Assembly: GCF_016019885.1 (NCBI RefSeq)
Contig: NZ_JAEANY010000002.1
Location: 186,001-250,000 of the forward strand
Direction of reading: 5' to 3'
Source of the DNA: Aurantiacibacter sediminis
GTDB lineage: Bacteria > Pseudomonadota > Alphaproteobacteria > Sphingomonadales > Sphingomonadaceae
Length of the DNA: 64,000 bases
In this document: piece by piece, positions 1 through 64,000 of the stretch
Layout of the letters: the number at the start of each line of letters is the position of its first letter
How positions within the stretch are numbered: position 1 is the first letter of the stretch
The notes under the pieces: generated by a model
What the model was told of the DNA's origin: nothing
What the model saw: only the letters and a program-made list of their open reading frames with translations
Databases searched by the model: none
Made by a program: the position numbers and the translations under genes

Positions 1-383
1 CCCACGATCAGCCGCGCGGCGGCATTGCGGATGTAGGCTTCGTCGATAACCGGGAGTGGCTCGCCAGTCATATCGGCGGGCAGGCGTTCCAAATTGCCCT
101 CCGCATCGGTCAGCAGCCAGACTGGTCGCCCGTCCTGCATTACCACACGCATTTCCCGAAATTGGGGAATATTATCAACGCGGAAAGCGATGGGGGCAGG
201 GTTGCCAGCTGGCAGCAGCTGTTCCTCTTGGGGTATGCGGAGGTGATTGCCGCGCACTTCCTCGATAGGGTTGATCACCATGATGAGGCCGGTCACCGTC
301 CACATCAGGATCGGCACGCCGACCAGCCATCCCAGCCAGATGTGCCACTTGGCGAACAATCGCATCACATTTTGCCTAGCCAT
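1..383 (-). CDS. PepSY-associated transmembrane protein, 3' end cut by window edge
   Basis: The gene starts at the ATG at 383 and runs off the left edge, so only about 127 codons of the N-terminus are visible. The protein opens with a short basic stretch, a KWHIWLGW motif and a hydrophobic segment at about residues 15-35. A periplasmic part follows (QDGRPVWLLTDAEG) that fits a PepSY repeat. The KWHxWxGW start is typical of PepSY-TM proteins, found in iron-uptake regions or as redox-associated membrane proteins. No partner gene is visible because the neighbour lies outside the window. The family call is good; the specific role is unknown. Confidence 0.7.
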   Translation of the reverse strand, partial: MARQNVMRLFAKWHIWLGWLVGVPILMWTVTGLIMVINPIEEVRGNHLRIPQEEQLLPAGNPAPIAFRVDNIPQFREMRVVMQDGRPVWLLTDAEGNLERLPADMTGEPLPVIDEAYIRNAAARLIV

Positions 384-415
384 CTTCGCGCGATAATGGC
401 TTGGACGACTTCCGC

Positions 416-844
416 CTAGCCCTTGGCAAAGAGTTTTGAGCAATCTGCGAACGCCTTCATCTCGATGGCATTGCCGCTGGGATCGCGGAAGAACATCGTC
501 GCCTGCTCGCCCGGCTGGCCTTGGAACCGGATGTGCGGCTCGATTTCGAATTCCACGCCTCTCGCGGTCAGCCGGTCCGCGAGTTCCTGCCACTCTTCCA
601 TGCCCAATACGATGCCGAAATGCGGCACAGGTACATCGTGGCCATCAACCGGATTGCTGCCGTGCCCCCCTTTTGCGACAATTGACGGAGCCTGATGCGC
701 AACGATCTGGTGACCGTAGAAATCGAAATCGATCCAGTCGTCAGACGATCGGCCCTCTTCGCACCCCATCACCTCTCCCCAGAACTCGCGCGCGGCGATG
801 AGATCATGCACGGGGAAGGCGAGGTGAAAAGGGGACAGGCTCAT
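416..844 (-). CDS. VOC (glyoxalase/bleomycin-resistance fold) family protein
   Basis: A 142-residue protein of the usual single-chain VOC length. It starts [10 protein letters not shown], the first beta strand that carries a metal-binding His in this fold. It ends with [15 protein letters not shown], the conserved DPSGN turn and Glu ligand of the second half. The substrate cannot be read from sequence; fosfomycin- or glyoxalase-type activity would be a guess. The ATG at 844 has a TAGGAG ribosome site about 9 nt upstream. It lies alone between the PepSY gene and the end of the TCA cluster, on the same strand as both. Confidence 0.8.
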
Positions 845-875
845 GGGCGGACTCCTAAAACTTGGTATAGCTGCC

Positions 876-1694
876 TTAACGTCTTGGAATGCGCTTCAGT
901 CCCAACGCCAGGCCGAAGCCGATGATCGGCGCGGCTCCATACCCGATCAGCGGATATGGGTAACTCGACATCATCGCGATCATGGAAAAGCCGAACAGCG
1001 TGCCGCCGATGGCGAAGCGCTTTTCACGCGACAGGGGGAGGGCGAAGAGCATTATGAGGAAGGCTGCCAACAGCGCGGTGCCAAGGGCTATCGCTGCGAA
1101 GATGTTGTCGCTCGCGGCATCCACCAGAACGCGCTCGATGAAGTGTTGCGGCGGCAATTCACCGCGCAATGTCATCTGGATGGAGGCAAGGAAGCCTAGG
1201 ATAGCAGCGACGGCATATTTCCAGTCACGCTTCACGTGATGGATGCCCACTGCCGCGATAGTGAGCGCGAAGCCCGTCGCCGCATCGGGCTGCAGGAAAG
1301 CAGCTCCCACGCCCAGCAATAGGAAGGCAGCACCATAGCGATGCCGCGCGGCGAGCACTGCCAGCGCCGGCGCGGCGATCATTCCGGTATGCAAATTGAG
1401 CGATCCGAGCGGGAACCACCGCGCGACGCGGTGTCCCGTCACCGATGTCATTTCCGGCCCGATCCAAATTGGGCTGACGAGGATCACAAGCAGCGCCGCG
1501 AGCAGCATATGGCGGCTAAGCGAGGTATGCGGACCGCGGCCTACGGCAATCCACACCAGCATCACTGCCAGTACGCCGAGATTGGTTACCGCGTAATGCG
1601 CAGGCGCACCCGCCAATGTCATCCATGCTGCGCCCACCAGCACGGGTATCGCCAACGCCGCGAGGGCAGGGAGGCGATCCCGTAGGTGGGGCAT
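876..1694 (-). CDS. Multi-pass membrane protein at the end of the TCA operon
   Basis: A 272-residue, very hydrophobic protein with about seven or eight predicted membrane segments and an arginine-rich C-terminus (LKRIPRR). The stretch FLQPDAATG resembles the LQPD motif of the FtsW/RodA family, but the protein is much shorter and the rest does not match clearly, so I do not assign it there. Its ATG overlaps the lpdA stop by one base (TGATG), so it is probably translated by coupling as the last gene of the mdh-suc-lpdA transcript. Function unknown. Confidence 0.7.
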
Positions 1695-3112
1695 CAGATA
1701 TGGATCGGCTTGCCCTGTACGCCCATCGCGGCTTCCTTCAGCGCCTCGGCATGGGTCGGGTGCGCGTGACAGGTGTAGGCGATGTCTTCGCTCGTCGCGC
1801 CGAATTCCAAGGCGAGCGCTGCTTCGGCGATCATCGTTCCTGCGACAGACGCAATGGCCCAGATGCCCAGCACGCGGTCGCTTTCAGCTTCGGCGATGAC
1901 TTTGACCAGGCCATCGGGCTCATGATTGGTCTTCGCGCGGCTATTCGCCATCATCGGGAACTTGCTCGTTTTGATGGCCTTCTTGTCGCCGCCCATCTTC
2001 TCGATTGCCTGCTCTTCAGTGAGGCCGACACCGGCGATTTCGGGCAGGGTGTAAACGACATTGGGGATCACATTGTGGTTCACGATGCCTGTTTCACCGG
2101 CGATCCATTCTGCCACCGCAATGCCTTCATCTTCCGCCTTGTGCGCGAGCATGGGGCCGGGCACGCAATCGCCAATGGCGCGAACGCCGTCGACAGCAGT
2201 GCGGAACTCGTGATCGACTTCGATCTGGCCGCGCTCATTGGTTTCAAGACCGATGTTTTCGAGGCCCAGACCGTTGGTATTCGGTATGCGACCGATCGAC
2301 ACCAGCACGCAATCGACCGTCATCGTTTCTTCATCGCCGCCTTTTGACGGTTCCATGGTCAGCGTGGCTTTCTTGCCTTTGACGGTGCAGCCGGTGACCT
2401 TGGTGCCGAGCTTGAATTCGATGCCCTGCTTCTTGAAGATCTTGCGCGATTCCTTGCGGATGTCGGCATCCATACCGGGCAGGATCTCGTCGAGAAACTC
2501 GATGCAGGTGACCTTTGCACCGAGACGACGCCATACGGAGCCAAGCTCCAGACCGATCACGCCGCCGCCAATGACGACCATTTCCTTGGGCACTTTCGGC
2601 AATTCGAGCGCGCCGGTGGAATCGACCACCACATGCTTGGAATTGTCGACTTCGATCCCGCCGAGCGGGGTGACGCTGGAGCCTGTGGCAATCACCACTT
2701 CCTTCGCGGTCACCGTCTCGTCACCCACCTTGACAGTGTGCGCATCCTGGAAGGTGGCGTGGCCCTTCTTCCAGTCGACCTTGTTCTTCTTGAACAGGAA
2801 TTCGATGCCCTTGGTGAGGCCGTCCACCGCATCCAGGCGCTGCCCGTGCAGCTTGTCCATGTTGAGCTTGGGCGTCACTTCGATGCCCATATGCTCCATC
2901 GTGCCATTAGTCGCGGCGTCGAAATATTCGGACGCATGCAGCATCGCCTTGGAAGGGATACAGCCGACGTTGAGGCAAGTGCCGCCCAGCGTCTCACGAC
3001 TTTCCGCGCAGGCAGTTTTCAACCCGAGCTGCGCCGCACGGATCGCAGCGACATAGCCGCCCGGGCCAGCACCAATAACAAGGACGTCGTAATCGTATTG
3101 TTGATCAGGCAC
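1694..3112 (-). CDS. lpdA: Dihydrolipoyl dehydrogenase (E3)
   Basis: E3 reoxidises the dihydrolipoyl groups of the 2-oxoacid dehydrogenase complexes, using FAD and NAD+. The N-terminal FAD motif VIGAGPGGYVAA and the redox-active disulfide GGTCLNVGCIPSK are both present. The NAD-binding GGGVIGLELGSVW lies in the middle, and the C-terminal HAHPTHAE contains the catalytic His. I place the start at the GTG at 3112 (472 aa), because GGAGGAA at 3117-3123 sits just upstream. A longer in-frame extension to 3151 would run deep into the preceding gene. The GTG overlaps the stop of the upstream lipoprotein gene by 8 nt. It follows sucA and sucB and presumably serves 2-oxoglutarate dehydrogenase. Confidence 0.97.
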   Translation of the reverse strand: MPDQQYDYDVLVIGAGPGGYVAAIRAAQLGLKTACAESRETLGGTCLNVGCIPSKAMLHASEYFDAATNGTMEHMGIEVTPKLNMDKLHGQRLDAVDGLTKGIEFLFKKNKVDWKKGHATFQDAHTVKVGDETVTAKEVVIATGSSVTPLGGIEVDNSKHVVVDSTGALELPKVPKEMVVIGGGVIGLELGSVWRRLGAKVTCIEFLDEILPGMDADIRKESRKIFKKQGIEFKLGTKVTGCTVKGKKATLTMEPSKGGDEETMTVDCVLVSIGRIPNTNGLGLENIGLETNERGQIEVDHEFRTAVDGVRAIGDCVPGPMLAHKAEDEGIAVAEWIAGETGIVNHNVIPNVVYTLPEIAGVGLTEEQAIEKMGGDKKAIKTSKFPMMANSRAKTNHEPDGLVKVIAEAESDRVLGIWAIASVAGTMIAEAALALEFGATSEDIAYTCHAHPTHAEALKEAAMGVQGKPIHI

Positions 3113-3440
3113 CGGTTTCCTCCGCGGGGGTCTCTTCTGCAGGAGCGTCATTCATGTCGCCCGTCTGCTGTGTGCATTCATTGACGATTTCCTCGATCCG
3201 CGCCGGAGTGATGTCGTCGGCGGTCAAATCGGGGTCATCGATATATGTTTGTGCTGTACAGTCGCAAACTTCGGTCAGGCGGTCTGCAACAACGCCTGCA
3301 CCTTCGGCGACGGCCTGGCACTGGTTGGCGATCTGGCTGCGAATTTCGTTATCGAGCGCATCGCCAGCGATTTCACTCGCCGCGTCGCAGCCTGTCAGCG
3401 CGGCTGCAAACAGCGCGGCGGATCCTATTACCCTGAGCAT
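3105..3440 (-). CDS. Small predicted lipoprotein between sucB and lpdA
   Basis: The ATG at 3440 gives 111 residues: a short hydrophobic signal (MLRVIGSAALFAAALTGC) ending in the lipobox LTGC, then an acidic soluble part with three further Cys (NQCQ, CDC) and one near the C-terminus (NECTQQ). A Pro/Ala/Glu-rich tail, PAEETPAEETG, closes it. GAAGGAAG about 7 nt upstream supports the start. The Cys spacing suggests disulfides in the periplasm. Its place inside an otherwise metabolic operon is odd. No family recognised. Confidence 0.75.
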   Translation of the reverse strand: MLRVIGSAALFAAALTGCDAASEIAGDALDNEIRSQIANQCQAVAEGAGVVADRLTEVCDCTAQTYIDDPDLTADDITPARIEEIVNECTQQTGDMNDAPAEETPAEETGA

Positions 3441-3460
3441 TTTCACAGCTTCCTTCGCTA

Positions 3461-4705
3461 TCAAAGATCAATCAGCATCCGCATGGGATCTTCGATTGCC
3501 TCTTTCATGATTTTCAGCGCGGTAACGGCTTCGCGCCCGTCGATAATGCGGTGATCGTATGACAGGGCGAGGTACATCATCGGGCGGATGACGACTTCGC
3601 CATTAACGGCCACCGGGCGATCTTCGATGCGGTGGAGGCCGAGCACGGCGCTTTGCGGCGGGTTGATGATCGGAGTCGACATCAGCGATCCGAATACGCC
3701 GCCATTGGAAATGGTGAACGTACCGCCAGCCATATCTTCCATCTTGAGCGAGCCTTCCTTGGCGCGCTTGCCGTAATCGGCGATGGCGAGTTCGATTTCG
3801 GCAAAACTCATCTGGTCGATGCTGCGCACCACGGGAACGACGAGTCCGTTCGGCGCGCTAACCGCAACCGACAGATCGACATAGTCGTGATAGACGATTT
3901 CATCGCCATCGATCTGCGCATTCACCGCCGGAACATCCTTCAGCGCCAGCGCCGCAGCCTTGGCGAAGAAGCTCATGAAGCCGAGTTTGATACCGTGCTT
4001 CTTGGCGAACATGTCCTTGTACGCGTTGCGCGCTTCGATCACGGCCGTCATGTCGCAATCGTTGAACGTGGTGAGCAGCGCTGCCTCTTCCTGAGCGCCT
4101 TTCAGACGCTTGGCGATGGTCTGGCGCATGCGCGTCATCTTGACGCGTTCTTCGCGGCGCTCACCCTTGGCGGACGGAGCCGGTGCAGCTGCGGGAGCCG
4201 GGGCGGAAGTTGACGCGCTACCATCGCTGCCCTTGGCCTTGGCGGCAGCGACTACATCTTCCTTGGTCAGGCGGCCGTCCTTGCCAGAGCCCTTGATCGT
4301 GGTGGGATCGACACCGTGTTCGATCACCGCACGGCGCACGGCAGGCGACATGGTGACGGAGCCATCATCGGAAGAGGCGTTGCCACCATCTTCGCGCTTT
4401 TCGTTTCCCTCTTCGCGCTGTTGCTCTGCGCGGCCAGCCTGTTCGCCATTGGTGGCAGCAGGGGCAGCACCTTCGGCGATGACAGCGATCACGGCGCCGA
4501 CTTCGACGGTTTCACCGACTTCGACCTTGAAGCTTTCGATCACGCCTGCGACGGGAGAGGGTGCCTCCACTGCGACCTTGTCGGTCTCGAGGCTCATGAT
4601 CGGCTCGTCCGCAGCCACGGCATCGCCAGGCTGCTTCAGAAATTCGCCGACGGTGGCTTCGGTGACCGATTCACCCAGTGTCGGAACTTTAACTTCGGTT
4701 GCCAT
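3461..4705 (-). CDS. sucB: 2-oxoglutarate dehydrogenase E2 (dihydrolipoyl succinyltransferase)
   Basis: The E2 core enzyme transfers succinyl groups from lipoamide to CoA. Domains in order are: one lipoyl domain (residues ~1-77) with the lipoylated Lys in LETDKVAVE; a charged Ala/Glu linker; a peripheral E3-binding domain (~118-155, [16 protein letters not shown]); a second flexible linker rich in Ala/Pro; and the catalytic domain ending with [12 protein letters not shown], whose His and Asp are catalytic. At 414 residues it has normal length. The single lipoyl domain and its position after sucA favour the succinyl rather than the acetyl enzyme. It begins 24 nt after the sucA stop. Confidence 0.97.
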
Positions 4706-4729
4706 GTGTGTTTTCCCTTGGCTTCCTGA

Positions 4730-7564
4730 TCAGGACTTGCGCGATTTGCGCTTGGCATTGGTGGCACCGCGTTCGGACAGGCCGAGCGCGACGGAGACGA
4801 GAGCTTCCTGCTGCGCCTGGTGACGGCTGGCAAAGCCCGTTGCGGGCGATGCGGCTTCTTCACGCCCGGCATAGGTCGGTCGCATGCCCTTATGTCCGGC
4901 GGCAGTTAGCGCTTCTTCGATGCGGTTCTGGACGAAGAACCAAGCGCCATTGTTGTGCGGTTCTTCCTGGCACCAGACGACTTCTTCCAGATTGGTCATG
5001 CGCTTCAGGCGCACGGCCAGCGGTTCGCCGGGGAAGGGATAGAGCTGCTCGATACGGACGATCGAGACATCGTCGATCTTTTCCTCATCGCGCTTGTCCA
5101 TCAAGTCGTAAGAGACCTTGCCGCTGCACAGGACGAGGCGTTTCACCTTGCTGTCTGCCAATTCTTTGCGATCCGACAGGATGCGCATGAAATGGCTCTT
5201 GCCCATAAATTGCGAGGCGTCGGATTTGGCATCCGGATGCCGCAGCAGGCTCTTGGGTGTCATGATGACCATCGGCTTGCGGAACGGGCGTAGCATCTGG
5301 CGGCGCAGCACGTGGAAGTAATTCGCCGGCTCGGTGATGTTGAGCACCTGGATGTTGTCATTCGCGCACAGCTGCAGGAAGCGTTCGAGGCGGGCGGAAG
5401 AATGCTCTGGACCCTGGCCTTCATAGCCATGCGGCAGCAGCAGCACGAGGCCATTGGCGCGCATCCATTTCACTTCGCCGGCAGCGATGAACTGGTCGAT
5501 CATGATCTGCGCACCATTGGCGAAATCGCCAAACTGCGCTTCCCACATCACCAAAGTTTTCGGGTCCGCCATGGCAAAACCATATTCGAAACCAAGCACA
5601 CCGAATTCGCTGAGTGTGGAATCGTACACTTCAAACTTGCCGTGCGGCAGCGTGGCGAGCGGGATGTATTTGTCTTCGCTATTCTGGTCGACCCAGATGG
5701 CGTGGCGCTGGCTGAATGTGCCGCGGCCCGAGTCCTGGCCGGACAGGCGAACGCCGAACCCTTCGGTTACAAGGCTGCCAAAGGCGAGCGCCTCTGCCGT
5801 CGCCCAGTCGAAGCCTTCGCCGCTGCTGAACATTTCGCGCTTGGCATCGAGTACGCGGTTCAGCGTCTTGTGGACGGTGTGGTCGTCTGGGACCGTGGTC
5901 AGCGTGCGGCCAAGGCTATCGAACAGCTTCTTGGGCAGGGCGGTATCGACATTGCGGCGCGCGGTTTCGGGATCGACGGGCTTGTGCAGGCCGCTCCAGC
6001 GGCCGGCGAACCAGTCGACTTCATTGGGCTTGTAATCCTTCGCCTTCTCGAACTCCTCATCGAGGTGCGAGATGAATTCCTGCCGCGCATCGGCCAGTGC
6101 ATCATCGCTGATAACGCCTTCATCCTTCAGCCGATTGGAATAAATCTCCGACACGCGCGTGTGCTTGCGGATTTCCTTATACATCAGTGGCTGGGTGAAG
6201 CTTGGCTCATCGCCTTCATTGTGGCCGAAGCGGCGATAACACCACATGTCGATCACGATATCGCGTTTGAAAGTCTGGCGATATTCGACTGCGAGCTTGC
6301 ACGCGAAAGTCACCGCTTCGGGATCGTCACCGTTCACGTGAAGGATCGGGGCCTGAATGCCCTTGGCGACGTCCGAGGGGTATGGGGACGAGCGCGCGAA
6401 TTTGGGACTGGTTGTAAAGCCGATCTGGTTGTTGATGATGAAGTGGACGCATCCGCCCGTGTCATAACCCTGCACGCCTGAGAGGCTGAGGCTTTCCCAT
6501 ACCACGCCCTGTCCCGCAAAGGCCGCATCGCCGTGGATCAGCACTGGCAGCACTTTCTCATGTGCGCCGAGATCATCGTCCATCGCCTGCTGCGCGCGCG
6601 TCTTGCCGAGCACGACAGGATTGACCGCTTCGAGATGGCTGGGGTTAGGGACGAGGCTCATATGCACCTTGATCCCGTCAAATTCGCGATCGGTGCTGGT
6701 GCCGAGGTGGTATTTCACATCGCCCGATCCGCCGACATCGTCCGGATTGGCGGAGCCGCCAGAGAATTCGTGAAAGATCACGCGGTATGGCTTGGCCATC
6801 ACATTGGCGAGCACGTTCAAACGGCCGCGGTGGGCCATCCCGTAGATGATCTCGCGCACGCCGGAGCTGCCGCCATATTTGATGACCGCTTCCAGCGCCG
6901 GGATCATGGCTTCCCCGCCATCGAGGCCAAAACGCTTCGTGCCGACATATTTCTTGGCGAGATACTTCTCGTATTCCTCGCCGCGTATGACGGCCTTCAG
7001 GATCGCTTCCTTGCCTTCGGGCGTGAACTGGATCGTCTCTTCGGGGCTTTCGAACTTGTCCTGCAGGAAGCGTCGTTCGGTCGTGTCGGCAATGTGCATG
7101 TATTCGAGGCCGACGTGTCCGCAATAGGTTGCGCGCAGCGTTTCATACAGCTTGCCGATGGTGACCCATTCGTAACCGAAAACGCCGCCCACGAAGACTT
7201 CCTTGTCTTCCTTGCCTTCGAAACCGTGCCAAGCGAGCGAGAGGTCTTCGGGCTGCTCACGATGGGTGAGGCCAAGCGGATCGAGATCGGCTGCCATATG
7301 CCCGCGCACACGGTAGAGCCGGATCAGCAGCATCGCCTGGATCGAATCCCGGCACGCTTCTTCCACGCTCGCCGTGTCTGTTGGCTTGCCCGCCTTGGCG
7401 GCTGCTTCCTTTACCGCGGCCATCATCTCGGTCGGATCCATCGCCGCATCGAGATCGGGCGCGGCATCGGTCAGCGGCCAGCGCGGATTGCCCCAGCTCG
7501 GCCCCTGCTGGGGGCCTTCCTGGTCAGGCATTTCGGGAAGAAAATTGTCCGGTTCTTTACCCAT
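4730..7564 (-). CDS. sucA: 2-oxoglutarate dehydrogenase E1 component
   Basis: The thiamine diphosphate-dependent E1 decarboxylates 2-oxoglutarate and reductively succinylates the lipoyl domain of SucB. At 944 residues it has the normal length. Visible family marks include EYMHIADTTERRFLQ, YGMAHRGRLNVLANV, the ThDP/Mg region with HGDAAFAGQGVVWE and INNQIGFTT, and the C-terminal transketolase-like part with LPHGYEGQGPEHSSAR. The start at 7564 begins with an acidic and Pro-rich N-terminal tail, which in this family contacts the E2 core. It is preceded by sucD and followed closely by sucB, so a single transcript is likely. Confidence 0.98.
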   Translation of the reverse strand: MGKEPDNFLPEMPDQEGPQQGPSWGNPRWPLTDAAPDLDAAMDPTEMMAAVKEAAAKAGKPTDTASVEEACRDSIQAMLLIRLYRVRGHMAADLDPLGLTHREQPEDLSLAWHGFEGKEDKEVFVGGVFGYEWVTIGKLYETLRATYCGHVGLEYMHIADTTERRFLQDKFESPEETIQFTPEGKEAILKAVIRGEEYEKYLAKKYVGTKRFGLDGGEAMIPALEAVIKYGGSSGVREIIYGMAHRGRLNVLANVMAKPYRVIFHEFSGGSANPDDVGGSGDVKYHLGTSTDREFDGIKVHMSLVPNPSHLEAVNPVVLGKTRAQQAMDDDLGAHEKVLPVLIHGDAAFAGQGVVWESLSLSGVQGYDTGGCVHFIINNQIGFTTSPKFARSSPYPSDVAKGIQAPILHVNGDDPEAVTFACKLAVEYRQTFKRDIVIDMWCYRRFGHNEGDEPSFTQPLMYKEIRKHTRVSEIYSNRLKDEGVISDDALADARQEFISHLDEEFEKAKDYKPNEVDWFAGRWSGLHKPVDPETARRNVDTALPKKLFDSLGRTLTTVPDDHTVHKTLNRVLDAKREMFSSGEGFDWATAEALAFGSLVTEGFGVRLSGQDSGRGTFSQRHAIWVDQNSEDKYIPLATLPHGKFEVYDSTLSEFGVLGFEYGFAMADPKTLVMWEAQFGDFANGAQIMIDQFIAAGEVKWMRANGLVLLLPHGYEGQGPEHSSARLERFLQLCANDNIQVLNITEPANYFHVLRRQMLRPFRKPMVIMTPKSLLRHPDAKSDASQFMGKSHFMRILSDRKELADSKVKRLVLCSGKVSYDLMDKRDEEKIDDVSIVRIEQLYPFPGEPLAVRLKRMTNLEEVVWCQEEPHNNGAWFFVQNRIEEALTAAGHKGMRPTYAGREEAASPATGFASRHQAQQEALVSVALGLSERGATNAKRKSRKS

Positions 7565-7599
7565 GGGGCACCTTTGAACGCCGCGAAGGCGCGTTAGCG

Positions 7600-8490
7600 T
7601 TACGCCAGTTCTTTCAGCAGCGCGTCGAGCGTCGTGCCGAGTTCGCTGGGGGAGGGGGAGACGCGGATGCCCGCATCTTCCATCGCCGTGATCTTGTCTT
7701 CAGCGCCGCCTTTTCCGCCCGAAACGATGGCGCCGGCATGGCCCATGCGGCGGCCCGGAGGCGCCGTGCGACCGGCGATGAAGCCGACCATCGGCTTGGA
7801 ACGGCCCTTGGCTGCTTCCTGCTTGATGAATTCGGCGGCTTCTTCTTCGGCGCTGCCGCCGATTTCGCCGATCATGATGATCGACTTGGTTTCTTCATCG
7901 TCGAGGAACATGTCGAGCACGTCGATGAAGTTGGTGCCGTTCACCGGGTCACCGCCAATGCCGACAGCCGTTGTCTGGCCGAGGCCGACAGCGGTTGTCT
8001 GGTGCACGGCTTCATAGGTAAGCGTGCCCGAGCGCGAAACGACGCCGACGCTGCCCTTCTTGAAGATCTTGCCCGGCATAATGCCGATCTTGCACTCTTC
8101 CGGGGTCAGGACACCGGGGCAGTTGGGGCCGATCAGGCGGGACTTGGAGCCGGTCAGCGCGCGCTTCACGGTGATCATGTCCATGACCGGAACGCCTTCG
8201 GTGATCGTAATGATCAGCTCGACCTCGGCCTCGATCGCTTCGAGGATCGCGTCGGCAGCGAAGGGCGGCGGCACGTAGATGCAGCTCGCCGTCGCGCCGG
8301 TGGCTTCCTTGGCTTCACGCACAGTGTTGAACTGCGGCAAGCCGAGATGCTCGGAGCCGCCTTTTCCCGGCGTCACACCCGCAACCATCTGCGTCCCGTA
8401 ATCGAGCGCCTGCTGCGTGTGGAAAGTACCGGTATTGCCGGTCATCCCTTGCGTGATGACCTTGGTGTCTTTGTTTACGAGGATGGACAT
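7600..8490 (-). CDS. sucD: Succinyl-CoA ligase, alpha subunit
   Basis: SucD forms the phosphohistidine intermediate and binds CoA in the reversible succinyl-CoA to succinate step. The start [15 protein letters not shown] is typical. [11 protein letters not shown] is the CoA-binding region, and GRMGHAGAI near residue 245 holds the active-site His. The ATG at 8490 gives 296 residues; an in-frame extension upstream has no family support. Upstream AAGGAACG may serve as a ribosome site. The partner sucC is not adjacent here, unlike the common mdh-sucC-sucD order. Confidence 0.97.
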
Positions 8491-8518
8491 AAGTTGGTCG
8501 TTCCTTGAATTTCGACGG

Positions 8519-9771
<1,253 letters not shown>

Positions 9772-9956
9772 TCAGTACGTGCGGGCGCGTGCCAATCGAA
9801 CTGCCAGACTTCGCCGCAAGCGCCCAGCGGGACGAAAGTCTGATTTCGACCCGCCCTAGGATGCTGGAAACGGCTTGGCAACCGTGTATCGAGATAAGTT
9901 TTTGATAAGAGTTCGCAGTAGCAATAGGATGGCTCTTGGGCCCTTCGCTTTGCCGT

Positions 9957-11582
9957 TCAGCCCGCCCGTTTCTGCATCGGATCGGGCCCGATAGGATGGA
10001 CTGTGCCCGAAGAAACCTCATCCAGTCTGCATTGTTCCTGTGCAAGCAGCATGGCGGCAGTAAAATCGGGCACGGCGCGGCTGAAATAATAGCCTTGGCC
10101 CAGCGTGCAGCCTGCCGCGCGAACGCTGTGTACCTGATCGATCGTCTCCAGCCCTTCGGCAACGATTTCCATGTCGAGCGTGCGGCCCATTTCGGCAACC
10201 GCGCGAATGATGGCTTCGCTGCACGTGCCCGCATTTACTCCCGACACGAAGCTGCGATCGACCTTGATCGTGCGGAAGGGGTGGCGATTGATGTAGGCTA
10301 GCGAGGAATAACCCGTGCCAAAATCGTCTAGCGAGAAGTGTATGCCTTCCTCGGTCAGGATGTTGATGAAAGCCGAGGTGTGTTCATCATCTTCAAGAAA
10401 CAGGTTCTCGGTCAGCTCAAGTTCCAGCCGGGATGGCGCCAGGCCCGCATCGCGCACTGCGGCCAAAATGCCCAGAGCAGCGCCTGGAGCCTTTATCTGC
10501 ACTGGCGAAAGATTGACGGCCAGTGTCACATGCTCCGGCCAGCTGGTCGCCGCCTTGGCGGCCTGCCGCGTAATCCAATTACCCAGCGTGATTATGAGGC
10601 CTGTTTCCTCCGCCACAGGAATAAATTCGTCAGGGTAAAGCTCGCCCTTTTCAGGGTGGAACCAACGCACCAGCGCTTCGAAACAGCGGATGCGACCAGT
10701 GCGCAGGTCGAATATCGGCTGGAAGAAAATCGATAGCTCGTCCCGCTGGATCGCGGCGCGAAGCTCGGCCTCGATCTCCTTCTTGCGCGCCAGAGTCCGC
10801 GTCATGGAATCGTGGAAGAAGCGCACTTCATTGGGGCCGCTTGCCTTGGCATGATAGAGCGCGAGGTCGGCCGCCTGTAGCAAGTTTTTTTGCGAGATCG
10901 CGTCATCGGGCAAGGCGGCAACGCCGATCATCGATCCGCTTTCAATCCGATGCCCCTTGATCCGGTACGGCTGGGCAAGGGCATCGCGCATGGCGTTCGC
11001 GATCTGCTGCGCTTTCTCGACCGAGGGAACATGGACAGCGACAACGAATTCATCGCTCGCAAAGCGGCTGAGCGCAGCATTTTCGGGCACGTTTTGGCGC
11101 AGGCGTTCGGCAGCTTCCTGCAGCACCTGGTCACCCACAGCATGGCCAAGTGAATTGTTGGTCTCGATAAAGCGATGCAGATCGACCCACATCACCACGA
11201 GCTTCGTGCCGAGCGACAAGTCTTCGATCATGCGGGCCACATCGTGTTCGAAGCCAACGCGGTTGGACAGCCCGGTGACCGGATCGGCGCGAGAGCGTTC
11301 CTCCATGTCCCGCGCATATTCCCGGTGCATTGCGGCTTGATCGATCTGGTCGCGCAGCTGGTATCGGGTGCGGATCGCTGCATAAATGCTCATAAAGGTG
11401 ACCAGCGCCACGCCCGTAAGCGTCAGCAGCCAGGGCAGAGGCAGGACGAACAGGCTGGCGACGAGAAGGGGCGATGCCAATAGAAAGGCAGGTCCAGCCC
11501 AGGCTGAACGCCACGGCTGCGCATCGACACCCAGCCAGCGCACTGCTCGTGAAAAACCACTGGAAGGTTCGGTCCGTCCCAT
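9957..11582 (-). CDS. Membrane GGDEF/EAL protein, probable cyclic-di-GMP phosphodiesterase
   Basis: A 541-residue protein with two hydrophobic segments (~30-70), a GGDEF-fold domain (~95-260) and an EAL domain (~275-525). The cyclase signature is changed to RFASDEF, lacking the first two Gly, so diguanylate cyclase activity is unlikely. The EAL domain looks complete: FEALVRW, NLSPVQ, ELTENLF, DDFGTGYSSL, KVDRSFV and AEGLET, which include the metal-binding acidic residues and the catalytic Glu. I infer hydrolysis of c-di-GMP with the degenerate GGDEF acting as a regulatory domain. It stands alone, in the same direction as mdh. Confidence 0.92.
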   Translation of the reverse strand: MGRTEPSSGFSRAVRWLGVDAQPWRSAWAGPAFLLASPLLVASLFVLPLPWLLTLTGVALVTFMSIYAAIRTRYQLRDQIDQAAMHREYARDMEERSRADPVTGLSNRVGFEHDVARMIEDLSLGTKLVVMWVDLHRFIETNNSLGHAVGDQVLQEAAERLRQNVPENAALSRFASDEFVVAVHVPSVEKAQQIANAMRDALAQPYRIKGHRIESGSMIGVAALPDDAISQKNLLQAADLALYHAKASGPNEVRFFHDSMTRTLARKKEIEAELRAAIQRDELSIFFQPIFDLRTGRIRCFEALVRWFHPEKGELYPDEFIPVAEETGLIITLGNWITRQAAKAATSWPEHVTLAVNLSPVQIKAPGAALGILAAVRDAGLAPSRLELELTENLFLEDDEHTSAFINILTEEGIHFSLDDFGTGYSSLAYINRHPFRTIKVDRSFVSGVNAGTCSEAIIRAVAEMGRTLDMEIVAEGLETIDQVHSVRAAGCTLGQGYYFSRAVPDFTAAMLLAQEQCRLDEVSSGTVHPIGPDPMQKRAG

Positions 11583-11696
11583 AGGTTCAGCAGCTTAGGC
11601 TGATCACGTCACTCAATGGTTAAGCCGCGCCTTACGCTGTGGCTACGTATGGGCAGGCCGAAACTTGGTAAGAAAACGCGCCTTTGCAAGCGGGAC

Positions 11697-12014
11697 TTAT
11701 CGACCGGTATCACCAGCGCAGGCATGGCTACGATGAAGCTTCCTCGCCATGCGTCGATCTAGTGCCCGGCAGATCTCCAGCCACCATTCGAATGTCGGCC
11801 GATCACCGGCGCGAGCCGCGATAATCGCCTGTTCGCGCGCGTGCTGGGCTGCGGCGAGCCCATGCTTTGCAAAGTGCCGCAGCGCTGCATGCATATGCGC
11901 CGGATCGACCAGATCGCCATTGTCATTGGCGGGCATGCGATGGGCAGCGCGCACCCGGTCTCGCGTCATGCGGGCAGGCATGGACGTGGCAGGGGCGGCA
12001 AATCGAATGGGCAT
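11697..12014 (-). CDS. Conserved hypothetical soluble protein
   Basis: A 105-residue protein starting at the ATG at 12014. The N-terminal third is basic and Met-rich and probably disordered. It is followed by PANDNGDLVDPAHMHAALRHFAKHGL and a helical region ending in WWLEICRALDRRMAR. There is no signal peptide or membrane segment. I associate this composition with small unannotated proteins common in sphingomonads, but recognise no domain and assign no function. Confidence 0.55.
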   Translation of the reverse strand: MPIRFAAPATSMPARMTRDRVRAAHRMPANDNGDLVDPAHMHAALRHFAKHGLAAAQHAREQAIIAARAGDRPTFEWWLEICRALDRRMARKLHRSHACAGDTGR

Positions 12015-12143
12015 GTAGGGGTCAATCCGTTCAGTTCAAAACAGGCGCTCTGCGGCGCGTGTCAGCTTTGTAAAACGGACTGTCTAAGCAAGCGTGTGGC
12101 AGGATGGTTTCCGGATTCTTAGCATTCTTTCAAGGAGCTACCC

Positions 12144-13196
12144 TCAGGGCCGTTCAATCCATCGTCCACTGTTGCGGAATTCGGGCCGCACGCTGCCGCT
12201 GCCTTCTTGGGCTTCCCCTGCTGGAGCGCTTGCTGCGGGCTGCGGGGCCTCGGCCGGTGCTACGGGTGCTGTGTTGGGCGCGGGCGTGGCTGCAAACTGT
12301 TCGATGCTGCCGGGATTGACCGGATCAGGCGCATCCTGTGTTACTGCCCTCGCGCGGCCGGGTGCAGGCTCTGCCCCGGCATAGCGCGCGGAGAAAGCAT
12401 CTGGCTGGCCCGCACGCCCTGGCCAGCGATAGAAGATATGCGCGCCGATGATGCCGATGGTTTCGAGGCTCGGCGCCCAATAGGGGCTGACCGCGAGCGT
12501 ATGGTAATGCGTTGCCGTGCCGACGCGGGCATAGACCACGCCCGAAAGCGCCTCACGAGCAATGCGGCTGGCGCGGTTCCAACCGCTTTGCGATGGCTGG
12601 CGCGCAAGCGATCCGTCGCAGGTAAAGGTGAATTGGCAACCGGTTCGCCGCTCGCTGCCTTGATACACAACGCCGCACACGCTGCGCGGATAGGCGGGAT
12701 GCGCGACACGGTTGAGCACCACCTGCGCCACGGCGCGCTGGCCGGATTCGCTTTCGCTCGCCGCTTCGTAATAAATCGCCTGCGTCATGCACTGCTGCGC
12801 GCGAACATGATCGCGGTCGCTGCCGGCGATCCGCAGGACTGGCGCGGCAAGCGGCATAGTATTGCCATCGTCCGCGCGGACGAAGGCCGTGTCTCCGATG
12901 ATTTCGACCGGGCCTGCAAAACCCGCCATCTCGACCAGTTCAGGCGATTGCTCCAGATAATAGAATGCCGATCCGGGAAAACTCTCCCCCGGAGTTTCAA
13001 AAGGCATCAGCTCCACTTGCGGCTCTTCCGGCTCGCTCTGCAAGGCTTCCAAGGTGGCAGGCGCAGCGAGGGTAGGAACGGCCACGGCAAAAGCCAGCAC
13101 GCCGAGCTTCTTTGCGAAGCTTTTCGCGCGCACCTTTGCCGGGACACGCTTGGTGCGGAAATCGCGCCGCGGCTGGGCTGGAAAGGCGGGGGACAT
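12144..13196 (-). CDS. Cell-wall hydrolase, SleB-like
   Basis: A predicted peptidoglycan hydrolase of the SleB/CwlJ family. Residues ~20-50 form a basic then hydrophobic N-terminal anchor or signal. The catalytic domain (~135-250) opens with CMTQAIYYEAASE, containing the catalytic Glu, continues with VAQVVLNRVAHPAYP and SVCGVVYQG, and reaches ATHYHTLAVSPYW. A long Ala/Pro/Glu-rich tail after residue ~260 is low in complexity. The ATG at 13196 gives 350 aa; a GTG two codons upstream is also possible. It is divergent from the cobalamin operon with its riboswitch in between. Confidence 0.88.
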   Translation of the reverse strand: MSPAFPAQPRRDFRTKRVPAKVRAKSFAKKLGVLAFAVAVPTLAAPATLEALQSEPEEPQVELMPFETPGESFPGSAFYYLEQSPELVEMAGFAGPVEIIGDTAFVRADDGNTMPLAAPVLRIAGSDRDHVRAQQCMTQAIYYEAASESESGQRAVAQVVLNRVAHPAYPRSVCGVVYQGSERRTGCQFTFTCDGSLARQPSQSGWNRASRIAREALSGVVYARVGTATHYHTLAVSPYWAPSLETIGIIGAHIFYRWPGRAGQPDAFSARYAGAEPAPGRARAVTQDAPDPVNPGSIEQFAATPAPNTAPVAPAEAPQPAASAPAGEAQEGSGSVRPEFRNSGRWIERP

Positions 13197-13329
13197 GTCC
13201 ACGATGATCCCATAGGCGCAAAAGCCTTGCCAAACACTTGCGATTTCCCCCGCGTTCCAGCGCGGGACGATGGGCTTCGCACAGCTTGGCCTTGCGGAGC
13301 GAAATCGCGGCGACTAAAGCGGCCCCGAC

Positions 13330-13505
13330 GTCATGGGTTGCCAGCGAAGGCTGGCCTAAGAGGGAAGCGGGTGAGGATCCCGCGCTGCCCCCGCAACTGT
13401 GACCGGGGAGGGACATCTTCTGTATGCCACTGCGCGCGGGATTGCCGGGCGTGGGAAGGCGGGGATGGACCGCTGATCCGGGAGCCAGGAGACCTGCCTG
13501 CGATG
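13330..13505 (+). promoter_or_regulatory. Cobalamin (AdoCbl) riboswitch aptamer
   Basis: The region holds the class hallmarks in order: GGGAAGCGGGTGAGGATCCC, then GCTGCCCCCGCAACTGT, then GCCACTG, then a GGGAAGGCG segment, and finally the B12 box AGCCAGGAGACCTGCC at 13483-13498. The GGTTGCC near 13336 can pair with the terminal region to close P1. It lies directly upstream of btuB, so the btu operon should be turned off when cobalamin is plentiful. Confidence 0.95.
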
Positions 13506-13544
13506 GTCGCTTTTGCGGTCGGGCGGGGTGTACCGAAAGCAAAC

Positions 13545-13597
13545 GGGAGAGCGCGAGGTTTGCGCTCCCTCCGTCACAAGCGACGAGGTCGCTTTTG
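13545..13597 (+). promoter_or_regulatory. Likely riboswitch expression platform hairpins
   Basis: Two inverted repeats follow the aptamer. The first is GGGAG-A-GCGC pairing with GCGCTCCC (about 13545-13569). The second is AAGCGAC-GAG-GTCGCTT (13578-13594) followed by a short T-run, ending 7 nt before the btuB ribosome site GGAGG at 13601-13605. They could act as a terminator or as a stem occluding translation; the sequence alone does not decide between them. Confidence 0.55.
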
Positions 13598-13609
13598 ATA
13601 GGAGGTATT

Positions 13610-15511
13610 GTGCGTAAATTACTGTTTATTGGTGTTTCTCTTTCGGCTCTGGCGTTGCCCGCCATGGCGCAGGATGCCGAGGATGAGGATGTCATCACTC
13701 TGGCGAGCGAACGCCTGCCGGAGGAAGAGACCATCACCGTGACCGCCACCGGAACGCGCGGTTCGGTAGAGGCGTCAGGCCAGGCGATTACCGTGCTCGG
13801 GGTGGATGAGATCGCGTCGCTTCAGGGACCGGACCTCATTCGCGTTCTCGAGCGTGTCCCCGGTCTTACCTATAGCCGCAGCGGCAGTCTTGGCAGCCAG
13901 ACGAGCGTTCGCTTGCGCGGGGCCGAGGCTGAGCAGGTGCTTGTCGTGCTCGACGGAGTGCGGGTGGCTGATCCGGCATCGCCTGCGGGCGGGTTCGATT
14001 TCGGCAATTTGCTCAGCAGCAACCTCGCCAAGGTTGAAGTGCTGCGCGGCTCCAACTCCACGATTTGGGGATCGGATGCGCTGGGCGGGGTGATTGTCGC
14101 TTCGACCCGCGCTGAGACCGGGCTAGATGGCGCAATTGAATATGGCGCGAATGACAGCCTGACAGCATCGGCAGCAGGAGGCATGGCCGATGCCGACACC
14201 GGCTATCTTGGCGCTTCCGCCAGCTTTGCCCGCACCGATGGCTTCTCCGCTGCCGCCAATGGCAGCGAGGCAGACGGTTTCGAGCAGTGGGCGGTGGAGG
14301 GCTATGGCCGCTATTACGTCTCATGGGCGGTCGAGGCTTTCGCCCGCATCCGCCATGCCGAGGGCGAGTTGGAAATCGACGGTTTCCCTGCACCCGATTT
14401 CACGCTTGCCGATACGGATGATGTGCAGGACACGCGGCAGACCTTCGGGTCGGCTGGCCTCATCCTGGATAACGGGCCGCTCTATGTGCAGGCCGCCTAC
14501 AGCTTTGCCGACACCGCGCGCGACAATCTGGATGGCAGCGGCGTGGAGACCTTCACCAGTGAAGGCCAGTCCGATCGCCTTTCCTTGCGCGGTGAGTGGC
14601 GGCCCATCGGCCCAATCATCGTCAATTTCGGGGCGGAGAACGAGTGGACGCGCTACGAAACGCTGTTCGATGATGGCAATTCGGCGCGGCTCTTCGGTGC
14701 CTACACGCAGGCCGGGATCGAATGGCGCGGCATTTCCGGCCATGTGGGCGCACGGGTGGACGATCACAGCGAATTCGGAAGCGAAGTGAGCTTCGGAGCG
14801 GATGCGAGCTATGCAGTCGCCCACAATCTGCGCCTGCGCGCCAGCGTGGGGGAAGGTTTCAAGGCGCCAAGCCTGTTCCAGCTCTATTCCGATTTCGGCA
14901 ACCAGCTGCTGACACCCGAACAATCGACGACTTTCGACCTCGGCCTCGCCTATGGTGGGCGGGCGCTCGCCGATACGCCGTTCTATGCTGCGGTCACCTT
15001 GTTCCGCCGCGATGCGCAGGACCAGATCGGCTTTGTCAGTTGCTTCGGTAATACCGATCCGCTTTGCGATGACCGCCCGTTCGGTGGTTTTTACGACAAT
15101 ATCGCCCGCACCCGCGCCGAGGGGATCGAACTCGAGCTGCGTGGCCGCATAGGCGAAACCCTTCAGCTGGGCGCAGCCTACGCTTTTACCGATGCCGAGA
15201 ACCGCGACACTGGCAATCGCCTCGCTCGCCGCCCACGCCATGCTGCGACCTTCACTGCCGAGTTGATACCGCTCCAAGCACTCTCGCTAGGTGCAGACCT
15301 GCGTATTGTCGGCGCAAGCTTCGACGATGCGGGCAACTTCACCCGCCTCGATCCATATGAAGTGCTCACACTGCGCGCTGCCTATGATGTGACCGAGCAG
15401 GTACAACTCTATGGTCGGATCGAGAATGTCTGGGATGAGGAATACCAGACTGTCGCCGGTTATGGCACGCGCGGCCGGGCCGTCTTCATCGGGGCGCGGC
15501 TGGCGCTGTGA
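13610..15511 (+). CDS. btuB: TonB-dependent cobalamin receptor
   Basis: A 633-residue outer-membrane receptor for vitamin B12. It has a signal peptide (KLLFIGVSLSALALPAMAQ), a TonB-box-like ITVTATGTR segment, a plug domain (~45-155, with LRGAEAEQVLVVLDGVR), and a beta barrel ending in the usual aromatic-poor RAVFIGARLAL. I chose the GTG at 13610 because GGAGG lies just before it and the signal peptide begins there; the frame is open further upstream only through the riboswitch. Identity as the B12 receptor rests on the riboswitch and the btuFCD genes that follow with overlapping starts. Confidence 0.93.
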   Translation: MRKLLFIGVSLSALALPAMAQDAEDEDVITLASERLPEEETITVTATGTRGSVEASGQAITVLGVDEIASLQGPDLIRVLERVPGLTYSRSGSLGSQTSVRLRGAEAEQVLVVLDGVRVADPASPAGGFDFGNLLSSNLAKVEVLRGSNSTIWGSDALGGVIVASTRAETGLDGAIEYGANDSLTASAAGGMADADTGYLGASASFARTDGFSAAANGSEADGFEQWAVEGYGRYYVSWAVEAFARIRHAEGELEIDGFPAPDFTLADTDDVQDTRQTFGSAGLILDNGPLYVQAAYSFADTARDNLDGSGVETFTSEGQSDRLSLRGEWRPIGPIIVNFGAENEWTRYETLFDDGNSARLFGAYTQAGIEWRGISGHVGARVDDHSEFGSEVSFGADASYAVAHNLRLRASVGEGFKAPSLFQLYSDFGNQLLTPEQSTTFDLGLAYGGRALADTPFYAAVTLFRRDAQDQIGFVSCFGNTDPLCDDRPFGGFYDNIARTRAEGIELELRGRIGETLQLGAAYAFTDAENRDTGNRLARRPRHAATFTAELIPLQALSLGADLRIVGASFDDAGNFTRLDPYEVLTLRAAYDVTEQVQLYGRIENVWDEEYQTVAGYGTRGRAVFIGARLAL

Positions 15512-16314
15512 GACTGGGCGCCGCCTTGCTGCTGATGCTGGCGGGATGCGCGCAGCCCGAGACTGAGCGGGCGAGTGCCGAACATCCCACCATAGTCAGC
15601 CTCAACCCCTGCGCGGATGCGATCCTTGCGGAGATCACCGCGCCGGGTCAGCTGCTGGCGATATCGCATTACAGCCACGATCCCTCCGCGAGCTCGATGT
15701 TGGCGGAGGACGCGGCGCGCTATGCCAGCAGGGGCGGCACGGCAGAGGAGGTGATCGCTCTCGCTCCCGACATGGTGGTGGGCGATATCTTCATGGCGCC
15801 CGCCACGCGCCGTGCATTCGAACAGGCGGGCATCCACGTTGAAACGATCGGAATTGTCTCCACTCTCGAAGAAAGCATTGCGCAGATCGAGGGTCTGGGC
15901 GAGGCCACAGGCAATTCTACAGCCGCTGCAGAGATGTCATCCGCGCTTGAAACTCAATGGACAGAGTTCGGCTGGCAGGGCGAGCGCATTCCGGCGCTGC
16001 TGATCCAGCAGGGCGATATTGTGCCCGGTGAGCAATCGCTGGCGCATGCGATGCTCGAACATGCAGGCTTTTCCAGCCTCTCCGCCGCGCGCGGCCTGGG
16101 GCAGGGGGCCTATCTGCCGCTGGAGCAGGTGCTGGCCGATCCGCCGCAAGTCGTGATTGCAGCGGGCGACACGCGGATGCTGGAGCACCCTGTGCTGGGT
16201 GAGCTCAGCGGAGTGGAGCGCCACAACCTGGATTCCTCGCTTCTCTATTGCGGAGGTCCGACAATCCCCCGCGCGCTGGAGCACCTGCTCGAAATCAGGC
16301 GACAAGTCGGATGA
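15508..16314 (+). CDS. btuF: Cobalamin ABC transporter substrate-binding lipoprotein
   Basis: A periplasmic binding protein that delivers B12 from BtuB to BtuCD. The GTG start overlaps the btuB stop (GTGA). A signal with lipobox LMLAGC is followed by the type III binding-protein fold, with TIVSLNPCADAILAEI at the start of the first lobe and LAPDMVVGD before the connecting helix. The 268-residue length fits. The C-terminus overlaps btuC by 4 nt. The substrate is inferred from the riboswitch and gene order; the fold alone would also fit a siderophore-binding protein. Confidence 0.88.
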   Translation: MRLGAALLLMLAGCAQPETERASAEHPTIVSLNPCADAILAEITAPGQLLAISHYSHDPSASSMLAEDAARYASRGGTAEEVIALAPDMVVGDIFMAPATRRAFEQAGIHVETIGIVSTLEESIAQIEGLGEATGNSTAAAEMSSALETQWTEFGWQGERIPALLIQQGDIVPGEQSLAHAMLEHAGFSSLSAARGLGQGAYLPLEQVLADPPQVVIAAGDTRMLEHPVLGELSGVERHNLDSSLLYCGGPTIPRALEHLLEIRRQVG

Positions 16315-17276
16315 CCCGCGCCTCGCTCACCTTCGGCGCGTTGCTGCTCATCGCCATACCACTTTCCCTGCTCGCAGGGCGGGTGTGGATCGATCCGGCG
16401 GGCGGCACCGCTAACGCCGCGCTGATCCTCGCCGAGCTGCGGCTGCCGCGCGCTGTGCTGGCGGTGGTGATTGGCGGAGGACTGGGCGCGGCGGGCGCGG
16501 CCATGCAGGGCTACCTGCGCAATCCGCTCGCTGATCCGGGGCTGTTCGGCATTGCGCCGGGCGCGGCCTTCGGTGCGGTCATGGCGATCTGGCTTGGCAC
16601 AGCATCGACTGTCATCCTCACCGGCTCCGCGCTTGCTGGGGCCTGCGGAGCGATGGCGCTGCTCGCACTGATAGCCGGACGCACTGCCAATCCGCCGCAC
16701 GGTATTGCGCTCTTTACACTCGCGGGGATGATGATCGCCAGCCTCGCAGGCGCGCTGACGAGCCTTGCTATCAGCCTTGCGCCCAATGCCTTCGCGATGA
16801 GCAGCATCGTCACGTGGCTCATGGGCGCGCTGACTGATCGCAGCTGGAACGACGTGACACTCGCGGCGCCGCTGACGCTGGCGGGCGTTCTCGTCCTATG
16901 GCGCGCCGGGAGATCTCTCGATGCCCTGACGCTGGGAGAAGAAGCTGCGCGCTCGCTCGGCGTGAATCCGCGCAGGCTGATGTGGGCGATGGTGCTCGGC
17001 ACCGGCCTCACCGTGGGCAGCGGCGTGGCCGTGGCCGGGATCATCGGCTTTGTCGGCCTGATCGTGCCGCACCTCGTGCGCCCGATGACCGATAAGCGCC
17101 CGTCCAGCCTGATCGTACCCAGCGCACTCGCCGGCGCCTTGCTGGTGCTGGTGGCGGATGTCGTGTGCCGCATATTGCCGCTGGTGACAGAGCTGCGGCT
17201 CGGCATCGCGCTGAGCCTGATCGGCGCGCCGTTCTTCTTGTATCTTCTCCTGCGCATGCGCAGGGGGCTGGCATGA
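16311..17276 (+). CDS. btuC: Cobalamin ABC transporter permease
   Basis: A FecCD/BtuC-family permease of 321 residues with about ten membrane segments. LPRAVLAVVIGGGLGAAGAAMQG and NPLADPGLFGI are classic family motifs. GEEAARSLGVNP is the coupling region that contacts the ATPase, and GFVGLIVPHLVR is the conserved late loop. The ATG at 16311 overlaps the btuF stop (ATGA). A longer upstream frame would read back through btuF and is not needed. Confidence 0.93.
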   Translation: MTRASLTFGALLLIAIPLSLLAGRVWIDPAGGTANAALILAELRLPRAVLAVVIGGGLGAAGAAMQGYLRNPLADPGLFGIAPGAAFGAVMAIWLGTASTVILTGSALAGACGAMALLALIAGRTANPPHGIALFTLAGMMIASLAGALTSLAISLAPNAFAMSSIVTWLMGALTDRSWNDVTLAAPLTLAGVLVLWRAGRSLDALTLGEEAARSLGVNPRRLMWAMVLGTGLTVGSGVAVAGIIGFVGLIVPHLVRPMTDKRPSSLIVPSALAGALLVLVADVVCRILPLVTELRLGIALSLIGAPFFLYLLLRMRRGLA

Positions 17277-18016
17277 TGCTCGCCTGCGAAAATCTGTCCG
17301 TCGAGCGCGAAGGAAAGCGCGTGCTCGACGATATCAGCTGCTCTCTGATGCCGGGCGATATTACCGCGATCTGCGGACCCAATGGCGCGGGCAAATCCAC
17401 GTTGCTGTCGGCGATGGCGAATTTGGTGGAGCCTTCGTCGGGGTGTGTAAGGCTGAGCGAGCGCGACGTTGCGGCGATGCATCCGCTCACCCGCGCGCGC
17501 AATATCGGCTATCTGCCGCAATTGGCGCAGGTCGCGTGGGATGTGTCCGTCGCCAATTTGGTCGCGCTGGGCCGCCTGCCGCACCGCGATGCGGGTGAGG
17601 CGGAGATCCGTCAGGCGATGGGTGTCTGCGATCTCGACGCCTTCGCGGATCGCCCCATCTCGACGCTTTCGGGCGGGGAGAAAGCCCGCGCCTTGCTCGC
17701 CCGGGTGCTGGCCGGGACACCGCAATGGATTCTTGCCGATGAACCGCTCGCCGCGCTTGATATCGCTCACCAGCTCACCATGCTGAAGGTGCTTCGCGAT
17801 GAGGCCGATGCGGGCTGCGGTGTCGTTCTGGTGCTGCACGATTTGTCGCTCGCGATGAACCATGCGGACCGGGTGTTGGTATTGAGCGAGGGCCGATGTG
17901 TGGCAGATGACGATCCCGAAATTGCACTCGCCTCTGACATAATCGACCGCGTCTGGGGCGTGCAAAGCCGCTGGATCGGGGAACCGGGCGAAAAGGCAGT
18001 CGTCGTTCACGGGTGA
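17273..18016 (+). CDS. btuD: Cobalamin ABC transporter ATP-binding protein
   Basis: A 247-residue ABC ATPase. Walker A is GPNGAGKST (~residues 38-46), the Q-loop region is YLPQLAQ, the signature is LSGGEKAR, Walker B is WILADEPLAALD, and the switch His is in LVLHDLS. It is most like the FecE/BtuD group. The start overlaps the btuC stop at ATGATG; the second ATG, at 17276, is equally possible. The stop overlaps the GTG of the next gene. Confidence 0.93.
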   Translation: MMLACENLSVEREGKRVLDDISCSLMPGDITAICGPNGAGKSTLLSAMANLVEPSSGCVRLSERDVAAMHPLTRARNIGYLPQLAQVAWDVSVANLVALGRLPHRDAGEAEIRQAMGVCDLDAFADRPISTLSGGEKARALLARVLAGTPQWILADEPLAALDIAHQLTMLKVLRDEADAGCGVVLVLHDLSLAMNHADRVLVLSEGRCVADDDPEIALASDIIDRVWGVQSRWIGEPGEKAVVVHG

Positions 18017-18321
18017 CCGATCGTGACCTTCTGGAACAGCGCTGGTTTGCCCTGACGCGCGAGGAAATGCCCGCCGCCGCGCCCGCAAGGCACTGGCCCG
18101 TTCGCTTCGACCACTGCTTCCAGCGCATCCTGCTCGATAACGCCTGCGGCCAGCCATGGCGCGAAGTGATCGCAGCACCCGCCTATCGCAACGCCGATGC
18201 GGAACTGCTTGAAAGGGCCATCACCTTGGGCGAGAGAGCGCTCGCAGGTGATGAGGACCTTGCTGAGCTCAATCGCGAGTCCTTACGGCTGCGCGGGAAG
18301 CTGACTGAGCGCGATAACTAG
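18013..18321 (+). CDS. Small conserved protein, last gene of the btu operon
   Basis: A 102-residue soluble protein whose GTG start overlaps the btuD stop (GTGA). RFDHCFQRILLDNACGQPWREVI is the most ordered-looking part, followed by a helical, charged C-terminus (LLERAITLGERALAGDEDLAELN). There is no signal or membrane segment. Strict coupling to btuD means B12-repressed expression, so a role in cobalamin handling is likely, but no domain was recognised. An acetyltransferase-like remnant is possible and unproven. Confidence 0.7.
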   Translation: MTDRDLLEQRWFALTREEMPAAAPARHWPVRFDHCFQRILLDNACGQPWREVIAAPAYRNADAELLERAITLGERALAGDEDLAELNRESLRLRGKLTERDN

Positions 18322-18338
18322 TCCGTCACTTGGTCAAA

Positions 18339-18584
18339 TTACGCGCTGTCGCCGCTTCGTTCCAAGCCATATTTCGACCAGACGCGCTCGCAATGGCGTT
18401 CGAATTGGTCTTTGTCGATCTGATCGACTTCCGAAGAGTGATCCAGCCGAGAAAGATAGGTTGCGTCCTTGACCAGCTCGCGTGCTTCGCGTGAAGGCAC
18501 TTCGGCTCCGATGCGACGTCCTTCCACATTGAAGACGACGCGAATGGGCACACTGTTGCCAAGGAGGAAATATTCATATCGCAT
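18339..18584 (-). CDS. Small hypothetical protein
   Basis: An 81-residue soluble protein, MRYEYFLLGNSVPIRVVFN at the start, then a charged helical region (SREARELVKDATYLSRLDH). GGAGT lies about 7 nt before the ATG at 18584. It is convergent with the btu operon and separated from it by 17 nt. No family recognised. Confidence 0.6.
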   Translation of the reverse strand: MRYEYFLLGNSVPIRVVFNVEGRRIGAEVPSREARELVKDATYLSRLDHSSEVDQIDKDQFERHCERVWSKYGLERSGDSA

Positions 18585-18645
18585 GGGTCGGACTCCGTCG
18601 GATATCGAGAAAAGAATAAGCAGGTTTTAGCCCACAGGAAGACAG

Positions 18646-18677
18646 AAAAAGGGCCGCCGGATCGCTCCGACGGCCCC
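18646..18677 (-). terminator. Rho-independent terminator of the M3 peptidase gene
   Basis: On the minus strand, GGGCCGTCGGA pairs with TCCGGCGGCCC around a GCGA loop, followed by TTTTT. It lies 23 nt after the peptidase stop. Confidence 0.85.
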
Positions 18678-18699
18678 ATTTCGTTTGTGATGGTTCAGC

Positions 18700-20898
18700 T
18701 TACTGAACGCCCTCGGCGCCAGCAGGCTCTGTGTCGCCCGGGATGAGACCGCGCGCTTCGAGCAGAGGCTCAACGCGCGGATCGCGGCCGGTAAAGTCGC
18801 GGAACATCTGTTCGTAGCTTTTCGAATGGCCCTGGCCGAGGAATGTGTTGACGATGTGGTCGCCCATTTCGCGCGTCATGCCGCCGTTTTCCTCGACATA
18901 GCTATATGCATCGTGATGCAGCATTTCCGTCCAGGTGTAGGCGTAATAGCCCGCATCGTAGCCGTGTTCGAAGATATGGCGGAAGTACGGGGTTTTGTAG
19001 CGCGGCGGCACAAGGTCGCTGCGCAGGCCGATCCGATCAAGCGCGGCAGCTTCGAAGCCCATCACATCGTTTACCCGCGTGTTCGGGTCCATCGAGTGCC
19101 ATTCCATATCCAGCAGCGATGCAGCGATCACTTCGCCAAAGCTGTGGCCCTGGTTGAACCGCCCGGCGCGATTGATCGCTTCGACCAGTTCCATCGGAAT
19201 CACTTCGCCGGTTTCGTGATGGCGGGCATAGCGCTGGAGGACTTCGGGCAGGGCTGCGAAATTCTCATGGAACTGGCTGGGGAATTCAACCCAGTCGCGC
19301 GCCGTATTGGTGCCCGAAAGCGATGGGTACTGCTGATCGGCAAAGATGCCGTGCAGCGCGTGACCGAATTCATGGAACATGGTGGTCACATCATCCCACG
19401 TCGCCAGTGCCGGCTCACCCGGAGCGGGCGGGGCGATATTCTGCGTGTTGGTGACGACCGGGCGCAGGCCAAGCAGATGGCTCTGCTCGACAAAATTGCT
19501 CATCCACGCACCGCCACGCTTGCTGTCACGCTGCATCGGGTCGAAATAGAACAGTGCGATCGCTTCACCATCCTGGAAGACGGTGTAGACCGAGACGTCC
19601 GGGTGGTAGGTCGGAATGTCATTACGCTCTTCAAAGGTCAGGCCGTACAGCTCGCCCGCCATGTAGAAGATGCCATCCTCCAGTACGCGGTCGACGACGA
19701 AGTACTGTTTGATCTCTTCATTATCGAGGGCGTAGCGTTCCTGGCGGACGATCCCGGCGTAATATTCCCAGTCCCACGGGGCGAGCTGGAAAGAATGTCC
19801 GTCCTGCTCAATGCGGTCCTGCAACACGGCGGCCTCGCGTTCCTGCGTGGCGCGAAGGGCCGGAACCATATCGGTCATGAAGCCGATGGCCATCGCGGGA
19901 TCGGACACCATGCGATCATACATCTGCCAGTTTGCATGCGTCGGCTCACCAAACAGCTGGGCGCGGCGATTGCGAAGGCCGATGGCCTCTTGGATCATCG
20001 GCAGAGTGGAAGTCTCGCCTGATTGATTGCGGTCGACGCTGGCGCGGTAAATCCGTTCGCGCACGTCGCGGTTGCTAAGTTGCGAGATGATCGGAACGCC
20101 TGTCGTGTTGCTGACAGTGAGCATGTAGTGCCCATCGTGTCCGCGATCGGCTGCAAGTGCAGCGGCGGCGGCGATCTGGCCGTCGGACAAGCCTTCCAGT
20201 TCTTCGCGCGTTTCCACGACGATGGCAGCATCATTCTGCCCGCGCGTGATCAGCTGCGAGATTTCGGACGAGAGGGAGGAAAGACGGCCGTTGATGCTGC
20301 GCAATTCGGTCTGTGCCTCATCACCCAGCAGCGCGCCACGGTGGACGAAATTGTTGTAGTAAACTTCCAGCAACATCGCGTCTTCAGGCGTCATCGCCAT
20401 GGCCGCGCGATTATCGTAAATCGTGCGCACGCGGTTGAATAATTCCGGGTTCAGATAAATGCTGTCGACCATCGCAGCGATCTGCGGGGCGAGGGCGGCG
20501 TCGGTCGCGGCGATCGTATCATTGATATTCGCGCCAACGATCTGGCTAAAGGCGCCATAGCTGCGGGAGAAGACTTGGCCCGAACGCTCCATCGCGACGA
20601 GGGTGTTCTCCATCGTCGGCGGGTTCGGATTGTTGGCGATGGCTTCCACTTCGGCAAGCTGGATTGCGATCGCTTCTTCGATAATGCCCTGCCACTCGCT
20701 ATCTTCCACTTGGTCGAACTGCGGGGCGTGCATGTAAAGCGGCGACAGCTCGGCGAAGATGCTGGTCGCCTCGGGAATTTCAGGGTCGTAATCGACAGTT
20801 GCGGTTCCGGGCAAGGATGCCATTTCGGTCTCCTGCGGAGTGGCGCACGCAGTGGTTGCGGCGATGATCATGGTGGTGGCTAACAGGCGCGATTTCAT
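18700..20898 (-). CDS. dcp: M3-family peptidyl-dipeptidase, Dcp-like, lipoprotein
   Basis: A 732-residue zinc metallopeptidase of the thimet/Dcp family, expected to remove C-terminal dipeptides. The zinc motif is FHEFGHALHG (about residue 508), followed by the family segment DWVEFPSQFHENFA. The N-terminus from the ATG at 20898 has a signal with TTAC, a plausible lipobox, so the enzyme is probably anchored in the periplasm. A longer frame upstream of the ATG is unlikely because it replaces the signal with a basic tail. A terminator follows the stop. Confidence 0.92.
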   Translation of the reverse strand: MKSRLLATTMIIAATTACATPQETEMASLPGTATVDYDPEIPEATSIFAELSPLYMHAPQFDQVEDSEWQGIIEEAIAIQLAEVEAIANNPNPPTMENTLVAMERSGQVFSRSYGAFSQIVGANINDTIAATDAALAPQIAAMVDSIYLNPELFNRVRTIYDNRAAMAMTPEDAMLLEVYYNNFVHRGALLGDEAQTELRSINGRLSSLSSEISQLITRGQNDAAIVVETREELEGLSDGQIAAAAALAADRGHDGHYMLTVSNTTGVPIISQLSNRDVRERIYRASVDRNQSGETSTLPMIQEAIGLRNRRAQLFGEPTHANWQMYDRMVSDPAMAIGFMTDMVPALRATQEREAAVLQDRIEQDGHSFQLAPWDWEYYAGIVRQERYALDNEEIKQYFVVDRVLEDGIFYMAGELYGLTFEERNDIPTYHPDVSVYTVFQDGEAIALFYFDPMQRDSKRGGAWMSNFVEQSHLLGLRPVVTNTQNIAPPAPGEPALATWDDVTTMFHEFGHALHGIFADQQYPSLSGTNTARDWVEFPSQFHENFAALPEVLQRYARHHETGEVIPMELVEAINRAGRFNQGHSFGEVIAASLLDMEWHSMDPNTRVNDVMGFEAAALDRIGLRSDLVPPRYKTPYFRHIFEHGYDAGYYAYTWTEMLHHDAYSYVEENGGMTREMGDHIVNTFLGQGHSKSYEQMFRDFTGRDPRVEPLLEARGLIPGDTEPAGAEGVQ

Positions 20899-21036
20899 AT
20901 TCGGGCGGCCTCTCATCTTTCTTCTGTTTAGGACGGGCCGGGCGAAGGACTCGCCCGGTTTCCGTTGAAACGAACGTGTACTCATAGCAGGCCAAGCTGC
21001 CAAGGTGCTGAACGAAGGGCTGAGGGGCCGTCTGGC

Positions 21037-21732
21037 CTATTCGGCTGGCGCAAGTTCAGCGGGTGTGAGCGTTTCGGTTTCTTCGCTGGCCGCAGCGATG
21101 ATCGCTTCATTGAGTGCTTGCTGGTTCACGGTGCGCAGACGCGGCCTGCCGCCACGCTCGGTTGCCACTAGCCAAACCGAACCCAGTTCGAAAAAGCCGC
21201 CCTGATCAGGGACAACTGTCATGTCTTCGAGCTCGATGCGTTTCAGCAGGTCGAGCATTTCGGGCGGAAAAATTTCATCGAAATGTGCCTCCACCTCCAT
21301 TGATTCCGGCATATCGCGGCGCTCACCGGCATGGTCGATGTAAAGGAGTGGCACCTCAATTTCGCGCAGCAATGCCGCGCGATCCTGCGATGAAGCTGCT
21401 TGCCTGATGTCGGCCAGCATGGCTTCGAATTCACTGGGCGTCGTGCCGGTGGCGCATGAGATGGAGCCGCCTTCTGCCAGATCGTGCGCGCGGTCGAACG
21501 CGCGGTTTGGATCGGGCTGGTTGGACCATAGATCCGTCAGGCAATCGGCATCATCATCCGCTTGCGCCTCCGCGACATTGTCAGCCAGAGCAGCGGAAGA
21601 AGTCGCTTCATTTTCAGCCGGAGCATCTGCCCCATCCGTGATGAAGCCGCAGGCGCCAAGCATGAGAACGGGCGCCAGCGCACTTAAGCGCGCTGGCAAC
21701 CTGAATTTATTTACAAAAGTAGCACCCGGCAT
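21037..21732 (-). CDS. Hypothetical lipoprotein
   Basis: A 231-residue protein with an N-terminal signal ending in the lipobox MLGAC. An Ala/Glu/Asp-rich linker follows, then a folded-looking region (~70-205) with two Cys (DCLTDLW, ISCATG) and an alternating strand-helix pattern. The stop lies 138 nt from the start of the M3 peptidase gene, in the same direction. No domain recognised. Confidence 0.65.
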   Translation of the reverse strand: MPGATFVNKFRLPARLSALAPVLMLGACGFITDGADAPAENEATSSAALADNVAEAQADDDADCLTDLWSNQPDPNRAFDRAHDLAEGGSISCATGTTPSEFEAMLADIRQAASSQDRAALLREIEVPLLYIDHAGERRDMPESMEVEAHFDEIFPPEMLDLLKRIELEDMTVVPDQGGFFELGSVWLVATERGGRPRLRTVNQQALNEAIIAAASEETETLTPAELAPAE

Positions 21733-21776
21733 AGCGCTGTTTACTTCGTCCGTATTGCGATTGCGATCAGGCTTTA

Positions 21777-22715
21777 TCAGGCGGAAACTTCACCCGATAC
21801 ACTGATTTCGATCGGGCGAGGATCACCATATGCCGCCTCGCTGAAAATAGCCTGTCGACGCTCCGAGCGGTAAACAAGCCCGTTGGCTTTCGATCCGGCA
21901 GCAGTGTGATAATGCAATTGGCTGGCGATGGCTTCATAATTGCCTGCCTTCATTGCAGCATTCAATTTGGGACTCTCGCTCGCGGACACATTGCCTTCAC
22001 CGACATTATAGACAAGGTCCACAAGGGCATCGAACTCATATTGATAGAGCGGAAGATCGCCTACGAGCCTTTTCACTGCCTCTTCAGCGTGCTTGATGTC
22101 GTTTTCGAGAAATTCGATAGCCTGCTCATAGGTGATCGTGTCACCGACTTTGAGATTGTCAGCAGGGCGGACAAGGTGCCCAACACCTACGGTCGGATAA
22201 CCAGCGACATCGCGGTACACGGTAAGCATTACGCCTTCTTCTTCAGCCAACGCTTCCATCATCGCTTCGCTGACAGTCAGTTTCTCGGCATCAACGCGAT
22301 ACTTCATTGCATCAACCGAAGCTTCGGCAGCGGCGACAGTAGCGTGTGAAGGCGCATCGCGTCCGAATTCGACTGCACCGGGGCTGAGTGCCATGATACC
22401 CGCGGATAAGGCGAGGGCCGTCTTGCGCTTGCGGCGACTATTTTCCGAGCCCTTGCGCTTGCGGCGCATACGGCGAACAAATTCACGGACCATCTCGCCA
22501 CGCATCCAGCGTGCAAGCTTGCTCACTTCCTTCTGCGCAGGCGTTTTCGGTCGTGCAAGCGCAGAGGGTGGCGGATGAGTCGCCCCTTCCGTCCCCTTAG
22601 CGGGCATGCGTTTCGCTTTGATAGGCCCTGTTTTTGCGTCAGACATCACGATGTCATTTACTTTCTGGGCGATGCGGGAATTCAGAAAGCTGCAGTGCGC
22701 CCGTTTGTGTTCCAT
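21777..22715 (-). CDS. GH24 phage-type lysozyme
   Basis: The C-terminal ~170 residues form a lysozyme of the T4/lambda-endolysin type: EEEGVMLTVYRDVAGYPTVG carries the catalytic Glu and the Asp/Thr of the E-D-T triad, followed by VGHLV. The N-terminal ~115 residues are very basic (RRMRRKRKGSENSRRKRK) and precede one hydrophobic helix, as in a signal-arrest-release or membrane-anchored enzyme. Starts at 22715 or 22646 (MSDAKTG) are both possible; neither has a good ribosome site. No holin or other phage gene is near, so it is probably a resident cell-wall enzyme. Confidence 0.85.
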   Translation of the reverse strand: MEHKRAHCSFLNSRIAQKVNDIVMSDAKTGPIKAKRMPAKGTEGATHPPPSALARPKTPAQKEVSKLARWMRGEMVREFVRRMRRKRKGSENSRRKRKTALALSAGIMALSPGAVEFGRDAPSHATVAAAEASVDAMKYRVDAEKLTVSEAMMEALAEEEGVMLTVYRDVAGYPTVGVGHLVRPADNLKVGDTITYEQAIEFLENDIKHAEEAVKRLVGDLPLYQYEFDALVDLVYNVGEGNVSASESPKLNAAMKAGNYEAIASQLHYHTAAGSKANGLVYRSERRQAIFSEAAYGDPRPIEISVSGEVSA

Positions 22716-22826
22716 TCAATCAATCAACGGCTGAGAGGTAGTGTTGGTCCACGCTTCGTCCGATAGCGCTAACGCTCTGACTATTGCCGCTTGCACCGTG
22801 CAGCACGGACAGCTGCGCACCTGGAG

Positions 22827-23360
22827 TTAGCCAAATGTCTCAATTTGCTCGTAAATCGCGCCCTGCGGCGTCAGATTGCTTTCATACAGAGCGAATTTCT
22901 GCGCGCGCCACGGGCCCATCGCCAAATCGCTGTGCTGCGCAATCCAGCCCGCTATCGGCGCGCTTCCGGAATTGAGCCGTGCCACGGTCACATGGGGGAT
23001 GAATTTGCGGCTGACGGGCGGAAGTGCGGCCCGGCGACAGGCCATTTCGACCGAATGCTGCAAATCGCCGAGCGCATCGGACTGCTCGACGCGTGCCCAG
23101 ATCGCTTTGGGCCGATGCTTACCTTCGAAATGTCCGACGCCCGCGATCCTGAGATTGAAAGGCCTAAAAGGTACACTTTCCAGCGCGGTCACGACATCGG
23201 CAAATTGGTGGCGGTCGACCTCGCCGATGAAGCGCAAGGTGATATGGAGATTATCCGCATCCTGCCAGCGCGCACCGGTAACGCCTTCCATCGTGTCGAG
23301 AAGGGTGTCGCAGACCTCTTCAGGCGGGCGCAGGGCTACGAAAAGGCGGCAGCTCGACAT
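22827..23360 (-). CDS. thpR: RNA 2',3'-cyclic phosphodiesterase (2H family)
   Basis: A 2H phosphoesterase of 177 residues. The two His-x-Thr motifs are HITLRFIGEV (about residue 40) and HVTVARL (about residue 125), at the normal spacing. RLFVALRPPEEV is the typical ThpR N-terminus. It hydrolyses 2',3'-cyclic phosphates on RNA; the older name is 2'-5' RNA ligase. A second ATG four codons upstream (23372) is also possible. Confidence 0.92.
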   Translation of the reverse strand: MSSCRLFVALRPPEEVCDTLLDTMEGVTGARWQDADNLHITLRFIGEVDRHQFADVVTALESVPFRPFNLRIAGVGHFEGKHRPKAIWARVEQSDALGDLQHSVEMACRRAALPPVSRKFIPHVTVARLNSGSAPIAGWIAQHSDLAMGPWRAQKFALYESNLTPQGAIYEQIETFG

Positions 23361-23419
23361 GACCCGCGCCATGCCACGCGTATCACTTCCTGGCTAGGCG
23401 GTGCGTTCCGGCAATTCGG

Positions 23420-23776
23420 TCAGTCGCAATACTCGTAATGGCCCGCGCGGCACAGGCGTACAGCTCGGCGCCACGCCGCCACTTCTGCCTCATAGTCGGC
23501 GCGGTCGCGCTCGTAATCGGCCATATCTTCGCGGTATCGATCCTGCTGCTCGAATTGTTCATCGTAAGCGCGCACTCGCGGCGCATTGCGCGCATCGCGT
23601 TGGCGCACATAGCGCGCCTGCTCAAGGTTCAGCCGGCGGATCTCTGCCGCATCGGCCTCACGCTCTTCCGAAGTGCGCGTATCGACGCAATCACGATCCT
23701 GCATGCAAGCCTCAGCCGGCGCATGCAGCAAAACCGTGCCGAGTCCAAGCGCAGCAGTAACAACCAAAAATTTCAT
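23420..23776 (-). CDS. Secreted hypothetical protein, charged coiled
   Basis: A 118-residue protein with a signal peptide (MKFLVVTAALGLGTVLLHAPAEA) followed by a highly charged helical region with repeated ERD/YERDRADYEAE stretches. There are four Cys after the signal. The start at 23776 is preferred over an upstream frame because the signal begins there. No family recognised. Confidence 0.65.
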   Translation of the reverse strand: MKFLVVTAALGLGTVLLHAPAEACMQDRDCVDTRTSEEREADAAEIRRLNLEQARYVRQRDARNAPRVRAYDEQFEQQDRYREDMADYERDRADYEAEVAAWRRAVRLCRAGHYEYCD

Positions 23777-23892
23777 AAGGTGCGACCCTCCCTTTCCAAC
23801 GCGATAATACGCCGCGAATATGAACCGCAACCGGACTAATTAGGTTCAACGCGCCGTCCGTCGCGCTGGCAGCACAGATCGTCGCGACACGG

Positions 23893-23928
23893 AAAAAAGG
23901 GCCCGGGGAGGTAGTTCCCCGGGCCCTT
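23893..23928 (-). terminator. Rho-independent terminator of the UrcA gene
   Basis: Minus strand: a GC-rich stem GGGCCCGGGGAA / TCCCCGGGCCC with a short loop, followed by TTTTTT. It lies 45 nt after the stop of the upstream gene. Confidence 0.88.
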
Positions 23929-23972
23929 CCTGCCCGGATCGCCTTACCACGCGATCCGGCCTGGACATCGGC

Positions 23973-24338
23973 TCAGCTGCTGCGCTGGACGCTGAAAGAT
24001 GTGTAGGCGAGGCGTGTACCGTCTTCGCTGCGCGCAGCAGCGATCACGGTGTTGCGGGTCTGCTGAACCGAAGCGATGGTTTCGCGCAAGCACTGGCGCA
24101 CCGGCCCGCCAAACAGGGCATTGGGTTCTGCGCGGCCGCAAACCCGCTGGGCGGCAGCACGAATGCGGCTGTCGAGCAGTTCGACGCCTGCATCGCTTTG
24201 CAGGTTAAGATCGGCGAAGACGACTGTCGCGCTGGGGCCGCTATGGGCCATTTCGTGAGAATCCTGTGCACTGGCGCCCGGTGCGATAGTGAGAGCCGAG
24301 AAAGCGGCGAGGGCGGCGAAAGCAAAAGTCTTGGTCAT
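23973..24338 (-). CDS. UrcA-family secreted protein
   Basis: A 121-residue protein with a signal peptide ending in ASA, then VVFADLNLQSDAGVELLDSR and RIRAAAQRVCG, the two recurrent motifs of the UrcA family, with a second Cys (RQCLRETI) that may form a disulfide. The family is common and functionally uncharacterised in sphingomonads and other alphaproteobacteria. GGAGGAATG precedes the ATG and a strong terminator follows. Confidence 0.82.
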   Translation of the reverse strand: MTKTFAFAALAAFSALTIAPGASAQDSHEMAHSGPSATVVFADLNLQSDAGVELLDSRIRAAAQRVCGRAEPNALFGGPVRQCLRETIASVQQTRNTVIAAARSEDGTRLAYTSFSVQRSS

Positions 24339-24551
24339 GGTTCATTCCTCCGTATGTGAAGTCCGGATCGGACGATCAGAGGAATGCGGGGTTTCAGGCT
24401 TATGGTGCTACCAAATCGGCCTGATTTTTAGCTTATGGTTTCGTGATTTTTGCCGAAATCAGTCGATTATTGCTCTCGGGGCGTGATTCTTCGTGGAAAA
24501 TGTTGCATCACGGATGCAGCGGTTTGGCAGGCGCGCTTTTGGGGGGCAGTG

Positions 24552-26834
24552 ATGAACATCGAAGGCACGGGCAGCTTGTCATCGCCGCGCATCGACCTTG
24601 CGCATGAGCAGCCCTTTACTCTCGGCCCGATGCTGGTGGAGCCTGCATTGCGCAAACTGACGGCGGGCTCGGATGAGGAAACCGTCGAACCCAAGGTCAT
24701 GCAGGTTCTAGTGGCGCTCGGCAAAAAGCCGGGAGCGATCCTTTCGCGCGATGACCTGATCGAGTGTTGCTGGGACGGACGGATCGTCGGCGATGCCTCG
24801 ATCAACCGGGTGGTCAGCCTGTTGCGTACGGCCTTGCGCGAACTGACCGATGAGGCTGTGACCATCGAGACACTGCCAAAGGTTGGCTACCGCGTACTGG
24901 TGGCGAGCGACGCGGTGGAAGGGAGCACTTCTGAGCAAGCTCCAGAAACGGCGTCCGCGCCCTCTTCGCGTCGAAGGAGTATTCTCGCTCTTGCCGGAAT
25001 TGCCATGGCGATGATGCTGGGCGTTGCCGGTTGGTGGTGGCTTTCCCAGCCAAATTCGGAGCAGATCACCATAGCCATGTTGCCAATTGAAGCGAGCGAG
25101 GGTGTCGATCCGCTCTATGCAGCGGGGATGGCGGCAGAGATCCGATCCCAACTTGGCAGCAGCGTCAATCTTGAGGTCACGGCAGGGGAAAGTGCTCGGC
25201 AGCTTGTCGAGCAAGACCGCTCCGCTGCAGAAATCGGCGTAGCGCTTCAGGTCGATTACGTCTGGCAGGGCACACTATCCAATTCGGCAGATAATGTGTC
25301 ATTGGACGCTCGATTGGTTGAGGCAGAGAGCGGCGATCTGGTTTGGTCGGAGAGTCTTCAGGCAGCGCCTGATGCGGCGCAGTTTCTTCCAATGCGCGCA
25401 ACGCGTATCATGCTTGAAGCGCTGGATCGCCCGATCAATCCGAACGTCCAAGAGCCGAATATCTCCAGCGGTGATTATGCTCTGTACCTGACTGCAATGG
25501 GATTGTTGCGTTCGCGCGGTGTGGAAGAGCGTTTGGCAGCACACGAAATTCTCGAGCAATTGGTGGACCGCAATCCTGATTTTGGGGACGGGCTGGCTGG
25601 TCTGGCCAAGGCTAACTATCTCTATCCGACTGCTGATCGCGCGGAAAAAGATGCGCTGTGGGCCACCGCGCTCGAGCAGGCGGAAGCAGCGCTTGAGATT
25701 GATCCGCTTTCTGCCGATGCGCTGAAAGTCTCCGGAATGCTGCGGACCGATGATCTTCAACTCCAGCTTGAGCGCCTGCAATTGGCGACGGAAATCGATC
25801 CCGGCGATGCAGAGGCTTGGTTTTGGCGCGGGATCATCCAGCGCGATGCCGGACCATTGGCTGCTGATATGCTCGAAATCTCCAGCCAATTGATTGCGGT
25901 GGATCCCCTTTGGCCAGCGAGCTGGGCGGCTTCGCAATCGGCAATCGAATTCGGCGATTTTGCCTTGGCGCGCGAATTGGAAGAACGGGTTATCGCGGCA
26001 TCGGCGACAGAGCCCCAGCGCCTGCTCGCCAGGGCGCGGCTGGCGCGCATCGACGGGGACTTCTCGGAATTCATGCGATTGGTGCGCGAGGCGAGGGGCA
26101 ATTTGTCGGACGCCGAACGGCGCTGGGGGTTTTTCACCCTTGAACGCTACACGCGTTTCCTACTGGGTTTGCAGCCAATGGATTCCGGGCAGGTCGTTCC
26201 GACCGACGCCCGCACCCGCCTGCTCGATCGCATTCGCGAGAATGTTGCGCCAACTCCAAGCGATTTCATTGCTGCAGGGATCACAGACCAGACCTTCTGG
26301 GACGATGCGCATATCGCCAGCGAGGCGCTACCCTTATTGCTTCGCGATAATCGCGAGACTGAATTGCTCGTCTATTACGATACCAATTTCGGCTCCACTG
26401 CGGACTTTGCCGAATGGGCCCGGGAAACCGATCGTGCTCATCACATCATTCCGTTTGTCGCGCCCTACATGGCCATGGCGATGCGTCGCGCAGGGCGTGA
26501 TCGAGAGGCCAGTCAATTGATCGATCTGGCACGCGAGTGGACACAACTATGGTCGGACGCGGACCAGACATCGGTCTTTTCGTTGCTGTACCAATTGCAA
26601 TTCGAGGCAATCACCGGTGACAGTGCCTCCGCCATAGAAACGGTGCATCGATTGCCCGACTTTGGCTGGCCACTGCAATTGAGCCACACGGACAATCACG
26701 CCATCGGCCTGCTGAACGACGATCCGCTTTTCGCAGAGATACGGCTATTGCCCGAGGTGCGCGCAGTGCTCGATCCGATCCGCGCGCAGCTGGCACGGGA
26801 AAGGGCTGAAGTCCTGGCGCTTGGTTTCGAATAG
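24552..26834 (+). CDS. CadC-like winged-helix regulator with TPR-like C-terminus
   Basis: A 760-residue membrane regulator. Residues ~15-115 form an OmpR-type winged helix, with VEPKVMQVLVALGKKPGAILSR and TLPKVGYRV being the usual CadC-type segments. One transmembrane helix follows at ~145-165 (ILALAGIAMAMMLGVAGWWW), then a periplasmic part with a TolB-like N-terminal domain (ITIAMLPI, VDYVWQGTL) and tetratricopeptide-like repeats (ALEQAEAALEIDPLSADAL). DNA binding by the cytosolic domain is expected; the signal sensed outside is unknown. The ATG at 24552 has GGGGGG upstream. Confidence 0.88.
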   Translation: MNIEGTGSLSSPRIDLAHEQPFTLGPMLVEPALRKLTAGSDEETVEPKVMQVLVALGKKPGAILSRDDLIECCWDGRIVGDASINRVVSLLRTALRELTDEAVTIETLPKVGYRVLVASDAVEGSTSEQAPETASAPSSRRRSILALAGIAMAMMLGVAGWWWLSQPNSEQITIAMLPIEASEGVDPLYAAGMAAEIRSQLGSSVNLEVTAGESARQLVEQDRSAAEIGVALQVDYVWQGTLSNSADNVSLDARLVEAESGDLVWSESLQAAPDAAQFLPMRATRIMLEALDRPINPNVQEPNISSGDYALYLTAMGLLRSRGVEERLAAHEILEQLVDRNPDFGDGLAGLAKANYLYPTADRAEKDALWATALEQAEAALEIDPLSADALKVSGMLRTDDLQLQLERLQLATEIDPGDAEAWFWRGIIQRDAGPLAADMLEISSQLIAVDPLWPASWAASQSAIEFGDFALARELEERVIAASATEPQRLLARARLARIDGDFSEFMRLVREARGNLSDAERRWGFFTLERYTRFLLGLQPMDSGQVVPTDARTRLLDRIRENVAPTPSDFIAAGITDQTFWDDAHIASEALPLLLRDNRETELLVYYDTNFGSTADFAEWARETDRAHHIIPFVAPYMAMAMRRAGRDREASQLIDLAREWTQLWSDADQTSVFSLLYQLQFEAITGDSASAIETVHRLPDFGWPLQLSHTDNHAIGLLNDDPLFAEIRLLPEVRAVLDPIRAQLARERAEVLALGFE

Positions 26835-26869
26835 AGGGCCGGTACCCCGCTGCAGGGCTTGACCCTAGT

Positions 26870-26884
26870 GAACATTTAGGGAAC
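26870..26884. promoter_or_regulatory. LexA-type SOS box (GAAC-N7-GAAC)
   Basis: GAAC-ATTTAGG-GAAC is the reverse-complement form of the alphaproteobacterial GTTC-N7-GTTC operator. It lies 83 nt before the uvrA start. Presence upstream of uvrA fits the known SOS regulon. Confidence 0.82.
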
Positions 26885-26966
26885 ATCACGCGCCCGTCAG
26901 CGCCTATCGCGCTACGTCCATCACCCCCTCTGGACTCTGCGCCGGACAGCCCCCACTTGGACCGCC

Positions 26967-29882
26967 ATGGCTCTTACCAAAATCTCCGTCAAAGGTGCCC
27001 GTGAGCATAATCTCAAGGGTGTCGATATCGACCTGCCGCGCGATAGTCTTATCGTCATCACCGGGCTCTCCGGCTCGGGCAAGTCTTCGCTCGCTTTCGA
27101 TACGATCTATGCCGAGGGGCAGCGGCGCTATGTCGAGAGCCTGTCCGCCTATGCGCGCCAGTTCCTCGAGATGATGCAGAAGCCCGATGTCGAGCATATC
27201 GACGGGCTCAGCCCCGCGATCTCGATCGAGCAGAAGACGACGAGCCGCAACCCGCGCTCGACCGTGGCGACCGTCACCGAGATTTACGATTACATGCGCC
27301 TGCTGTGGGCGAGGGTGGGCGTGCCTTATTCGCCCGCCACTGGCCTGCCGATCGAGGCGCAGACCGTGTCCAACATGGTCGACCGCGTGATGGAATTGCC
27401 GGAAGGCACGCGGCTGTATTTGCTCGCCCCGGTGGTCCGCGGGCGCAAGGGTGAGTACCGCAAGGAGCTGGCCGAGTGGCAGAAGGCGGGCTTCACCCGC
27501 GTGCGGATCGATGGCGAGATGTATCCTATCGAAGAGGCTCCCGCGCTCGACAAGAAGTTCAAGCATGACATCGAAGTGGTCGTGGATCGTCTCGCGGTGA
27601 AAGAGGGGCTGGAAACGCGCCTCGCCGATAGTTTCGAAACCGCGCTCAAGCTGGCCGAGGGGCTGGCCTACGTCGACCTCGCCGATGGCGTGGTGCCGGG
27701 GCGCGAGGACGAGGCCGAGGGCGGCGGCGCGATGAAAGGCGCAGGCCTACCTTCCAACCGCATCGTGTTCTCAGAGAAATTCGCCTGCCCCGTTTCCGGC
27801 TTCACCATCGAGGAGATCGAGCCGCGGCTGTTCTCCTTCAACGCACCGCAAGGCGCCTGCCCGACCTGTGACGGCATCGGCGAGAAGCAGTTGTTCGACG
27901 AGCAGCTGGTCGTCCCGAACGAGGAATTGACGCTGAAGAAAGGTGCGGTGGTGCCGTGGGCCAAGTCCAACCCGCCGTCGCCCTATTACATGCAGGTGCT
28001 CGGCAGCCTCGCCAAGGAGTTCGGCTTCGATCTGACAACACCGTGGAAGGAGCTCTCGCGCGAGCATCAGGACGTCATCCTCTACGGCACGAAGGGCAAG
28101 CGCGTCCCGCTTACGTTCAAGGATGGGCGCAAGCAATACACGGTGCAGAAACCGTTCGAGGGCGTAATCGGCAATCTCAACCGCCGCATGGCGCAGACCG
28201 AGAGTGCGTGGATGCAGGAGGAGTTAGCCAAGTTCCAGACCGCGCAGCCGTGCGAGACGTGCCACGGCGCGCGCCTGAACGAGAAGGCGCGGGCGGTGAA
28301 GATCGACAGCACCGATATCAGCCAGCCCACCCGCTATTCGGTGTCCGATGCGCTGGAATGGTTCGAGAACCTGCCCGAGAAACTCACCGACACGCAGAAC
28401 CAGATCGCCCGCGCCATCCTCAAGGAAATCGTCGAGCGGCTGGGCTTCCTCAACAATGTCGGCCTCGATTACCTCAACCTCGATCGCACCAGCGGCACGC
28501 TGAGCGGCGGAGAGAGCCAGCGCATCCGCCTCGCATCGCAGATCGGCAGCGGCCTCTCCGGCGTGCTCTACGTGCTGGACGAGCCCTCCATCGGCCTCCA
28601 CCAGCGCGATAACGATCGCCTGCTCGAAACGCTCAGGCGCCTGCGCGACCTCGGCAACACCGTGATCGTGGTCGAGCATGACGAGGACGCGATCCGGCAG
28701 GCGGACCATGTGGTCGATCTCGGCCCCGGCGCGGGTGTGCGCGGCGGCGAAGTGGTGGCGCAGGGCACGCTCAAGCAGATCCTGAAAAGCCGCAAGAGCC
28801 TCACCGCCGACTACCTCACCGGGCGGCGCGAAATCGCGGTCCCGGCAGAGCGCCGCGAGGGCAACGGCCACAAGCTGACGGTCCACGGCGCGCGGGCGAA
28901 CAACCTCAACAACGTCACCGCCAGCATTCCGCTCGGCACCTTCACCTGCATCACCGGCGTTTCGGGCAGCGGCAAGTCCAGCTTCACCATCGACACGCTC
29001 TACGCCTCCGCCGCGCGCACGCTCAACAATGCCCGCGTGGTGGCGGGCGCGCACGACAAGGTCACCGGCCTCGAATATTGCGACAAGGTGATTGAGATCG
29101 ACCAGTCGCCCATCGGCCGCACCCCGCGCTCCAACCCGGCGACCTACACCGGCGCCTTCACCAATATCCGCGACTGGTTCGCCGGCCTGCCCGAAGCGCA
29201 GGCGCGCGGCTACAAGCCGGGCCGCTTCAGCTTCAACGTGAAGGGCGGCCGGTGCGAGGCATGCACGGGCGATGGCCTGATCAAGATCGAAATGCACTTC
29301 CTGCCCGATGTCTACGTGACGTGCGAGGAATGCGGCGGCAAACGCTACAACCGCGAAACGCTGGAAGTGAAGTTCAAGGGCCACTCGATTGCCGACGTGC
29401 TCGACATGACGATCGAGGACGCAGAGGGCTTCTTCAAGGCCGTGCCCCCCATCCGCGACAAGATGCACATGCTGAATGAAGTGGGGCTGGGCTATGTGAA
29501 AGTCGGCCAGCAGGCGACGACGCTGTCAGGCGGAGAGGCGCAGCGCGTAAAACTCGCCAAGGAACTCAGCAAGCGCAGCACCGGCCAGACGCTCTACATC
29601 CTTGATGAGCCCACCACTGGCCTGCATTTCGAGGACGTGCGCAAACTCCTCGAAGTGCTCCATCGGCTGGTGGACCAGGGGAACTCGGTCGTGGTGATCG
29701 AGCACAATCTGGATGTGATCAAGACGGCGGACTATCTGCTCGACCTCGGCCCGGACGGTGGCGTGCGGGGCGGGGAGATTGTGGCCGAGGGCACCCCGGA
29801 GGAGGTTGCTGCGGTGAGCGGGAGTTATACCGGGGCTTATTTGAAGCCGATGTTGGAGCGGGCGAAACAGGCGGCGGAGTGA
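26967..29882 (+). CDS. uvrA: Excinuclease ABC subunit A
   Basis: UvrA recognises bulky DNA lesions and hands them to UvrB. At 971 residues it has the usual length. Two ABC ATPase modules are complete: Walker [11 protein letters not shown] (~32) and [10 protein letters not shown] (~660), each with its signature ([16 protein letters not shown]) and Walker B. Zinc-binding Cys occur in [23 protein letters not shown] and CEECGGK. The SOS box 83 nt upstream implies damage induction. The GC-rich codon use contrasts sharply with the two lower-GC genes that follow. Confidence 0.98.
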
Positions 29883-29992
29883 AGATTTACGAAGCCAATG
29901 CGTTCAAATAATCAACCACATCGACCGTAGTTCAAGTTGACAAATGCATCTCGAACTCTTGAAAGGTGCGACAAAATTTTGGGGGATTACAG
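29883..29992. promoter_or_regulatory. Lower-GC leader of the two-gene island
   Basis: The 110 nt between uvrA and the next gene are much richer in A+T than uvrA. A perfect -35-like TTGACA lies at 29937-29942, but the -10 is not clear. GGGGG about 8 nt before the ATG at 29993 is a plausible ribosome site. Confidence 0.4.
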
Positions 29993-31081
29993 ATGCCGAC
30001 GGTCGACTTAGCAACGACTATTGTTCCCAACGATCACCGAATATGGAAACTCTTTCCGGGAGAGGGGTACAAGTTCGAGCGTCAAATAGATGATAGGCGA
30101 GTCGCGTTTCTAGACGTTCGTGGGTTGGATCGTCTTCCAGAAAACAGTCGAGATTGGCGTCGTGACCGACTCGAAAACATTGCATCTTTAGATCGTTGGC
30201 GCCGTCAGGTTGCTGCTACCGGAATTCGAACTGACCGCCGGGTGTCGGCGGCTGACAAACGGACAGCGACTTATGTGGATGGGCTTCTCAATGTAGCAAG
30301 AAAGGGCGACTTTTTAGCAGTTCCGTCTCAGGGGGCGGACGCGAAAATCAACATTTATGAACTTGTCAGCCGTCCTGGTTCCGTAAGTCGTATTGAAGCG
30401 CGAGATCGTAGAGCCGATCACATTTTTCTGGGGCGTCGTGTCCGGTGGCTTGGTGCTATTCCGAAGCGCAATCTGAAATACGAAGTGATTGAATTGCTAC
30501 AAACGCCAGTCGCGTTTTTCGACTTGGGCGATGCCGGTCGAGACACGATATACGAAGCAATCTTGGGCAATTACGTATATGAAGGCGAATATGTAGCTAC
30601 CTATCGTGTTGCCAAGGAAGATTATAACTCGCGCGATAACCGAATCGTTTCGACTTGGATGGAATTTGTCGATTTGGCATCAAGCGGCGAGCAATTTGCC
30701 GCAGCGCTCAAAGCTACTCAAAGCAATGCGATTCCAACCATTTTGGATAGATCAAATTTGGATGAAGCGCTGCGGAGCGACCTTTCAATTAATATTAATT
30801 CGCCTGGCGACATTGTCATGGCAGCGAAAAGGCTTGCGCCTCTAATAGGCTTAGCCCTGTTCCAGTTGGCCGCAAATGGGGTTCCCTACAATGAGGCAAT
30901 TGAGGCAGAGACGCAACTGACGATTCTCGGCGGTGCAGTCGATAATTGCACCGCTCAGATCGATGCGAGTGTGCGATCCATCATTGAAGCTATGGGTGCT
31001 CCGCGTTGGATTGAGGCTTGTGAAGTCGCGCAGTCAGCATCTCAAAATGCTGAGCTTTCGACCGATGCTAACTTAGAATGA
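29993..31081 (+). CDS. Unknown protein with N-terminal PUA-like region, first gene of a transferred two-gene island
   Basis: The ATG at 29993 gives 362 residues. Residues ~17-45 (WKLFPGEGYKFER...VAFLDVRG) and ~97-185 (GDFLAVPSQG, HIFLGRRVRWLGAIPKRNL) resemble the beta-barrel PUA-like N-terminal domains of Mrr-type restriction enzymes: a GD-aVP strand, then a GRRVRWL strand. I see no PD-(D/E)XK or HNH catalytic motif. The C-terminal half is helical. Base composition is clearly lower in GC than uvrA before it. It overlaps the next gene by 4 nt. Function unknown; a nucleic-acid sensor is an inference. Confidence 0.65.
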   Translation: MPTVDLATTIVPNDHRIWKLFPGEGYKFERQIDDRRVAFLDVRGLDRLPENSRDWRRDRLENIASLDRWRRQVAATGIRTDRRVSAADKRTATYVDGLLNVARKGDFLAVPSQGADAKINIYELVSRPGSVSRIEARDRRADHIFLGRRVRWLGAIPKRNLKYEVIELLQTPVAFFDLGDAGRDTIYEAILGNYVYEGEYVATYRVAKEDYNSRDNRIVSTWMEFVDLASSGEQFAAALKATQSNAIPTILDRSNLDEALRSDLSININSPGDIVMAAKRLAPLIGLALFQLAANGVPYNEAIEAETQLTILGGAVDNCTAQIDASVRSIIEAMGAPRWIEACEVAQSASQNAELSTDANLE

Positions 31082-31536
31082 CCGTGCCAGAGGAAAGAGA
31101 AAAACAGACTGCGACGGGTTGGCTGCTGAAGAGCGGTCTTCTTGTTGCACTCGCTGTAAATGGCCTTCAGTTTTATCAGAATACTCAGCTTCAAAGACTA
31201 AATGCACAGATTGAAAAAATCTCAGAATTTCGCGAGTCAGGCTCAGAAATGGATCGCGCTACTATAGCTGTCTTCGATGCTCTTTCGAATGGTGCATTAA
31301 GTGACGAGGAGAGGCAGCAACTTCAGGATGCATTCTTGGAGCATGTTTTGACCACGGAAGAGAAGCGAGAATTCATCGGAGCTGAAGAAACGGAAAGCTA
31401 CCTTCAAGCACTTAACGTGCTCAAGCAGGAGGTTGATAATGCGACAGGCGCCAGCAATGCTGGTCCGCGTATCGAAGCGCTGGCCGAAGTAATTAGGCTT
31501 CGCCGAGAAATTAGTGAAGAGGCTCTGGGCGTTTAG
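31078..31536 (+). CDS. Small membrane-anchored coiled protein, second gene of the island
   Basis: A 152-residue protein whose ATG overlaps the preceding stop (ATGA). A single hydrophobic helix (~residues 16-34, LLKSGLLVALAVNGLQFY) is followed by helical, heptad-like segments (QLQRLNAQIEKISEFRE) and a long charged region. This suggests one membrane anchor with a cytosolic or periplasmic coiled coil. No catalytic motif. Lower-GC composition matches its partner, so both were probably acquired together. Confidence 0.65.
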   Translation: MTVPEEREKQTATGWLLKSGLLVALAVNGLQFYQNTQLQRLNAQIEKISEFRESGSEMDRATIAVFDALSNGALSDEERQQLQDAFLEHVLTTEEKREFIGAEETESYLQALNVLKQEVDNATGASNAGPRIEALAEVIRLRREISEEALGV

Positions 31537-31765
31537 AGTTCTCGTTGATATTGGCCGCCTTCGCCAGCAGCCGGCGGAGAGAAAGGCTGAGTTCCATGCA
31601 TCATAAAAGAGGCCGTGCGCACAACCGTCGGGCCGAGTGCAAGCCGTGGAAGGCGAACGGTGTTCGCACCGAGCGCTCCGATGGCGAGCGGTTTTCCGAT
31701 CATCGGAGGAGAGAAGCGGCGCGGGTGGCGGTGGCGGCTCTTTGAGTGGCCGACCCCTGAAGGAG

Positions 31766-31848
31766 GCCCACCCCCAACCCCTCCCGCTTGCGGGAGGGGA
31801 GCGAGACTTGGCGAACCGCAGGTGAGCCTTAGTCGCAGCGGGGTGGGC
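31766..31848 (+). repeat. 83-bp dispersed palindromic repeat, copy 1
   Basis: It begins GCCCACCCCC, holds the inner hairpin CTCCCGCTTGCGGGAG and ends GCGGGGTGGGC. An inverted copy of equal length lies at 39373-39455, with only scattered differences. Confidence 0.85.
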
Positions 31849-31922
31849 ATTCTTCTCTCTGTCAAAGGTAGCTGGACCCCCGCCTTCGCGGGAGTGACGA
31901 CGTGCTTTGACCGCGCAAACCT

Positions 31923-32011
31923 CCGTTCGTCCTGAGCTTGTCGGACTCGTAGAGGGACCAGAGGCCAACGGCGTTTGCGCTGTCGCCCTTCGACAAGCTC
32001 AGGACGAACGG
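31923..32011. repeat. Inverted pair of a CTGAGCTTGTCGAAGG-type element
   Basis: The left arm at 31923-31943 reads CCGTTCGTCCTGAGCTTGTC; the right arm at 31986-32011 is its reverse complement with a CCCTTCGACAAGC end. A third copy lies inside the gene at 32284-33225 (32765-32790). Confidence 0.85.
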
Positions 32012-32098
32012 ACGAGGGGACTAATTTCCCCTTTCCTACACCCCCACCAATGTGTCTCCCTGCGCGGTTCACACGAACCCACGCACAGGACGCACGCC

Positions 32099-32287
32099 AT
32101 GAATTCCCTGACCACCATCGACGTTGCACAGGCCCGCCTTGCTGCGGTTGATTTGTTTGACCCTCAAGCGCCGGGCGCTGGCATCCGCCAGCTTGGCTCC
32201 TCGCAAAAGCTCGGACGCGCGGTCGCGCTTGCCTCGGCTGCGCCTCGGTTGCTCTCGCTCAACGCTAGCGTGGGAGGTGCAGCATGA
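32099..32287 (+). CDS. Small hypothetical protein preceding the terminase-like gene
   Basis: A 62-residue frame starting at the ATG at 32099, with MNSLTTIDVAQARLAAVDLF and an Ala/Leu-rich C-terminus (SAAPRLLSLNASVGG). Its stop overlaps the ATG of the next gene (ATGA), the main support for translation. No ribosome site is obvious and no family is recognised. Confidence 0.45.
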   Translation: MNSLTTIDVAQARLAAVDLFDPQAPGAGIRQLGSSQKLGRAVALASAAPRLLSLNASVGGAA

Positions 32288-33225
32288 TGGCGCTCGTACC
32301 GGTCGACACCCCAAACCCCACCTTCGGCAATAGCGAAGCCCTAACGCCGGTGCGGATGGCGCTGTTTCTCAAGTCCATGCAGGTGATGGGCAATGTCTCC
32401 ATCGCGTGCAAGCGAGCAGGCGTTGCTCGGCAGACGGCCTATCGCGCGCGGCGGCGGTATGCGGGGTTTGCGCGCGCCTGGGATGCGGCTTTGCTCGCTG
32501 CGCGGGTGGTGGCGGAGACGGAGCTGGCGGACCGGGCGATCAACGGGGTGGAGGAGAGCGTCTATTACCATGGCGAGGAGGTGGGGATGCGGCGGCGCTA
32601 TTCGGACAGGCTGCTGCTCGCCCATCTCGCGCGGCTCGACCGGATGGCGCAAGATGCCGAATTGGTCGCGGCGGCGGAGCTGCTGGATGACCAGATCGAG
32701 GCGCTGGAGCGGGGGGAGGACATTGCGTCTCTGGATGCGTCCTTCGCTCCGGATGCGCAAAACGCCCTTCGACAGGCTCAGGACGAACGGATGGGGGGTG
32801 CTCAGGATGAGCGGGGTGGGGGTGCCCCACGCGAGCGGAATGGGGGTGCTGGGAAAGGGGCTGGGAATTCTGATCAGGACACTGTCACACCTGTCACACC
32901 CCCTGTTGATCCGTGCCCCGATTGCGGTGGCTATTGCGTGGATGCGGAGGAGGATGCGCGGGTCACGCTGACGCAGGATGACTGCATGTGGCTCGGCAAT
33001 CGGCTCAACCGCATGGATGCCGCGCGGCCTGCTGGCGTGGCGCCGCCGCATATGCGCGGCCTGCCGATGGAGACCTATGCCGCAATCGAGAACGACCAGC
33101 TGCTCGCCTTCGAGGCGGGGGAGGAGCGCTGGTGGCTCGTCGGGTTTGAGGATGAGGATCAGGAAGACGCGGACGCGGAAGAGGGCAGCGATGGCCGGCT
33201 TGGTCCGCGCGGCGGCGTGGAATGA
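32284..33225 (+). CDS. HTH protein resembling phage terminase small subunits
   Basis: A 313-residue protein in three parts. Residues ~20-125 hold a helix-turn-helix (MGNVSIACKRAGVARQTAYR) and a helical region with a YSDRLLLAHL segment, the pattern of terminase-small-subunit-like proteins common in sphingomonad chromosomes. Residues ~160-205 are a low-complexity linker spelled by a dispersed DNA repeat (RQAQDER, GGAQDERGGG). The C-terminus has CPDCGGYC, a possible metal knuckle, and an acidic tail. No large terminase or portal gene is next to it, so it may be a solitary relic or a domesticated regulator. Confidence 0.7.
   Translation: MMALVPVDTPNPTFGNSEALTPVRMALFLKSMQVMGNVSIACKRAGVARQTAYRARRRYAGFARAWDAALLAARVVAETELADRAINGVEESVYYHGEEVGMRRRYSDRLLLAHLARLDRMAQDAELVAAAELLDDQIEALERGEDIASLDASFAPDAQNALRQAQDERMGGAQDERGGGAPRERNGGAGKGAGNSDQDTVTPVTPPVDPCPDCGGYCVDAEEDARVTLTQDDCMWLGNRLNRMDAARPAGVAPPHMRGLPMETYAAIENDQLLAFEAGEERWWLVGFEDEDQEDADAEEGSDGRLGPRGGVE
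32765..32790 (+). repeat. Dispersed repeat element inside a coding sequence
   Basis: CCCTTCGACAGGCTCAGGAC and the following GAACGG match the intergenic pair at 31923-32011 with one change in the aligned core. It is read in frame and encodes LRQAQDER. Confidence 0.85.
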
Positions 33226-33261
33226 TGGGGGAACGCTCCGCAGAGAACGGGGGCGGCTAGT

Positions 33262-33828
33262 CTAGTCGAGCAGTTCCAGCTCAACGCGCCCATGGCCGCG
33301 GCGGATCATGCCGATCTCGCTCGCAGCGGCGCGGGACAGGTCGATCGTGCGGCCGCGCGTGAAAGGGCCGCGATCGTTGATGCGTACGATAACGGACTGG
33401 CCGTTGCGCGGATTGGTCACCCGCACGCGGCTGCCGAAGGGGAGAGTGCGGTGCGCGGCCGTCATGGCGTTCATGTTGAACCGCTCCCCATTGGCCGTCA
33501 GCCGGCCGTGAAAGCGGCGACCGTAATAGCTGGCGACACCGCTGCCGAGCGAGGTGGCGGCAGGTGCAGCAGGCTCGATCATGGTGATGTCGACTGCGCC
33601 GTCCGTAAGCTCGGGTTCGATCGGCTCATCGAAAGGTGCGAAGACCTCCTCCAGCGCAGGCTCTTCATCGGGGATGAACATGGGCGCAGGCGGAGCTTCC
33701 ACCACTCTGGCGGCGGACAAGTCGGCACGCTCCTGCGCCAGGCCCGAAGCCGACGTGCCGAGCATTCCCAGCGCGGCGAGCGCCAGGGCTGCGTGCGGGA
33801 CGATATGCGAGAGCTTGCCTCCAGTCAT
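33262..33828 (-). CDS. rlpA: RlpA-like double-psi beta-barrel protein
   Basis: A 188-residue secreted protein. The signal peptide ends near ASGLAQ, an acidic/Pro-rich linker follows, and the C-terminal ~95 residues form the RlpA domain: [46 protein letters not shown] and [10 protein letters not shown]. The family includes septal lytic transglycosylases acting on denuded peptidoglycan; the catalytic Asp/His positions (NDRGPF, AAHRTLP) are kept. It lacks a SPOR domain, unlike E. coli RlpA. Confidence 0.9.
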
Positions 33829-34060
33829 GGCGGCGCATGTAGCGAAAGCGAGGCGGAATTGACAGTTTCGGCGGGGTTAACGGGCGCAAAACGGCGTCCT
33901 TCCACCGCCAAACGCCCTACAAGCGCGACGAATGGAGCCGGTCTGCGCTCGAAGGATGGTCACAAAGGCGCCGCAATTGACGGGATCGGCATCGGCTTCA
34001 GAGTCGCAGACATTGGGAAAACGCAATCGGGTACGAACCGTCGGGAGCGCAAAAGAGAAA
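33829..34060. other. Intergenic stretch between rlpA and the candidate RNA
   Basis: About 230 nt without a convincing gene. TTGACAG at about 33869 on the plus strand is -35-like but unpaired with a good -10. Nothing else recognised. Confidence 0.4.
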
Positions 34061-34086
34061 TGGGGCCGGCATTGCTGCCGACCCCA
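34050..34086 (-). terminator. Terminator-like stem at the end of the candidate RNA
   Basis: Minus strand: TGGGGTCGGCA-GCAA-TGCCGGCCCCA, followed by TTTCTCTTTT. Confidence 0.6.
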
Positions 34087-34540
34087 CTCTCACCGGCGTG
34101 TGGACCCCCGAAGGGATACTTGGCGCCTGGCGTGTCTTCTTCCGGTCGTTGCCCGAAGGCCCGGTTCCTTCCGAATATGTCGCCCGGCGCTCGCGCCGGT
34201 GCCGGAGCTCGGTTTTCCGCTTGGCGAGCCTCGCAAGGAGTCTCAGCCGCGCTTTCCACCGTTCCGAGGCCGACATTGTCCTCTGGTGTCTCAGGCGGTT
34301 CCTTCCTGCACCGAAGTGCCCTTCCAGAACCTCGACACCGGATTTCTCCTCCGGCCTATCCAATGATTGCTTCTCTCGGTCTCAACAGTCCGGTTGGTGT
34401 CCAATCTCCCGAAGGAGATCTTCCATCTTCCTTTCCTCTTCCGCGACAAGGCAATCATCGCGTCGAAGCTTTCCGCTTTCCCCTGTATCCGAACCGGCAG
34501 GCGGTTCTTCGTGGCGGTCTGTTTCCGTCTTCGATGTTTG
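34061..34540 (-). ncRNA. Candidate large structured RNA
   Basis: Read on the minus strand, this gap holds a chain of stable stems. UUCG tetraloops cap four of them: ATCTCC/GGAGAT (34404-34419), GCAC/GTGC (34308-34319), GCC/GGC (34151-34160) and CCC/GGG (34106-34115). A CCGGCG/CGCCGG stem lies at 34184-34199. A 10-11-bp GNRA-loop stem at 34061-34086 is followed by a T-rich run. The cUUCGg form occurs only on this strand. GGAAGGAACCG occurs twice. The 5' end is a guess. It is not RNase P RNA, tmRNA or SRP RNA by their conserved motifs; a structured mRNA leader or a coding frame is not excluded. Confidence 0.45.
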
Positions 34541-34580
34541 TAGAATGCGCGTGACAGCCGAGTCGGGCAAGGGCGCGAGC

Positions 34581-34635
34581 GTTGACTTATCCACTTTTGG
34601 CCGGAATGCCAGTGGACAAGGGTGGATAAGTCAAC
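34581..34635. promoter_or_regulatory. Inverted repeat with DnaA-box-like sites
   Basis: GTTGACTTATCCAC (34581-34594) and GTGGATAAGTCAAC (34622-34635) are a perfect 14-bp inverted repeat around 27 nt. Each arm contains TTATCCAC, the DnaA-box core. A third related site, TTGTCCACT, lies on the minus strand at 34611-34619. The arms also contain TTGAC, so a promoter -35 on either strand is possible. Position upstream of the candidate RNA suggests it may control it. Confidence 0.55.
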
Positions 34636-34735
34636 GGCTCGGCGTTTCTGGCGAAACTATCCCCGTTTTTGCGACGAATTGCGGCTCGAAGTGACTCAAA
34701 AGACTCACATTTGACGCCTTGGTGCGATTCGATTC

Positions 34736-35950
34736 TCAGCGATCACGTTTGGCGAGAAGCCGGAGTCGAAGGGCATTCAGCTTGATGAAGCCCGCTGCAT
34801 CGGCCTGATCGTATGCGCCGGCATCGTCCTCAAATGTGACATGCGCTTCCGAATAGAGCGAGGCGGGGGACTTCCGGCCCACAACCATCGCGTTGCCCTT
34901 GTAGAGCTTCAGCCGGACGGTACCGATGACCTTCTCTTGGCTGAGGTCGATTGCTGCCTGCAGCATCTCGCGCTCCGGGCTGAACCAAAAGCCATTGTAG
35001 ATAAGCTCCGCATATTTCGGCATCAGCTCGTCCTTCAGGTGAGCAGCGCCGCGATCGAGTGTGATCTGTTCGATACCGCGATGGGCGCGGGCGTATATCT
35101 CGCCGCCCGGCGTTTCATACATGCCGCGGCTCTTCATACCGACGAAGCGGTTTTCGACCAGATCGAGGCGGCCGATGCCGTGCTTGCGGCCCAGATCGTT
35201 AAGCGCGGTCAGCAGTGTGGCAGGGCTCATGGCCTCACCATTCAGCGCCACGCCATCGCCCTTCTCAAAGTCGATGGTGATGTATTCGGGCGCGTCGGGA
35301 GCTTGTTCCGGATGGTCGGTGCGCGAATAGACATAGTCGGGCGTCTCCTCCCACGGGTCTTCCAATACTTTGCCTTCGGACGAAGTGTGGAGGAGGTTCG
35401 CATCGGTCGAGAAGGGGCTTTCGCCGCGCTTATCCTTGGGCACCTGGATCTGGTGCTTTTCGGCCCAGTCGATCAGCGCGGTACGGCTGGTCAGATCCCA
35501 TTCGCGCCAAGGGGCAATGACGGTTATGTCCGGATCGAGCGCGTAGGCGGAGAGTTCGAAGCGCACCTGATCATTGCCCTTGCCGGTCGCGCCATGGGCG
35601 ATGGCATCGGCGCCGGTTTCATGCGCAATCTCGACGAGACGCTTGGAAATCAGCGGGCGAGCGATGCTGGTGCCAAGCAGGTAATCGCCTTCATACCGCG
35701 CGTTCGCACGCATCATCGGGAAGACAAAATCGCGCACGAATTCCTCGCGCAGGTCCTCGATATAAATGTGTTCGTCCGGAATGCCCATCGCCTGCGCCTT
35801 CGCGCGCGCGGGTTCTATTTCCTCGCCTTGTCCGAGATCGGCAGTAAAGGTGACCACCTCCAGCGCGCGCTCCTTCATCAGCCATTTGGCAATGACGCTG
35901 GTATCGAGGCCGCCCGAATAGGCGAGGACAACGCGTTTGATATCGGACAT
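34736..35950 (-). CDS. argG: Argininosuccinate synthase
   Basis: ArgG condenses citrulline and aspartate with ATP hydrolysis to AMP in arginine biosynthesis. It is 404 residues, the normal length. The N-terminal ATP-binding loop is [12 protein letters not shown]; further family segments are [29 protein letters not shown] and [15 protein letters not shown]. No terminator is obvious after the stop; the 100 nt downstream lead into the DnaA-box region. It is monocistronic as far as can be seen. Confidence 0.98.
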
Positions 35951-36133
35951 GGGGCACGGCTTCCTGTAAGTTACGCCGCGCGGCTAGCAAGCGCTGCACC
36001 CCAGCGCAATTTATTGATGGATTTAGAGTAAGCACGATTAGCCGGGCTTGAGGAATTGTGTCCGCCCTCATCGTATGATTGAACAATGCTGAGATAAGTG
36101 TAAGTGTCCAGCTATTGTTACAGGAGAAGTGTA

Positions 36134-36544
36134 ATGAAGTTTGGACTGCTTTGTGGCGCTCTTGCGATTGCTGCCATCCCGGCCACCGCGTTTGCACATG
36201 AAATCCTTCATTCTGGTCATGAACATGCGCATGGCGATGATTGCGGCCATCAGGCTGTCGAACATGCTGGGCATGTGGATTACCTGCATGATGGCCATTT
36301 GCACAATCCGCATGATGGCCACACGGATGAGCATTCAGTCGATGTGACAAGCACCAATCCTGAGGCGGAAGCGCTGGTGGAACATGTCGCGCATGACGAA
36401 CACGATCATGAGGGCTCTGAAGCCATGCATGCGGTGGTCCAGCACGGCGCGCATTATGATTATGTCCACGACGGTCGCCTGCATCATCCACATGGCAATC
36501 ACGTCGACGATCACGGTCCGCTGACGCCTGTCGCCGCTTCCTAA
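36134..36544 (+). CDS. Secreted histidine-rich protein, probable metal binder
   Basis: A 136-residue protein with a signal peptide (ATAFAHE cleavage area) and a very His/Asp-rich mature chain. Two similar copies of a motif occur: HVDYLHDGHLHNPH and HYDYVHDGRLHHPH, each followed by a His/Asp cluster (GHTDEH, NHVDDH). A role in periplasmic zinc binding or buffering is inferred; the motif recurs in small proteins tied to zinc homeostasis in proteobacteria. AGGAG sits before the ATG at 36134. No convincing Zur operator was seen upstream. Confidence 0.78.
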   Translation: MKFGLLCGALAIAAIPATAFAHEILHSGHEHAHGDDCGHQAVEHAGHVDYLHDGHLHNPHDGHTDEHSVDVTSTNPEAEALVEHVAHDEHDHEGSEAMHAVVQHGAHYDYVHDGRLHHPHGNHVDDHGPLTPVAAS

Positions 36545-37452
36545 GCTTCCGGTGCGATCCCTGCGATCCTCGCTGTATCCAAAATAGCGGCGACGAAACC
36601 GTCAGGATCGTCCTCCTGAATGAAATGGTGCCCCTGCAATGTGCGGTGGGCACCTTTTTCAGCGCCTGGCACACGTTCCTTGAACTGGCGATCGCCGCCG
36701 CGCGTGATCGGATCGCGATTGGAGAAGGCGCAGGTGAAGGGCTTATCGAAAGTCTCCAGCGAGGCCCAAGCGCCCTTTTGATCGGGGACAGCGACGTTTG
36801 CTCCCAGCGGTACGAGAGCCGGGAACATGCGTGCAGCCGCCTTGCTTGCGCGAGTGGGGAAGGGCGCATCATAGGCTGCGACTTCTGCAACGCTCAGATC
36901 GCGGCTTGTCGCTTTCTGAAGGATGCCGCCGATCGGAAATACTGGGCTCCACCGGGCAAAGCGGCGCCATGCGGCGAAGGCTTTTGGCGGCTCCTGCCCT
37001 TCCGGTAGGCCGCCATTGGACAGTACCACTGCGGCAAAGCTTTCGGGCATGTCGGCGACGAGGCGCAGGCCAATTAGTGACCCCCAGTCCTGACAGGCGA
37101 GCAGGATATCGCTCAGGTCGAGCGCTTCGAGCCATTCGCGCATCCAGGCGACATGCCCCGCATAGGTGAAAGCCGATTTGCGCGTCGGCTTGTCAGAGCG
37201 ACCGAAACCGATCAGGTCCGGCGCAATTACGCGATATCCCGCTGCAACCATTGGCGGGATCATATGGCGATAGAGATAGCACCAGCTTGGCTCGCCATGC
37301 ATCATCAGCACAATGGGCGCGTCACGCTCGCCTTCATCCAGATAGTGCAGCCTCAGGCCGCTACTCAGTTCGTGATAATGCGGTGGGAAATCAAAATCCG
37401 GCAGGTTCGCAAACCGCTTGTCCGGCGTGCGAAAGACTTTGCCGAAGCTCAA
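36541..37452 (-). CDS. Haloalkane dehalogenase-like alpha/beta hydrolase
   Basis: A 303-residue alpha/beta hydrolase of the haloalkane dehalogenase group (DhmA/DhlA-like). MHGEPSW is the oxyanion-hole segment, CQDWGSLIG carries the nucleophilic Asp and the following Trp, and the late His is in QGHHFIQED. The RTPDKRFANLPDF N-terminus is typical of the family. The start is a TTG overlapping the previous stop (TTGA), chosen because no in-frame ATG or GTG keeps this N-terminus. It is convergent with the His-rich gene and overlaps its stop by 4 nt. Substrate unknown. Confidence 0.87.
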   Translation of the reverse strand: MSFGKVFRTPDKRFANLPDFDFPPHYHELSSGLRLHYLDEGERDAPIVLMMHGEPSWCYLYRHMIPPMVAAGYRVIAPDLIGFGRSDKPTRKSAFTYAGHVAWMREWLEALDLSDILLACQDWGSLIGLRLVADMPESFAAVVLSNGGLPEGQEPPKAFAAWRRFARWSPVFPIGGILQKATSRDLSVAEVAAYDAPFPTRASKAAARMFPALVPLGANVAVPDQKGAWASLETFDKPFTCAFSNRDPITRGGDRQFKERVPGAEKGAHRTLQGHHFIQEDDPDGFVAAILDTARIAGIAPEA

Positions 37453-38006
37453 GAAATCTCACTCGCGCCCAACTGCGGATTGCGACGGGTGATGTAATTC
37501 AGCCAAGCCTTGGGCCGGCGCAAATAGTCTTCGGGCACATCGGCGCGAAGGCCAACCAGCTGGGCCATGCGGGCGACGAAATGGATGCAATTGTTTTCGT
37601 CCAGATCGTAATAATCGCCCGGATAATCCCGCCAGGCAATAACTTCGGCGCGCAGGCGGCGATATTGTGCGTCCGTTACCGTCACGGAGAAATGGCGGTT
37701 TGTGTTCTCGATCGTGCTCTGCGTTTCGGAGAGGATCATATGCTCTGCCGGGCCGGAAGTGATCGCCTCTGCACTGCTGCGCGCGGAGAAACCGTAATTC
37801 TCATTGATCCGAGTGCCATTCGACAGCGTCCCTTCAAAAACCACGAAAGTGTGCGGATAGCGGCCCCAAAGCACGCTGCCGTTGAAGCTGTGGAAGTGCA
37901 CATTCACCTGCGCCAGCGCGGGCGTGGCAACACCAAGTGCAGCGAGCGCGAGGAGGGTCGCGGCGAGGATCCGGGTCATCATTCGGCGAAGCGGATTCAT
38001 GGTCAT
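37449..38006 (-). CDS. Secreted protein with possible papain-like (permuted NlpC/P60-type) fold
   Basis: A 185-residue protein with a signal peptide ending ALAQ. The mature part has RYPHTFVVFEGTL, then AEHMILSET, then YYDLDENNCIHFVARMAQLVG; the NNCIHF segment with an early H could be a Cys/His site as in permuted papain-like enzymes. That is an inference; no named family is assigned. The ATG at 38006 overlaps the upstream MATE stop (ATGA), and its own stop overlaps the dehalogenase start, so three genes are translationally linked. Confidence 0.65.
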   Translation of the reverse strand: MTMNPLRRMMTRILAATLLALAALGVATPALAQVNVHFHSFNGSVLWGRYPHTFVVFEGTLSNGTRINENYGFSARSSAEAITSGPAEHMILSETQSTIENTNRHFSVTVTDAQYRRLRAEVIAWRDYPGDYYDLDENNCIHFVARMAQLVGLRADVPEDYLRRPKAWLNYITRRNPQLGASEIS

Positions 38007-39358
38007 TTTTGCTCTTTGGCTTTCTGATCGGGAGACGAAACGTCTTTGAGAAGTCCGGGGAAATACAGCGCAAGTCCCCCTGCGCGCAACAGGTAGCTTG
38101 CAGAAATTGCGATCCACACACCCAGATTGCCGCTAGGCCGCAGCGCATAATCGAGCGCAATATAGAGAATGGTCGAGGCGACACCCGCATTGCGCAGCGC
38201 CCGTCCGCGCGTCGTGCCGATGAAAATACCGTCCAGCATCCAGCTTGGCATGCCGAGAAGCGGGACGAGCGCGGCGAAAGGCAGGAAGCGGCGTGCCTCT
38301 TCACGCACGGCGGCATCGGTGGTGAGCAGGTCGATTACCGCGCCGCCGCCGAAATAGAACAGAGCGGCAAAGGCTATGCCAGCGAGCAGAGCGAATTCTC
38401 CGGTCAGATAAATCGCCCGGGTGAACCGCTTGCGGTCCCTCGCGCCATAGGCCTGTCCGACGCGCTCTTCCGCTGTGAAGGCGAAGGCGTCGAGCACGAA
38501 GGCGGCGACGTTGATGAATTGCAGCAGCACGTGATTGGCCGCGAGCGCTTCTGCCCCGATCCGCGCGCCCGCATTGGCGAACCAGGTGAACAGGATGAGC
38601 AGCGCGATGGTGCGGATCATGATGTCGCGATTGACTGCGAAAAGCTGCAGCAGCTGCTCCCGATCAAGGAGCAGCGGGCGTGGTATGGTGCGGGCGAGCG
38701 AGAGTACGCTTGTCCCCGCCACGCGGCCGACGATAATGATGCCTAGCGCCAACGCGATCCACTCTGCGCAGGCTGTGCCGAGGCCCACGCCATAGGCTCC
38801 CATCTCGAGGCCCCAGACGAACCACACATCGAGCGCGATATTGGCGAGGTTCATGACGATCTGGAGGGCGAGCGCCTCTCGCGTTCGGCCAAGCCCCAGC
38901 AGCCAGCCATTCATCGCATAGACCGCCAGCGCAGCGGGCGCTCCGTAAAAGCGGCCCTCCATGTAATCGCCAGCATCGCCCTGAACTGCGTCCGATCCGG
39001 ACAGCACCGTAAAAGCCAGTTGGCTGATCGGTATGCTGAGCGCGAGGATCAGCAGCCCCAGCGCAAATCCAATGCCGAGCGACCGCAATAGCAGCGCCTC
39101 GACCTCGCGGCGGTCATCCGAACCATTCGCCTGCGCGGTGAGGCCCGTCATCCCCATGCGCAAGAAGCCGAAGGTCCAGAACACGAGATTGATAATCGTC
39201 GCCCCAAGCGCGACTCCGGCCAGTGCCACAGCATCGCCCGTGCGCCCGATGACGGCAGTGTCGACAATGCCAACCAGCGGGACAGACGCCTGCCCCAGCA
39301 TGATCGGCCACGACTGCGCAAAGACAGATGCGCGGGTGAGGGGGCGGGTGGAGTTCAT
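38003..39358 (-). CDS. MATE-family efflux transporter
   Basis: A 451-residue transporter with 12 hydrophobic segments and the MATE/DinF layout: an SWPIMLGQASVPLVGIVDTAVIG start and GMTGLTAQANG in the first half, and a matching RTIALLILF region in the second. It most resembles the DinF branch. Exchange of Na+ or H+ for cationic drugs is the family role; the substrate is unknown. The ATG at 39358 is preferred over an in-frame GTG-type start further upstream in the repeat region. Confidence 0.9.
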   Translation of the reverse strand: MNSTRPLTRASVFAQSWPIMLGQASVPLVGIVDTAVIGRTGDAVALAGVALGATIINLVFWTFGFLRMGMTGLTAQANGSDDRREVEALLLRSLGIGFALGLLILALSIPISQLAFTVLSGSDAVQGDAGDYMEGRFYGAPAALAVYAMNGWLLGLGRTREALALQIVMNLANIALDVWFVWGLEMGAYGVGLGTACAEWIALALGIIIVGRVAGTSVLSLARTIPRPLLLDREQLLQLFAVNRDIMIRTIALLILFTWFANAGARIGAEALAANHVLLQFINVAAFVLDAFAFTAEERVGQAYGARDRKRFTRAIYLTGEFALLAGIAFAALFYFGGGAVIDLLTTDAAVREEARRFLPFAALVPLLGMPSWMLDGIFIGTTRGRALRNAGVASTILYIALDYALRPSGNLGVWIAISASYLLRAGGLALYFPGLLKDVSSPDQKAKEQK

Positions 39359-39372
39359 TATAAGGTGCGGAA

Positions 39373-39455
39373 GCCCACCCCGCTGCGACAAGGCCTCACC
39401 TTCGGTTCGGCAAGTCTCGCTCCCCTCCCACCTGCGGGAGGGGCTGGGGGTGGGC
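39373..39455 (-). repeat. 83-bp dispersed palindromic repeat, copy 2 (inverted)
   Basis: The reverse complement matches 31766-31848 over its whole length with scattered substitutions, including the inner CTCCCGC hairpin. It fills nearly all the space between the MATE gene start and the cfa stop and abuts the cfa stop codon. Confidence 0.85.
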
Positions 39456-40769
39456 CTACTCCGCCGCTTCCTTCATCGTCGGGTCGAGGTGCCATGCTGG
39501 CGGTTCTTCCAGTCCGCGCAGTCGCTCTGATTCCTCATACATGTAGTCGCGCGTCATCGGGATGGCGTCGCGTTCTTTCACGTAGAGGATCTGCCAATTG
39601 ACCATGTTGCCGTTGCGGAAGCTCTGCTCTGCGCCGGCGAGATAAAACAGCCACATGCGGTAGAACACCTCGTCATACATCTCGATGATCTCATCCTTAT
39701 GTATGACAGTCCGGTTGTACCATTCTTCCAGCGTGTGGCAGTAATGGAAGCGCATCGCCTCGACATCCATCACCTGCCAGCCGAACTGCTCGCTCTGCGT
39801 GACGAGCTCTGACAGGGCGGGGATATAGCCGCCGGGGAAAATGTATTTCCGGGTCCAGGCATCTGTAAAGCCCGGGCGACCGGCGCGGCCGCAGCAATGG
39901 CTGAACATCACCCCGTCCTTCTTCAGCAGGCGGTGAGTATGCTCGTAGAACTGCGGATAGTGCGGCGTGCCGACATGTTCGAGCAGGCCGACGCTGGTAA
40001 TGCGATCGAATTTGCCCTCGACATCTCGGTAATCCATCAGCGCGAACTTCACCTTTTCGTCAACACCGGCGTCCTTTGCGCGCTCCTTGCAGAAGGCGAT
40101 CTGGTCGGGCGCGAGGGCAACGCCCAGCACTTCGCAGCCATAGGTGCGGTGTAGGTACAGCGCGAGGCCGCCCCAGCCGCAGCCGATATCCAGCACTTTC
40201 ATGCTGGGGCCGTTTTCTTTCGTGATGTTGAGCTTGGCGGCGATGTGCGCCTTCTTGTCGAGCTGCGCCTTTTCCAGGCTGTTATCCAGATCGCGGTGAT
40301 AGCCCATCGTGTATTGGCGATCTTCGTCGAGGAACAGCTCGTAAAGCCGCCGCGTCAGATTGTAGGTGTGCTCGGCATTCTTGCGCGCCTTACCCTTCAG
40401 GTTCACGCTGTCGATCTTTGCGATGCTTTTCTGAATGGCGGTGCGGATCGCGCCTTTTGGCTTGAGCGGAGCATCGCCTAGGGTCTTCGCGTTTTCGGTC
40501 ACGTAAAGGATCATGTCGCGAATATCGTGCGGCTCTTCGACGACGAGCCAGCCCCACATGAAGGCCTCGCCAGCGCCGCATTGCGGATAGCGCGCGATAT
40601 GACTGGCGGCTTTCTTGTTCGTCAGGCGGACCTTGACCGGGCCGCGGTCCATGCCGTGGATGCCCTCTTCCACGCCCGGACCATATTCGTAAATCTTTCC
40701 ATCATGGTCGGTGATGACCATCTTGCCGCGCTTGATCGCTTTTTGCAGAAATTTGTCGAGCAGCCACAT
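39456..40769 (-). CDS. cfa: Cyclopropane-fatty-acyl-phospholipid synthase
   Basis: A SAM-dependent enzyme that turns membrane cis-unsaturated acyl chains into cyclopropane forms. It is 437 residues. VLDIGCGWGGLALYL is the SAM-binding motif, followed by YRDVEGKFDRITSVGLLEHVG and later YIFPGGYIPALSE. The N-terminal ~110 residues carry the small lipid-binding domain seen in Cfa proteins. The stop codon (TAG) directly adjoins the dispersed repeat. Confidence 0.93.
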   Translation of the reverse strand: MWLLDKFLQKAIKRGKMVITDHDGKIYEYGPGVEEGIHGMDRGPVKVRLTNKKAASHIARYPQCGAGEAFMWGWLVVEEPHDIRDMILYVTENAKTLGDAPLKPKGAIRTAIQKSIAKIDSVNLKGKARKNAEHTYNLTRRLYELFLDEDRQYTMGYHRDLDNSLEKAQLDKKAHIAAKLNITKENGPSMKVLDIGCGWGGLALYLHRTYGCEVLGVALAPDQIAFCKERAKDAGVDEKVKFALMDYRDVEGKFDRITSVGLLEHVGTPHYPQFYEHTHRLLKKDGVMFSHCCGRAGRPGFTDAWTRKYIFPGGYIPALSELVTQSEQFGWQVMDVEAMRFHYCHTLEEWYNRTVIHKDEIIEMYDEVFYRMWLFYLAGAEQSFRNGNMVNWQILYVKERDAIPMTRDYMYEESERLRGLEEPPAWHLDPTMKEAAE

Positions 40770-40883
40770 AGGCGCAACGTCCCCCGAAATATCGTGTTTT
40801 GATCGAAGGCGGGTTTGCGAGCCGTTTTGCGCAGAGTCAATCGTCGGCTATCCGCAGCTGTGGGCTGGGGAAGGAGCGATGCC

Positions 40884-41324
40884 ATGGCGGAAAACAAGAC
40901 GAAACCGACTTCGGTGGAAGTCACGGAATTCATTGAGAGCGTGGACCATGCGGGCAGGCGCGAAGATGCCAAAGTGCTAGATGCGCTATTTCGCCGTGTG
41001 ACCGGAGAAGAGCCGCAGATCTGGGGGCCGAGCATGATCGGCTATGGCACCTATCACTACAAATATGACAGCGGGCGGGAAGGCGATTTCCTGCGCACGG
41101 GGTTCAGTCCGTGCAAGGCCAAGCATTCGGTCTATCTGATGGGCGGCTATTGCGAGGATGTGACGGCCAAGCGCAATGAGGAATTGCTTGCGAAGCTGGG
41201 CAAGCATTCACGCGGCAAAAGCTGCCTCTACATCAACAAGCTGGCAGATATTAATCTGAACGTGCTGGAAGAGCTTGTCCGGGTAAACTGGGACGCGATG
41301 AATCGCGTCTATCCGCCTGTTTGA
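40884..41324 (+). CDS. DUF1801 family protein
   Basis: A 146-residue protein with the DUF1801 core: a WGPSMIGYGTYHYKY segment, FSPCKAKHSVYLMG and LGKHSRGKSCLYINKL. GGAAGGAG lies a few nt before the ATG at 40884. The fold is related to YdhG/YjbR-like proteins; the role is not known. It is divergent from cfa. Its stop is directly followed by the stop of the convergent gene (TGATCA). Confidence 0.82.
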   Translation: MAENKTKPTSVEVTEFIESVDHAGRREDAKVLDALFRRVTGEEPQIWGPSMIGYGTYHYKYDSGREGDFLRTGFSPCKAKHSVYLMGGYCEDVTAKRNEELLAKLGKHSRGKSCLYINKLADINLNVLEELVRVNWDAMNRVYPPV

Positions 41325-42068
41325 TCAGATCCCCGCATACCACTGATAACCAGCGCGATCTTCCCAATATCCACCGTAACCAGCGCCGATATCGTCAAGC
41401 GAGGCGACGGCTTCGATGCCGGTGAGATATTTGGCGTGTTTGTACCCTAGCTGCCGCTCGAGCCGCAGTCTCAAAGGCGCGCCGTTGCGAATAGGCAGCG
41501 CTTCACCGTTGAGCTGATGCGCGATGATCGTTTGCGGATGATAGGCATCGTCCATGTCGCAGCTTTCGTAATACTCGCTGCCACCCAGCGTGTCGGCGCA
41601 GTAGAAAACGATGAAACGCGCATCTTCACTCGGCTGCGCGGCTTCGAGGATCGCGGAAAGCTGCGGACCGATCCATTCGCCGATCGCGCTCCAGCCTTCG
41701 ACACAATCGTGACGCGTGATCTGTGTGCGCTGGGGAAGGGCGCGGATGTCCTCCATCGAAAGCGTCATGGGATTAGCGACAAGGCCGCCCACCGCCAACT
41801 GCCAATTGGCAAAGCCTTCCGCCTCGGCCGCGCGATATTCGTCCGTATCGACCGTTTGCGAGCCATTGCCGCGGAAGAAAGGGGACACATCATTGCGGCT
41901 AAATTCGGGAGCCATAGGGATGCGTCCGCCGCCCAGCGCCCGGTGTAGGCCGCGATGCCAGTTTTCCGCCCCATCGACGAGTTTTTCAAACAGGGCGGTG
42001 TCGCCGATTTTTGAGCAACCGGCGAGAAAAGCCGAACCTGCTGCGACAAGGAAATTGCGGCGTTTCAT
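41325..42068 (-). CDS. Molybdopterin-dependent (sulfite-oxidase-fold) protein, YedY/MsrP-like
   Basis: A 247-residue secreted or anchored oxidoreductase. The N-terminus RRNFLVAAGSAFLAGC shows a lipobox-like Cys and a twin Arg. TRHDCVEGWSAIGEW carries the Cys that would coordinate molybdenum in the sulfite-oxidase fold; GSEYYESCDMDDA and the C-terminal GYWEDRAGYQW are family segments. It forms a putative operon with a membrane cytochrome b and an SDR reductase, all with 4-nt overlaps. A YedYZ-like methionine-sulfoxide reductase or related pair is likely; the partner is not the usual MsrQ. Confidence 0.85.
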   Translation of the reverse strand: MKRRNFLVAAGSAFLAGCSKIGDTALFEKLVDGAENWHRGLHRALGGGRIPMAPEFSRNDVSPFFRGNGSQTVDTDEYRAAEAEGFANWQLAVGGLVANPMTLSMEDIRALPQRTQITRHDCVEGWSAIGEWIGPQLSAILEAAQPSEDARFIVFYCADTLGGSEYYESCDMDDAYHPQTIIAHQLNGEALPIRNGAPLRLRLERQLGYKHAKYLTGIEAVASLDDIGAGYGGYWEDRAGYQWYAGI

Positions 42069-42757
42069 GCTGGCTCTCCTGTCTCTTCACGGCCACCGGT
42101 GATCATCATCCGGATGTGTTTCACTGGCCCTGCGGCGAGCACCAGCAGAATGTGCATCACGAGAAATGCAGCGAGCAGCCAGGCCGCGATAAAGTGCAGC
42201 GAACGGGCGCTCTGACGGCCGCCGAACAGCTCTGTCATCCATGGCCATGCGGCTTCCATGCCCGGGCTCATCACCATGCCGGTGAAGATCATCAGCGGGA
42301 TCAGGATCAGGATGACAGAGGCGTAGGCGATCTTTTGGAGGATGTTGTACTTGCCCTCGCCATGTTTGAAATTGAAGCGGGCGTGCTGCTTCACATCGGT
42401 CCAGATATTGGAGAGCCGCCATTCCCTTGCGCGGGCGAAAATGTCGCGCTTCAGATGGCCGTTGATCAATGCCGCAATCATGAAAGCGAGCAGGCCGAAG
42501 GCGAAAATTAGCGAGAACAGTATATGCCAGTCGCGCGCGGCGGAGAGGCTGTAATAATCCGGGATCGTCATCCAGCCAGGAAAGCGCGGCACTTCCAGCC
42601 AGGCGTGCTCTGGCGCGAAGCCCCAATCACCCCAATACAGCCGCCGATGCGCGTTGGAGATATTGAGGCCGCTCATGAACAGGATGATGATGCTGACTGC
42701 ATTCACCCAATGCCAGATGCGCGTGGATAGGGCGTGCCGTTTTCTCACCTTACTCAC
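42065..42757 (-). CDS. Cytochrome b561/b6-type membrane protein
   Basis: A 230-residue membrane protein with about four transmembrane helices and His pairs typical of di-haem cytochromes b (TRIWHWVNAV; ARDWHILFSLIF; SLHFIAAWLLAAFLVMHILLVL). It would pass electrons to the downstream molybdenum enzyme. The GTG at 42757 overlaps the upstream stop (GTGA), and its own stop overlaps the next ATG. An HHRRLYWGDWG-like loop matches Ni/Fe-hydrogenase-type b cytochromes. Confidence 0.85.
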   Translation of the reverse strand: MSKVRKRHALSTRIWHWVNAVSIIILFMSGLNISNAHRRLYWGDWGFAPEHAWLEVPRFPGWMTIPDYYSLSAARDWHILFSLIFAFGLLAFMIAALINGHLKRDIFARAREWRLSNIWTDVKQHARFNFKHGEGKYNILQKIAYASVILILIPLMIFTGMVMSPGMEAAWPWMTELFGGRQSARSLHFIAAWLLAAFLVMHILLVLAAGPVKHIRMMITGGREETGEPA

Positions 42758-43515
42758 TGCGAAGCTCCCTCCCGCTCAAGATAGATGACGTCCCGATCCT
42801 GATTTAGCAGATGCTGCCCGGAATCGACGAAGATGGATTGCCCGCTCGCCAGCGGCCCCTCGGCAAGGAACAGAGCCGCATCGGCGATTTCACTGGCATC
42901 CGTGCGCCGTTCAAGCAGGTTGAGCGTGTGCGAGCGTTCCGCTTCCGCTTGGCTCTGATCATGGCTCGGCAGGATTGCACCGGGAGCAAGAGTGTAGACG
43001 CGGTCCTCGCCCGCGTAGACCATCGCCAGCATTTTCGCCGCCACATCGGTCGCAGCCTTGCTCATCGTGTAGCTGAAGAAGTCGGGATTGAGATTTTCCA
43101 GCTTCTGATCGGTAAATTGTATCACCCGCCGCCCGCCAGTGCTGCGCGCATTTGCGAGATAGGCTTGTGCCATGAGGGCAGGGCTGACGGCGTTTACGAT
43201 CATGTTCCGATGGTTCGTCGCCGGGTCCAATCCGGTTACTTCATCGGCTTTGAAAATGGAGGCATTGTTGATGAGACAGCGCCAATCCGCCTGCGATGCA
43301 GCCAGATCGTGGATCATTGCGACGGCGGCATCCGGATCGGACAGGTCGCATTGTACTACTTCGGCGCTGGGTAGCTCCGCCGCGAGCTCATCCGCCGCAT
43401 CGCGCGAGGAGTTGCAATGGATGATGACATGCCAGCCCGCCTCGGCAAACCGCTCCGTCATGGCTTTGCCAAGCCGTTTCGCGCCGCCGGTGATAAGGAC
43501 TGATCTGGTTGTCAT
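42754..43515 (-). CDS. Short-chain dehydrogenase, FolM/pteridine-reductase-like
   Basis: A 253-residue SDR. The nucleotide motif is TGGAKRLGKAM (TGxxxxxG), NNAS is present, and the catalytic YTMSK (Tyr-x-x-x-Lys) is in FSYTMSKAA. LGKAMTERFAEAGWHVIIH and RRVIQFTDQKL recall FolM-type dihydromonapterin reductases. Reduction of a pterin is a guess from similarity. Its position next to a molybdopterin enzyme and a cytochrome is suggestive, but a direct pathway link is not shown. Confidence 0.82.
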   Translation of the reverse strand: MTTRSVLITGGAKRLGKAMTERFAEAGWHVIIHCNSSRDAADELAAELPSAEVVQCDLSDPDAAVAMIHDLAASQADWRCLINNASIFKADEVTGLDPATNHRNMIVNAVSPALMAQAYLANARSTGGRRVIQFTDQKLENLNPDFFSYTMSKAATDVAAKMLAMVYAGEDRVYTLAPGAILPSHDQSQAEAERSHTLNLLERRTDASEIADAALFLAEGPLASGQSIFVDSGQHLLNQDRDVIYLEREGASQ

Positions 43516-43564
43516 GGCCTCAACCTAGACCCATAGGTCGTGCGCGCAAGTCCGCTCTGGCCGC

Positions 43565-45868
43565 TCAGCTGTCCGGCACTTTGCTGCGCAGATCCTCCAG
43601 CCAGACATCCGCCACCGCGTCGCTTGGAGCTCGCCAGTCTCCGCGTGGAGACAGAGCACCGCCCGCGCTGACCTTGGGGCCATTGGGCAGGGCGCTACGC
43701 TTGAATTGGCTGAACTGGAAAAAGCGCTTCACAAAGTTTTCCAGCCAGCGGCGGATGGTGGCAAGATCGTATTCATTCTTTCCGGCTTCGGGGAAGTCAT
43801 GCGGCCACAAGCCAGCCCCGGCATCTTTCCACGCATTCCAGCACAGGAACGCGACATGGCTCGGGCTCTGGCCCCAGCGGATGGTGTGATGCAGGAAGAA
43901 GTCGTTTAGCTCGTAAGGCCCGATGATGCTTTCGGTCGACTGGATCGAACCATCTTCGGCAGCGGGCACAAGCTCGGGAGAGATTTCCGTGCCGAGCACC
44001 TCTTCAAGCACCGCGTCACAATGCTTGTCGAATTGGTTGGTACGCGTGCACCAGCGGATGAGATACTGGATCAGCGTCTTGGGTACGCCCGCATTCACGG
44101 CATAATGGCTCATCTGGTCGCCTACGCCATAGGTGCACCAGCCCAGCGCCAATTCCGACAGATCGCCCGTGCCGAGCACGAAGCCGCCGTGATGGTTGGC
44201 AAGGCGGAACAAGTAGTCGGTGCGCAGGCCTGCCTGCACATTCTCGAACGTCACATCATGCACCGGCTCGCCATCGGCGAAGGGGTGGTGCATATCCTCG
44301 AGCATCTGCCGCGCGGCAGGCTTGATATCGATCTCCTCCGCCGTGGTGCCAAAGGCTTCCATCAGCTTCCATGCGTTCGACTTGGTGCCGTCCGAAGTGG
44401 CGAATCCGGGCATAGTGTAAGCGCGGATGGTGGAGCGCGGCAGGCCGAGCATGTCGCACGCCTTCGCCGCCACGATCAGCGCATGGGTGGAATCGAGTCC
44501 GCCTGAAATACCGATCACCAGTGACTTCGGATTGGTCGCCTTCATCCGCCGAGCGAGGGCATCGACCTGGATGTTGAATGCTTCGTAGCAATCCTCATCA
44601 AGTTTTTCCTTGCGGTTGGGCACGAAGGGGAAGCGGCGGATGGCGCGTTTCAGCCCGATATCGCCTTGGCTGTATTGATGATCGAAGCCGACCACGCGGA
44701 AACTGTCTTCAGGCCGCCCTGCATCTTCGGCTGCATCGTTGAATGTGCCCATGCGCATGCGCTCATTGAGGATGCGCCGCGTGTCGATATCTGTGACGCA
44801 CAGCTCAGGCTCCAGCTCGAAACGCACGCTTTCGACCATCAGATCGCCGAGCTCATAGACCATGCCCTGGCCATCCCAGCTGAGGTCCGTGGTGCTCTCG
44901 CCGAAGCCGCTGGCGGAATAGGCATAGACGCAGACCGAACGGCTGGAGGAGGCACGGCACAGCATGTGGCGCTCATCCGATTTGCCGATTGTGATATTGC
45001 TGGCCGAAAGGTTGAGCAGGATCGTCGCACCCGCAAGCGCCGCCATGGTGCCGGGCGGATTAGGGCTCCAGTAATCTTCGCAAATTTCGATACCGAAGGT
45101 AAAGCCGGGCAGGTTGGTCGCGGAGAAGATCATGTCGGTCCCGAACGGGATTTCTGCGCCGTTCACGCCGATCCACAGATCGCGGCAATTATTGCCCCGC
45201 GCAAAATAGCGCTTCTCGTAGAATTCGCGATAATTCGGCAGGTAGCTCTTGGGAACTGCGCCCAGCACTTCGCCATGCGCGATCACGACGGCGCAATTGT
45301 AGATCCGGCCATTGCGGCGCAGCGGCGCGCCGATCACCAGTACAGGCGTCATCGTCTCGCTGGCCGCGCGAATGGTCTCGATACGCTGCTCGACCGCTTC
45401 CAGCAGCGCCGCCTGCAAGTGCAAATCGTCGATGGCGTACGAAGACAGGCAGAGCTCGGGATAGAGCAGCAGGTCGACATTCTGCTCATGCGCGGCGCGG
45501 GCCTGCTCGATAATCCCCTCGCAATTATACGCGACATCAGCGGTGCGGCAGCGCGGCGTCGCTGTGGCCATACGGACAAAGCCATGGGCGTGCATGTCGT
45601 GAAAGTCGAAGGAGGCTTCGCTCATCTTGGTGTCGCTTTCTGCGTGGTCTTCGGCAGGTTCAAGGAAATCGGCAGGCTCGCAAATGCCCAGCTCGGCAAG
45701 GCGTTTTTGCGTGGGTTTGCGCGGGACTTTGCCCTTGGCTTCCCAGCCATAGACGGTGCGGCTGGGCCAGGGTTCCGGCTCGCCATAGCGCTGCCCGAAT
45801 TCTTCGGCGCTGAGCGGCGGGTCATGCTTTTCGCGCCAAGCACGGATTTTCTGACCTGCCAGATGCAT
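43565..45868 (-). CDS. nadE: Glutamine-dependent NAD+ synthetase in frame with an N-terminal XRE-like domain
   Basis: The main part is NadE: a nitrilase-type glutaminase domain with YPELCLSSY and ICEDYWSPNPP (catalytic Cys), then the synthetase with the pyrophosphate loop ISGGLDSTHAL. Before it, with no stop, lie ~80 residues starting at the ATG at 45868 (MHLAGQKIRAWREKHDPPLS) that form an XRE-type helix-turn-helix with WPSRTVYGWEAKGKVPRK. If translated from 45868 the protein is a 767-residue fusion. If from the internal ATG at 45625 (MSEASFDFHDMHAHGFV), two overlapping products or a lost boundary must be considered. No ribosome site precedes 45625. NAD biosynthesis is near certain; the fusion is odd. 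Confidence 0.9.
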   Translation of the reverse strand: MHLAGQKIRAWREKHDPPLSAEEFGQRYGEPEPWPSRTVYGWEAKGKVPRKPTQKRLAELGICEPADFLEPAEDHAESDTKMSEASFDFHDMHAHGFVRMATATPRCRTADVAYNCEGIIEQARAAHEQNVDLLLYPELCLSSYAIDDLHLQAALLEAVEQRIETIRAASETMTPVLVIGAPLRRNGRIYNCAVVIAHGEVLGAVPKSYLPNYREFYEKRYFARGNNCRDLWIGVNGAEIPFGTDMIFSATNLPGFTFGIEICEDYWSPNPPGTMAALAGATILLNLSASNITIGKSDERHMLCRASSSRSVCVYAYSASGFGESTTDLSWDGQGMVYELGDLMVESVRFELEPELCVTDIDTRRILNERMRMGTFNDAAEDAGRPEDSFRVVGFDHQYSQGDIGLKRAIRRFPFVPNRKEKLDEDCYEAFNIQVDALARRMKATNPKSLVIGISGGLDSTHALIVAAKACDMLGLPRSTIRAYTMPGFATSDGTKSNAWKLMEAFGTTAEEIDIKPAARQMLEDMHHPFADGEPVHDVTFENVQAGLRTDYLFRLANHHGGFVLGTGDLSELALGWCTYGVGDQMSHYAVNAGVPKTLIQYLIRWCTRTNQFDKHCDAVLEEVLGTEISPELVPAAEDGSIQSTESIIGPYELNDFFLHHTIRWGQSPSHVAFLCWNAWKDAGAGLWPHDFPEAGKNEYDLATIRRWLENFVKRFFQFSQFKRSALPNGPKVSAGGALSPRGDWRAPSDAVADVWLEDLRSKVPDS

Positions 45869-45878
45869 GGTCGATGCG

Positions 45879-45895
45879 GTATCCGAAAAGGATAC
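45879..45895. promoter_or_regulatory. Palindromic operator upstream of the XRE-nadE gene
   Basis: GTATCC-GAAAA-GGATAC, a perfect 6-bp inverted repeat 11 nt upstream of the ATG at 45868. Its size and position fit self-repression by the XRE-like domain encoded directly downstream. Confidence 0.6.
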
Positions 45896-45922
45896 TCGCC
45901 ACAAGCGTGCTTGGCGCCAGAA

Positions 45923-45962
45923 ACAAAAAACGCCGCCGCTCGGAGAGAGAGCGACGGCGTTC
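45923..45962 (-). terminator. Strong hairpin terminator of the glycine-zipper gene
   Basis: Minus strand: AACGCCG-TCGCTC then CTCTCC then GAGCGG-CGGCGTT, followed by TTTTTG. The plus strand also has TTCTTTT after the stem, so it may act both ways. Confidence 0.82.
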
Positions 45963-46024
45963 TTTTCGGGGCACTCATATATCCGCGCGCGATCCGCAGG
46001 GGGTTACATGAATGCTGTTTGTAG

Positions 46025-46498
46025 TTAGCGGCAGCGCGCACCGCCGCGATCGATTTCGCGGCCTAGCAGTCCGCCAATGGCCGCGCCAAGGACGGTGCCG
46101 AGTGTACGATCACCGCGGCTGTCGATTTCGCGGCCTATCAGCGCGCCACCGGCTGCGCCGATGATCAGGCCGGTCGTGCCATTGTCTCGCTCGCAATAGT
46201 AACGGCCGTCGCGGCCCTGCCAGACACGGTCACCACGGCGCACGCGGCGCGGTTCGTAATAGCGTCCACGGTCGTCATACACGCGGTCACGGCGCTGATC
46301 GCGGCGGCAGGCGCGGCGATCGCGGCGGCGCTCGTATCGGTCGCAGCGATCATATCGGTCATACCGATCATAGCCGCGATGATTGTCATGATAGCCATGT
46401 GCCGGGGCCCAAGCGGGCGGGCCACCCTGCGCCATGGCAGGTGTTGCGGGAAGTGTCAGCGCAGCGGCTGCAGCAAGAGCGAACAATGGTTTCTTCAT
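46025..46498 (-). CDS. Glycine-zipper surface-antigen-like protein
   Basis: A 157-residue secreted protein. The signal MKKPLFALAAAAALTLPATPAMA is followed by an Asp/Arg/Tyr-rich tract with DRYDRYDRCDRYERR repeats, then YYCERDNGTTGLIIGAAGGALIG, and a second glycine-zipper helix (GTVLGAAIGGLLGREI), as in the 17-kDa antigen family. An outer-membrane association is likely. The start at 46498 has GAGG a few bases upstream. Confidence 0.82.
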   Translation of the reverse strand: MKKPLFALAAAAALTLPATPAMAQGGPPAWAPAHGYHDNHRGYDRYDRYDRCDRYERRRDRRACRRDQRRDRVYDDRGRYYEPRRVRRGDRVWQGRDGRYYCERDNGTTGLIIGAAGGALIGREIDSRGDRTLGTVLGAAIGGLLGREIDRGGARCR

Positions 46499-46627
46499 GG
46501 CCTCATTTACCTTTCCGATTCGACACGTCGGGTGTCGGTGAAAGGATGTATTGTTCAGCAAAGCCCAACCGCAGATGAACAGCTCGTTGGAAATGTTTTT
46601 CAGAGACGAAGTGTTTTTTCGCTGCGA

Positions 46628-47221
46628 TCAGGTGAGCTTGCGCGCGGTGATCGCGATCCAGTCTCGCACTGTCCCGTCCGTGCCTTCACCTTCCCAGATG
46701 CGCTCATCAACGATGGTGAAACCCGCCTGCCGATATTGAGCCGTGATCCAGTCGGGATCGGGAAAATTGTGCAATCGGCCAAGCAAGCAGCGCCCCTCTC
46801 CATCGCCAAGCTTGAAGCTTGCATAGTGCCATCCGCCCTGTCGCAGGGCCTGGTGAATGCGAGACAAAACATTAGGCAAGTCGGCGCGCGGTACATGGAG
46901 CAGGCAGGCATGCGCCCATACCGCGTCATACTTGGCGTGGGCCAGAAGTTCATCGAAGCGCATTTGCCGCGCGCCAACAGCAAATCTCTCATTGGCTTTG
47001 CGAACCATTGCCGAAACCCCATCGGTCGCATCAACGCTAAAGCCGCGAGCCATCATGCGCGCCGCATCCTGACCTCCGCCGCAGCCAAGCTCGAGGATTC
47101 GTGCTTCAGGTTTAAGCTTATCGAGAAAGCTATCGAGATCACGGCTCGGCGCTTGCGCAAAGCTCAGTGTGTAATACGAGGCGGACTTTTCGTAGTAGGC
47201 GAGGGTGGCAGGATCGCTCAT
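46628..47221 (-). CDS. Class I SAM-dependent methyltransferase
   Basis: A 197-residue methyltransferase. ILELGCGGGQDAARM is motif I, the acidic end of the second strand is in VDATDGVSAMV, and YDAVWAHACLLHVP is motif IV-like. The ATG at 47221 overlaps the upstream hydrolase stop (ATGA). The substrate is unknown. Similar small enzymes are often of the UbiE/tellurite-resistance type. Confidence 0.85.
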   Translation of the reverse strand: MSDPATLAYYEKSASYYTLSFAQAPSRDLDSFLDKLKPEARILELGCGGGQDAARMMARGFSVDATDGVSAMVRKANERFAVGARQMRFDELLAHAKYDAVWAHACLLHVPRADLPNVLSRIHQALRQGGWHYASFKLGDGEGRCLLGRLHNFPDPDWITAQYRQAGFTIVDERIWEGEGTDGTVRDWIAITARKLT

Positions 47222-48186
47222 TCGCTCGGAGTTTCGCCGCGCAGATGTTCCGCAAAGAAGGCGAGCGTGGCCGGCCAAATCTCTTGCTGCGCGAATTGAT
47301 TGGCGGGGTTGCCTGTCTCCCGGCTGCCGTCGCCTGACAGATAATGCCCCGCATCGGTAAAGACGAGCGAGACCGTCTCGAGCCCTGCAGCGACGCGCCT
47401 TTCTGCAATCGCCTGCGCCATTTCGCCTGAATTCCATACAAGATCGGCATCGCCGCCTGCGACAAGCACGGGCTCATCGATGTTTTCGACCGGGATACGG
47501 GCAATCACGGCGCGATCGGGATTGGCGTTACGACCCCGATCATGCGGCAGGCGAATGCGCGGCCTGCCTTCGGGTCCGGTCGGATTGGCGAACTCCTCTC
47601 CCATGCCGAGATAGGGCACGAAAGGGAGCGGCTCTCCGCGCCAGCTGAAAGAACTGGCCGTGCGGCCTGCGCCCCAGCCTTCCCAAACGACATCGCTCGG
47701 CACGATCGCGGCGATCGCTGCAAAGCCATCGATCAGGGTTCCGCCTAGTAGCGCCATTTCCGCGCCTTTCGAGACACCGTAAATGCCAATCGCATCCGCG
47801 CGGATCTCAGGGCGGCTCTGAAGCCAGTCGAGAGCGATCTCGAGCGTGTCGACCGGAATATCGGCAAAAGCATTTGGCAGGCCTGGAATGTGACGGTCTC
47901 CTTCGCGAGCGGGGGAGTAATAGGGCAGGCCGAAAACGGCATAGCCTTCCGGCGCAAATCTTTGCGCAAAAGTCCGCGCGCTCGAATCTCCGCCTTCGCT
48001 TCCGCCCAGGACTATGATCACAGGATAGGGGCCGTCACCTTCGGGCAAAGCGAGAAATGCGCCGGGCAGGCTTTCTCCTGCAGTGATGTACTCGGCGGAA
48101 ACACTGGCGGCATCTTCTTGCGCGTTGACAGATTGCACAGGCACGACGCAGGCGGCCGCGAATGCGAAAATGTGGCGAAATTGCAT
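47218..48186 (-). CDS. Secreted alpha/beta hydrolase, acyl-CoA thioester hydrolase (BAAT)-like
   Basis: A 322-residue protein with a signal peptide (ending VNAQ). The mature part has IIVLGGSEGGDSS, the nucleophile elbow GIYGVSKGAEMALL (Ser), an Asp in GGDADLVWNSG, and a late His in DAGHYLSG. This order fits the BAAT C-terminal hydrolase family. It shares a 4-nt overlap with the methyltransferase. The substrate is unknown; peptide-, lipid- or antibiotic-directed activity would be a guess. Confidence 0.82.
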   Translation of the reverse strand: MQFRHIFAFAAACVVPVQSVNAQEDAASVSAEYITAGESLPGAFLALPEGDGPYPVIIVLGGSEGGDSSARTFAQRFAPEGYAVFGLPYYSPAREGDRHIPGLPNAFADIPVDTLEIALDWLQSRPEIRADAIGIYGVSKGAEMALLGGTLIDGFAAIAAIVPSDVVWEGWGAGRTASSFSWRGEPLPFVPYLGMGEEFANPTGPEGRPRIRLPHDRGRNANPDRAVIARIPVENIDEPVLVAGGDADLVWNSGEMAQAIAERRVAAGLETVSLVFTDAGHYLSGDGSRETGNPANQFAQQEIWPATLAFFAEHLRGETPSE

Positions 48187-48309
48187 CTCTCTCGTCTCCC
48201 TCACACTCGTGATAGATCGAGTTACGGAGTAAAGCCAAATTTGGTCGCACCCAGAGCCTTGTCTACACGCAATTTCTATGCATGAGTGAGCGCTCAGGAG
48301 GGATCGCAA

Positions 48310-48855
48310 ATGTTTTATCGCCAATGCCTTTTCGCAGGCCTCGCCAGTCTCGCTGCCACTGGAGCAGCAGCAGCGCAGGACATCCACGGCTTCGAACGCG
48401 ATCCGCAGCGCGATATGCGCGCGAGCGTCGGCATTTCGATACCCTTTGGCGGATCAAACAGGCAGGCGGCGAACATGCAGCCGCGTTTCGATTTTCACAT
48501 CGAAACTGGAGACAGCGATTGGCATTCGCGCGCGCAGAACCTGGCGGATCCGCGCAATGATGCGCACCGCAATGTCAGGCGCTCGCAATTCTCGCTGACT
48601 TTCGAGGATGAGCCGCGCTTCCTTGTGAATGGCGCTGCGCCGCTCGAAATCGCTGCGCTGCGAGCCGGGCAAGATGGCGATCCAGATGATCAGCCTCAGG
48701 GCACGGGCGATGGACCCAATGGCGGCGACGATGTGGATGAACCCGACGCCATCGATCACATCGCCCGAGGCGCGCTGTTTACCGGCGCGGTTGTGGCGAC
48801 AGGTGTGGCGGTGATAGTGGGTGCATTCGTCCTTTCGGACAACGACGAAAACTAA
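48310..48855 (+). CDS. Secreted hypothetical protein with C-terminal membrane helix
   Basis: A 181-residue protein with a signal peptide (LAATGAAAAQ), a soluble part with FGGSNRQAANMQP and RFDFHIETGDSD, a Gly/Asp-rich stretch (GDGPNGGDDVDEPD), and one C-terminal helix (LFTGAVVATGVAVIVGAFVL) with a short acidic end. AGGAGGG precedes the ATG at 48310. No family recognised. Confidence 0.65.
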   Translation: MFYRQCLFAGLASLAATGAAAAQDIHGFERDPQRDMRASVGISIPFGGSNRQAANMQPRFDFHIETGDSDWHSRAQNLADPRNDAHRNVRRSQFSLTFEDEPRFLVNGAAPLEIAALRAGQDGDPDDQPQGTGDGPNGGDDVDEPDAIDHIARGALFTGAVVATGVAVIVGAFVLSDNDEN

Positions 48856-48925
48856 GCTTCCGCCGCCGCTTAAGAGTGCAAAGCGCGGCGCAGCTTCTCA
48901 ATTAAAAGGGAGGAAATCAGATCGC

Positions 48926-49942
48926 TTATTGCACCCGCGGGTCTCGGTAGCGAGGCGCCATGTCGCGCAGTATGTTGCCCCGTGCATATCCGAAGACGAA
49001 CAAGATCAGCACCATTGTCAGGATGAAGTCAGCGAAGGTCGAATAGAACAGCCATACATCCGTCGATGTGTACAGCGCCACCAGCAGGTTAGCGCCCGCC
49101 ATCACCGTTCCAAGCAAGCCCATTCCTATGCCGAGCCGCGCTACGTCGATATCGGTATATGGCAGATAACGCTTCAGTCGCGTCGCAAGCCGCCTTCCTC
49201 CCATAAAGCCATCGCCGAAGAACAGCGCGGCGCTGATGAGCCCGATCGCCGTCGTGCGATATTTCACTGCCTCATCGCTTTGAAAAATCATGGCGAGGGC
49301 TGCCGATAGCAGCAGCATGAAAATGCCGAACATGGCGAGGCCGCCGAGCAGATCCACTTTGGTCACTCGCTGAAGGATGAGAAGAACGATCCCGATCCCC
49401 GCTCCCACAAATGCAGCGGTGGTCAAGTCGGTCAGCTTGGCAATCGCGAAAAACAGCAGGCCGAGCGAGATATCGACAGCAAGCGGAACCTTGTTGCGCT
49501 TCCAAACGGCCGGATCATAATTGTCCTTCGTGGTTTGCTCAGCTACGCCCTCCTGCCACCCCTCGCGCACCAATGAGCCAAAGCTCTTGCCCTCCATTTC
49601 AATCGCGTGCTGCTTGTATTTCTCTGGAAACGCTATCGTCTTGCCAGGGTGGCTTTCGTGGATGAGCTGACCGTCTCGCCTGACAGCAATGCCGGTATTC
49701 AACATGCTGATATACCCTGCCTCGACTTCGAGGCGCGACCCATCTGGCAGATCAGTCACGAGCCGATGATTGCGGATCGCTTCCTCCCCAAAGTCGGGAG
49801 TGGCATCGCTGGCGACGAGAGCTCCATCGATATAAAGTTCGGAAAGAAGACCGTTGGTTTGCGAACGCAATGTAACGCGGCAGCGATGTCCGTCGATCAC
49901 GAACGGGCGACGATAGCGCCAGATGGTCCAGCCTTTGGACAC
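48926..49942 (-). CDS. Membrane protein with C-terminal YciB-like part
   Basis: The GTG at 49942 gives 338 residues. Residues ~10-130 are soluble and strand-rich (LYIDGALVASDATPDFGEEA). The C-terminal ~190 residues carry about six membrane helices, with FQSDEAVKYRTTAIGLISAALFFGD resembling the DE-xIKxKP-T region of the YciB septation protein family. The N-terminal domain is not usual for YciB, so this may be a fusion or a distinct branch. It starts 14 nt after the rlmN stop. No good ribosome site. Confidence 0.6.
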   Translation of the reverse strand: MSKGWTIWRYRRPFVIDGHRCRVTLRSQTNGLLSELYIDGALVASDATPDFGEEAIRNHRLVTDLPDGSRLEVEAGYISMLNTGIAVRRDGQLIHESHPGKTIAFPEKYKQHAIEMEGKSFGSLVREGWQEGVAEQTTKDNYDPAVWKRNKVPLAVDISLGLLFFAIAKLTDLTTAAFVGAGIGIVLLILQRVTKVDLLGGLAMFGIFMLLLSAALAMIFQSDEAVKYRTTAIGLISAALFFGDGFMGGRRLATRLKRYLPYTDIDVARLGIGMGLLGTVMAGANLLVALYTSTDVWLFYSTFADFILTMVLILFVFGYARGNILRDMAPRYRDPRVQ

Positions 49943-49955
49943 GCTGCGTCCGTTT

Positions 49956-51197
49956 TCAGTCCGCCGCTGCGGCCATGGCCGCCTCACGATCGAGCTCGGC
50001 TCTACTTTTCTTCTCCGCAGCCGTTTTCAGCTGGCCGCATGCGGCATCAATATCGCGCCCGCGCGGTGTGCGCACGGGTGCGCTGATGCCGCCTTCGAAA
50101 ACGATGTTGGAGAAGGCCTTGATCCGTTCGGGCGATGAGCACTCGTAGACGGCACCCGGCCACGGATTGAAGGGAATGAGATTTACTTTCGCCGGCAGCT
50201 TGTATTCCTTCAGCAGGCGGACAAGCTCGCGCGCGTCTTCGTCGCTGTCGTTCTTGTCCTTCAGCATCACGTATTCGAAAGTGATGCGGCGCGCGTTGCT
50301 GGCACCGGGATAATCGGCGCAGGCCTGCAGCAATTCCTCGATGCCGTATTTCTTGTTGATCGGCACGATCTCGTCGCGAATGTCCTTGCTAACTGCGTGG
50401 AGCGAGACGGCAAGGTTCACGCCGATTTCCTCGCCGCAGCGCTCCATCGCCGGGACAACGCCGCTGGTGGACAGCGTGATACGCCGCTTGGAGAGGGCGA
50501 GGCCGTCGCCATCCATCACCAGTTGCAGCGCGCTTTTCACATTGTCGAAATTGTACAGCGGCTCCCCCATGCCCATCATCACGATGTTGGTGAGCAGGCG
50601 ACCATCGGCGGTGTATTCGGCTTCGCTTTCTTCCTCGGCGAAATCCATCTTGCCCTTGGGCCATTCGCCCAGAGCATCGCGCGCCAGCATGACCTGGCCG
50701 ACGATTTCGCCCGGCGTGAGGTTGCGCACCAGGCGCATCGTGCCGGTGTGGCAGAAACGGCAGTTCAGCGTGCAGCCGACCTGGCTGGAGACGCACAGAG
50801 TTCCGCGATCGGCATCGGGGATGAAGACCATCTCGAATTCGTGGCCGTCGGCGGTTTTAAGGAGCCATTTGCGTGTGCCGTCGGTCGAGTGCTGCGCCTC
50901 TACGACTTCGGGCCGGCCGATCACAAACCGTTCGGCAAGCCATGGGCGCATTGTCTTGGCAATATCGGTCATCGCCTCGAAATCGGTGACGCCGCGGTGG
51001 TAGAGCCAGTGGAAGACCTGCTTGGACCGCAGCTTCGCCTGCCGCGCATCAAGGCCAGCACCTTCAAACAGGGCTGCGATGTCTTTCTTTGGTAGCCCGA
51101 TCAGGTCCACGCGGCCATCTTCGCGCGGCGTGATGTCACGCGCGACGGGAACGGGGTCAACCTGCCCCGGAATGCTCATCAATGTCGTATCTGCCAT
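49956..51197 (-). CDS. rlmN: 23S rRNA (adenine-C2)-methyltransferase, also acting on tRNA
   Basis: A radical-SAM enzyme that methylates A2503 of 23S rRNA. It is 413 residues. The [4Fe-4S] cluster Cys are in [11 protein letters not shown]. The family marks [23 protein letters not shown] and NLAVSLHA are all present, with the second catalytic Cys expected in the late [12 protein letters not shown] segment. The N-terminal ~35 residues are an extra, poorly ordered tail. It precedes the YciB-like gene on the same strand. Confidence 0.96.
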
Positions 51198-51245
51198 GGG
51201 TGGCGCGCATATAGTGCGACTTGTCCGCCTTGGCTAGCTTTGCCG

Positions 51246-51725
51246 CTACTGCGCGCAGCCAACCCGTGCCGCGTCCATGGCGGTTGCCGCGCCATCAAGG
51301 CTGTAGCGATCGGTAAAGCGATTGCCGCGGGCATCTGTGGCGCTGATGGTCATGCGGCTGGCAGAGCGCATGGCGGAGACGATTTCACCATCCGCGCGCA
51401 CGTCAGTCGCCCAGGCATCGCCTTCACCTGCAGTCAGGACGAAGCGCTGTCCGCCCACGGCGAGGGCCACGCGGGGATTGTCTGACAATTCGCGGCTCAG
51501 GCGAAAATGCACCTGCCCGCGCACATTGCGATCAGGCCATGTGCCAACGCTTGCGAAAGGCACGAAGTCGAGGCCCGCTCCGCCTTCTGCTGCCGCAATC
51601 GCATAGCAGCGCGGCGTTTCGGGATCGCGGAAAGCGCCCCAATCGCCAAACACGCCAAGGCTGTCACGTGCCAAAGCCGGAGCGGAAATCACCAAGATAG
51701 CAAGCGGGATGAGCAGCAATCGCAT
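51246..51725 (-). CDS. Invasion-associated locus B (IalB)-like protein
   Basis: A 159-residue secreted protein with a signal peptide (ending ALA). GVFGDWGAFRDPETPRCYAI is the IalB-type start, then FRLSRELS and a VGGQRF strand, and a final VGCAQ Cys that may pair with the Cys in RCYA. Alphaproteobacterial IalB-like proteins are of unclear role outside Bartonella; invasion is not implied. Confidence 0.8.
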   Translation of the reverse strand: MRLLLIPLAILVISAPALARDSLGVFGDWGAFRDPETPRCYAIAAAEGGAGLDFVPFASVGTWPDRNVRGQVHFRLSRELSDNPRVALAVGGQRFVLTAGEGDAWATDVRADGEIVSAMRSASRMTISATDARGNRFTDRYSLDGAATAMDAARVGCAQ

Positions 51726-51905
51726 GCCGCTTGTATAAGCGCATTTGTCACACGCTGTGAATCCCGAAAATCGGACTCAATTCGTCCGGTTTTTCTGGCT
51801 TTTTACCGGCATTTCCCCTATATGAATGAGGACGGAGGGGGTTCTCCTAAAAACCCGATAAAGACAAGGACGCCCGCGGGATAACGCCGCGCGGCGAGGA
51901 GAGAG

Positions 51906-52556
51906 ATGAGCCTGTTTGCCGATTATAACCTGCCCTTTGCCATAGCGCTGGGGGTAATGGCTTTGCTTACGCTGTTGCAGGTGATCGGGCTGGGCGATTT
52001 CGATTTTGGCGGCGATGTCGATCTCGATGTCGGCGCCGACGGGGAAATTGCCGATCCGACTTCTGCCGGGCTTGGCGGAGCGATCACTACCCTGCTGGGC
52101 CTGGGTAAAGTGCCGCTCTTCGTGTGGTTGATTGTCTACCTGCTCCTTTTCGCCGTCATTGGGATGAGCATTCAGGCCTTTGCCAGTGATCTGACGGGCA
52201 CGCCGCTATTTGCCTGGCTCGCCGCGCTGATTGCCGGGGGTGCGAGCCTCCCAGTGACCGCCACGCTGGTTCGGCCGCTCGGTCGCCTGCTGCCGCAGGA
52301 TGAAACAAGCGCGGTCAGCCTCAACACGCTGGTCGGGAAACGCGCCGTAATCACCGATGGCACATCGGAAAAGGGCTCTGCCGCCCGCGCACGGGTGCGC
52401 GATCACCACGGCCAAACGCATTATGTCATGGTTGAGCCGCATGAGGATGCCAGCGTGATTCCCGCTGGAGATGAAGTTCTATTGGTACGCCGGGAGGGGA
52501 ATGTGTTCTTCGGTGTGCCGCTGGCCGAGCGAAAGCTCGCCCCGATGGGGAATTGA
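51906..52556 (+). CDS. YqiJ-like membrane protein (flotillin partner)
   Basis: A 216-residue protein with three hydrophobic segments (~10-30, ~72-95, ~103-125) and a C-terminal OB-like region (LNTLVGKRAVITDG, HYVMVEPHED, GDEVLLVRREG) typical of the NfeD/YqiJ family. An acidic loop (GGDVDLDVGADGE) lies between the first two helices. It lies 42 nt upstream of a flotillin gene in the same direction, the common pairing. The GAGGAGAGAG ribosome site precedes the ATG. Confidence 0.85.
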   Translation: MSLFADYNLPFAIALGVMALLTLLQVIGLGDFDFGGDVDLDVGADGEIADPTSAGLGGAITTLLGLGKVPLFVWLIVYLLLFAVIGMSIQAFASDLTGTPLFAWLAALIAGGASLPVTATLVRPLGRLLPQDETSAVSLNTLVGKRAVITDGTSEKGSAARARVRDHHGQTHYVMVEPHEDASVIPAGDEVLLVRREGNVFFGVPLAERKLAPMGN

Positions 52557-52598
52557 GCACGCTCAGGCCAGTCCACCAGTTCACAACAAGGAGAGAAT

Positions 52599-54356
52599 AT
52601 GGAAGCGTTTTTAGACATTGGAATGTGGGGCGGTATCGGTCTCGTCGTTGTAATCTTGGGATCGATAATCTTCCTCACCAAGCTCTATCGACGGGCTTCC
52701 AAGGAAATCGCATTTGTCCGTACGGGTGTGGGCGGCGAAAAGGTCGTGATGAACGGGGGCGCGCTTGTCTTCCCGATCTTCCACGAAACCATGCCGGTCA
52801 ACATGAACACGCTGGTCCTCAGCGTTGTGCGCCGCGATGGCGAAGCGCTGATTACGCTCGACCGCCTGCGGATCGACGTGAAAGCGGAATTCTACGTCCG
52901 CGTGAAGCCTGATGGTGAAGCCATTGCCATGGCCGCGCAGACGCTTGGCCAGCGCACGATGCAGCCGGAAATGCTGAAGGACCTTGTCGAAGGCAAGTTC
53001 GTCGACGCGCTGCGCTCCGTCGCTGCCGGTATGACGATGAACGAGCTGCATGAGCAGCGTGCCGACTTCGTGCAGAAGGTGCAGCAGGTCTCGTCCAACG
53101 ACCTTGCGATGAACGGGCTTGAGCTGGAATCGGTCTCGCTGACCGGTCTCGATCAGACCTCGATCGAGCATTTCAATGCCAACAACGCCTTCGACGCCGA
53201 AGGTCTCACCAAGCTGACCGAGCAGATCGAAGCGCGCAAGAAATTGCGTAACGATATCGAGCAGGACACGCGTGTGCAGATGGAGGCCAAGAACCTCGAA
53301 GCCGACCAGCGCAGCTTCCAAATCAGCCGTGACACCGAATATGCGCGCCTTGAGCAGGAACGCGAAGTCGAAGTCCGGCGCGCCTCGCAAATGTCCGAAA
53401 TCGCCAGCCAGCAGGCCGAGCGCCAGCGTGAAGCCGATGCTGCGCGGATCGAGGCGAAGAAGCTTGTCGATGCGCAGCAGATCGAAGCTGACCGGCTGGT
53501 GGAAGAAGCTCGGATCGACCAGGTCCGCGCACTCGAAATCGCCCGACAGGAACAGCAGATCGCTGTCCAGAACAAGTCGCGCGAGGAAAGCCAGGCGAAG
53601 GCAGAGGCAGACGAGGCACGTGCCAAGGCTGTGCAAGCCGAAGAACAGGTCGCCACGGCCCGCGAAAGCGAGATTGCAGAGCGTCAGAAGAAGATCGAAT
53701 TGATCGAAGCGGCCAAGCAGGCCGAGCGTGATGCAATCAAGATCCGCGTCGATGCCGAAGCCGACAAGGATGCAGCCACCAACCGCGCCGAAGCCGCTCG
53801 CCGCGAGGCAGAGGGTGAAGCCGATGCGGTGAAACTGCGCGCCGAAGCCGACCGCGTGAAGTTCGAAGTGGAAGCCGAGGGTCAGCGGGCCGTCAACGAA
53901 GCTGCGAACATCCTCTCGATGGATCAGATCAGCTTGCAGACGAAGCTTGCCCTGCTAAAGGTGCTGCCGGAAGTCATCCGCGAAAGCGCCAAGCCGATGG
54001 AAGCGATTGACTCGATCAAAATCGTGCAGGTCGATGGCCTCACCCAGCGCTCTGGCGCACCCGGTTCGACGGGCGGCGCAGGCGTGGGCGGCGGCTCGGG
54101 AAACCTTGCCAATGATGCGGTGGCAGCAGCGCTCGCCTACCGTGCGCAAGCCCCGGTTCTCGATGGCCTGATGAAAGAGCTTGGCCTCGATGGCTCCTCT
54201 CTCGGCAAGATCGTCGAAGGGGCTGCCAGAGGCGATCAGGACGCTATGGCGCAGCTGAGCGCAGAGGTGACCGATGCAGAGAACCTGCCTTCGCTCTTCG
54301 ACCCCGAAGCGGGCGAGGGCGATGCTGACGATACGGATGCCGAAGCGGCTGAGTAA
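52599..54356 (+). CDS. Flotillin-like (SPFH/YqiK) protein
   Basis: A 585-residue membrane-scaffold protein. One N-terminal transmembrane helix (~10-28) precedes an SPFH domain (~35-215), then a long Ala/Glu/Arg-rich coiled coil (~220-430) and a Gly/Ser linker (GGAGVGGGSG) to an acidic tail. The coiled coil with many EAE/RAEA repeats fits flotillin oligomerisation. A role in organising membrane microdomains is known for the family. A strong terminator follows, so the pair forms a two-gene operon. Confidence 0.93.
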   Translation: MEAFLDIGMWGGIGLVVVILGSIIFLTKLYRRASKEIAFVRTGVGGEKVVMNGGALVFPIFHETMPVNMNTLVLSVVRRDGEALITLDRLRIDVKAEFYVRVKPDGEAIAMAAQTLGQRTMQPEMLKDLVEGKFVDALRSVAAGMTMNELHEQRADFVQKVQQVSSNDLAMNGLELESVSLTGLDQTSIEHFNANNAFDAEGLTKLTEQIEARKKLRNDIEQDTRVQMEAKNLEADQRSFQISRDTEYARLEQEREVEVRRASQMSEIASQQAERQREADAARIEAKKLVDAQQIEADRLVEEARIDQVRALEIARQEQQIAVQNKSREESQAKAEADEARAKAVQAEEQVATARESEIAERQKKIELIEAAKQAERDAIKIRVDAEADKDAATNRAEAARREAEGEADAVKLRAEADRVKFEVEAEGQRAVNEAANILSMDQISLQTKLALLKVLPEVIRESAKPMEAIDSIKIVQVDGLTQRSGAPGSTGGAGVGGGSGNLANDAVAAALAYRAQAPVLDGLMKELGLDGSSLGKIVEGAARGDQDAMAQLSAEVTDAENLPSLFDPEAGEGDADDTDAEAAE

Positions 54357-54380
54357 GCTTACGCTTAGCTCAATCTAAGG

Positions 54381-54412
54381 AAGGCCCCCGGTTCGCGCCG
54401 GGGGCCTTTTTG
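54381..54412 (+). terminator. Rho-independent terminator after the flotillin gene
   Basis: AAGGCCCCCGG-TTCGCG-CCGGGGGCCTT followed by TTTTGTT, about 25 nt after the stop. Confidence 0.92.
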
Positions 54413-54429
54413 TTGCACTGCGGCAACGC

Positions 54430-55620
54430 ATGGGCCACATCGACCCCATGACGAAAGGCTCCGACACAAAATCCAGGCAAGTGCTCGTCCTGCAAGGCGG
54501 CGGCGCGCTCGGCGCGTATCAGGCGGGCGTCTATGAAACGATGCACGGCGAAGCGCTAGAGCCTGACTGGGTCGCGGGCATCTCCATCGGTGCAATCAAC
54601 GCCGCATTGATCGCCGGAAACACTCCTGAGCAGCGCGTCGAAAGGCTGCGCGCCTTTTGGGAGAAGGTCAGCTCCGAACTCCTTGGCATCGCTCCTGCCG
54701 ATGATGGCCCTGCCCGCCGATGGTTCAATGAAATAGCGGCCAGCACTGTCGCGACGATTGGCGCGCCGGGGTTTTTCCGTCCGCACAATTTCTTCGCGCC
54801 GAGTGCCGATGCACTGCTTCAGACGATCAGCATGTATGACACCTCGCCGTTGCGAGAGACTCTGCTGGAGCTGGTCGATTTCGACATGCTGAACGACGGG
54901 CCGATGAAAGTCAGCCTTGGCGCGGTGAATGTACTGACGGGCAATTTCTGCTGGTTCGACAACCGCGAACAGCGGCTGGAGCCAGAACATGTCATGGCGA
55001 GCGGCGCGCTTCCTCCGGGCTTTCCGCCGGTTATCATCGAGGGGCAGCCCTATTGGGACGGCGGCCTTGTTTCGAACACGCCGCTGCAGCACGTCATCGA
55101 CACCGCCGAGCGCTGCGACATGACGATCTACCAGGTCGATCTATTTCACTCTCGCGGAGAGCTGCCGCGCGATTTGTCGCAAGTGCTCCAGCGCGAAAAA
55201 GACATCCGCTATTCCAGCCGCACGCGCTACAACACTGACGCTGCGCAACAGCTGGAAGAGTTGAGGCTGGCAGCAGCGCGGCTATGCGAAAAGCTGCCCG
55301 ATGAGTTGCGGGACGATCCGGACCTGCGCGCGCTCACACAGGCAGAGCCCCCGGGCGTCATGCGGGTGATGCACCTGATCAACCGCCGCGAGCCGCATCA
55401 GAGCTTTTCCAAGGATTACGAATTCTCGCGCGCGACGGTGAACGACCATTGGAGCGGCGGCGCGGCCGATATGGCGCTGTCGCTCGATCACCCGATGTGG
55501 ACGGAACGCGACATGGAGCATCGCGGGATCATCGCTTATGACTGCACCAATCCTGACGGCGCGCGTATGCGAGGGCCCGACGGGGTGCAGCTTTACGCTG
55601 AGAACAAGGCGGCGGAATAA
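54430..55620 (+). CDS. Patatin-like phospholipase
   Basis: A 396-residue serine hydrolase with the patatin layout. The oxyanion glycines are in VLQGGGALGAYQAG, the nucleophile is in GISIGAIN (GxSxG), and the catalytic Asp is in YWDGGLVSNT (DGG/A). The C-terminal ~150 residues match the DUF3734 extension (MHLINRREPH...SFSKDYEFSR) found in this branch. Starts at 54430 and 54448 are both possible. It stands between the flotillin terminator and greB (convergent). Confidence 0.9.
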   Translation: MGHIDPMTKGSDTKSRQVLVLQGGGALGAYQAGVYETMHGEALEPDWVAGISIGAINAALIAGNTPEQRVERLRAFWEKVSSELLGIAPADDGPARRWFNEIAASTVATIGAPGFFRPHNFFAPSADALLQTISMYDTSPLRETLLELVDFDMLNDGPMKVSLGAVNVLTGNFCWFDNREQRLEPEHVMASGALPPGFPPVIIEGQPYWDGGLVSNTPLQHVIDTAERCDMTIYQVDLFHSRGELPRDLSQVLQREKDIRYSSRTRYNTDAAQQLEELRLAAARLCEKLPDELRDDPDLRALTQAEPPGVMRVMHLINRREPHQSFSKDYEFSRATVNDHWSGGAADMALSLDHPMWTERDMEHRGIIAYDCTNPDGARMRGPDGVQLYAENKAAE

Positions 55621-55630
55621 GCGGCGCGAC

Positions 55631-56122
55631 CTACCCTTCGGGATAGGTAATCGCGACTACCTCCCATTCTTTCGATCCGCCGGGCAGGCGCACCGTCCGC
55701 AAATCGCCAACTTCCGCCCCGCGCAGGGCGCGCGCAATCGGGCTGGACCAGCCGACACGCCCTTCGCCTGCATCCTGCTCGTTATCGCCGACAATGGTGA
55801 GAATGCGCTCGTCATCGTCCTCGTCGGCGATGGTGACAGTCGCGCCGAAGAAAATGCGCGCCTTGTCCGGCTGCTGCGCCGGGTTAACGACCTTTGCGAA
55901 TTTCATCACCTTGGCGAGATAGGCGAGCTCGCGGTCGATCTCGCGCATGCGCTTGCGACCGTAGAGGTAGTCGCCGTTCTCGCTGCGGTCGCCATTGCCC
56001 GCCGCCCAGCTGACGATCTCTGTGATTTCCGGGCGTTCGGTACCGAGCAGGTGATCGTAGCGCGCCTTCAACGCGGCGAGGCCTGCGGGGGTGATAGGGT
56101 TCGTTTTGTCGGGAGCGGGCAT
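55631..56122 (-). CDS. greB: Transcript cleavage factor GreB
   Basis: A 163-residue Gre factor that helps stalled RNA polymerase by stimulating transcript cleavage. The N-terminal coiled coil (NPITPAGLAALKARYDHLL, then GDRSENGDYLYGRKRMREID) carries the acidic tip that reaches into the polymerase channel. The C-terminal domain has IGWSSPIARALRGAEVGD-like text (GWSSPIARALRG). The SENGDYLYGRKR segment favours GreB over GreA. Confidence 0.92.
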   Translation of the reverse strand: MPAPDKTNPITPAGLAALKARYDHLLGTERPEITEIVSWAAGNGDRSENGDYLYGRKRMREIDRELAYLAKVMKFAKVVNPAQQPDKARIFFGATVTIADEDDDERILTIVGDNEQDAGEGRVGWSSPIARALRGAEVGDLRTVRLPGGSKEWEVVAITYPEG

Positions 56123-56129
56123 CGCCGCT

Positions 56130-56594
56130 CTATCGCGCGATCAGCACATCCTGATCAAGCGGTTCGTCCCAGTCGACGCGACCATCGCTGGCCTGCTCTT
56201 GATAGGAGCCGTCTTCATAGATGTGCCTTGTGTGGAAATAGTTATTTGCCCCATCGCGCTCGACTGTCAGCAGAACCTGCCAGCCATTGTGATCCTCTGG
56301 AGATAAACGCACCGGCCCAAAAGTTGTCGGACTGCGACCGATCTCCGCAAAACCTTCCTGCGCAGAGGCAAGCACGAACATCGTGCACCCGCCAGTGCCG
56401 CAATGCGATGGCTGGCGAACGAGTACGACGTGTTCCTCCACGCCATCACCATTCAGATCGACCGCAGCAGATGAGTATTCCGTAACATCGTACGTCTGGT
56501 CGAGATGATCGGAAAGGGCCACAGTGTCATCCAGCCAGCTGGACGCGCACGCAATGAGACCCAAAGGCAGCAGGGCGATGAAAGCTTTTCTCAT
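56130..56594 (-). CDS. Hypothetical lipoprotein
   Basis: A 154-residue protein: signal MRKAFIALLPLGLIAC with a LIAC lipobox, then VDLNGDGVEEHVVLVRQ (an FG-GAP/EF-hand-like DxNxDG loop), GTGGCTMFVLA and a strand-rich C-terminus. The DLNGDG loop suggests calcium binding or a beta-propeller-type repeat. The stop is 7 nt from the greB start, in the same direction. No family name is assigned. Confidence 0.65.
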   Translation of the reverse strand: MRKAFIALLPLGLIACASSWLDDTVALSDHLDQTYDVTEYSSAAVDLNGDGVEEHVVLVRQPSHCGTGGCTMFVLASAQEGFAEIGRSPTTFGPVRLSPEDHNGWQVLLTVERDGANNYFHTRHIYEDGSYQEQASDGRVDWDEPLDQDVLIAR

Positions 56595-56649
56595 AATCTG
56601 AGCGATAGCAGGATAGCGCGGCCAGAAAAACCGCCTCACCCATGGCAGT

Positions 56650-58608
56650 CTAGCGAAGGAAATCCTCGACATCGCGGGTGCGACCGGCGCGTTCGGGATA
56701 AAGATTCTCGTAGACAACCGCATTCTCGATCACGCGCTGCACATAGTTTTTGGTCTCGAAAAAGCCGATTTCCTCGATCCAGCGCAGCCAGTCTCCGGTC
56801 TGGCGCGGATCGCCATTTTCGCGCAGCCAGCGGTTCACATTGCCGGGGCCGGCATTGTAAGCGGCGAAGGCCAGCGGATAGCTGCCGTCGTAATAGCTTA
56901 CCAGCCGTTCGATGTGGTTGGAGCCAAGGCGCATTGCATATTGCGGATCGTCGATCAGGCGGCTGGCAGAGAAGGGCACACCTGCGCGCCGCGCTTCCTC
57001 GCGGGCGGTAGCGGGCATGAATTGCATAATGCCGCGCGCACCGGCATGGCTGATGGCATTTTCCGCAAATTGGCTTTCTTGTCGCGCGATGGCGTGGATC
57101 AGCGTCCAATTGCTGCCAGCAGGGACCTGCAGGGTGGGGAAACCAATGCGCGTGAAACCGTCATGGCCATCGGCTGCAGCCGCGTCTGCGAGGTTCACCG
57201 CCAAGTCGCGACGGCCGATTTCACGGGCCAGCTCTGCCACCAGAAGATGCTCACCCAGCGTCTCTGCCTGATCGGCGATGCCGCGATAGAAGCGGATGCC
57301 GGTCGACCAGGGTGCGTCGCGCGCGACTTCCGCCGTGGCGCGGGTGATGGGCGCGGAAAGGAACCTACGGCGCTCCTCATCGGTGGGCGAGCCATTGGGT
57401 GCGGCGGCATAGGGCGGAATATCACGGCCCAGGCGCTGCAGCGCGAGCAGACCGTAGAATCTGTCATGGTACTGCGCCGCCATATCGTAATGACGGTTGG
57501 CCTCTTCGGTCATCCCGGCGCGGGAATAGGCTTCACCCGCCCAGAAAAAGCCCTTGGAGCGCGTCTGGCTGGTACGCGCTGCTGCGCCATATTGGTAGAA
57601 GAGCGGCGCAGCAGTCGCGCCATCGCCGCGCTGCCAAAGCGCATTCGTACCGCCCAGCCACATCAGCGAGGTGTAATCGTCGCGCAGGCGATATTCCATC
57701 GTGGAAATATCGTCGTCCTCGGTAAAGGCTTCGGTCGCGCGCTGGGCGATGCGGATGGAATCGCCTGTGCCGGCATTGCGGGCGACGGCAAGCAATTCTG
57801 TTACCCAGCGGGTGCGATCCAACGGGAGAGTGTCAAGTTCGGGACTGTCTGCGATCAGGCGCACCGCACGCGCTGGCGCGCCTTCGAGACGCAATTCGCG
57901 GCTGCGATTATAAAGATATCCCGGATCGCTCATGGCGCCGGCGGCGGAGGTCGCTCCATCGCCGCCTTCGAGGATGGCGAGACGAGCGGTAAATATCGGG
58001 CGCTCCGCCGCAGATGTGCGCGGCAATTGGCGAGCCGCGGCATCGGGTTCGCGCTGCCACAGCAGGGCATTCATGCGCGCATCGTGATCGTCCTGCTCGA
58101 ATTCATCGCCATACATGGAGAAAAGCGCGGCTTCTGCCGTCGGACTCATCTCACCGCCGCGCCATGCCTCCATCGCCCAACGCTGCGATGCGGCGCGATC
58201 CTGACCCATCAGGGCGAGGGCATAATGCGCCTTGGCATAATTGGTGACCGGATCGCTGTTTTCGAAAAATTGGAGCAGCAATTGCGGATCGGTAAATTCG
58301 TCGCGCAATCGATGTTCGGCGCGGGCGCGCAAGGTCGTTTCATCGGGGAAGCCCGGATTCTCGGTCAGGAAATTAGCATATTCGACGAAGGAAATACGCG
58401 GAGCCGGTTCCCCATCTTCGCGGGCATTGTCCTGCCACAAACGCTCCCACCGGGCGATCTGCGGAGCCATCGGCCCCGGACCTTCTGCGACAAGGTTTGC
58501 GCGATTGCGATCCCATTCAGCAGAGTCTTGCGCGAGCAGCGTTGCGGGGGTTGCCATGGCGGCCATGGCAAGAAGCGAAACGAGTGAATTGCGAACCATG
58601 CTGGACAT
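56650..58608 (-). CDS. Soluble lytic murein transglycosylase, Slt-like
   Basis: A 652-residue periplasmic enzyme. A signal peptide (ending LLAQ) is followed by a long alpha-helical superhelix (~50-480) and a C-terminal SLT domain: HAIARQESQFAENAISHAGARG carries the catalytic Glu (the E in RQESQF), then GIMQFMPATA and YNAGPGNVNRWL. Cleaves glycan strands with 1,6-anhydro products. It is divergent from dapA across 64 nt. The start at 58608 or the ATG three codons later are both possible. Confidence 0.93.
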   Translation of the reverse strand: MSSMVRNSLVSLLAMAAMATPATLLAQDSAEWDRNRANLVAEGPGPMAPQIARWERLWQDNAREDGEPAPRISFVEYANFLTENPGFPDETTLRARAEHRLRDEFTDPQLLLQFFENSDPVTNYAKAHYALALMGQDRAASQRWAMEAWRGGEMSPTAEAALFSMYGDEFEQDDHDARMNALLWQREPDAAARQLPRTSAAERPIFTARLAILEGGDGATSAAGAMSDPGYLYNRSRELRLEGAPARAVRLIADSPELDTLPLDRTRWVTELLAVARNAGTGDSIRIAQRATEAFTEDDDISTMEYRLRDDYTSLMWLGGTNALWQRGDGATAAPLFYQYGAAARTSQTRSKGFFWAGEAYSRAGMTEEANRHYDMAAQYHDRFYGLLALQRLGRDIPPYAAAPNGSPTDEERRRFLSAPITRATAEVARDAPWSTGIRFYRGIADQAETLGEHLLVAELAREIGRRDLAVNLADAAAADGHDGFTRIGFPTLQVPAGSNWTLIHAIARQESQFAENAISHAGARGIMQFMPATAREEARRAGVPFSASRLIDDPQYAMRLGSNHIERLVSYYDGSYPLAFAAYNAGPGNVNRWLRENGDPRQTGDWLRWIEEIGFFETKNYVQRVIENAVVYENLYPERAGRTRDVEDFLR

Positions 58609-58672
58609 TATGCGTGGCCTCTCCTTATCAGGCCCTGAATGAATTCAATCTAACCGCTTGGGAGCGGCAAAT

Positions 58673-59560
58673 ATGTTCTCCGGATCGATACCTGCGCTGG
58701 CAACACCCTTTCGGGACGGTAGCTTCGATGAAGACGCGTATCGCCGATTCATCGACTATCAAATAGACAACGGAACCAGCGGGTTGGTTCCCTGCGGGAC
58801 GACCGGCGAAAGCGCGACGCTGGATAATGACGAGCATCACAAGGTGATCGCCGTCTGCGCAGAGCAATCGGCGGGCAGGGTGCCGGTGATTGCAGGTGCA
58901 GGCTCCAACGATACGCAGACCGCCTTGTGGCATTGCAAGGAAGCGCAAATTGCAGGCGCCGACGCGCTGCTGCTGGTCGCGCCCTATTACAATCGCCCGT
59001 CGCAGGAGGGCCTGCTCGCGCACTTCAGCTATCTGGCGGAACGCACCGATCTGCCCATCGTCCTCTACAATGTGCCCGGACGTACGGTGACCGATATCAA
59101 GCCCGAAACGGTGATCGAACTGCACCGCCGCTTCCCGGATAAAATCGTTGCGATCAAGGATGCGAGCGGAGACCTCTCGCGCGTTGTCACCCACCGCATC
59201 GGCGCAGGGCCGGACTTCTGCCAGCTTTCTGGAGACGATCCGCTGGTCCTCGCCGGATATGCGCTGGGGCAGGTCGGCTGCATTTCGGTGACGGCCAATG
59301 TCGCACCCAAACTCTGCGCGGACTTCCACGCGGCAGCGGCAAGCGGCGATTTCGAGACCGCGCGCGCGATCAACGAAAAGCTCTACCCGCTCCACGCCGC
59401 CATGTTCGCAGAACCATCCCCCGCACCGGCCAAATACGCGCTCAGCAAACTGTTCGACTGGTTCGACCCGGAAGTGCGGATGCCGATCATGCCCTGCAGC
59501 GATGCGGCCAATGCGAAAGTGGATGAGGCGATGGAACTGGCTGGGATTTCCGCACAATAA
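58673..59560 (+). CDS. dapA: 4-hydroxy-tetrahydrodipicolinate synthase
   Basis: DapA condenses pyruvate with aspartate semialdehyde in lysine and diaminopimelate synthesis. It is 295 residues from the ATG at 58673, with GGAG 9 nt upstream. FSGSIPALATPF is the usual N-terminus, GTTGESATL is the substrate loop, the Tyr of YNVPGRT and the Schiff-base Lys in AIKDASGD are present. A short upstream TTG frame is not needed. Its stop is TAA; the last bases ATAA overlap a broken downstream frame (see the next entry). Confidence 0.97.
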   Translation: MFSGSIPALATPFRDGSFDEDAYRRFIDYQIDNGTSGLVPCGTTGESATLDNDEHHKVIAVCAEQSAGRVPVIAGAGSNDTQTALWHCKEAQIAGADALLLVAPYYNRPSQEGLLAHFSYLAERTDLPIVLYNVPGRTVTDIKPETVIELHRRFPDKIVAIKDASGDLSRVVTHRIGAGPDFCQLSGDDPLVLAGYALGQVGCISVTANVAPKLCADFHAAAASGDFETARAINEKLYPLHAAMFAEPSPAPAKYALSKLFDWFDPEVRMPIMPCSDAANAKVDEAMELAGISAQ

Positions 59561-59703
59561 AAACGAAGATTTTCATTACCGTCGCGGCCCTTGTGCTCAC
59601 CTCATGCTCGACCATGCCACATATTGCGCAGCCCACTATCGATGAGCTTGCGCGGCAGTATCTCCCGGCGCAGCTGGCGATCGGTGAAAAGGACCCGGGC
59701 TAG
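59557..59703 (+). pseudogene. Remnant of a lipoprotein gene overlapping the dapA stop
   Basis: Starting at ATA (59557-59559) and ending TAG (59701-59703), the frame reads KTKIFITVAALVLTSC, a lipoprotein signal with lipobox LTSC, then about 30 residues (IAQPTIDELARQYLPAQLAIG). The first codon is ATA where an ATG would be expected. One G-to-A change at 59559 in an original ATGA would turn both the start into ATA and a dapA TGA stop into TAA. The remaining frame is short for a secreted protein, so it may be a truncated gene. It could still be translated at low level from ATA. Confidence 0.5.
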
Positions 59704-59759
59704 GTCGATGCAAATTACGGGCGGGAGGACCTTATGTAGGCCTCGCGCGTTTTGCTGCC

Positions 59760-60179
59760 ATGACGCGCTATATCCTCTTTCCGCTCGCCCTGGCTCTCTC
59801 CGCTTGCGTCGGGACCGAACCCATCGAGCCGCAAGTGGCTAGTGCCAGCACCGATTTCAGCGATGCGCGGCAGGTGACCGTCGAACTCGACAATTTTGAT
59901 TTTAGCCCACGCGAATTGACGTTGACGGCGGGAGAGCCCGTGGAACTGGTGTTCACCAACACCTCTGGCGAAGCACACAATTTTGCCGCGCCCGAATTCT
60001 TCGCGTCGGCCATGATCCGCGAAGGCGATGCCGATTTATTGCGCAACGGCCATGTCGAACTTCGCGGCGGACGCAGCGCATCAGTTTTCCTTGTGCCGGT
60101 TGCCGGTGAATATGAAGTCGATTGCACGCATTTGGGTCATTCGGCGCTGGGCATGACGGGGTCGATTACGGTGCAGTGA
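59760..60179 (+). CDS. Cupredoxin-like copper-binding lipoprotein
   Basis: A 139-residue protein with a signal and lipobox LALSAC. The mature part is a plastocyanin/azurin-like fold: [13 protein letters not shown], then EAHNFAAP with the first His ligand, and a C-terminal [14 protein letters not shown] with Cys, His and Met ligands. All four type-I copper ligands are in place. A role in electron transfer or periplasmic copper handling follows from the fold; no partner is visible. Starts at the ATG at 59760. Confidence 0.85.
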
Positions 60180-60237
60180 AGCGCTTGAAACGCGAGGATT
60201 GCCTTGCGCAGTCTTGCCACCTACATGCGCTCACCTG

Positions 60238-60720
60238 ATGGCACGCCCCAAACCCGCTACTTTCGACAAGCAGAAGATCGTCGCTGAAAACCGCAAGGCG
60301 CGGTTCAATTACCATATCGAGGAAACGTTCGAGGCGGGTATCGCGCTACAAGGCACCGAAGTGAAAGCCTTACGCGCGGGCGAGGGCTCGATCGCCGAAA
60401 GCTATGCCGAGGTGAAGGATGGCGAGGTATTTCTCGTCAATGCCAATATTCCTGAATTCAGCCACGGCAATCGCAACAATCATAAGCCCAAGCGGCCGCG
60501 TAAGCTGCTGCTGCACCGGCGCGAAGTGGACAAGATGTTCGGCGCGACCGAGCGCAAGGGAATGACGCTGGTCCCGCTATCGGTTTACTTCAACGGTCGC
60601 GGACGTGCCAAGGTTGAGCTGGCTCTGGCCAAGGGCAAGCAGGCGCACGACAAGCGCCAGACAATCAAGGATCGCGACTGGAAGCGCGACAAGGCGCGGA
60701 TCATCAAAGAGAATTCGTAG
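60238..60720 (+). CDS. smpB: SsrA-binding protein SmpB
   Basis: SmpB delivers tmRNA to stalled ribosomes. It is 160 residues from the ATG at 60238, the normal size. [20 protein letters not shown], then [21 protein letters not shown], then the basic C-terminal tail ([18 protein letters not shown]), which reads the ribosomal A site. An extension to 60199 has no family support. No tmRNA gene was recognised in this window. Confidence 0.96.
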
Positions 60721-60867
60721 CTGTCCCAACGACGTCAGTTACGACAGGAGCCGCTCCCTGCTCAGCCCCGAAGAATTTTCGCTACGCCGTTAAGCGCTGG
60801 TTGTGAACTGCGCGTCTAATACCATTTATGGTAAAGCGCGACGAAGCTGGGCGCGCGAACAGGTGCT

Positions 60868-61446
60868 ATGGTCAAAAAAGCAATCAAATGGCTTTCGGCG
60901 CGCATGCCGAAAATGCCCGAGCGGGACGAGATGGCCCGCAACCGTTGGCTGCGCCCGATTGCACACCGTTTTCTCCGCTCTGAATTATGGCGGTTCACCC
61001 GTCGCTCGGTTCCGCGCGGTGCGGCTCTGGGCCTGTTTGCTGCCTTTATCATCCCCGTAGGGCAGATTTTTCTCGCAGCATTTCTCGCATTGCCTGCACG
61101 GGCGAATGTGCCGGTGGCGGCCGTCATTACTTTCGTGACCAATCCTTTCACCGTGCCATTCTGGCTGTTGGTGGCGAACAAGGTCGGGAAATTTACGCTT
61201 AAGGTCGATCCCGCAACCATGGCGAGCGCCAAGGCGGCGCTTGAAGAAACTTGGTGGACCGAATTTGGCTGGTGGTTGCAGACCGCCGGTGTCACGGCCT
61301 TTGGATTTTTGGTCCTTTCCGTCGTGACGGCCGCGGTCGGTTATCTGCTCACCAGTTTCCTATGGCGTTTCGTGGTGGCTCGAAGGTGGGAGAAGCGCCC
61401 GGCACGGCGCAATTTCCTGCGCGCAAAATCGCCCAAATCCAACTGA
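60868..61446 (+). CDS. DUF2062 membrane protein
   Basis: A 192-residue protein. WLRPIAHRFLRSELWRFTRRSVPRG precedes the membrane part (~52-100), with the GLFAAFIIPVGQIFLAAFLAL and FVTNPFTVPFWL segments typical of DUF2062, and one or two late helices (~145-165). The C-terminus is basic. The family role is unknown. It lies 62 nt before cckA in the same direction. Confidence 0.85.
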   Translation: MVKKAIKWLSARMPKMPERDEMARNRWLRPIAHRFLRSELWRFTRRSVPRGAALGLFAAFIIPVGQIFLAAFLALPARANVPVAAVITFVTNPFTVPFWLLVANKVGKFTLKVDPATMASAKAALEETWWTEFGWWLQTAGVTAFGFLVLSVVTAAVGYLLTSFLWRFVVARRWEKRPARRNFLRAKSPKSN

Positions 61447-61507
61447 GGGTCTCAAACGGCGTTTTGCGGCGTTGCGGGTGCGCGAAGGCGTCCCTAAACC
61501 CGCTTTC

Positions 61508-63973
61508 ATGAATCTAGCGAACGTGCATGAATCGCGCCGTGTGGTGGACGGCCTGGCTGTGGCAGCCGCCGTGCTGGCCAGCGTCACGCTCGTGCAATTC
61601 GCGACAGACAGCCTGACGGCGACGCTGGCCTATGCGGGCGGGCTGGTGGTGCTCGGCCTGATCGCTTTTATCTCCGGCCGTATTCAGGCGCATCGCCCGG
61701 CAGCGCGCGAAAGCGAAGCGCTCGACTGGTCGGTGACGGTAGCCGCGATCGAGCAGCCCGACCTGGCAATTGCGATTACGGACAGAGCGAACCGATTGGT
61801 CTGCGCCAATTCGGCGTTCGAGCTGTGGTTCGGATCCAGCAACGGTCCGCCAAACCTGCCCGTCGACGGGACCAGTGCCGATCAGCTGTTGCGGCTGGCG
61901 CGCGCTGCATGGCGCGATGGCAAGGGTGACGCGGTCACTGTGGCGGATGAGCAGAAAAGCTGGACCGCAACCGCTCACCGGGCGGGGCAGAGCGATGATT
62001 ACCTGATCTGGCGCTTTGCTCCGGTGGTGCGGACCGAGCCGATTGCAGCGATCGGCAAGCACATTACCGGCCTGTTCGGCAAAGTGCTGGGCGCGGCAGG
62101 AATTTCCGTCGCGCTCGTCTCGCCCGAGGGGATGGTGCGCGCGGGCAATCCGGCCTTGGCGCGGCGAGCCTTTGGCGACGAAAAGGCGCGGATGGCGGGT
62201 CAGGAATTCGTGCAATTGCTGCGTTCCGACGAGCGGGAGCGTATCTATTTCGCGCGCGAAGGCAAGAAGGGTTCCCCGCAGACGCTGGTGCAGGTTCCGC
62301 TCGCCGATCCCGACATTGCAGCGACTGAGGAGATACCCGGCAAAGCGGCAGGCGAGGCGCCATCGCTGATGCTGCTTATCGACGCCGGAATCGGCGTCGG
62401 CGGTTGGGGCGGAGAAGCCAAGGGCGGTCAGGCGGCGCAATTGCAGGGCTTGCTCGAGCAGCTTCCGCTCGGCCTCGCCACGACCGACCGTGACGGGCAT
62501 TTCCTGTTCGCAAATCCCGCATTCCGCCGCGCTGCGGGAATAGGGCAGGGGGACCTGCCGCCTTATCCGGGCGACATCGTCGTCCCGCGCGACAAGACAG
62601 CCATGTCCGATGCTGTGCGCCGCCATGGGCAAGGTCCTGCCTCGAGTGGGGACATTGCCGTTCGGCTGCGGCATGAGCCGGATGAGCCAGTCAGCCTCGG
62701 CCTCGCAGGCGTGCGCGGACTGGGAGAAGCAGCGGTGCTGCTGAGCCTTGCCGACACGACTGAAGAGGCTCGGCTCAAGCGGCAGGTCGCTCAAGCAACC
62801 AAGATGCAGGCCGTGGGTCAGCTCGCAGGCGGCGTCGCGCACGACTTCAACAACGTGCTGACTGCCATCATCGGCTATTGCGACCTCATGCTGCTGCGCC
62901 ACACGCCGGGGGACAGCGATTATGACGATATCCAGCAGATCAAGGCGAATTCGAACCGCGCGGCCAGCCTGACGCGGCAATTGCTCGCCTTCAGCCGCCA
63001 GCAGACCTTGCAACCGGAAATCATCCAGTTGCCCGATATCCTGTCGGAAGTTAGCCAGCTGTTGAAGCGGCTACTGGGTGCAAAGATCACGCTGAAAGTC
63101 CGTCATGACCGCGACCTTGGTCCGGTCAGAGCCGACCCGCGCCAGCTGGAGCAGGTGATCATCAATCTCGCAGTGAATGCACGCGATGCGATCCAGTCCC
63201 ATGGCGGGGGCGAGGGGGCAGCCGGAACGCTCGCCTTCGCGACACGGCGCGTACAGGCGACGGATATCCGCCGCATGGGAAGCGAAATCATCCCCGCAGG
63301 CGATTACACCGTGCTGATTGCAGAGGACACCGGCGGCGGCATCCCGCAAAATATTATAGGCAAGCTGTTCGAACCGTTCTTTACGACGAAAGAGCAGGGC
63401 AAAGGCACCGGCCTCGGCCTCTCCACCGTCTATGGCATCGTCAAGCAGTCGGGCGGCTTTATCTTTGCCAGCAACGCCAAGGCCCCCGATGGCGGTATCA
63501 AAGGCGCGCGCTTTACCGTGTATCTCCCGGTCCATCAGGCGACCGAGGAAGAGCTGCGCAAGGCCGAGGAAGAGGAACAGGTCCGCGAATGGTCCGGCGG
63601 CGGCACGATTCTACTCGTCGAGGATGAGGATATGGTGCGCGCCGTTGCCGAACGCGCACTCGCACGTCAGGGCTACACCATCGTCACCGCCAGCGATGGC
63701 GATGAGGGGCTGGAAGAGTTCCTGCAGGATGAAGGCAAATTCGATCTCGTCGTCACCGATGTCGTCATGCCGAGCATGGATGGCCCCGCCATGGCGAAAG
63801 AAATCCGCAAGCGCCGCCCGCGCCTGCCGATCCTCTTCATGTCCGGCTATGCCGAGGAACAGCTGCGTAGCGAGATCGATATCGAGAATATGCACTTCAT
63901 CCCCAAGCCATTCAGCGTGAAGCAGATCGGCGAAATGGTGGGCAATGTGCTGCGCCGAAGCGCTCGCAAATAA
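61508..63973 (+). CDS. cckA: Cell-cycle hybrid histidine kinase CckA
   Basis: An 821-residue hybrid kinase. Two N-terminal membrane helices (~15-58) are followed by PAS-like regions (~75-410) with ANSAFELWF and TTDRDGHFLFANPAFRRA. The HisKA helix has the phosphorylated His in GGVAHDFNNVLTAIIGYCDLM; the ATPase has NLAVNARDAIQ, GGGIP and GTGLGLSTVYGI. A C-terminal receiver has the phosphorylated Asp in VVTDVVMPSMDGP and Lys in IPKPFSV. HDFNN is the CckA/NtrB-like H-box and the layout matches CckA, which feeds ChpT and CtrA. The stop lies 27 nt from the window end. Confidence 0.92.
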   Translation: MNLANVHESRRVVDGLAVAAAVLASVTLVQFATDSLTATLAYAGGLVVLGLIAFISGRIQAHRPAARESEALDWSVTVAAIEQPDLAIAITDRANRLVCANSAFELWFGSSNGPPNLPVDGTSADQLLRLARAAWRDGKGDAVTVADEQKSWTATAHRAGQSDDYLIWRFAPVVRTEPIAAIGKHITGLFGKVLGAAGISVALVSPEGMVRAGNPALARRAFGDEKARMAGQEFVQLLRSDERERIYFAREGKKGSPQTLVQVPLADPDIAATEEIPGKAAGEAPSLMLLIDAGIGVGGWGGEAKGGQAAQLQGLLEQLPLGLATTDRDGHFLFANPAFRRAAGIGQGDLPPYPGDIVVPRDKTAMSDAVRRHGQGPASSGDIAVRLRHEPDEPVSLGLAGVRGLGEAAVLLSLADTTEEARLKRQVAQATKMQAVGQLAGGVAHDFNNVLTAIIGYCDLMLLRHTPGDSDYDDIQQIKANSNRAASLTRQLLAFSRQQTLQPEIIQLPDILSEVSQLLKRLLGAKITLKVRHDRDLGPVRADPRQLEQVIINLAVNARDAIQSHGGGEGAAGTLAFATRRVQATDIRRMGSEIIPAGDYTVLIAEDTGGGIPQNIIGKLFEPFFTTKEQGKGTGLGLSTVYGIVKQSGGFIFASNAKAPDGGIKGARFTVYLPVHQATEEELRKAEEEEQVREWSGGGTILLVEDEDMVRAVAERALARQGYTIVTASDGDEGLEEFLQDEGKFDLVVTDVVMPSMDGPAMAKEIRKRRPRLPILFMSGYAEEQLRSEIDIENMHFIPKPFSVKQIGEMVGNVLRRSARK

Positions 63974-64000
63974 TCCAAACAGGCCTTTGGAATTCCGAAA

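What the first reader, a model, noticed from the sequence alone, without database searches (positions are those of the whole stretch)
34061..34540. Candidate large structured non-coding RNA before rlpA
The minus strand of a gap of about 850 nt carries four cUUCGg-capped stems, a CCGGCG/CGCCGG stem and a GNRA-loop terminator-like stem followed by a T-rich run. A-rich single-stranded segments and a twice-repeated GGAAGGAACCG lie between them. The UUCG orientation marks one strand only. It lacks the diagnostic motifs of RNase P RNA, tmRNA and SRP RNA.
Basis: partly seen in the sequence, partly recalled or inferred. Interest (0 to 1): 0.65.

Follow-up and report, generated by a model that had tools for sequence, protein, structure and literature searches.

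The report
New large structured RNA in sphingomonads
A roughly 480-letter RNA that appears to make no protein is encoded between two unrelated genes in this bacterium; relatives carry it with matching folds, and its switch region holds sequences that look like docking sites for the cell's replication and cell-cycle regulators, so it may be an undescribed cell-cycle RNA.

Summary
The minus strand of the argG-rlpA gap (33829-34735) carries a structured RNA gene, predicted transcript about 34535-34054. A covariance model of its 3' domain matches strongly (E <= 4e-7) in 115 of 396 genomes of the order, 20 of 84 genera; the 30 best loci all lie between argG and rlpA. Covariation exceeds tree-simulated nulls, mostly in one hairpin; strand signals agree; no frame stays open in all members. 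No Rfam 15 family matches.

New here: a conserved promoter block with three DnaA-box-like sites at fixed spacing, a -35/-10 pair, and a GANTC (CcrM/GcrA-type) site in 115 of 142 promoters. A model of this block finds diverged versions in further genera; 8 of 18 fetched have no argG or rlpA nearby, and 16 of 18 could be followed to a terminator. So it is an independent RNA gene, not a leader of rlpA. An origin of replication is disfavoured.

Most likely a cell-cycle-timed trans-acting RNA. The RNA gene is nearly certain; DnaA/GcrA control is inferred; its action is unknown. No expression data were available.

The parts
34054..34535 (-). predicted ncRNA transcript, about 480 nt
   Evidence: conserved block from the promoter to the terminator; 5' end inferred from -10 spacing, not measured
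34091..34201 (-). conserved 3' domain: outer helix 34201-34192/34100-34091 enclosing 34189-34173/34139-34124 and 34119-34112/34109-34102
   Evidence: covariance models R1/R2; covariation; pair list
34058..34089 (-). GCAA-capped terminator hairpin
   Evidence: helix 5 (100% of cells paired, but 58 of those 100 sequences were picked by a terminator pattern); also nearly invariant in the 30 loci, which were not
34202..34535 (-). fast-evolving 5' and middle part: UUCG-capped hairpins and purine-rich linkers
   Evidence: alignment energy -11.6 against a shuffle minimum of -11.2 in 100
34621..34629 (-). S1, DnaA-box-like TTATCCACC
   Evidence: S1 to S3 spacing of 35 in 133 of 138 measurable promoters
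34611..34619 (-). S2, DnaA-box-like TTGTCCACT
   Evidence: sequence; conserved
34587..34595 (+). S3, inverted DnaA-box-like TTATCCACT
34580..34636 (.). 23-nt inverted repeat holding S1 and S3
   Evidence: I1, 87% complementary
34565..34570 (-). predicted -35 element TTGCCC
   Evidence: conserved TTG, 17 nt from the -10
34560..34564 (-). GACTC (GANTC) in the spacer
   Evidence: GANTC in 115 of 142 distinct promoters, shuffles mean 27.7, maximum 38
34542..34547 (-). predicted -10 element CATTCT

Best explanation
It is an independent gene for a structured, non-coding RNA of about 480 nt. Shown: conserved position, covarying helices in the 3' domain, strand, no frame open in all members, conserved terminator, conserved promoter-like block. 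Inferred: RNA polymerase with the housekeeping sigma factor starts near 34535 from TTGCCC-17-CATTCT; DnaA bound to the three upstream boxes, and GcrA reading the methylated GANTC in the spacer, set the time of transcription, so the RNA is made in step with replication initiation and passage of the fork. The transcript ends at the hairpin 34089-34058. The conserved 3' domain and terminator make a stable end; the changeable 5' part with UUCG/GNRA-capped hairpins and purine-rich linkers offers binding surface, most likely for a protein, acting in trans on other transcripts. This last step is inference only.
For: RNA gene: 34 of 61 genomes by blastn, 33 of them among the 37 of the window's genus; R1 at E <= 4e-7 in 115 of 396 genomes, 20 of 84 genera (recount); argG-RNA-rlpA in the 30 best loci, L056-L085, with rlpA turned round in one, L075. 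Covariation: the seven top-scoring pairs all lie in the model, five at E <= 0.05; on a sequence-only alignment the six top pairs do, three at E <= 0.05, and the model-pair sum is 919 against a null maximum of 116; 370 double-change cells against 106 in shuffles. Strand: G-U 707 against A-C 55 cells on the model-fitted alignment; UUCG-capped stems 1.58 per RNA against 0.007 on the opposite strand in 142 RNAs; consensus energy z -9.3 against -6.6. Independence: 8 of 18 fetched promoter-model hits have neither argG nor rlpA in the 3.5 kb taken. Control: S1-S3 spacing 35 in 133 of 138; GANTC 115 of 142; the extended C. crescentus GcrA motif YGAKTCG (PMC7987155, passages) in 81 of 142, shuffle mean 4.3, maximum 11; GcrA is encoded in the genome.
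Against: No transcript has been seen, and a sigma-70 consensus scan finds no promoter here. GANTC is absent from 27 of 142 promoters, many of them in genomes named Erythrobacter or Porphyrobacter. PMC7987155 (passages) reports that GcrA of Brevundimonas subvibrioides showed no extended motif. S1 is lost in L204 and L205. The boxes are called DnaA sites by resemblance only; single-mismatch boxes in the window are no more than chance (14 against 10.4). Promoters share descent, so shuffles overstate significance. Individually significant covarying pairs sit almost all in one hairpin (34119-34102): four of five, all three. 32 of 142 RNAs have no UUCG-capped stem. G033, a same-genus draft rated 100% complete, has no match with R1 or R3, and 4 of 37 genus genomes gave no blastn match, so the RNA is not indispensable. 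CcrM and DnaA genes were not searched for.
Confidence: 0.6

Rival explanations
1. A CsrB/RsmZ-like sponge: many GGA motifs titrate a GGA-binding translational repressor; activator-site palindrome, changeable body and strong terminator are the same architecture.
For: GGA exceeds UCC in each of 37 members examined, 655 against 142 in all; mean z against dinucleotide shuffles 1.56; 24 GGA in the window RNA.
Against: No CsrA in the window's genome (others not searched). GGA is about as unpaired (0.48) as GAG (0.46) and less than GAA (0.67); enrichment is weak and absent in L076 and L080.
Confidence: 0.12
2. A DnaA titration or reactivation site (datA/DARS-like, recalled) whose DNA is the working part; the transcript is incidental.
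For: Box array strongly conserved with fixed spacing.
Against: RNA helices covary, which a DNA site does not need.
Confidence: 0.1
3. Chromosomal origin of replication.
For: Three DnaA-box-like sites within 50 bp.
Against: In the near relative G002, skew sampled every 150 kb (about 13% of the genome) has its cumulative minimum near 1.2 Mb, while the locus is at 2.91 Mb of 2.97. parS-like sites, one mismatch, in G036 lie almost 1 Mb from its locus (no such sites in G002, G010, G018). No clear skew switch in the window.
Confidence: 0.02
4. A 5' leader or riboswitch of rlpA, or a 3' UTR of argG.
For: Constant neighbours in the 30 best loci.
Against: Own promoter-like block and terminator; more than 200 nt of poorly conserved DNA before rlpA; in 8 loci of g64, g47, g31 and g26 neither gene lies in the 3.5 kb taken.
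Confidence: 0.04

Closest known systems
CcnA of Caulobacter crescentus (PMC8959179: abstract and passages seen)
   Same: alphaproteobacterial ncRNA tied to the DnaA-GcrA-CtrA cell-cycle circuit
   Different: CcnA is 182 nt, lies at the origin and is presumably CtrA-activated, with weak DnaA boxes in the gene; ours is about 480 nt, away from the origin in the relative sampled, with a fixed three-box array and GANTC in the promoter. Sequence relation was not tested.
Predicted cell-cycle ncRNAs of C. crescentus (PMC5988900: passages seen)
   Same: a bioinformatic survey that looked for DnaA boxes, CcrM sites and GcrA peaks in ncRNA promoters, so the idea of such control is not new
   Different: other RNAs in another order; predictions only; no conserved array with fixed spacing is described in the passages seen
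GcrA/CcrM-dependent promoters (PMC7987155: passages seen)
   Same: GANTC within 40 bp of the start; extended motif YGAKTCG in C. crescentus
   Different: GANTC not universal among members; binding untested
CsrB/RsmZ sponge RNAs (recalled)
   Same: conserved upstream activator sites, changing multi-hairpin body, GGA-rich, strong terminator
   Different: no CsrA in this genome; GGA not preferentially exposed
Large structured bacterial RNAs such as OLE, GOLLD, ROOL (recalled)
   Same: several hundred nt, highly folded
   Different: no Rfam match; chromosomal and syntenic; limited to one bacterial family in our searches

Membership tests
Any Rfam 15 family | match to a family covariance model | tested here: not met
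   only matches below the gathering score (two miRNA families on the + strand palindrome; sR28 and asX4 in other loci)
RNase P / tmRNA / 6S RNA | being the genome's copy of that RNA | tested here: not met
   copies found elsewhere in the genome; 6S only just over its cut-off (46.8 against 46.4)
CsrB/RsmZ sponge | CsrA/RsmA partner encoded | tested here: not met
   PF02599: 0 matches in own genome
CsrB/RsmZ sponge | GGA exposed in loops | tested here: not met
   predicted unpaired fraction of GGA 0.48, similar to other trinucleotides
GcrA/CcrM-regulated promoter | GANTC near the start site | tested here: met
   115 of 142 distinct promoters, 27 without; start site itself predicted; GcrA present
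GcrA/CcrM-regulated promoter | GcrA binding and methylation-dependent activity | not testable with these tools
   needs ChIP-seq and mutants
DnaA-regulated promoter | DnaA-box sequences at fixed positions | tested here: met
   box consensus TTATCCACA is recalled
DnaA-regulated promoter | DnaA binding | not testable with these tools
   needs footprinting
oriC | GC-skew minimum and nearby parS | tested here: not met
   in relatives; about 13% of one relative's genome sampled
Trans-acting structured ncRNA gene | own promoter, terminator, covarying structure, no conserved frame | tested here: met
   sequence evidence only; promoter activity untested
Trans-acting structured ncRNA gene | a transcript acting on other RNAs or proteins | not testable with these tools
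   no expression data or partners at hand

The most novel reading that the evidence does not exclude
An undescribed RNA family spread through much of one alphaproteobacterial family, whose transcription is switched jointly by DnaA and by GcrA reading CcrM methylation, so that replication start and fork passage directly set the dose of a large structured RNA acting on gene expression or on the replication machinery.
Probability: 0.4. Interest if true: 0.8.

Novelty: new variant of a known kind. Interest (0 to 1): 0.66.

Why it matters
A large structured RNA found in 20 genera by strong model matches, and by its promoter block in further genera, yet absent from Rfam 15, points to an unstudied function in a common group of bacteria. 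If the promoter reading is right, it links chromosome replication and DNA methylation to RNA-level control outside Caulobacter, and this can be tested with a single deletion and a few promoter mutants.

Tried and rejected
Considered and rejected: origin of replication; known Rfam RNAs; misplaced RNase P, tmRNA or 6S; protein-coding gene (in 140 RNAs of 400 nt or more no frame is always open, minimum stop-free stretch 25-29 aa per minus-strand frame and 43-54 aa per plus-strand frame; the best of the three minus frames has a median of 108 aa, long because the RNA is poor in T; synonymous bias not measured; the 420-aa + strand ORF 33292-34554 runs antisense to rlpA). A CsrB-like sponge was kept as a weak rival. 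The first promoter guess, taking S1's TTGACT as the -35, was dropped because no -10 followed; TTGCCC/CATTCT fits the conservation better. The sigma-70 consensus scan found none.

Weak or negative results: whole-RNA covariation on a sequence alignment of 140 RNAs gave only 3 pairs at E <= 0.05, all in one hairpin and one of them only 69% standard pairs. Of the 199 genomes with R1 matches at E <= 0.01, the 84 weaker than 4e-7 are not counted; those listed are mostly short. At class level R3 hit 8 of 385 genomes: 4 of the family, and 4 outside, all weak (E 2.7e-4 to 0.009), about what chance gives. In the order search one weak R3 hit lay outside the family (G039, 6.1e-4). The ArgG anchor was tried on 30 genomes of 20 genera; 28 gave loci and 4 (L204, L205, L213, L217) showed boxes and terminator. 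One search used too easy a null; one search replaces it. Labels printed are 3 too low; coordinates here follow. A note says 34 of 37 genus genomes; the right count is 33. A note places the -35 at 34567; one search gives 34570-34565. Literature searches; their listings showed nothing on this RNA. PMC2864571 (find only) mentions none of the six terms asked; the 224-RNA paper of 2017 (id recalled) was not held.

Selection effects: the 118 stretches were picked by an exact terminator pattern, and 58 of the 100 rows of A5 come from them, so the terminator's invariance there is partly by choice; A5 was also fitted to the model structure, and repeats the test without that. In one search the loci were found with a model that includes the GANTC region. 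Terminators were picked by eye.

Rows dropped: promoter hits under 28 bits; identical sequences (172 loci to 142 distinct); two RNAs under 400 nt, L024 and L113 (142 to 140); of the 18 loci, L272 (near-copy of L269) and L275 (no terminator in the stretch printed) left out. For one search I gave 100 loci of those in hand.

Full report
The finding. The window lies in a 2.67 Mb genome (G000:C7:186001-250000). argG (NCBIfam NF001770) and rlpA (TIGR00413) flank a 907-nt gap.

Conservation. Blastn with 34050-34720 found it in 34 of 61 genomes, own included: 33 of the 37 of the same genus, and one weak match outside (G041, E 0.006). The two ends are most conserved and the middle varies. A covariance model of the 3' domain (R1, from 30 loci) was run over 396 genomes of the order. 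199 matched at E <= 0.01, but only the 115 at E <= 4e-7, in 20 of 84 genera, are taken as certain (recount). In the 30 best loci argG and rlpA flank the RNA, rlpA turned round in L075.

Structure. On 100 sequences aligned to the model, 95.9% of 4045 cells form standard pairs (88.6% in shuffles; 39-45% when partners are slid), with 370 double-change cells (106 in shuffles). Against 100 alignments simulated along the fitted tree, the summed score over 41 model pairs is 961 (null 3.9, sd 40.8, maximum 100); the seven best pairs are in the model, five at E <= 0.05. That alignment was fitted to the structure, so I repeated the test on a MAFFT alignment without structure: sum over 40 pairs 919 (null maximum 116), the six best pairs all in the model, three at E <= 0.05. 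The single significant pairs are nearly all in the hairpin 34119-34102; the other helices are carried by the summed score and. Across the whole RNA of the genus, consensus energy beats 200 column shuffles on the transcript strand (z -9.3) and less on the opposite one (z -6.6); most of it lies in the 3' domain (-57.2 against a minimum of -29.5 in 100), while the 5' and middle part is only just beyond all 100 shuffles. Single-sequence folding over 37 diverse members has a mean z of -3.7. G-U outnumbers A-C 707 to 55 in the helices of the fitted alignment (the fit itself favours G-U), and UUCG-capped stems occur 1.58 per RNA against 0.007 on the other strand, with none in 32 of 142. I take the minus strand to be the RNA.

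Promoter block. Upstream lies DNA as conserved as the 3' domain: two direct and one inverted DnaA-box-like sites, S1 to S3 at 35 bp in 133 of 138 measurable cases (25 in the other 5) although the sequence between them varies. Then follow TTGCCC, a 17-nt spacer and CATTCT. The spacer begins with GANTC; in 142 distinct promoters 115 have GANTC in the 62 nt after S3, 65 of them with GACTC, 27 with GAATC and 20 with GATTC as the only site, 3 with two. 81 of 142 fit YGAKTCG on either strand, the extended motif that PMC7987155 gives for C. crescentus GcrA; the same passages say that no such extension was found in Brevundimonas subvibrioides, and that C. crescentus GcrA targets were defined by GANTC within 40 bp of the start. 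GcrA is encoded in the genome; CcrM was not searched for. In L073 and L082 the distance from S3 to the -35 is 11 nt shorter, about one helical turn, as expected for factors that must face the polymerase; this is inference.

Beyond the close relatives. A sequence-only model of the promoter block (R3) hit 163 of 396 genomes and 32 of 84 genera of the order at E <= 0.01. I fetched 18 of the hits in genera with weak or no R1 match. 10 of 18 have argG close by and 8 have neither argG nor rlpA in the 3.5 kb taken; the latter are among the weaker R3 hits (E 6e-9 to 2.5e-5). In 16 of 18 I could follow, by eye, a body of 336-688 nt to a terminator hairpin, often with a GNRA or UUCG loop. 16 of 18 have GANTC by eye (not L266 and L270), but the model includes that region, so this is not independent. 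The bodies share little recognisable sequence with the window's RNA; that they are the same family rests on promoter, terminator and, in ten, position. This pattern, fixed control region and terminator with a drifting body, argues for an independent regulatory RNA gene. At class level nothing convincing appeared outside the family (8 of 385 genomes, 4 of them within it).

What it does. The 3' domain is a three-helix junction followed by the terminator. The rest offers capped hairpins and purine-rich linkers. A short weak U tail argues against a classical Hfq-type sRNA (inference from general knowledge). A GGA sponge was tested: enrichment is small (mean z 1.56 over 37) and CsrA is missing from the genome. 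I therefore commit to a cell-cycle-timed RNA with a protein partner acting in trans: about 0.95 for the RNA gene, 0.55 for DnaA/GcrA control, and less than 0.3 for any particular way of acting.

Against it. G033, a draft of the genus rated 100% complete, lacks it by blastn, R1 and R3; three further genus genomes gave no blastn match. GANTC is missing in 27 of 142 promoters. No expression evidence exists here. The idea of DnaA/CcrM/GcrA control of ncRNAs has been proposed for C. crescentus (PMC5988900, passages). Novelty rests on Rfam 15 and on the listings of the paper searches in an open-access library only.

Noticed in passing
window 13318-13515 (+): Cobalamin riboswitch (Rfam RF00174, 119.7 bits) in front of what look, by eye from the translations, like a TonB-dependent receptor (13424-15511), a BtuF-like binding protein (15508-16314) and a BtuC-like permease (16248-17276).
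   Followed up: partly
window 31931-31945, 31989-32003, 32768-32782: Three copies of a TTCGACAAGCTCAGG-type repeat (up to 2 mismatches; expected 0.14); one lies inside the open frame 32284-33225, a 313-aa protein without Pfam or NCBIfam match.
   Followed up: partly
G033: A same-genus draft genome with no match to the RNA or its promoter block; a possible natural loss that could be compared.
   Followed up: no
G000:C7:452339-452509 (-): The 6S RNA of this genome scores only just above Rfam's cut-off (46.8 against 46.4 bits), suggesting a diverged 6S RNA.
   Followed up: no
L264, L265, L276 (genus g31): The diverged RNA gene lies directly before a gene whose translation looks, by eye, like purL, not argG or rlpA.
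   Followed up: no
terminator 34089-34058 and G008:C2:196896, G004:C109:3314, G007:C7:158319, G031:C17:171642, G009:C85:2353: Near-copies (86-89% identity) of the terminator occur elsewhere in several relatives' genomes, perhaps a shared terminator type or a small repeat.
   Followed up: no
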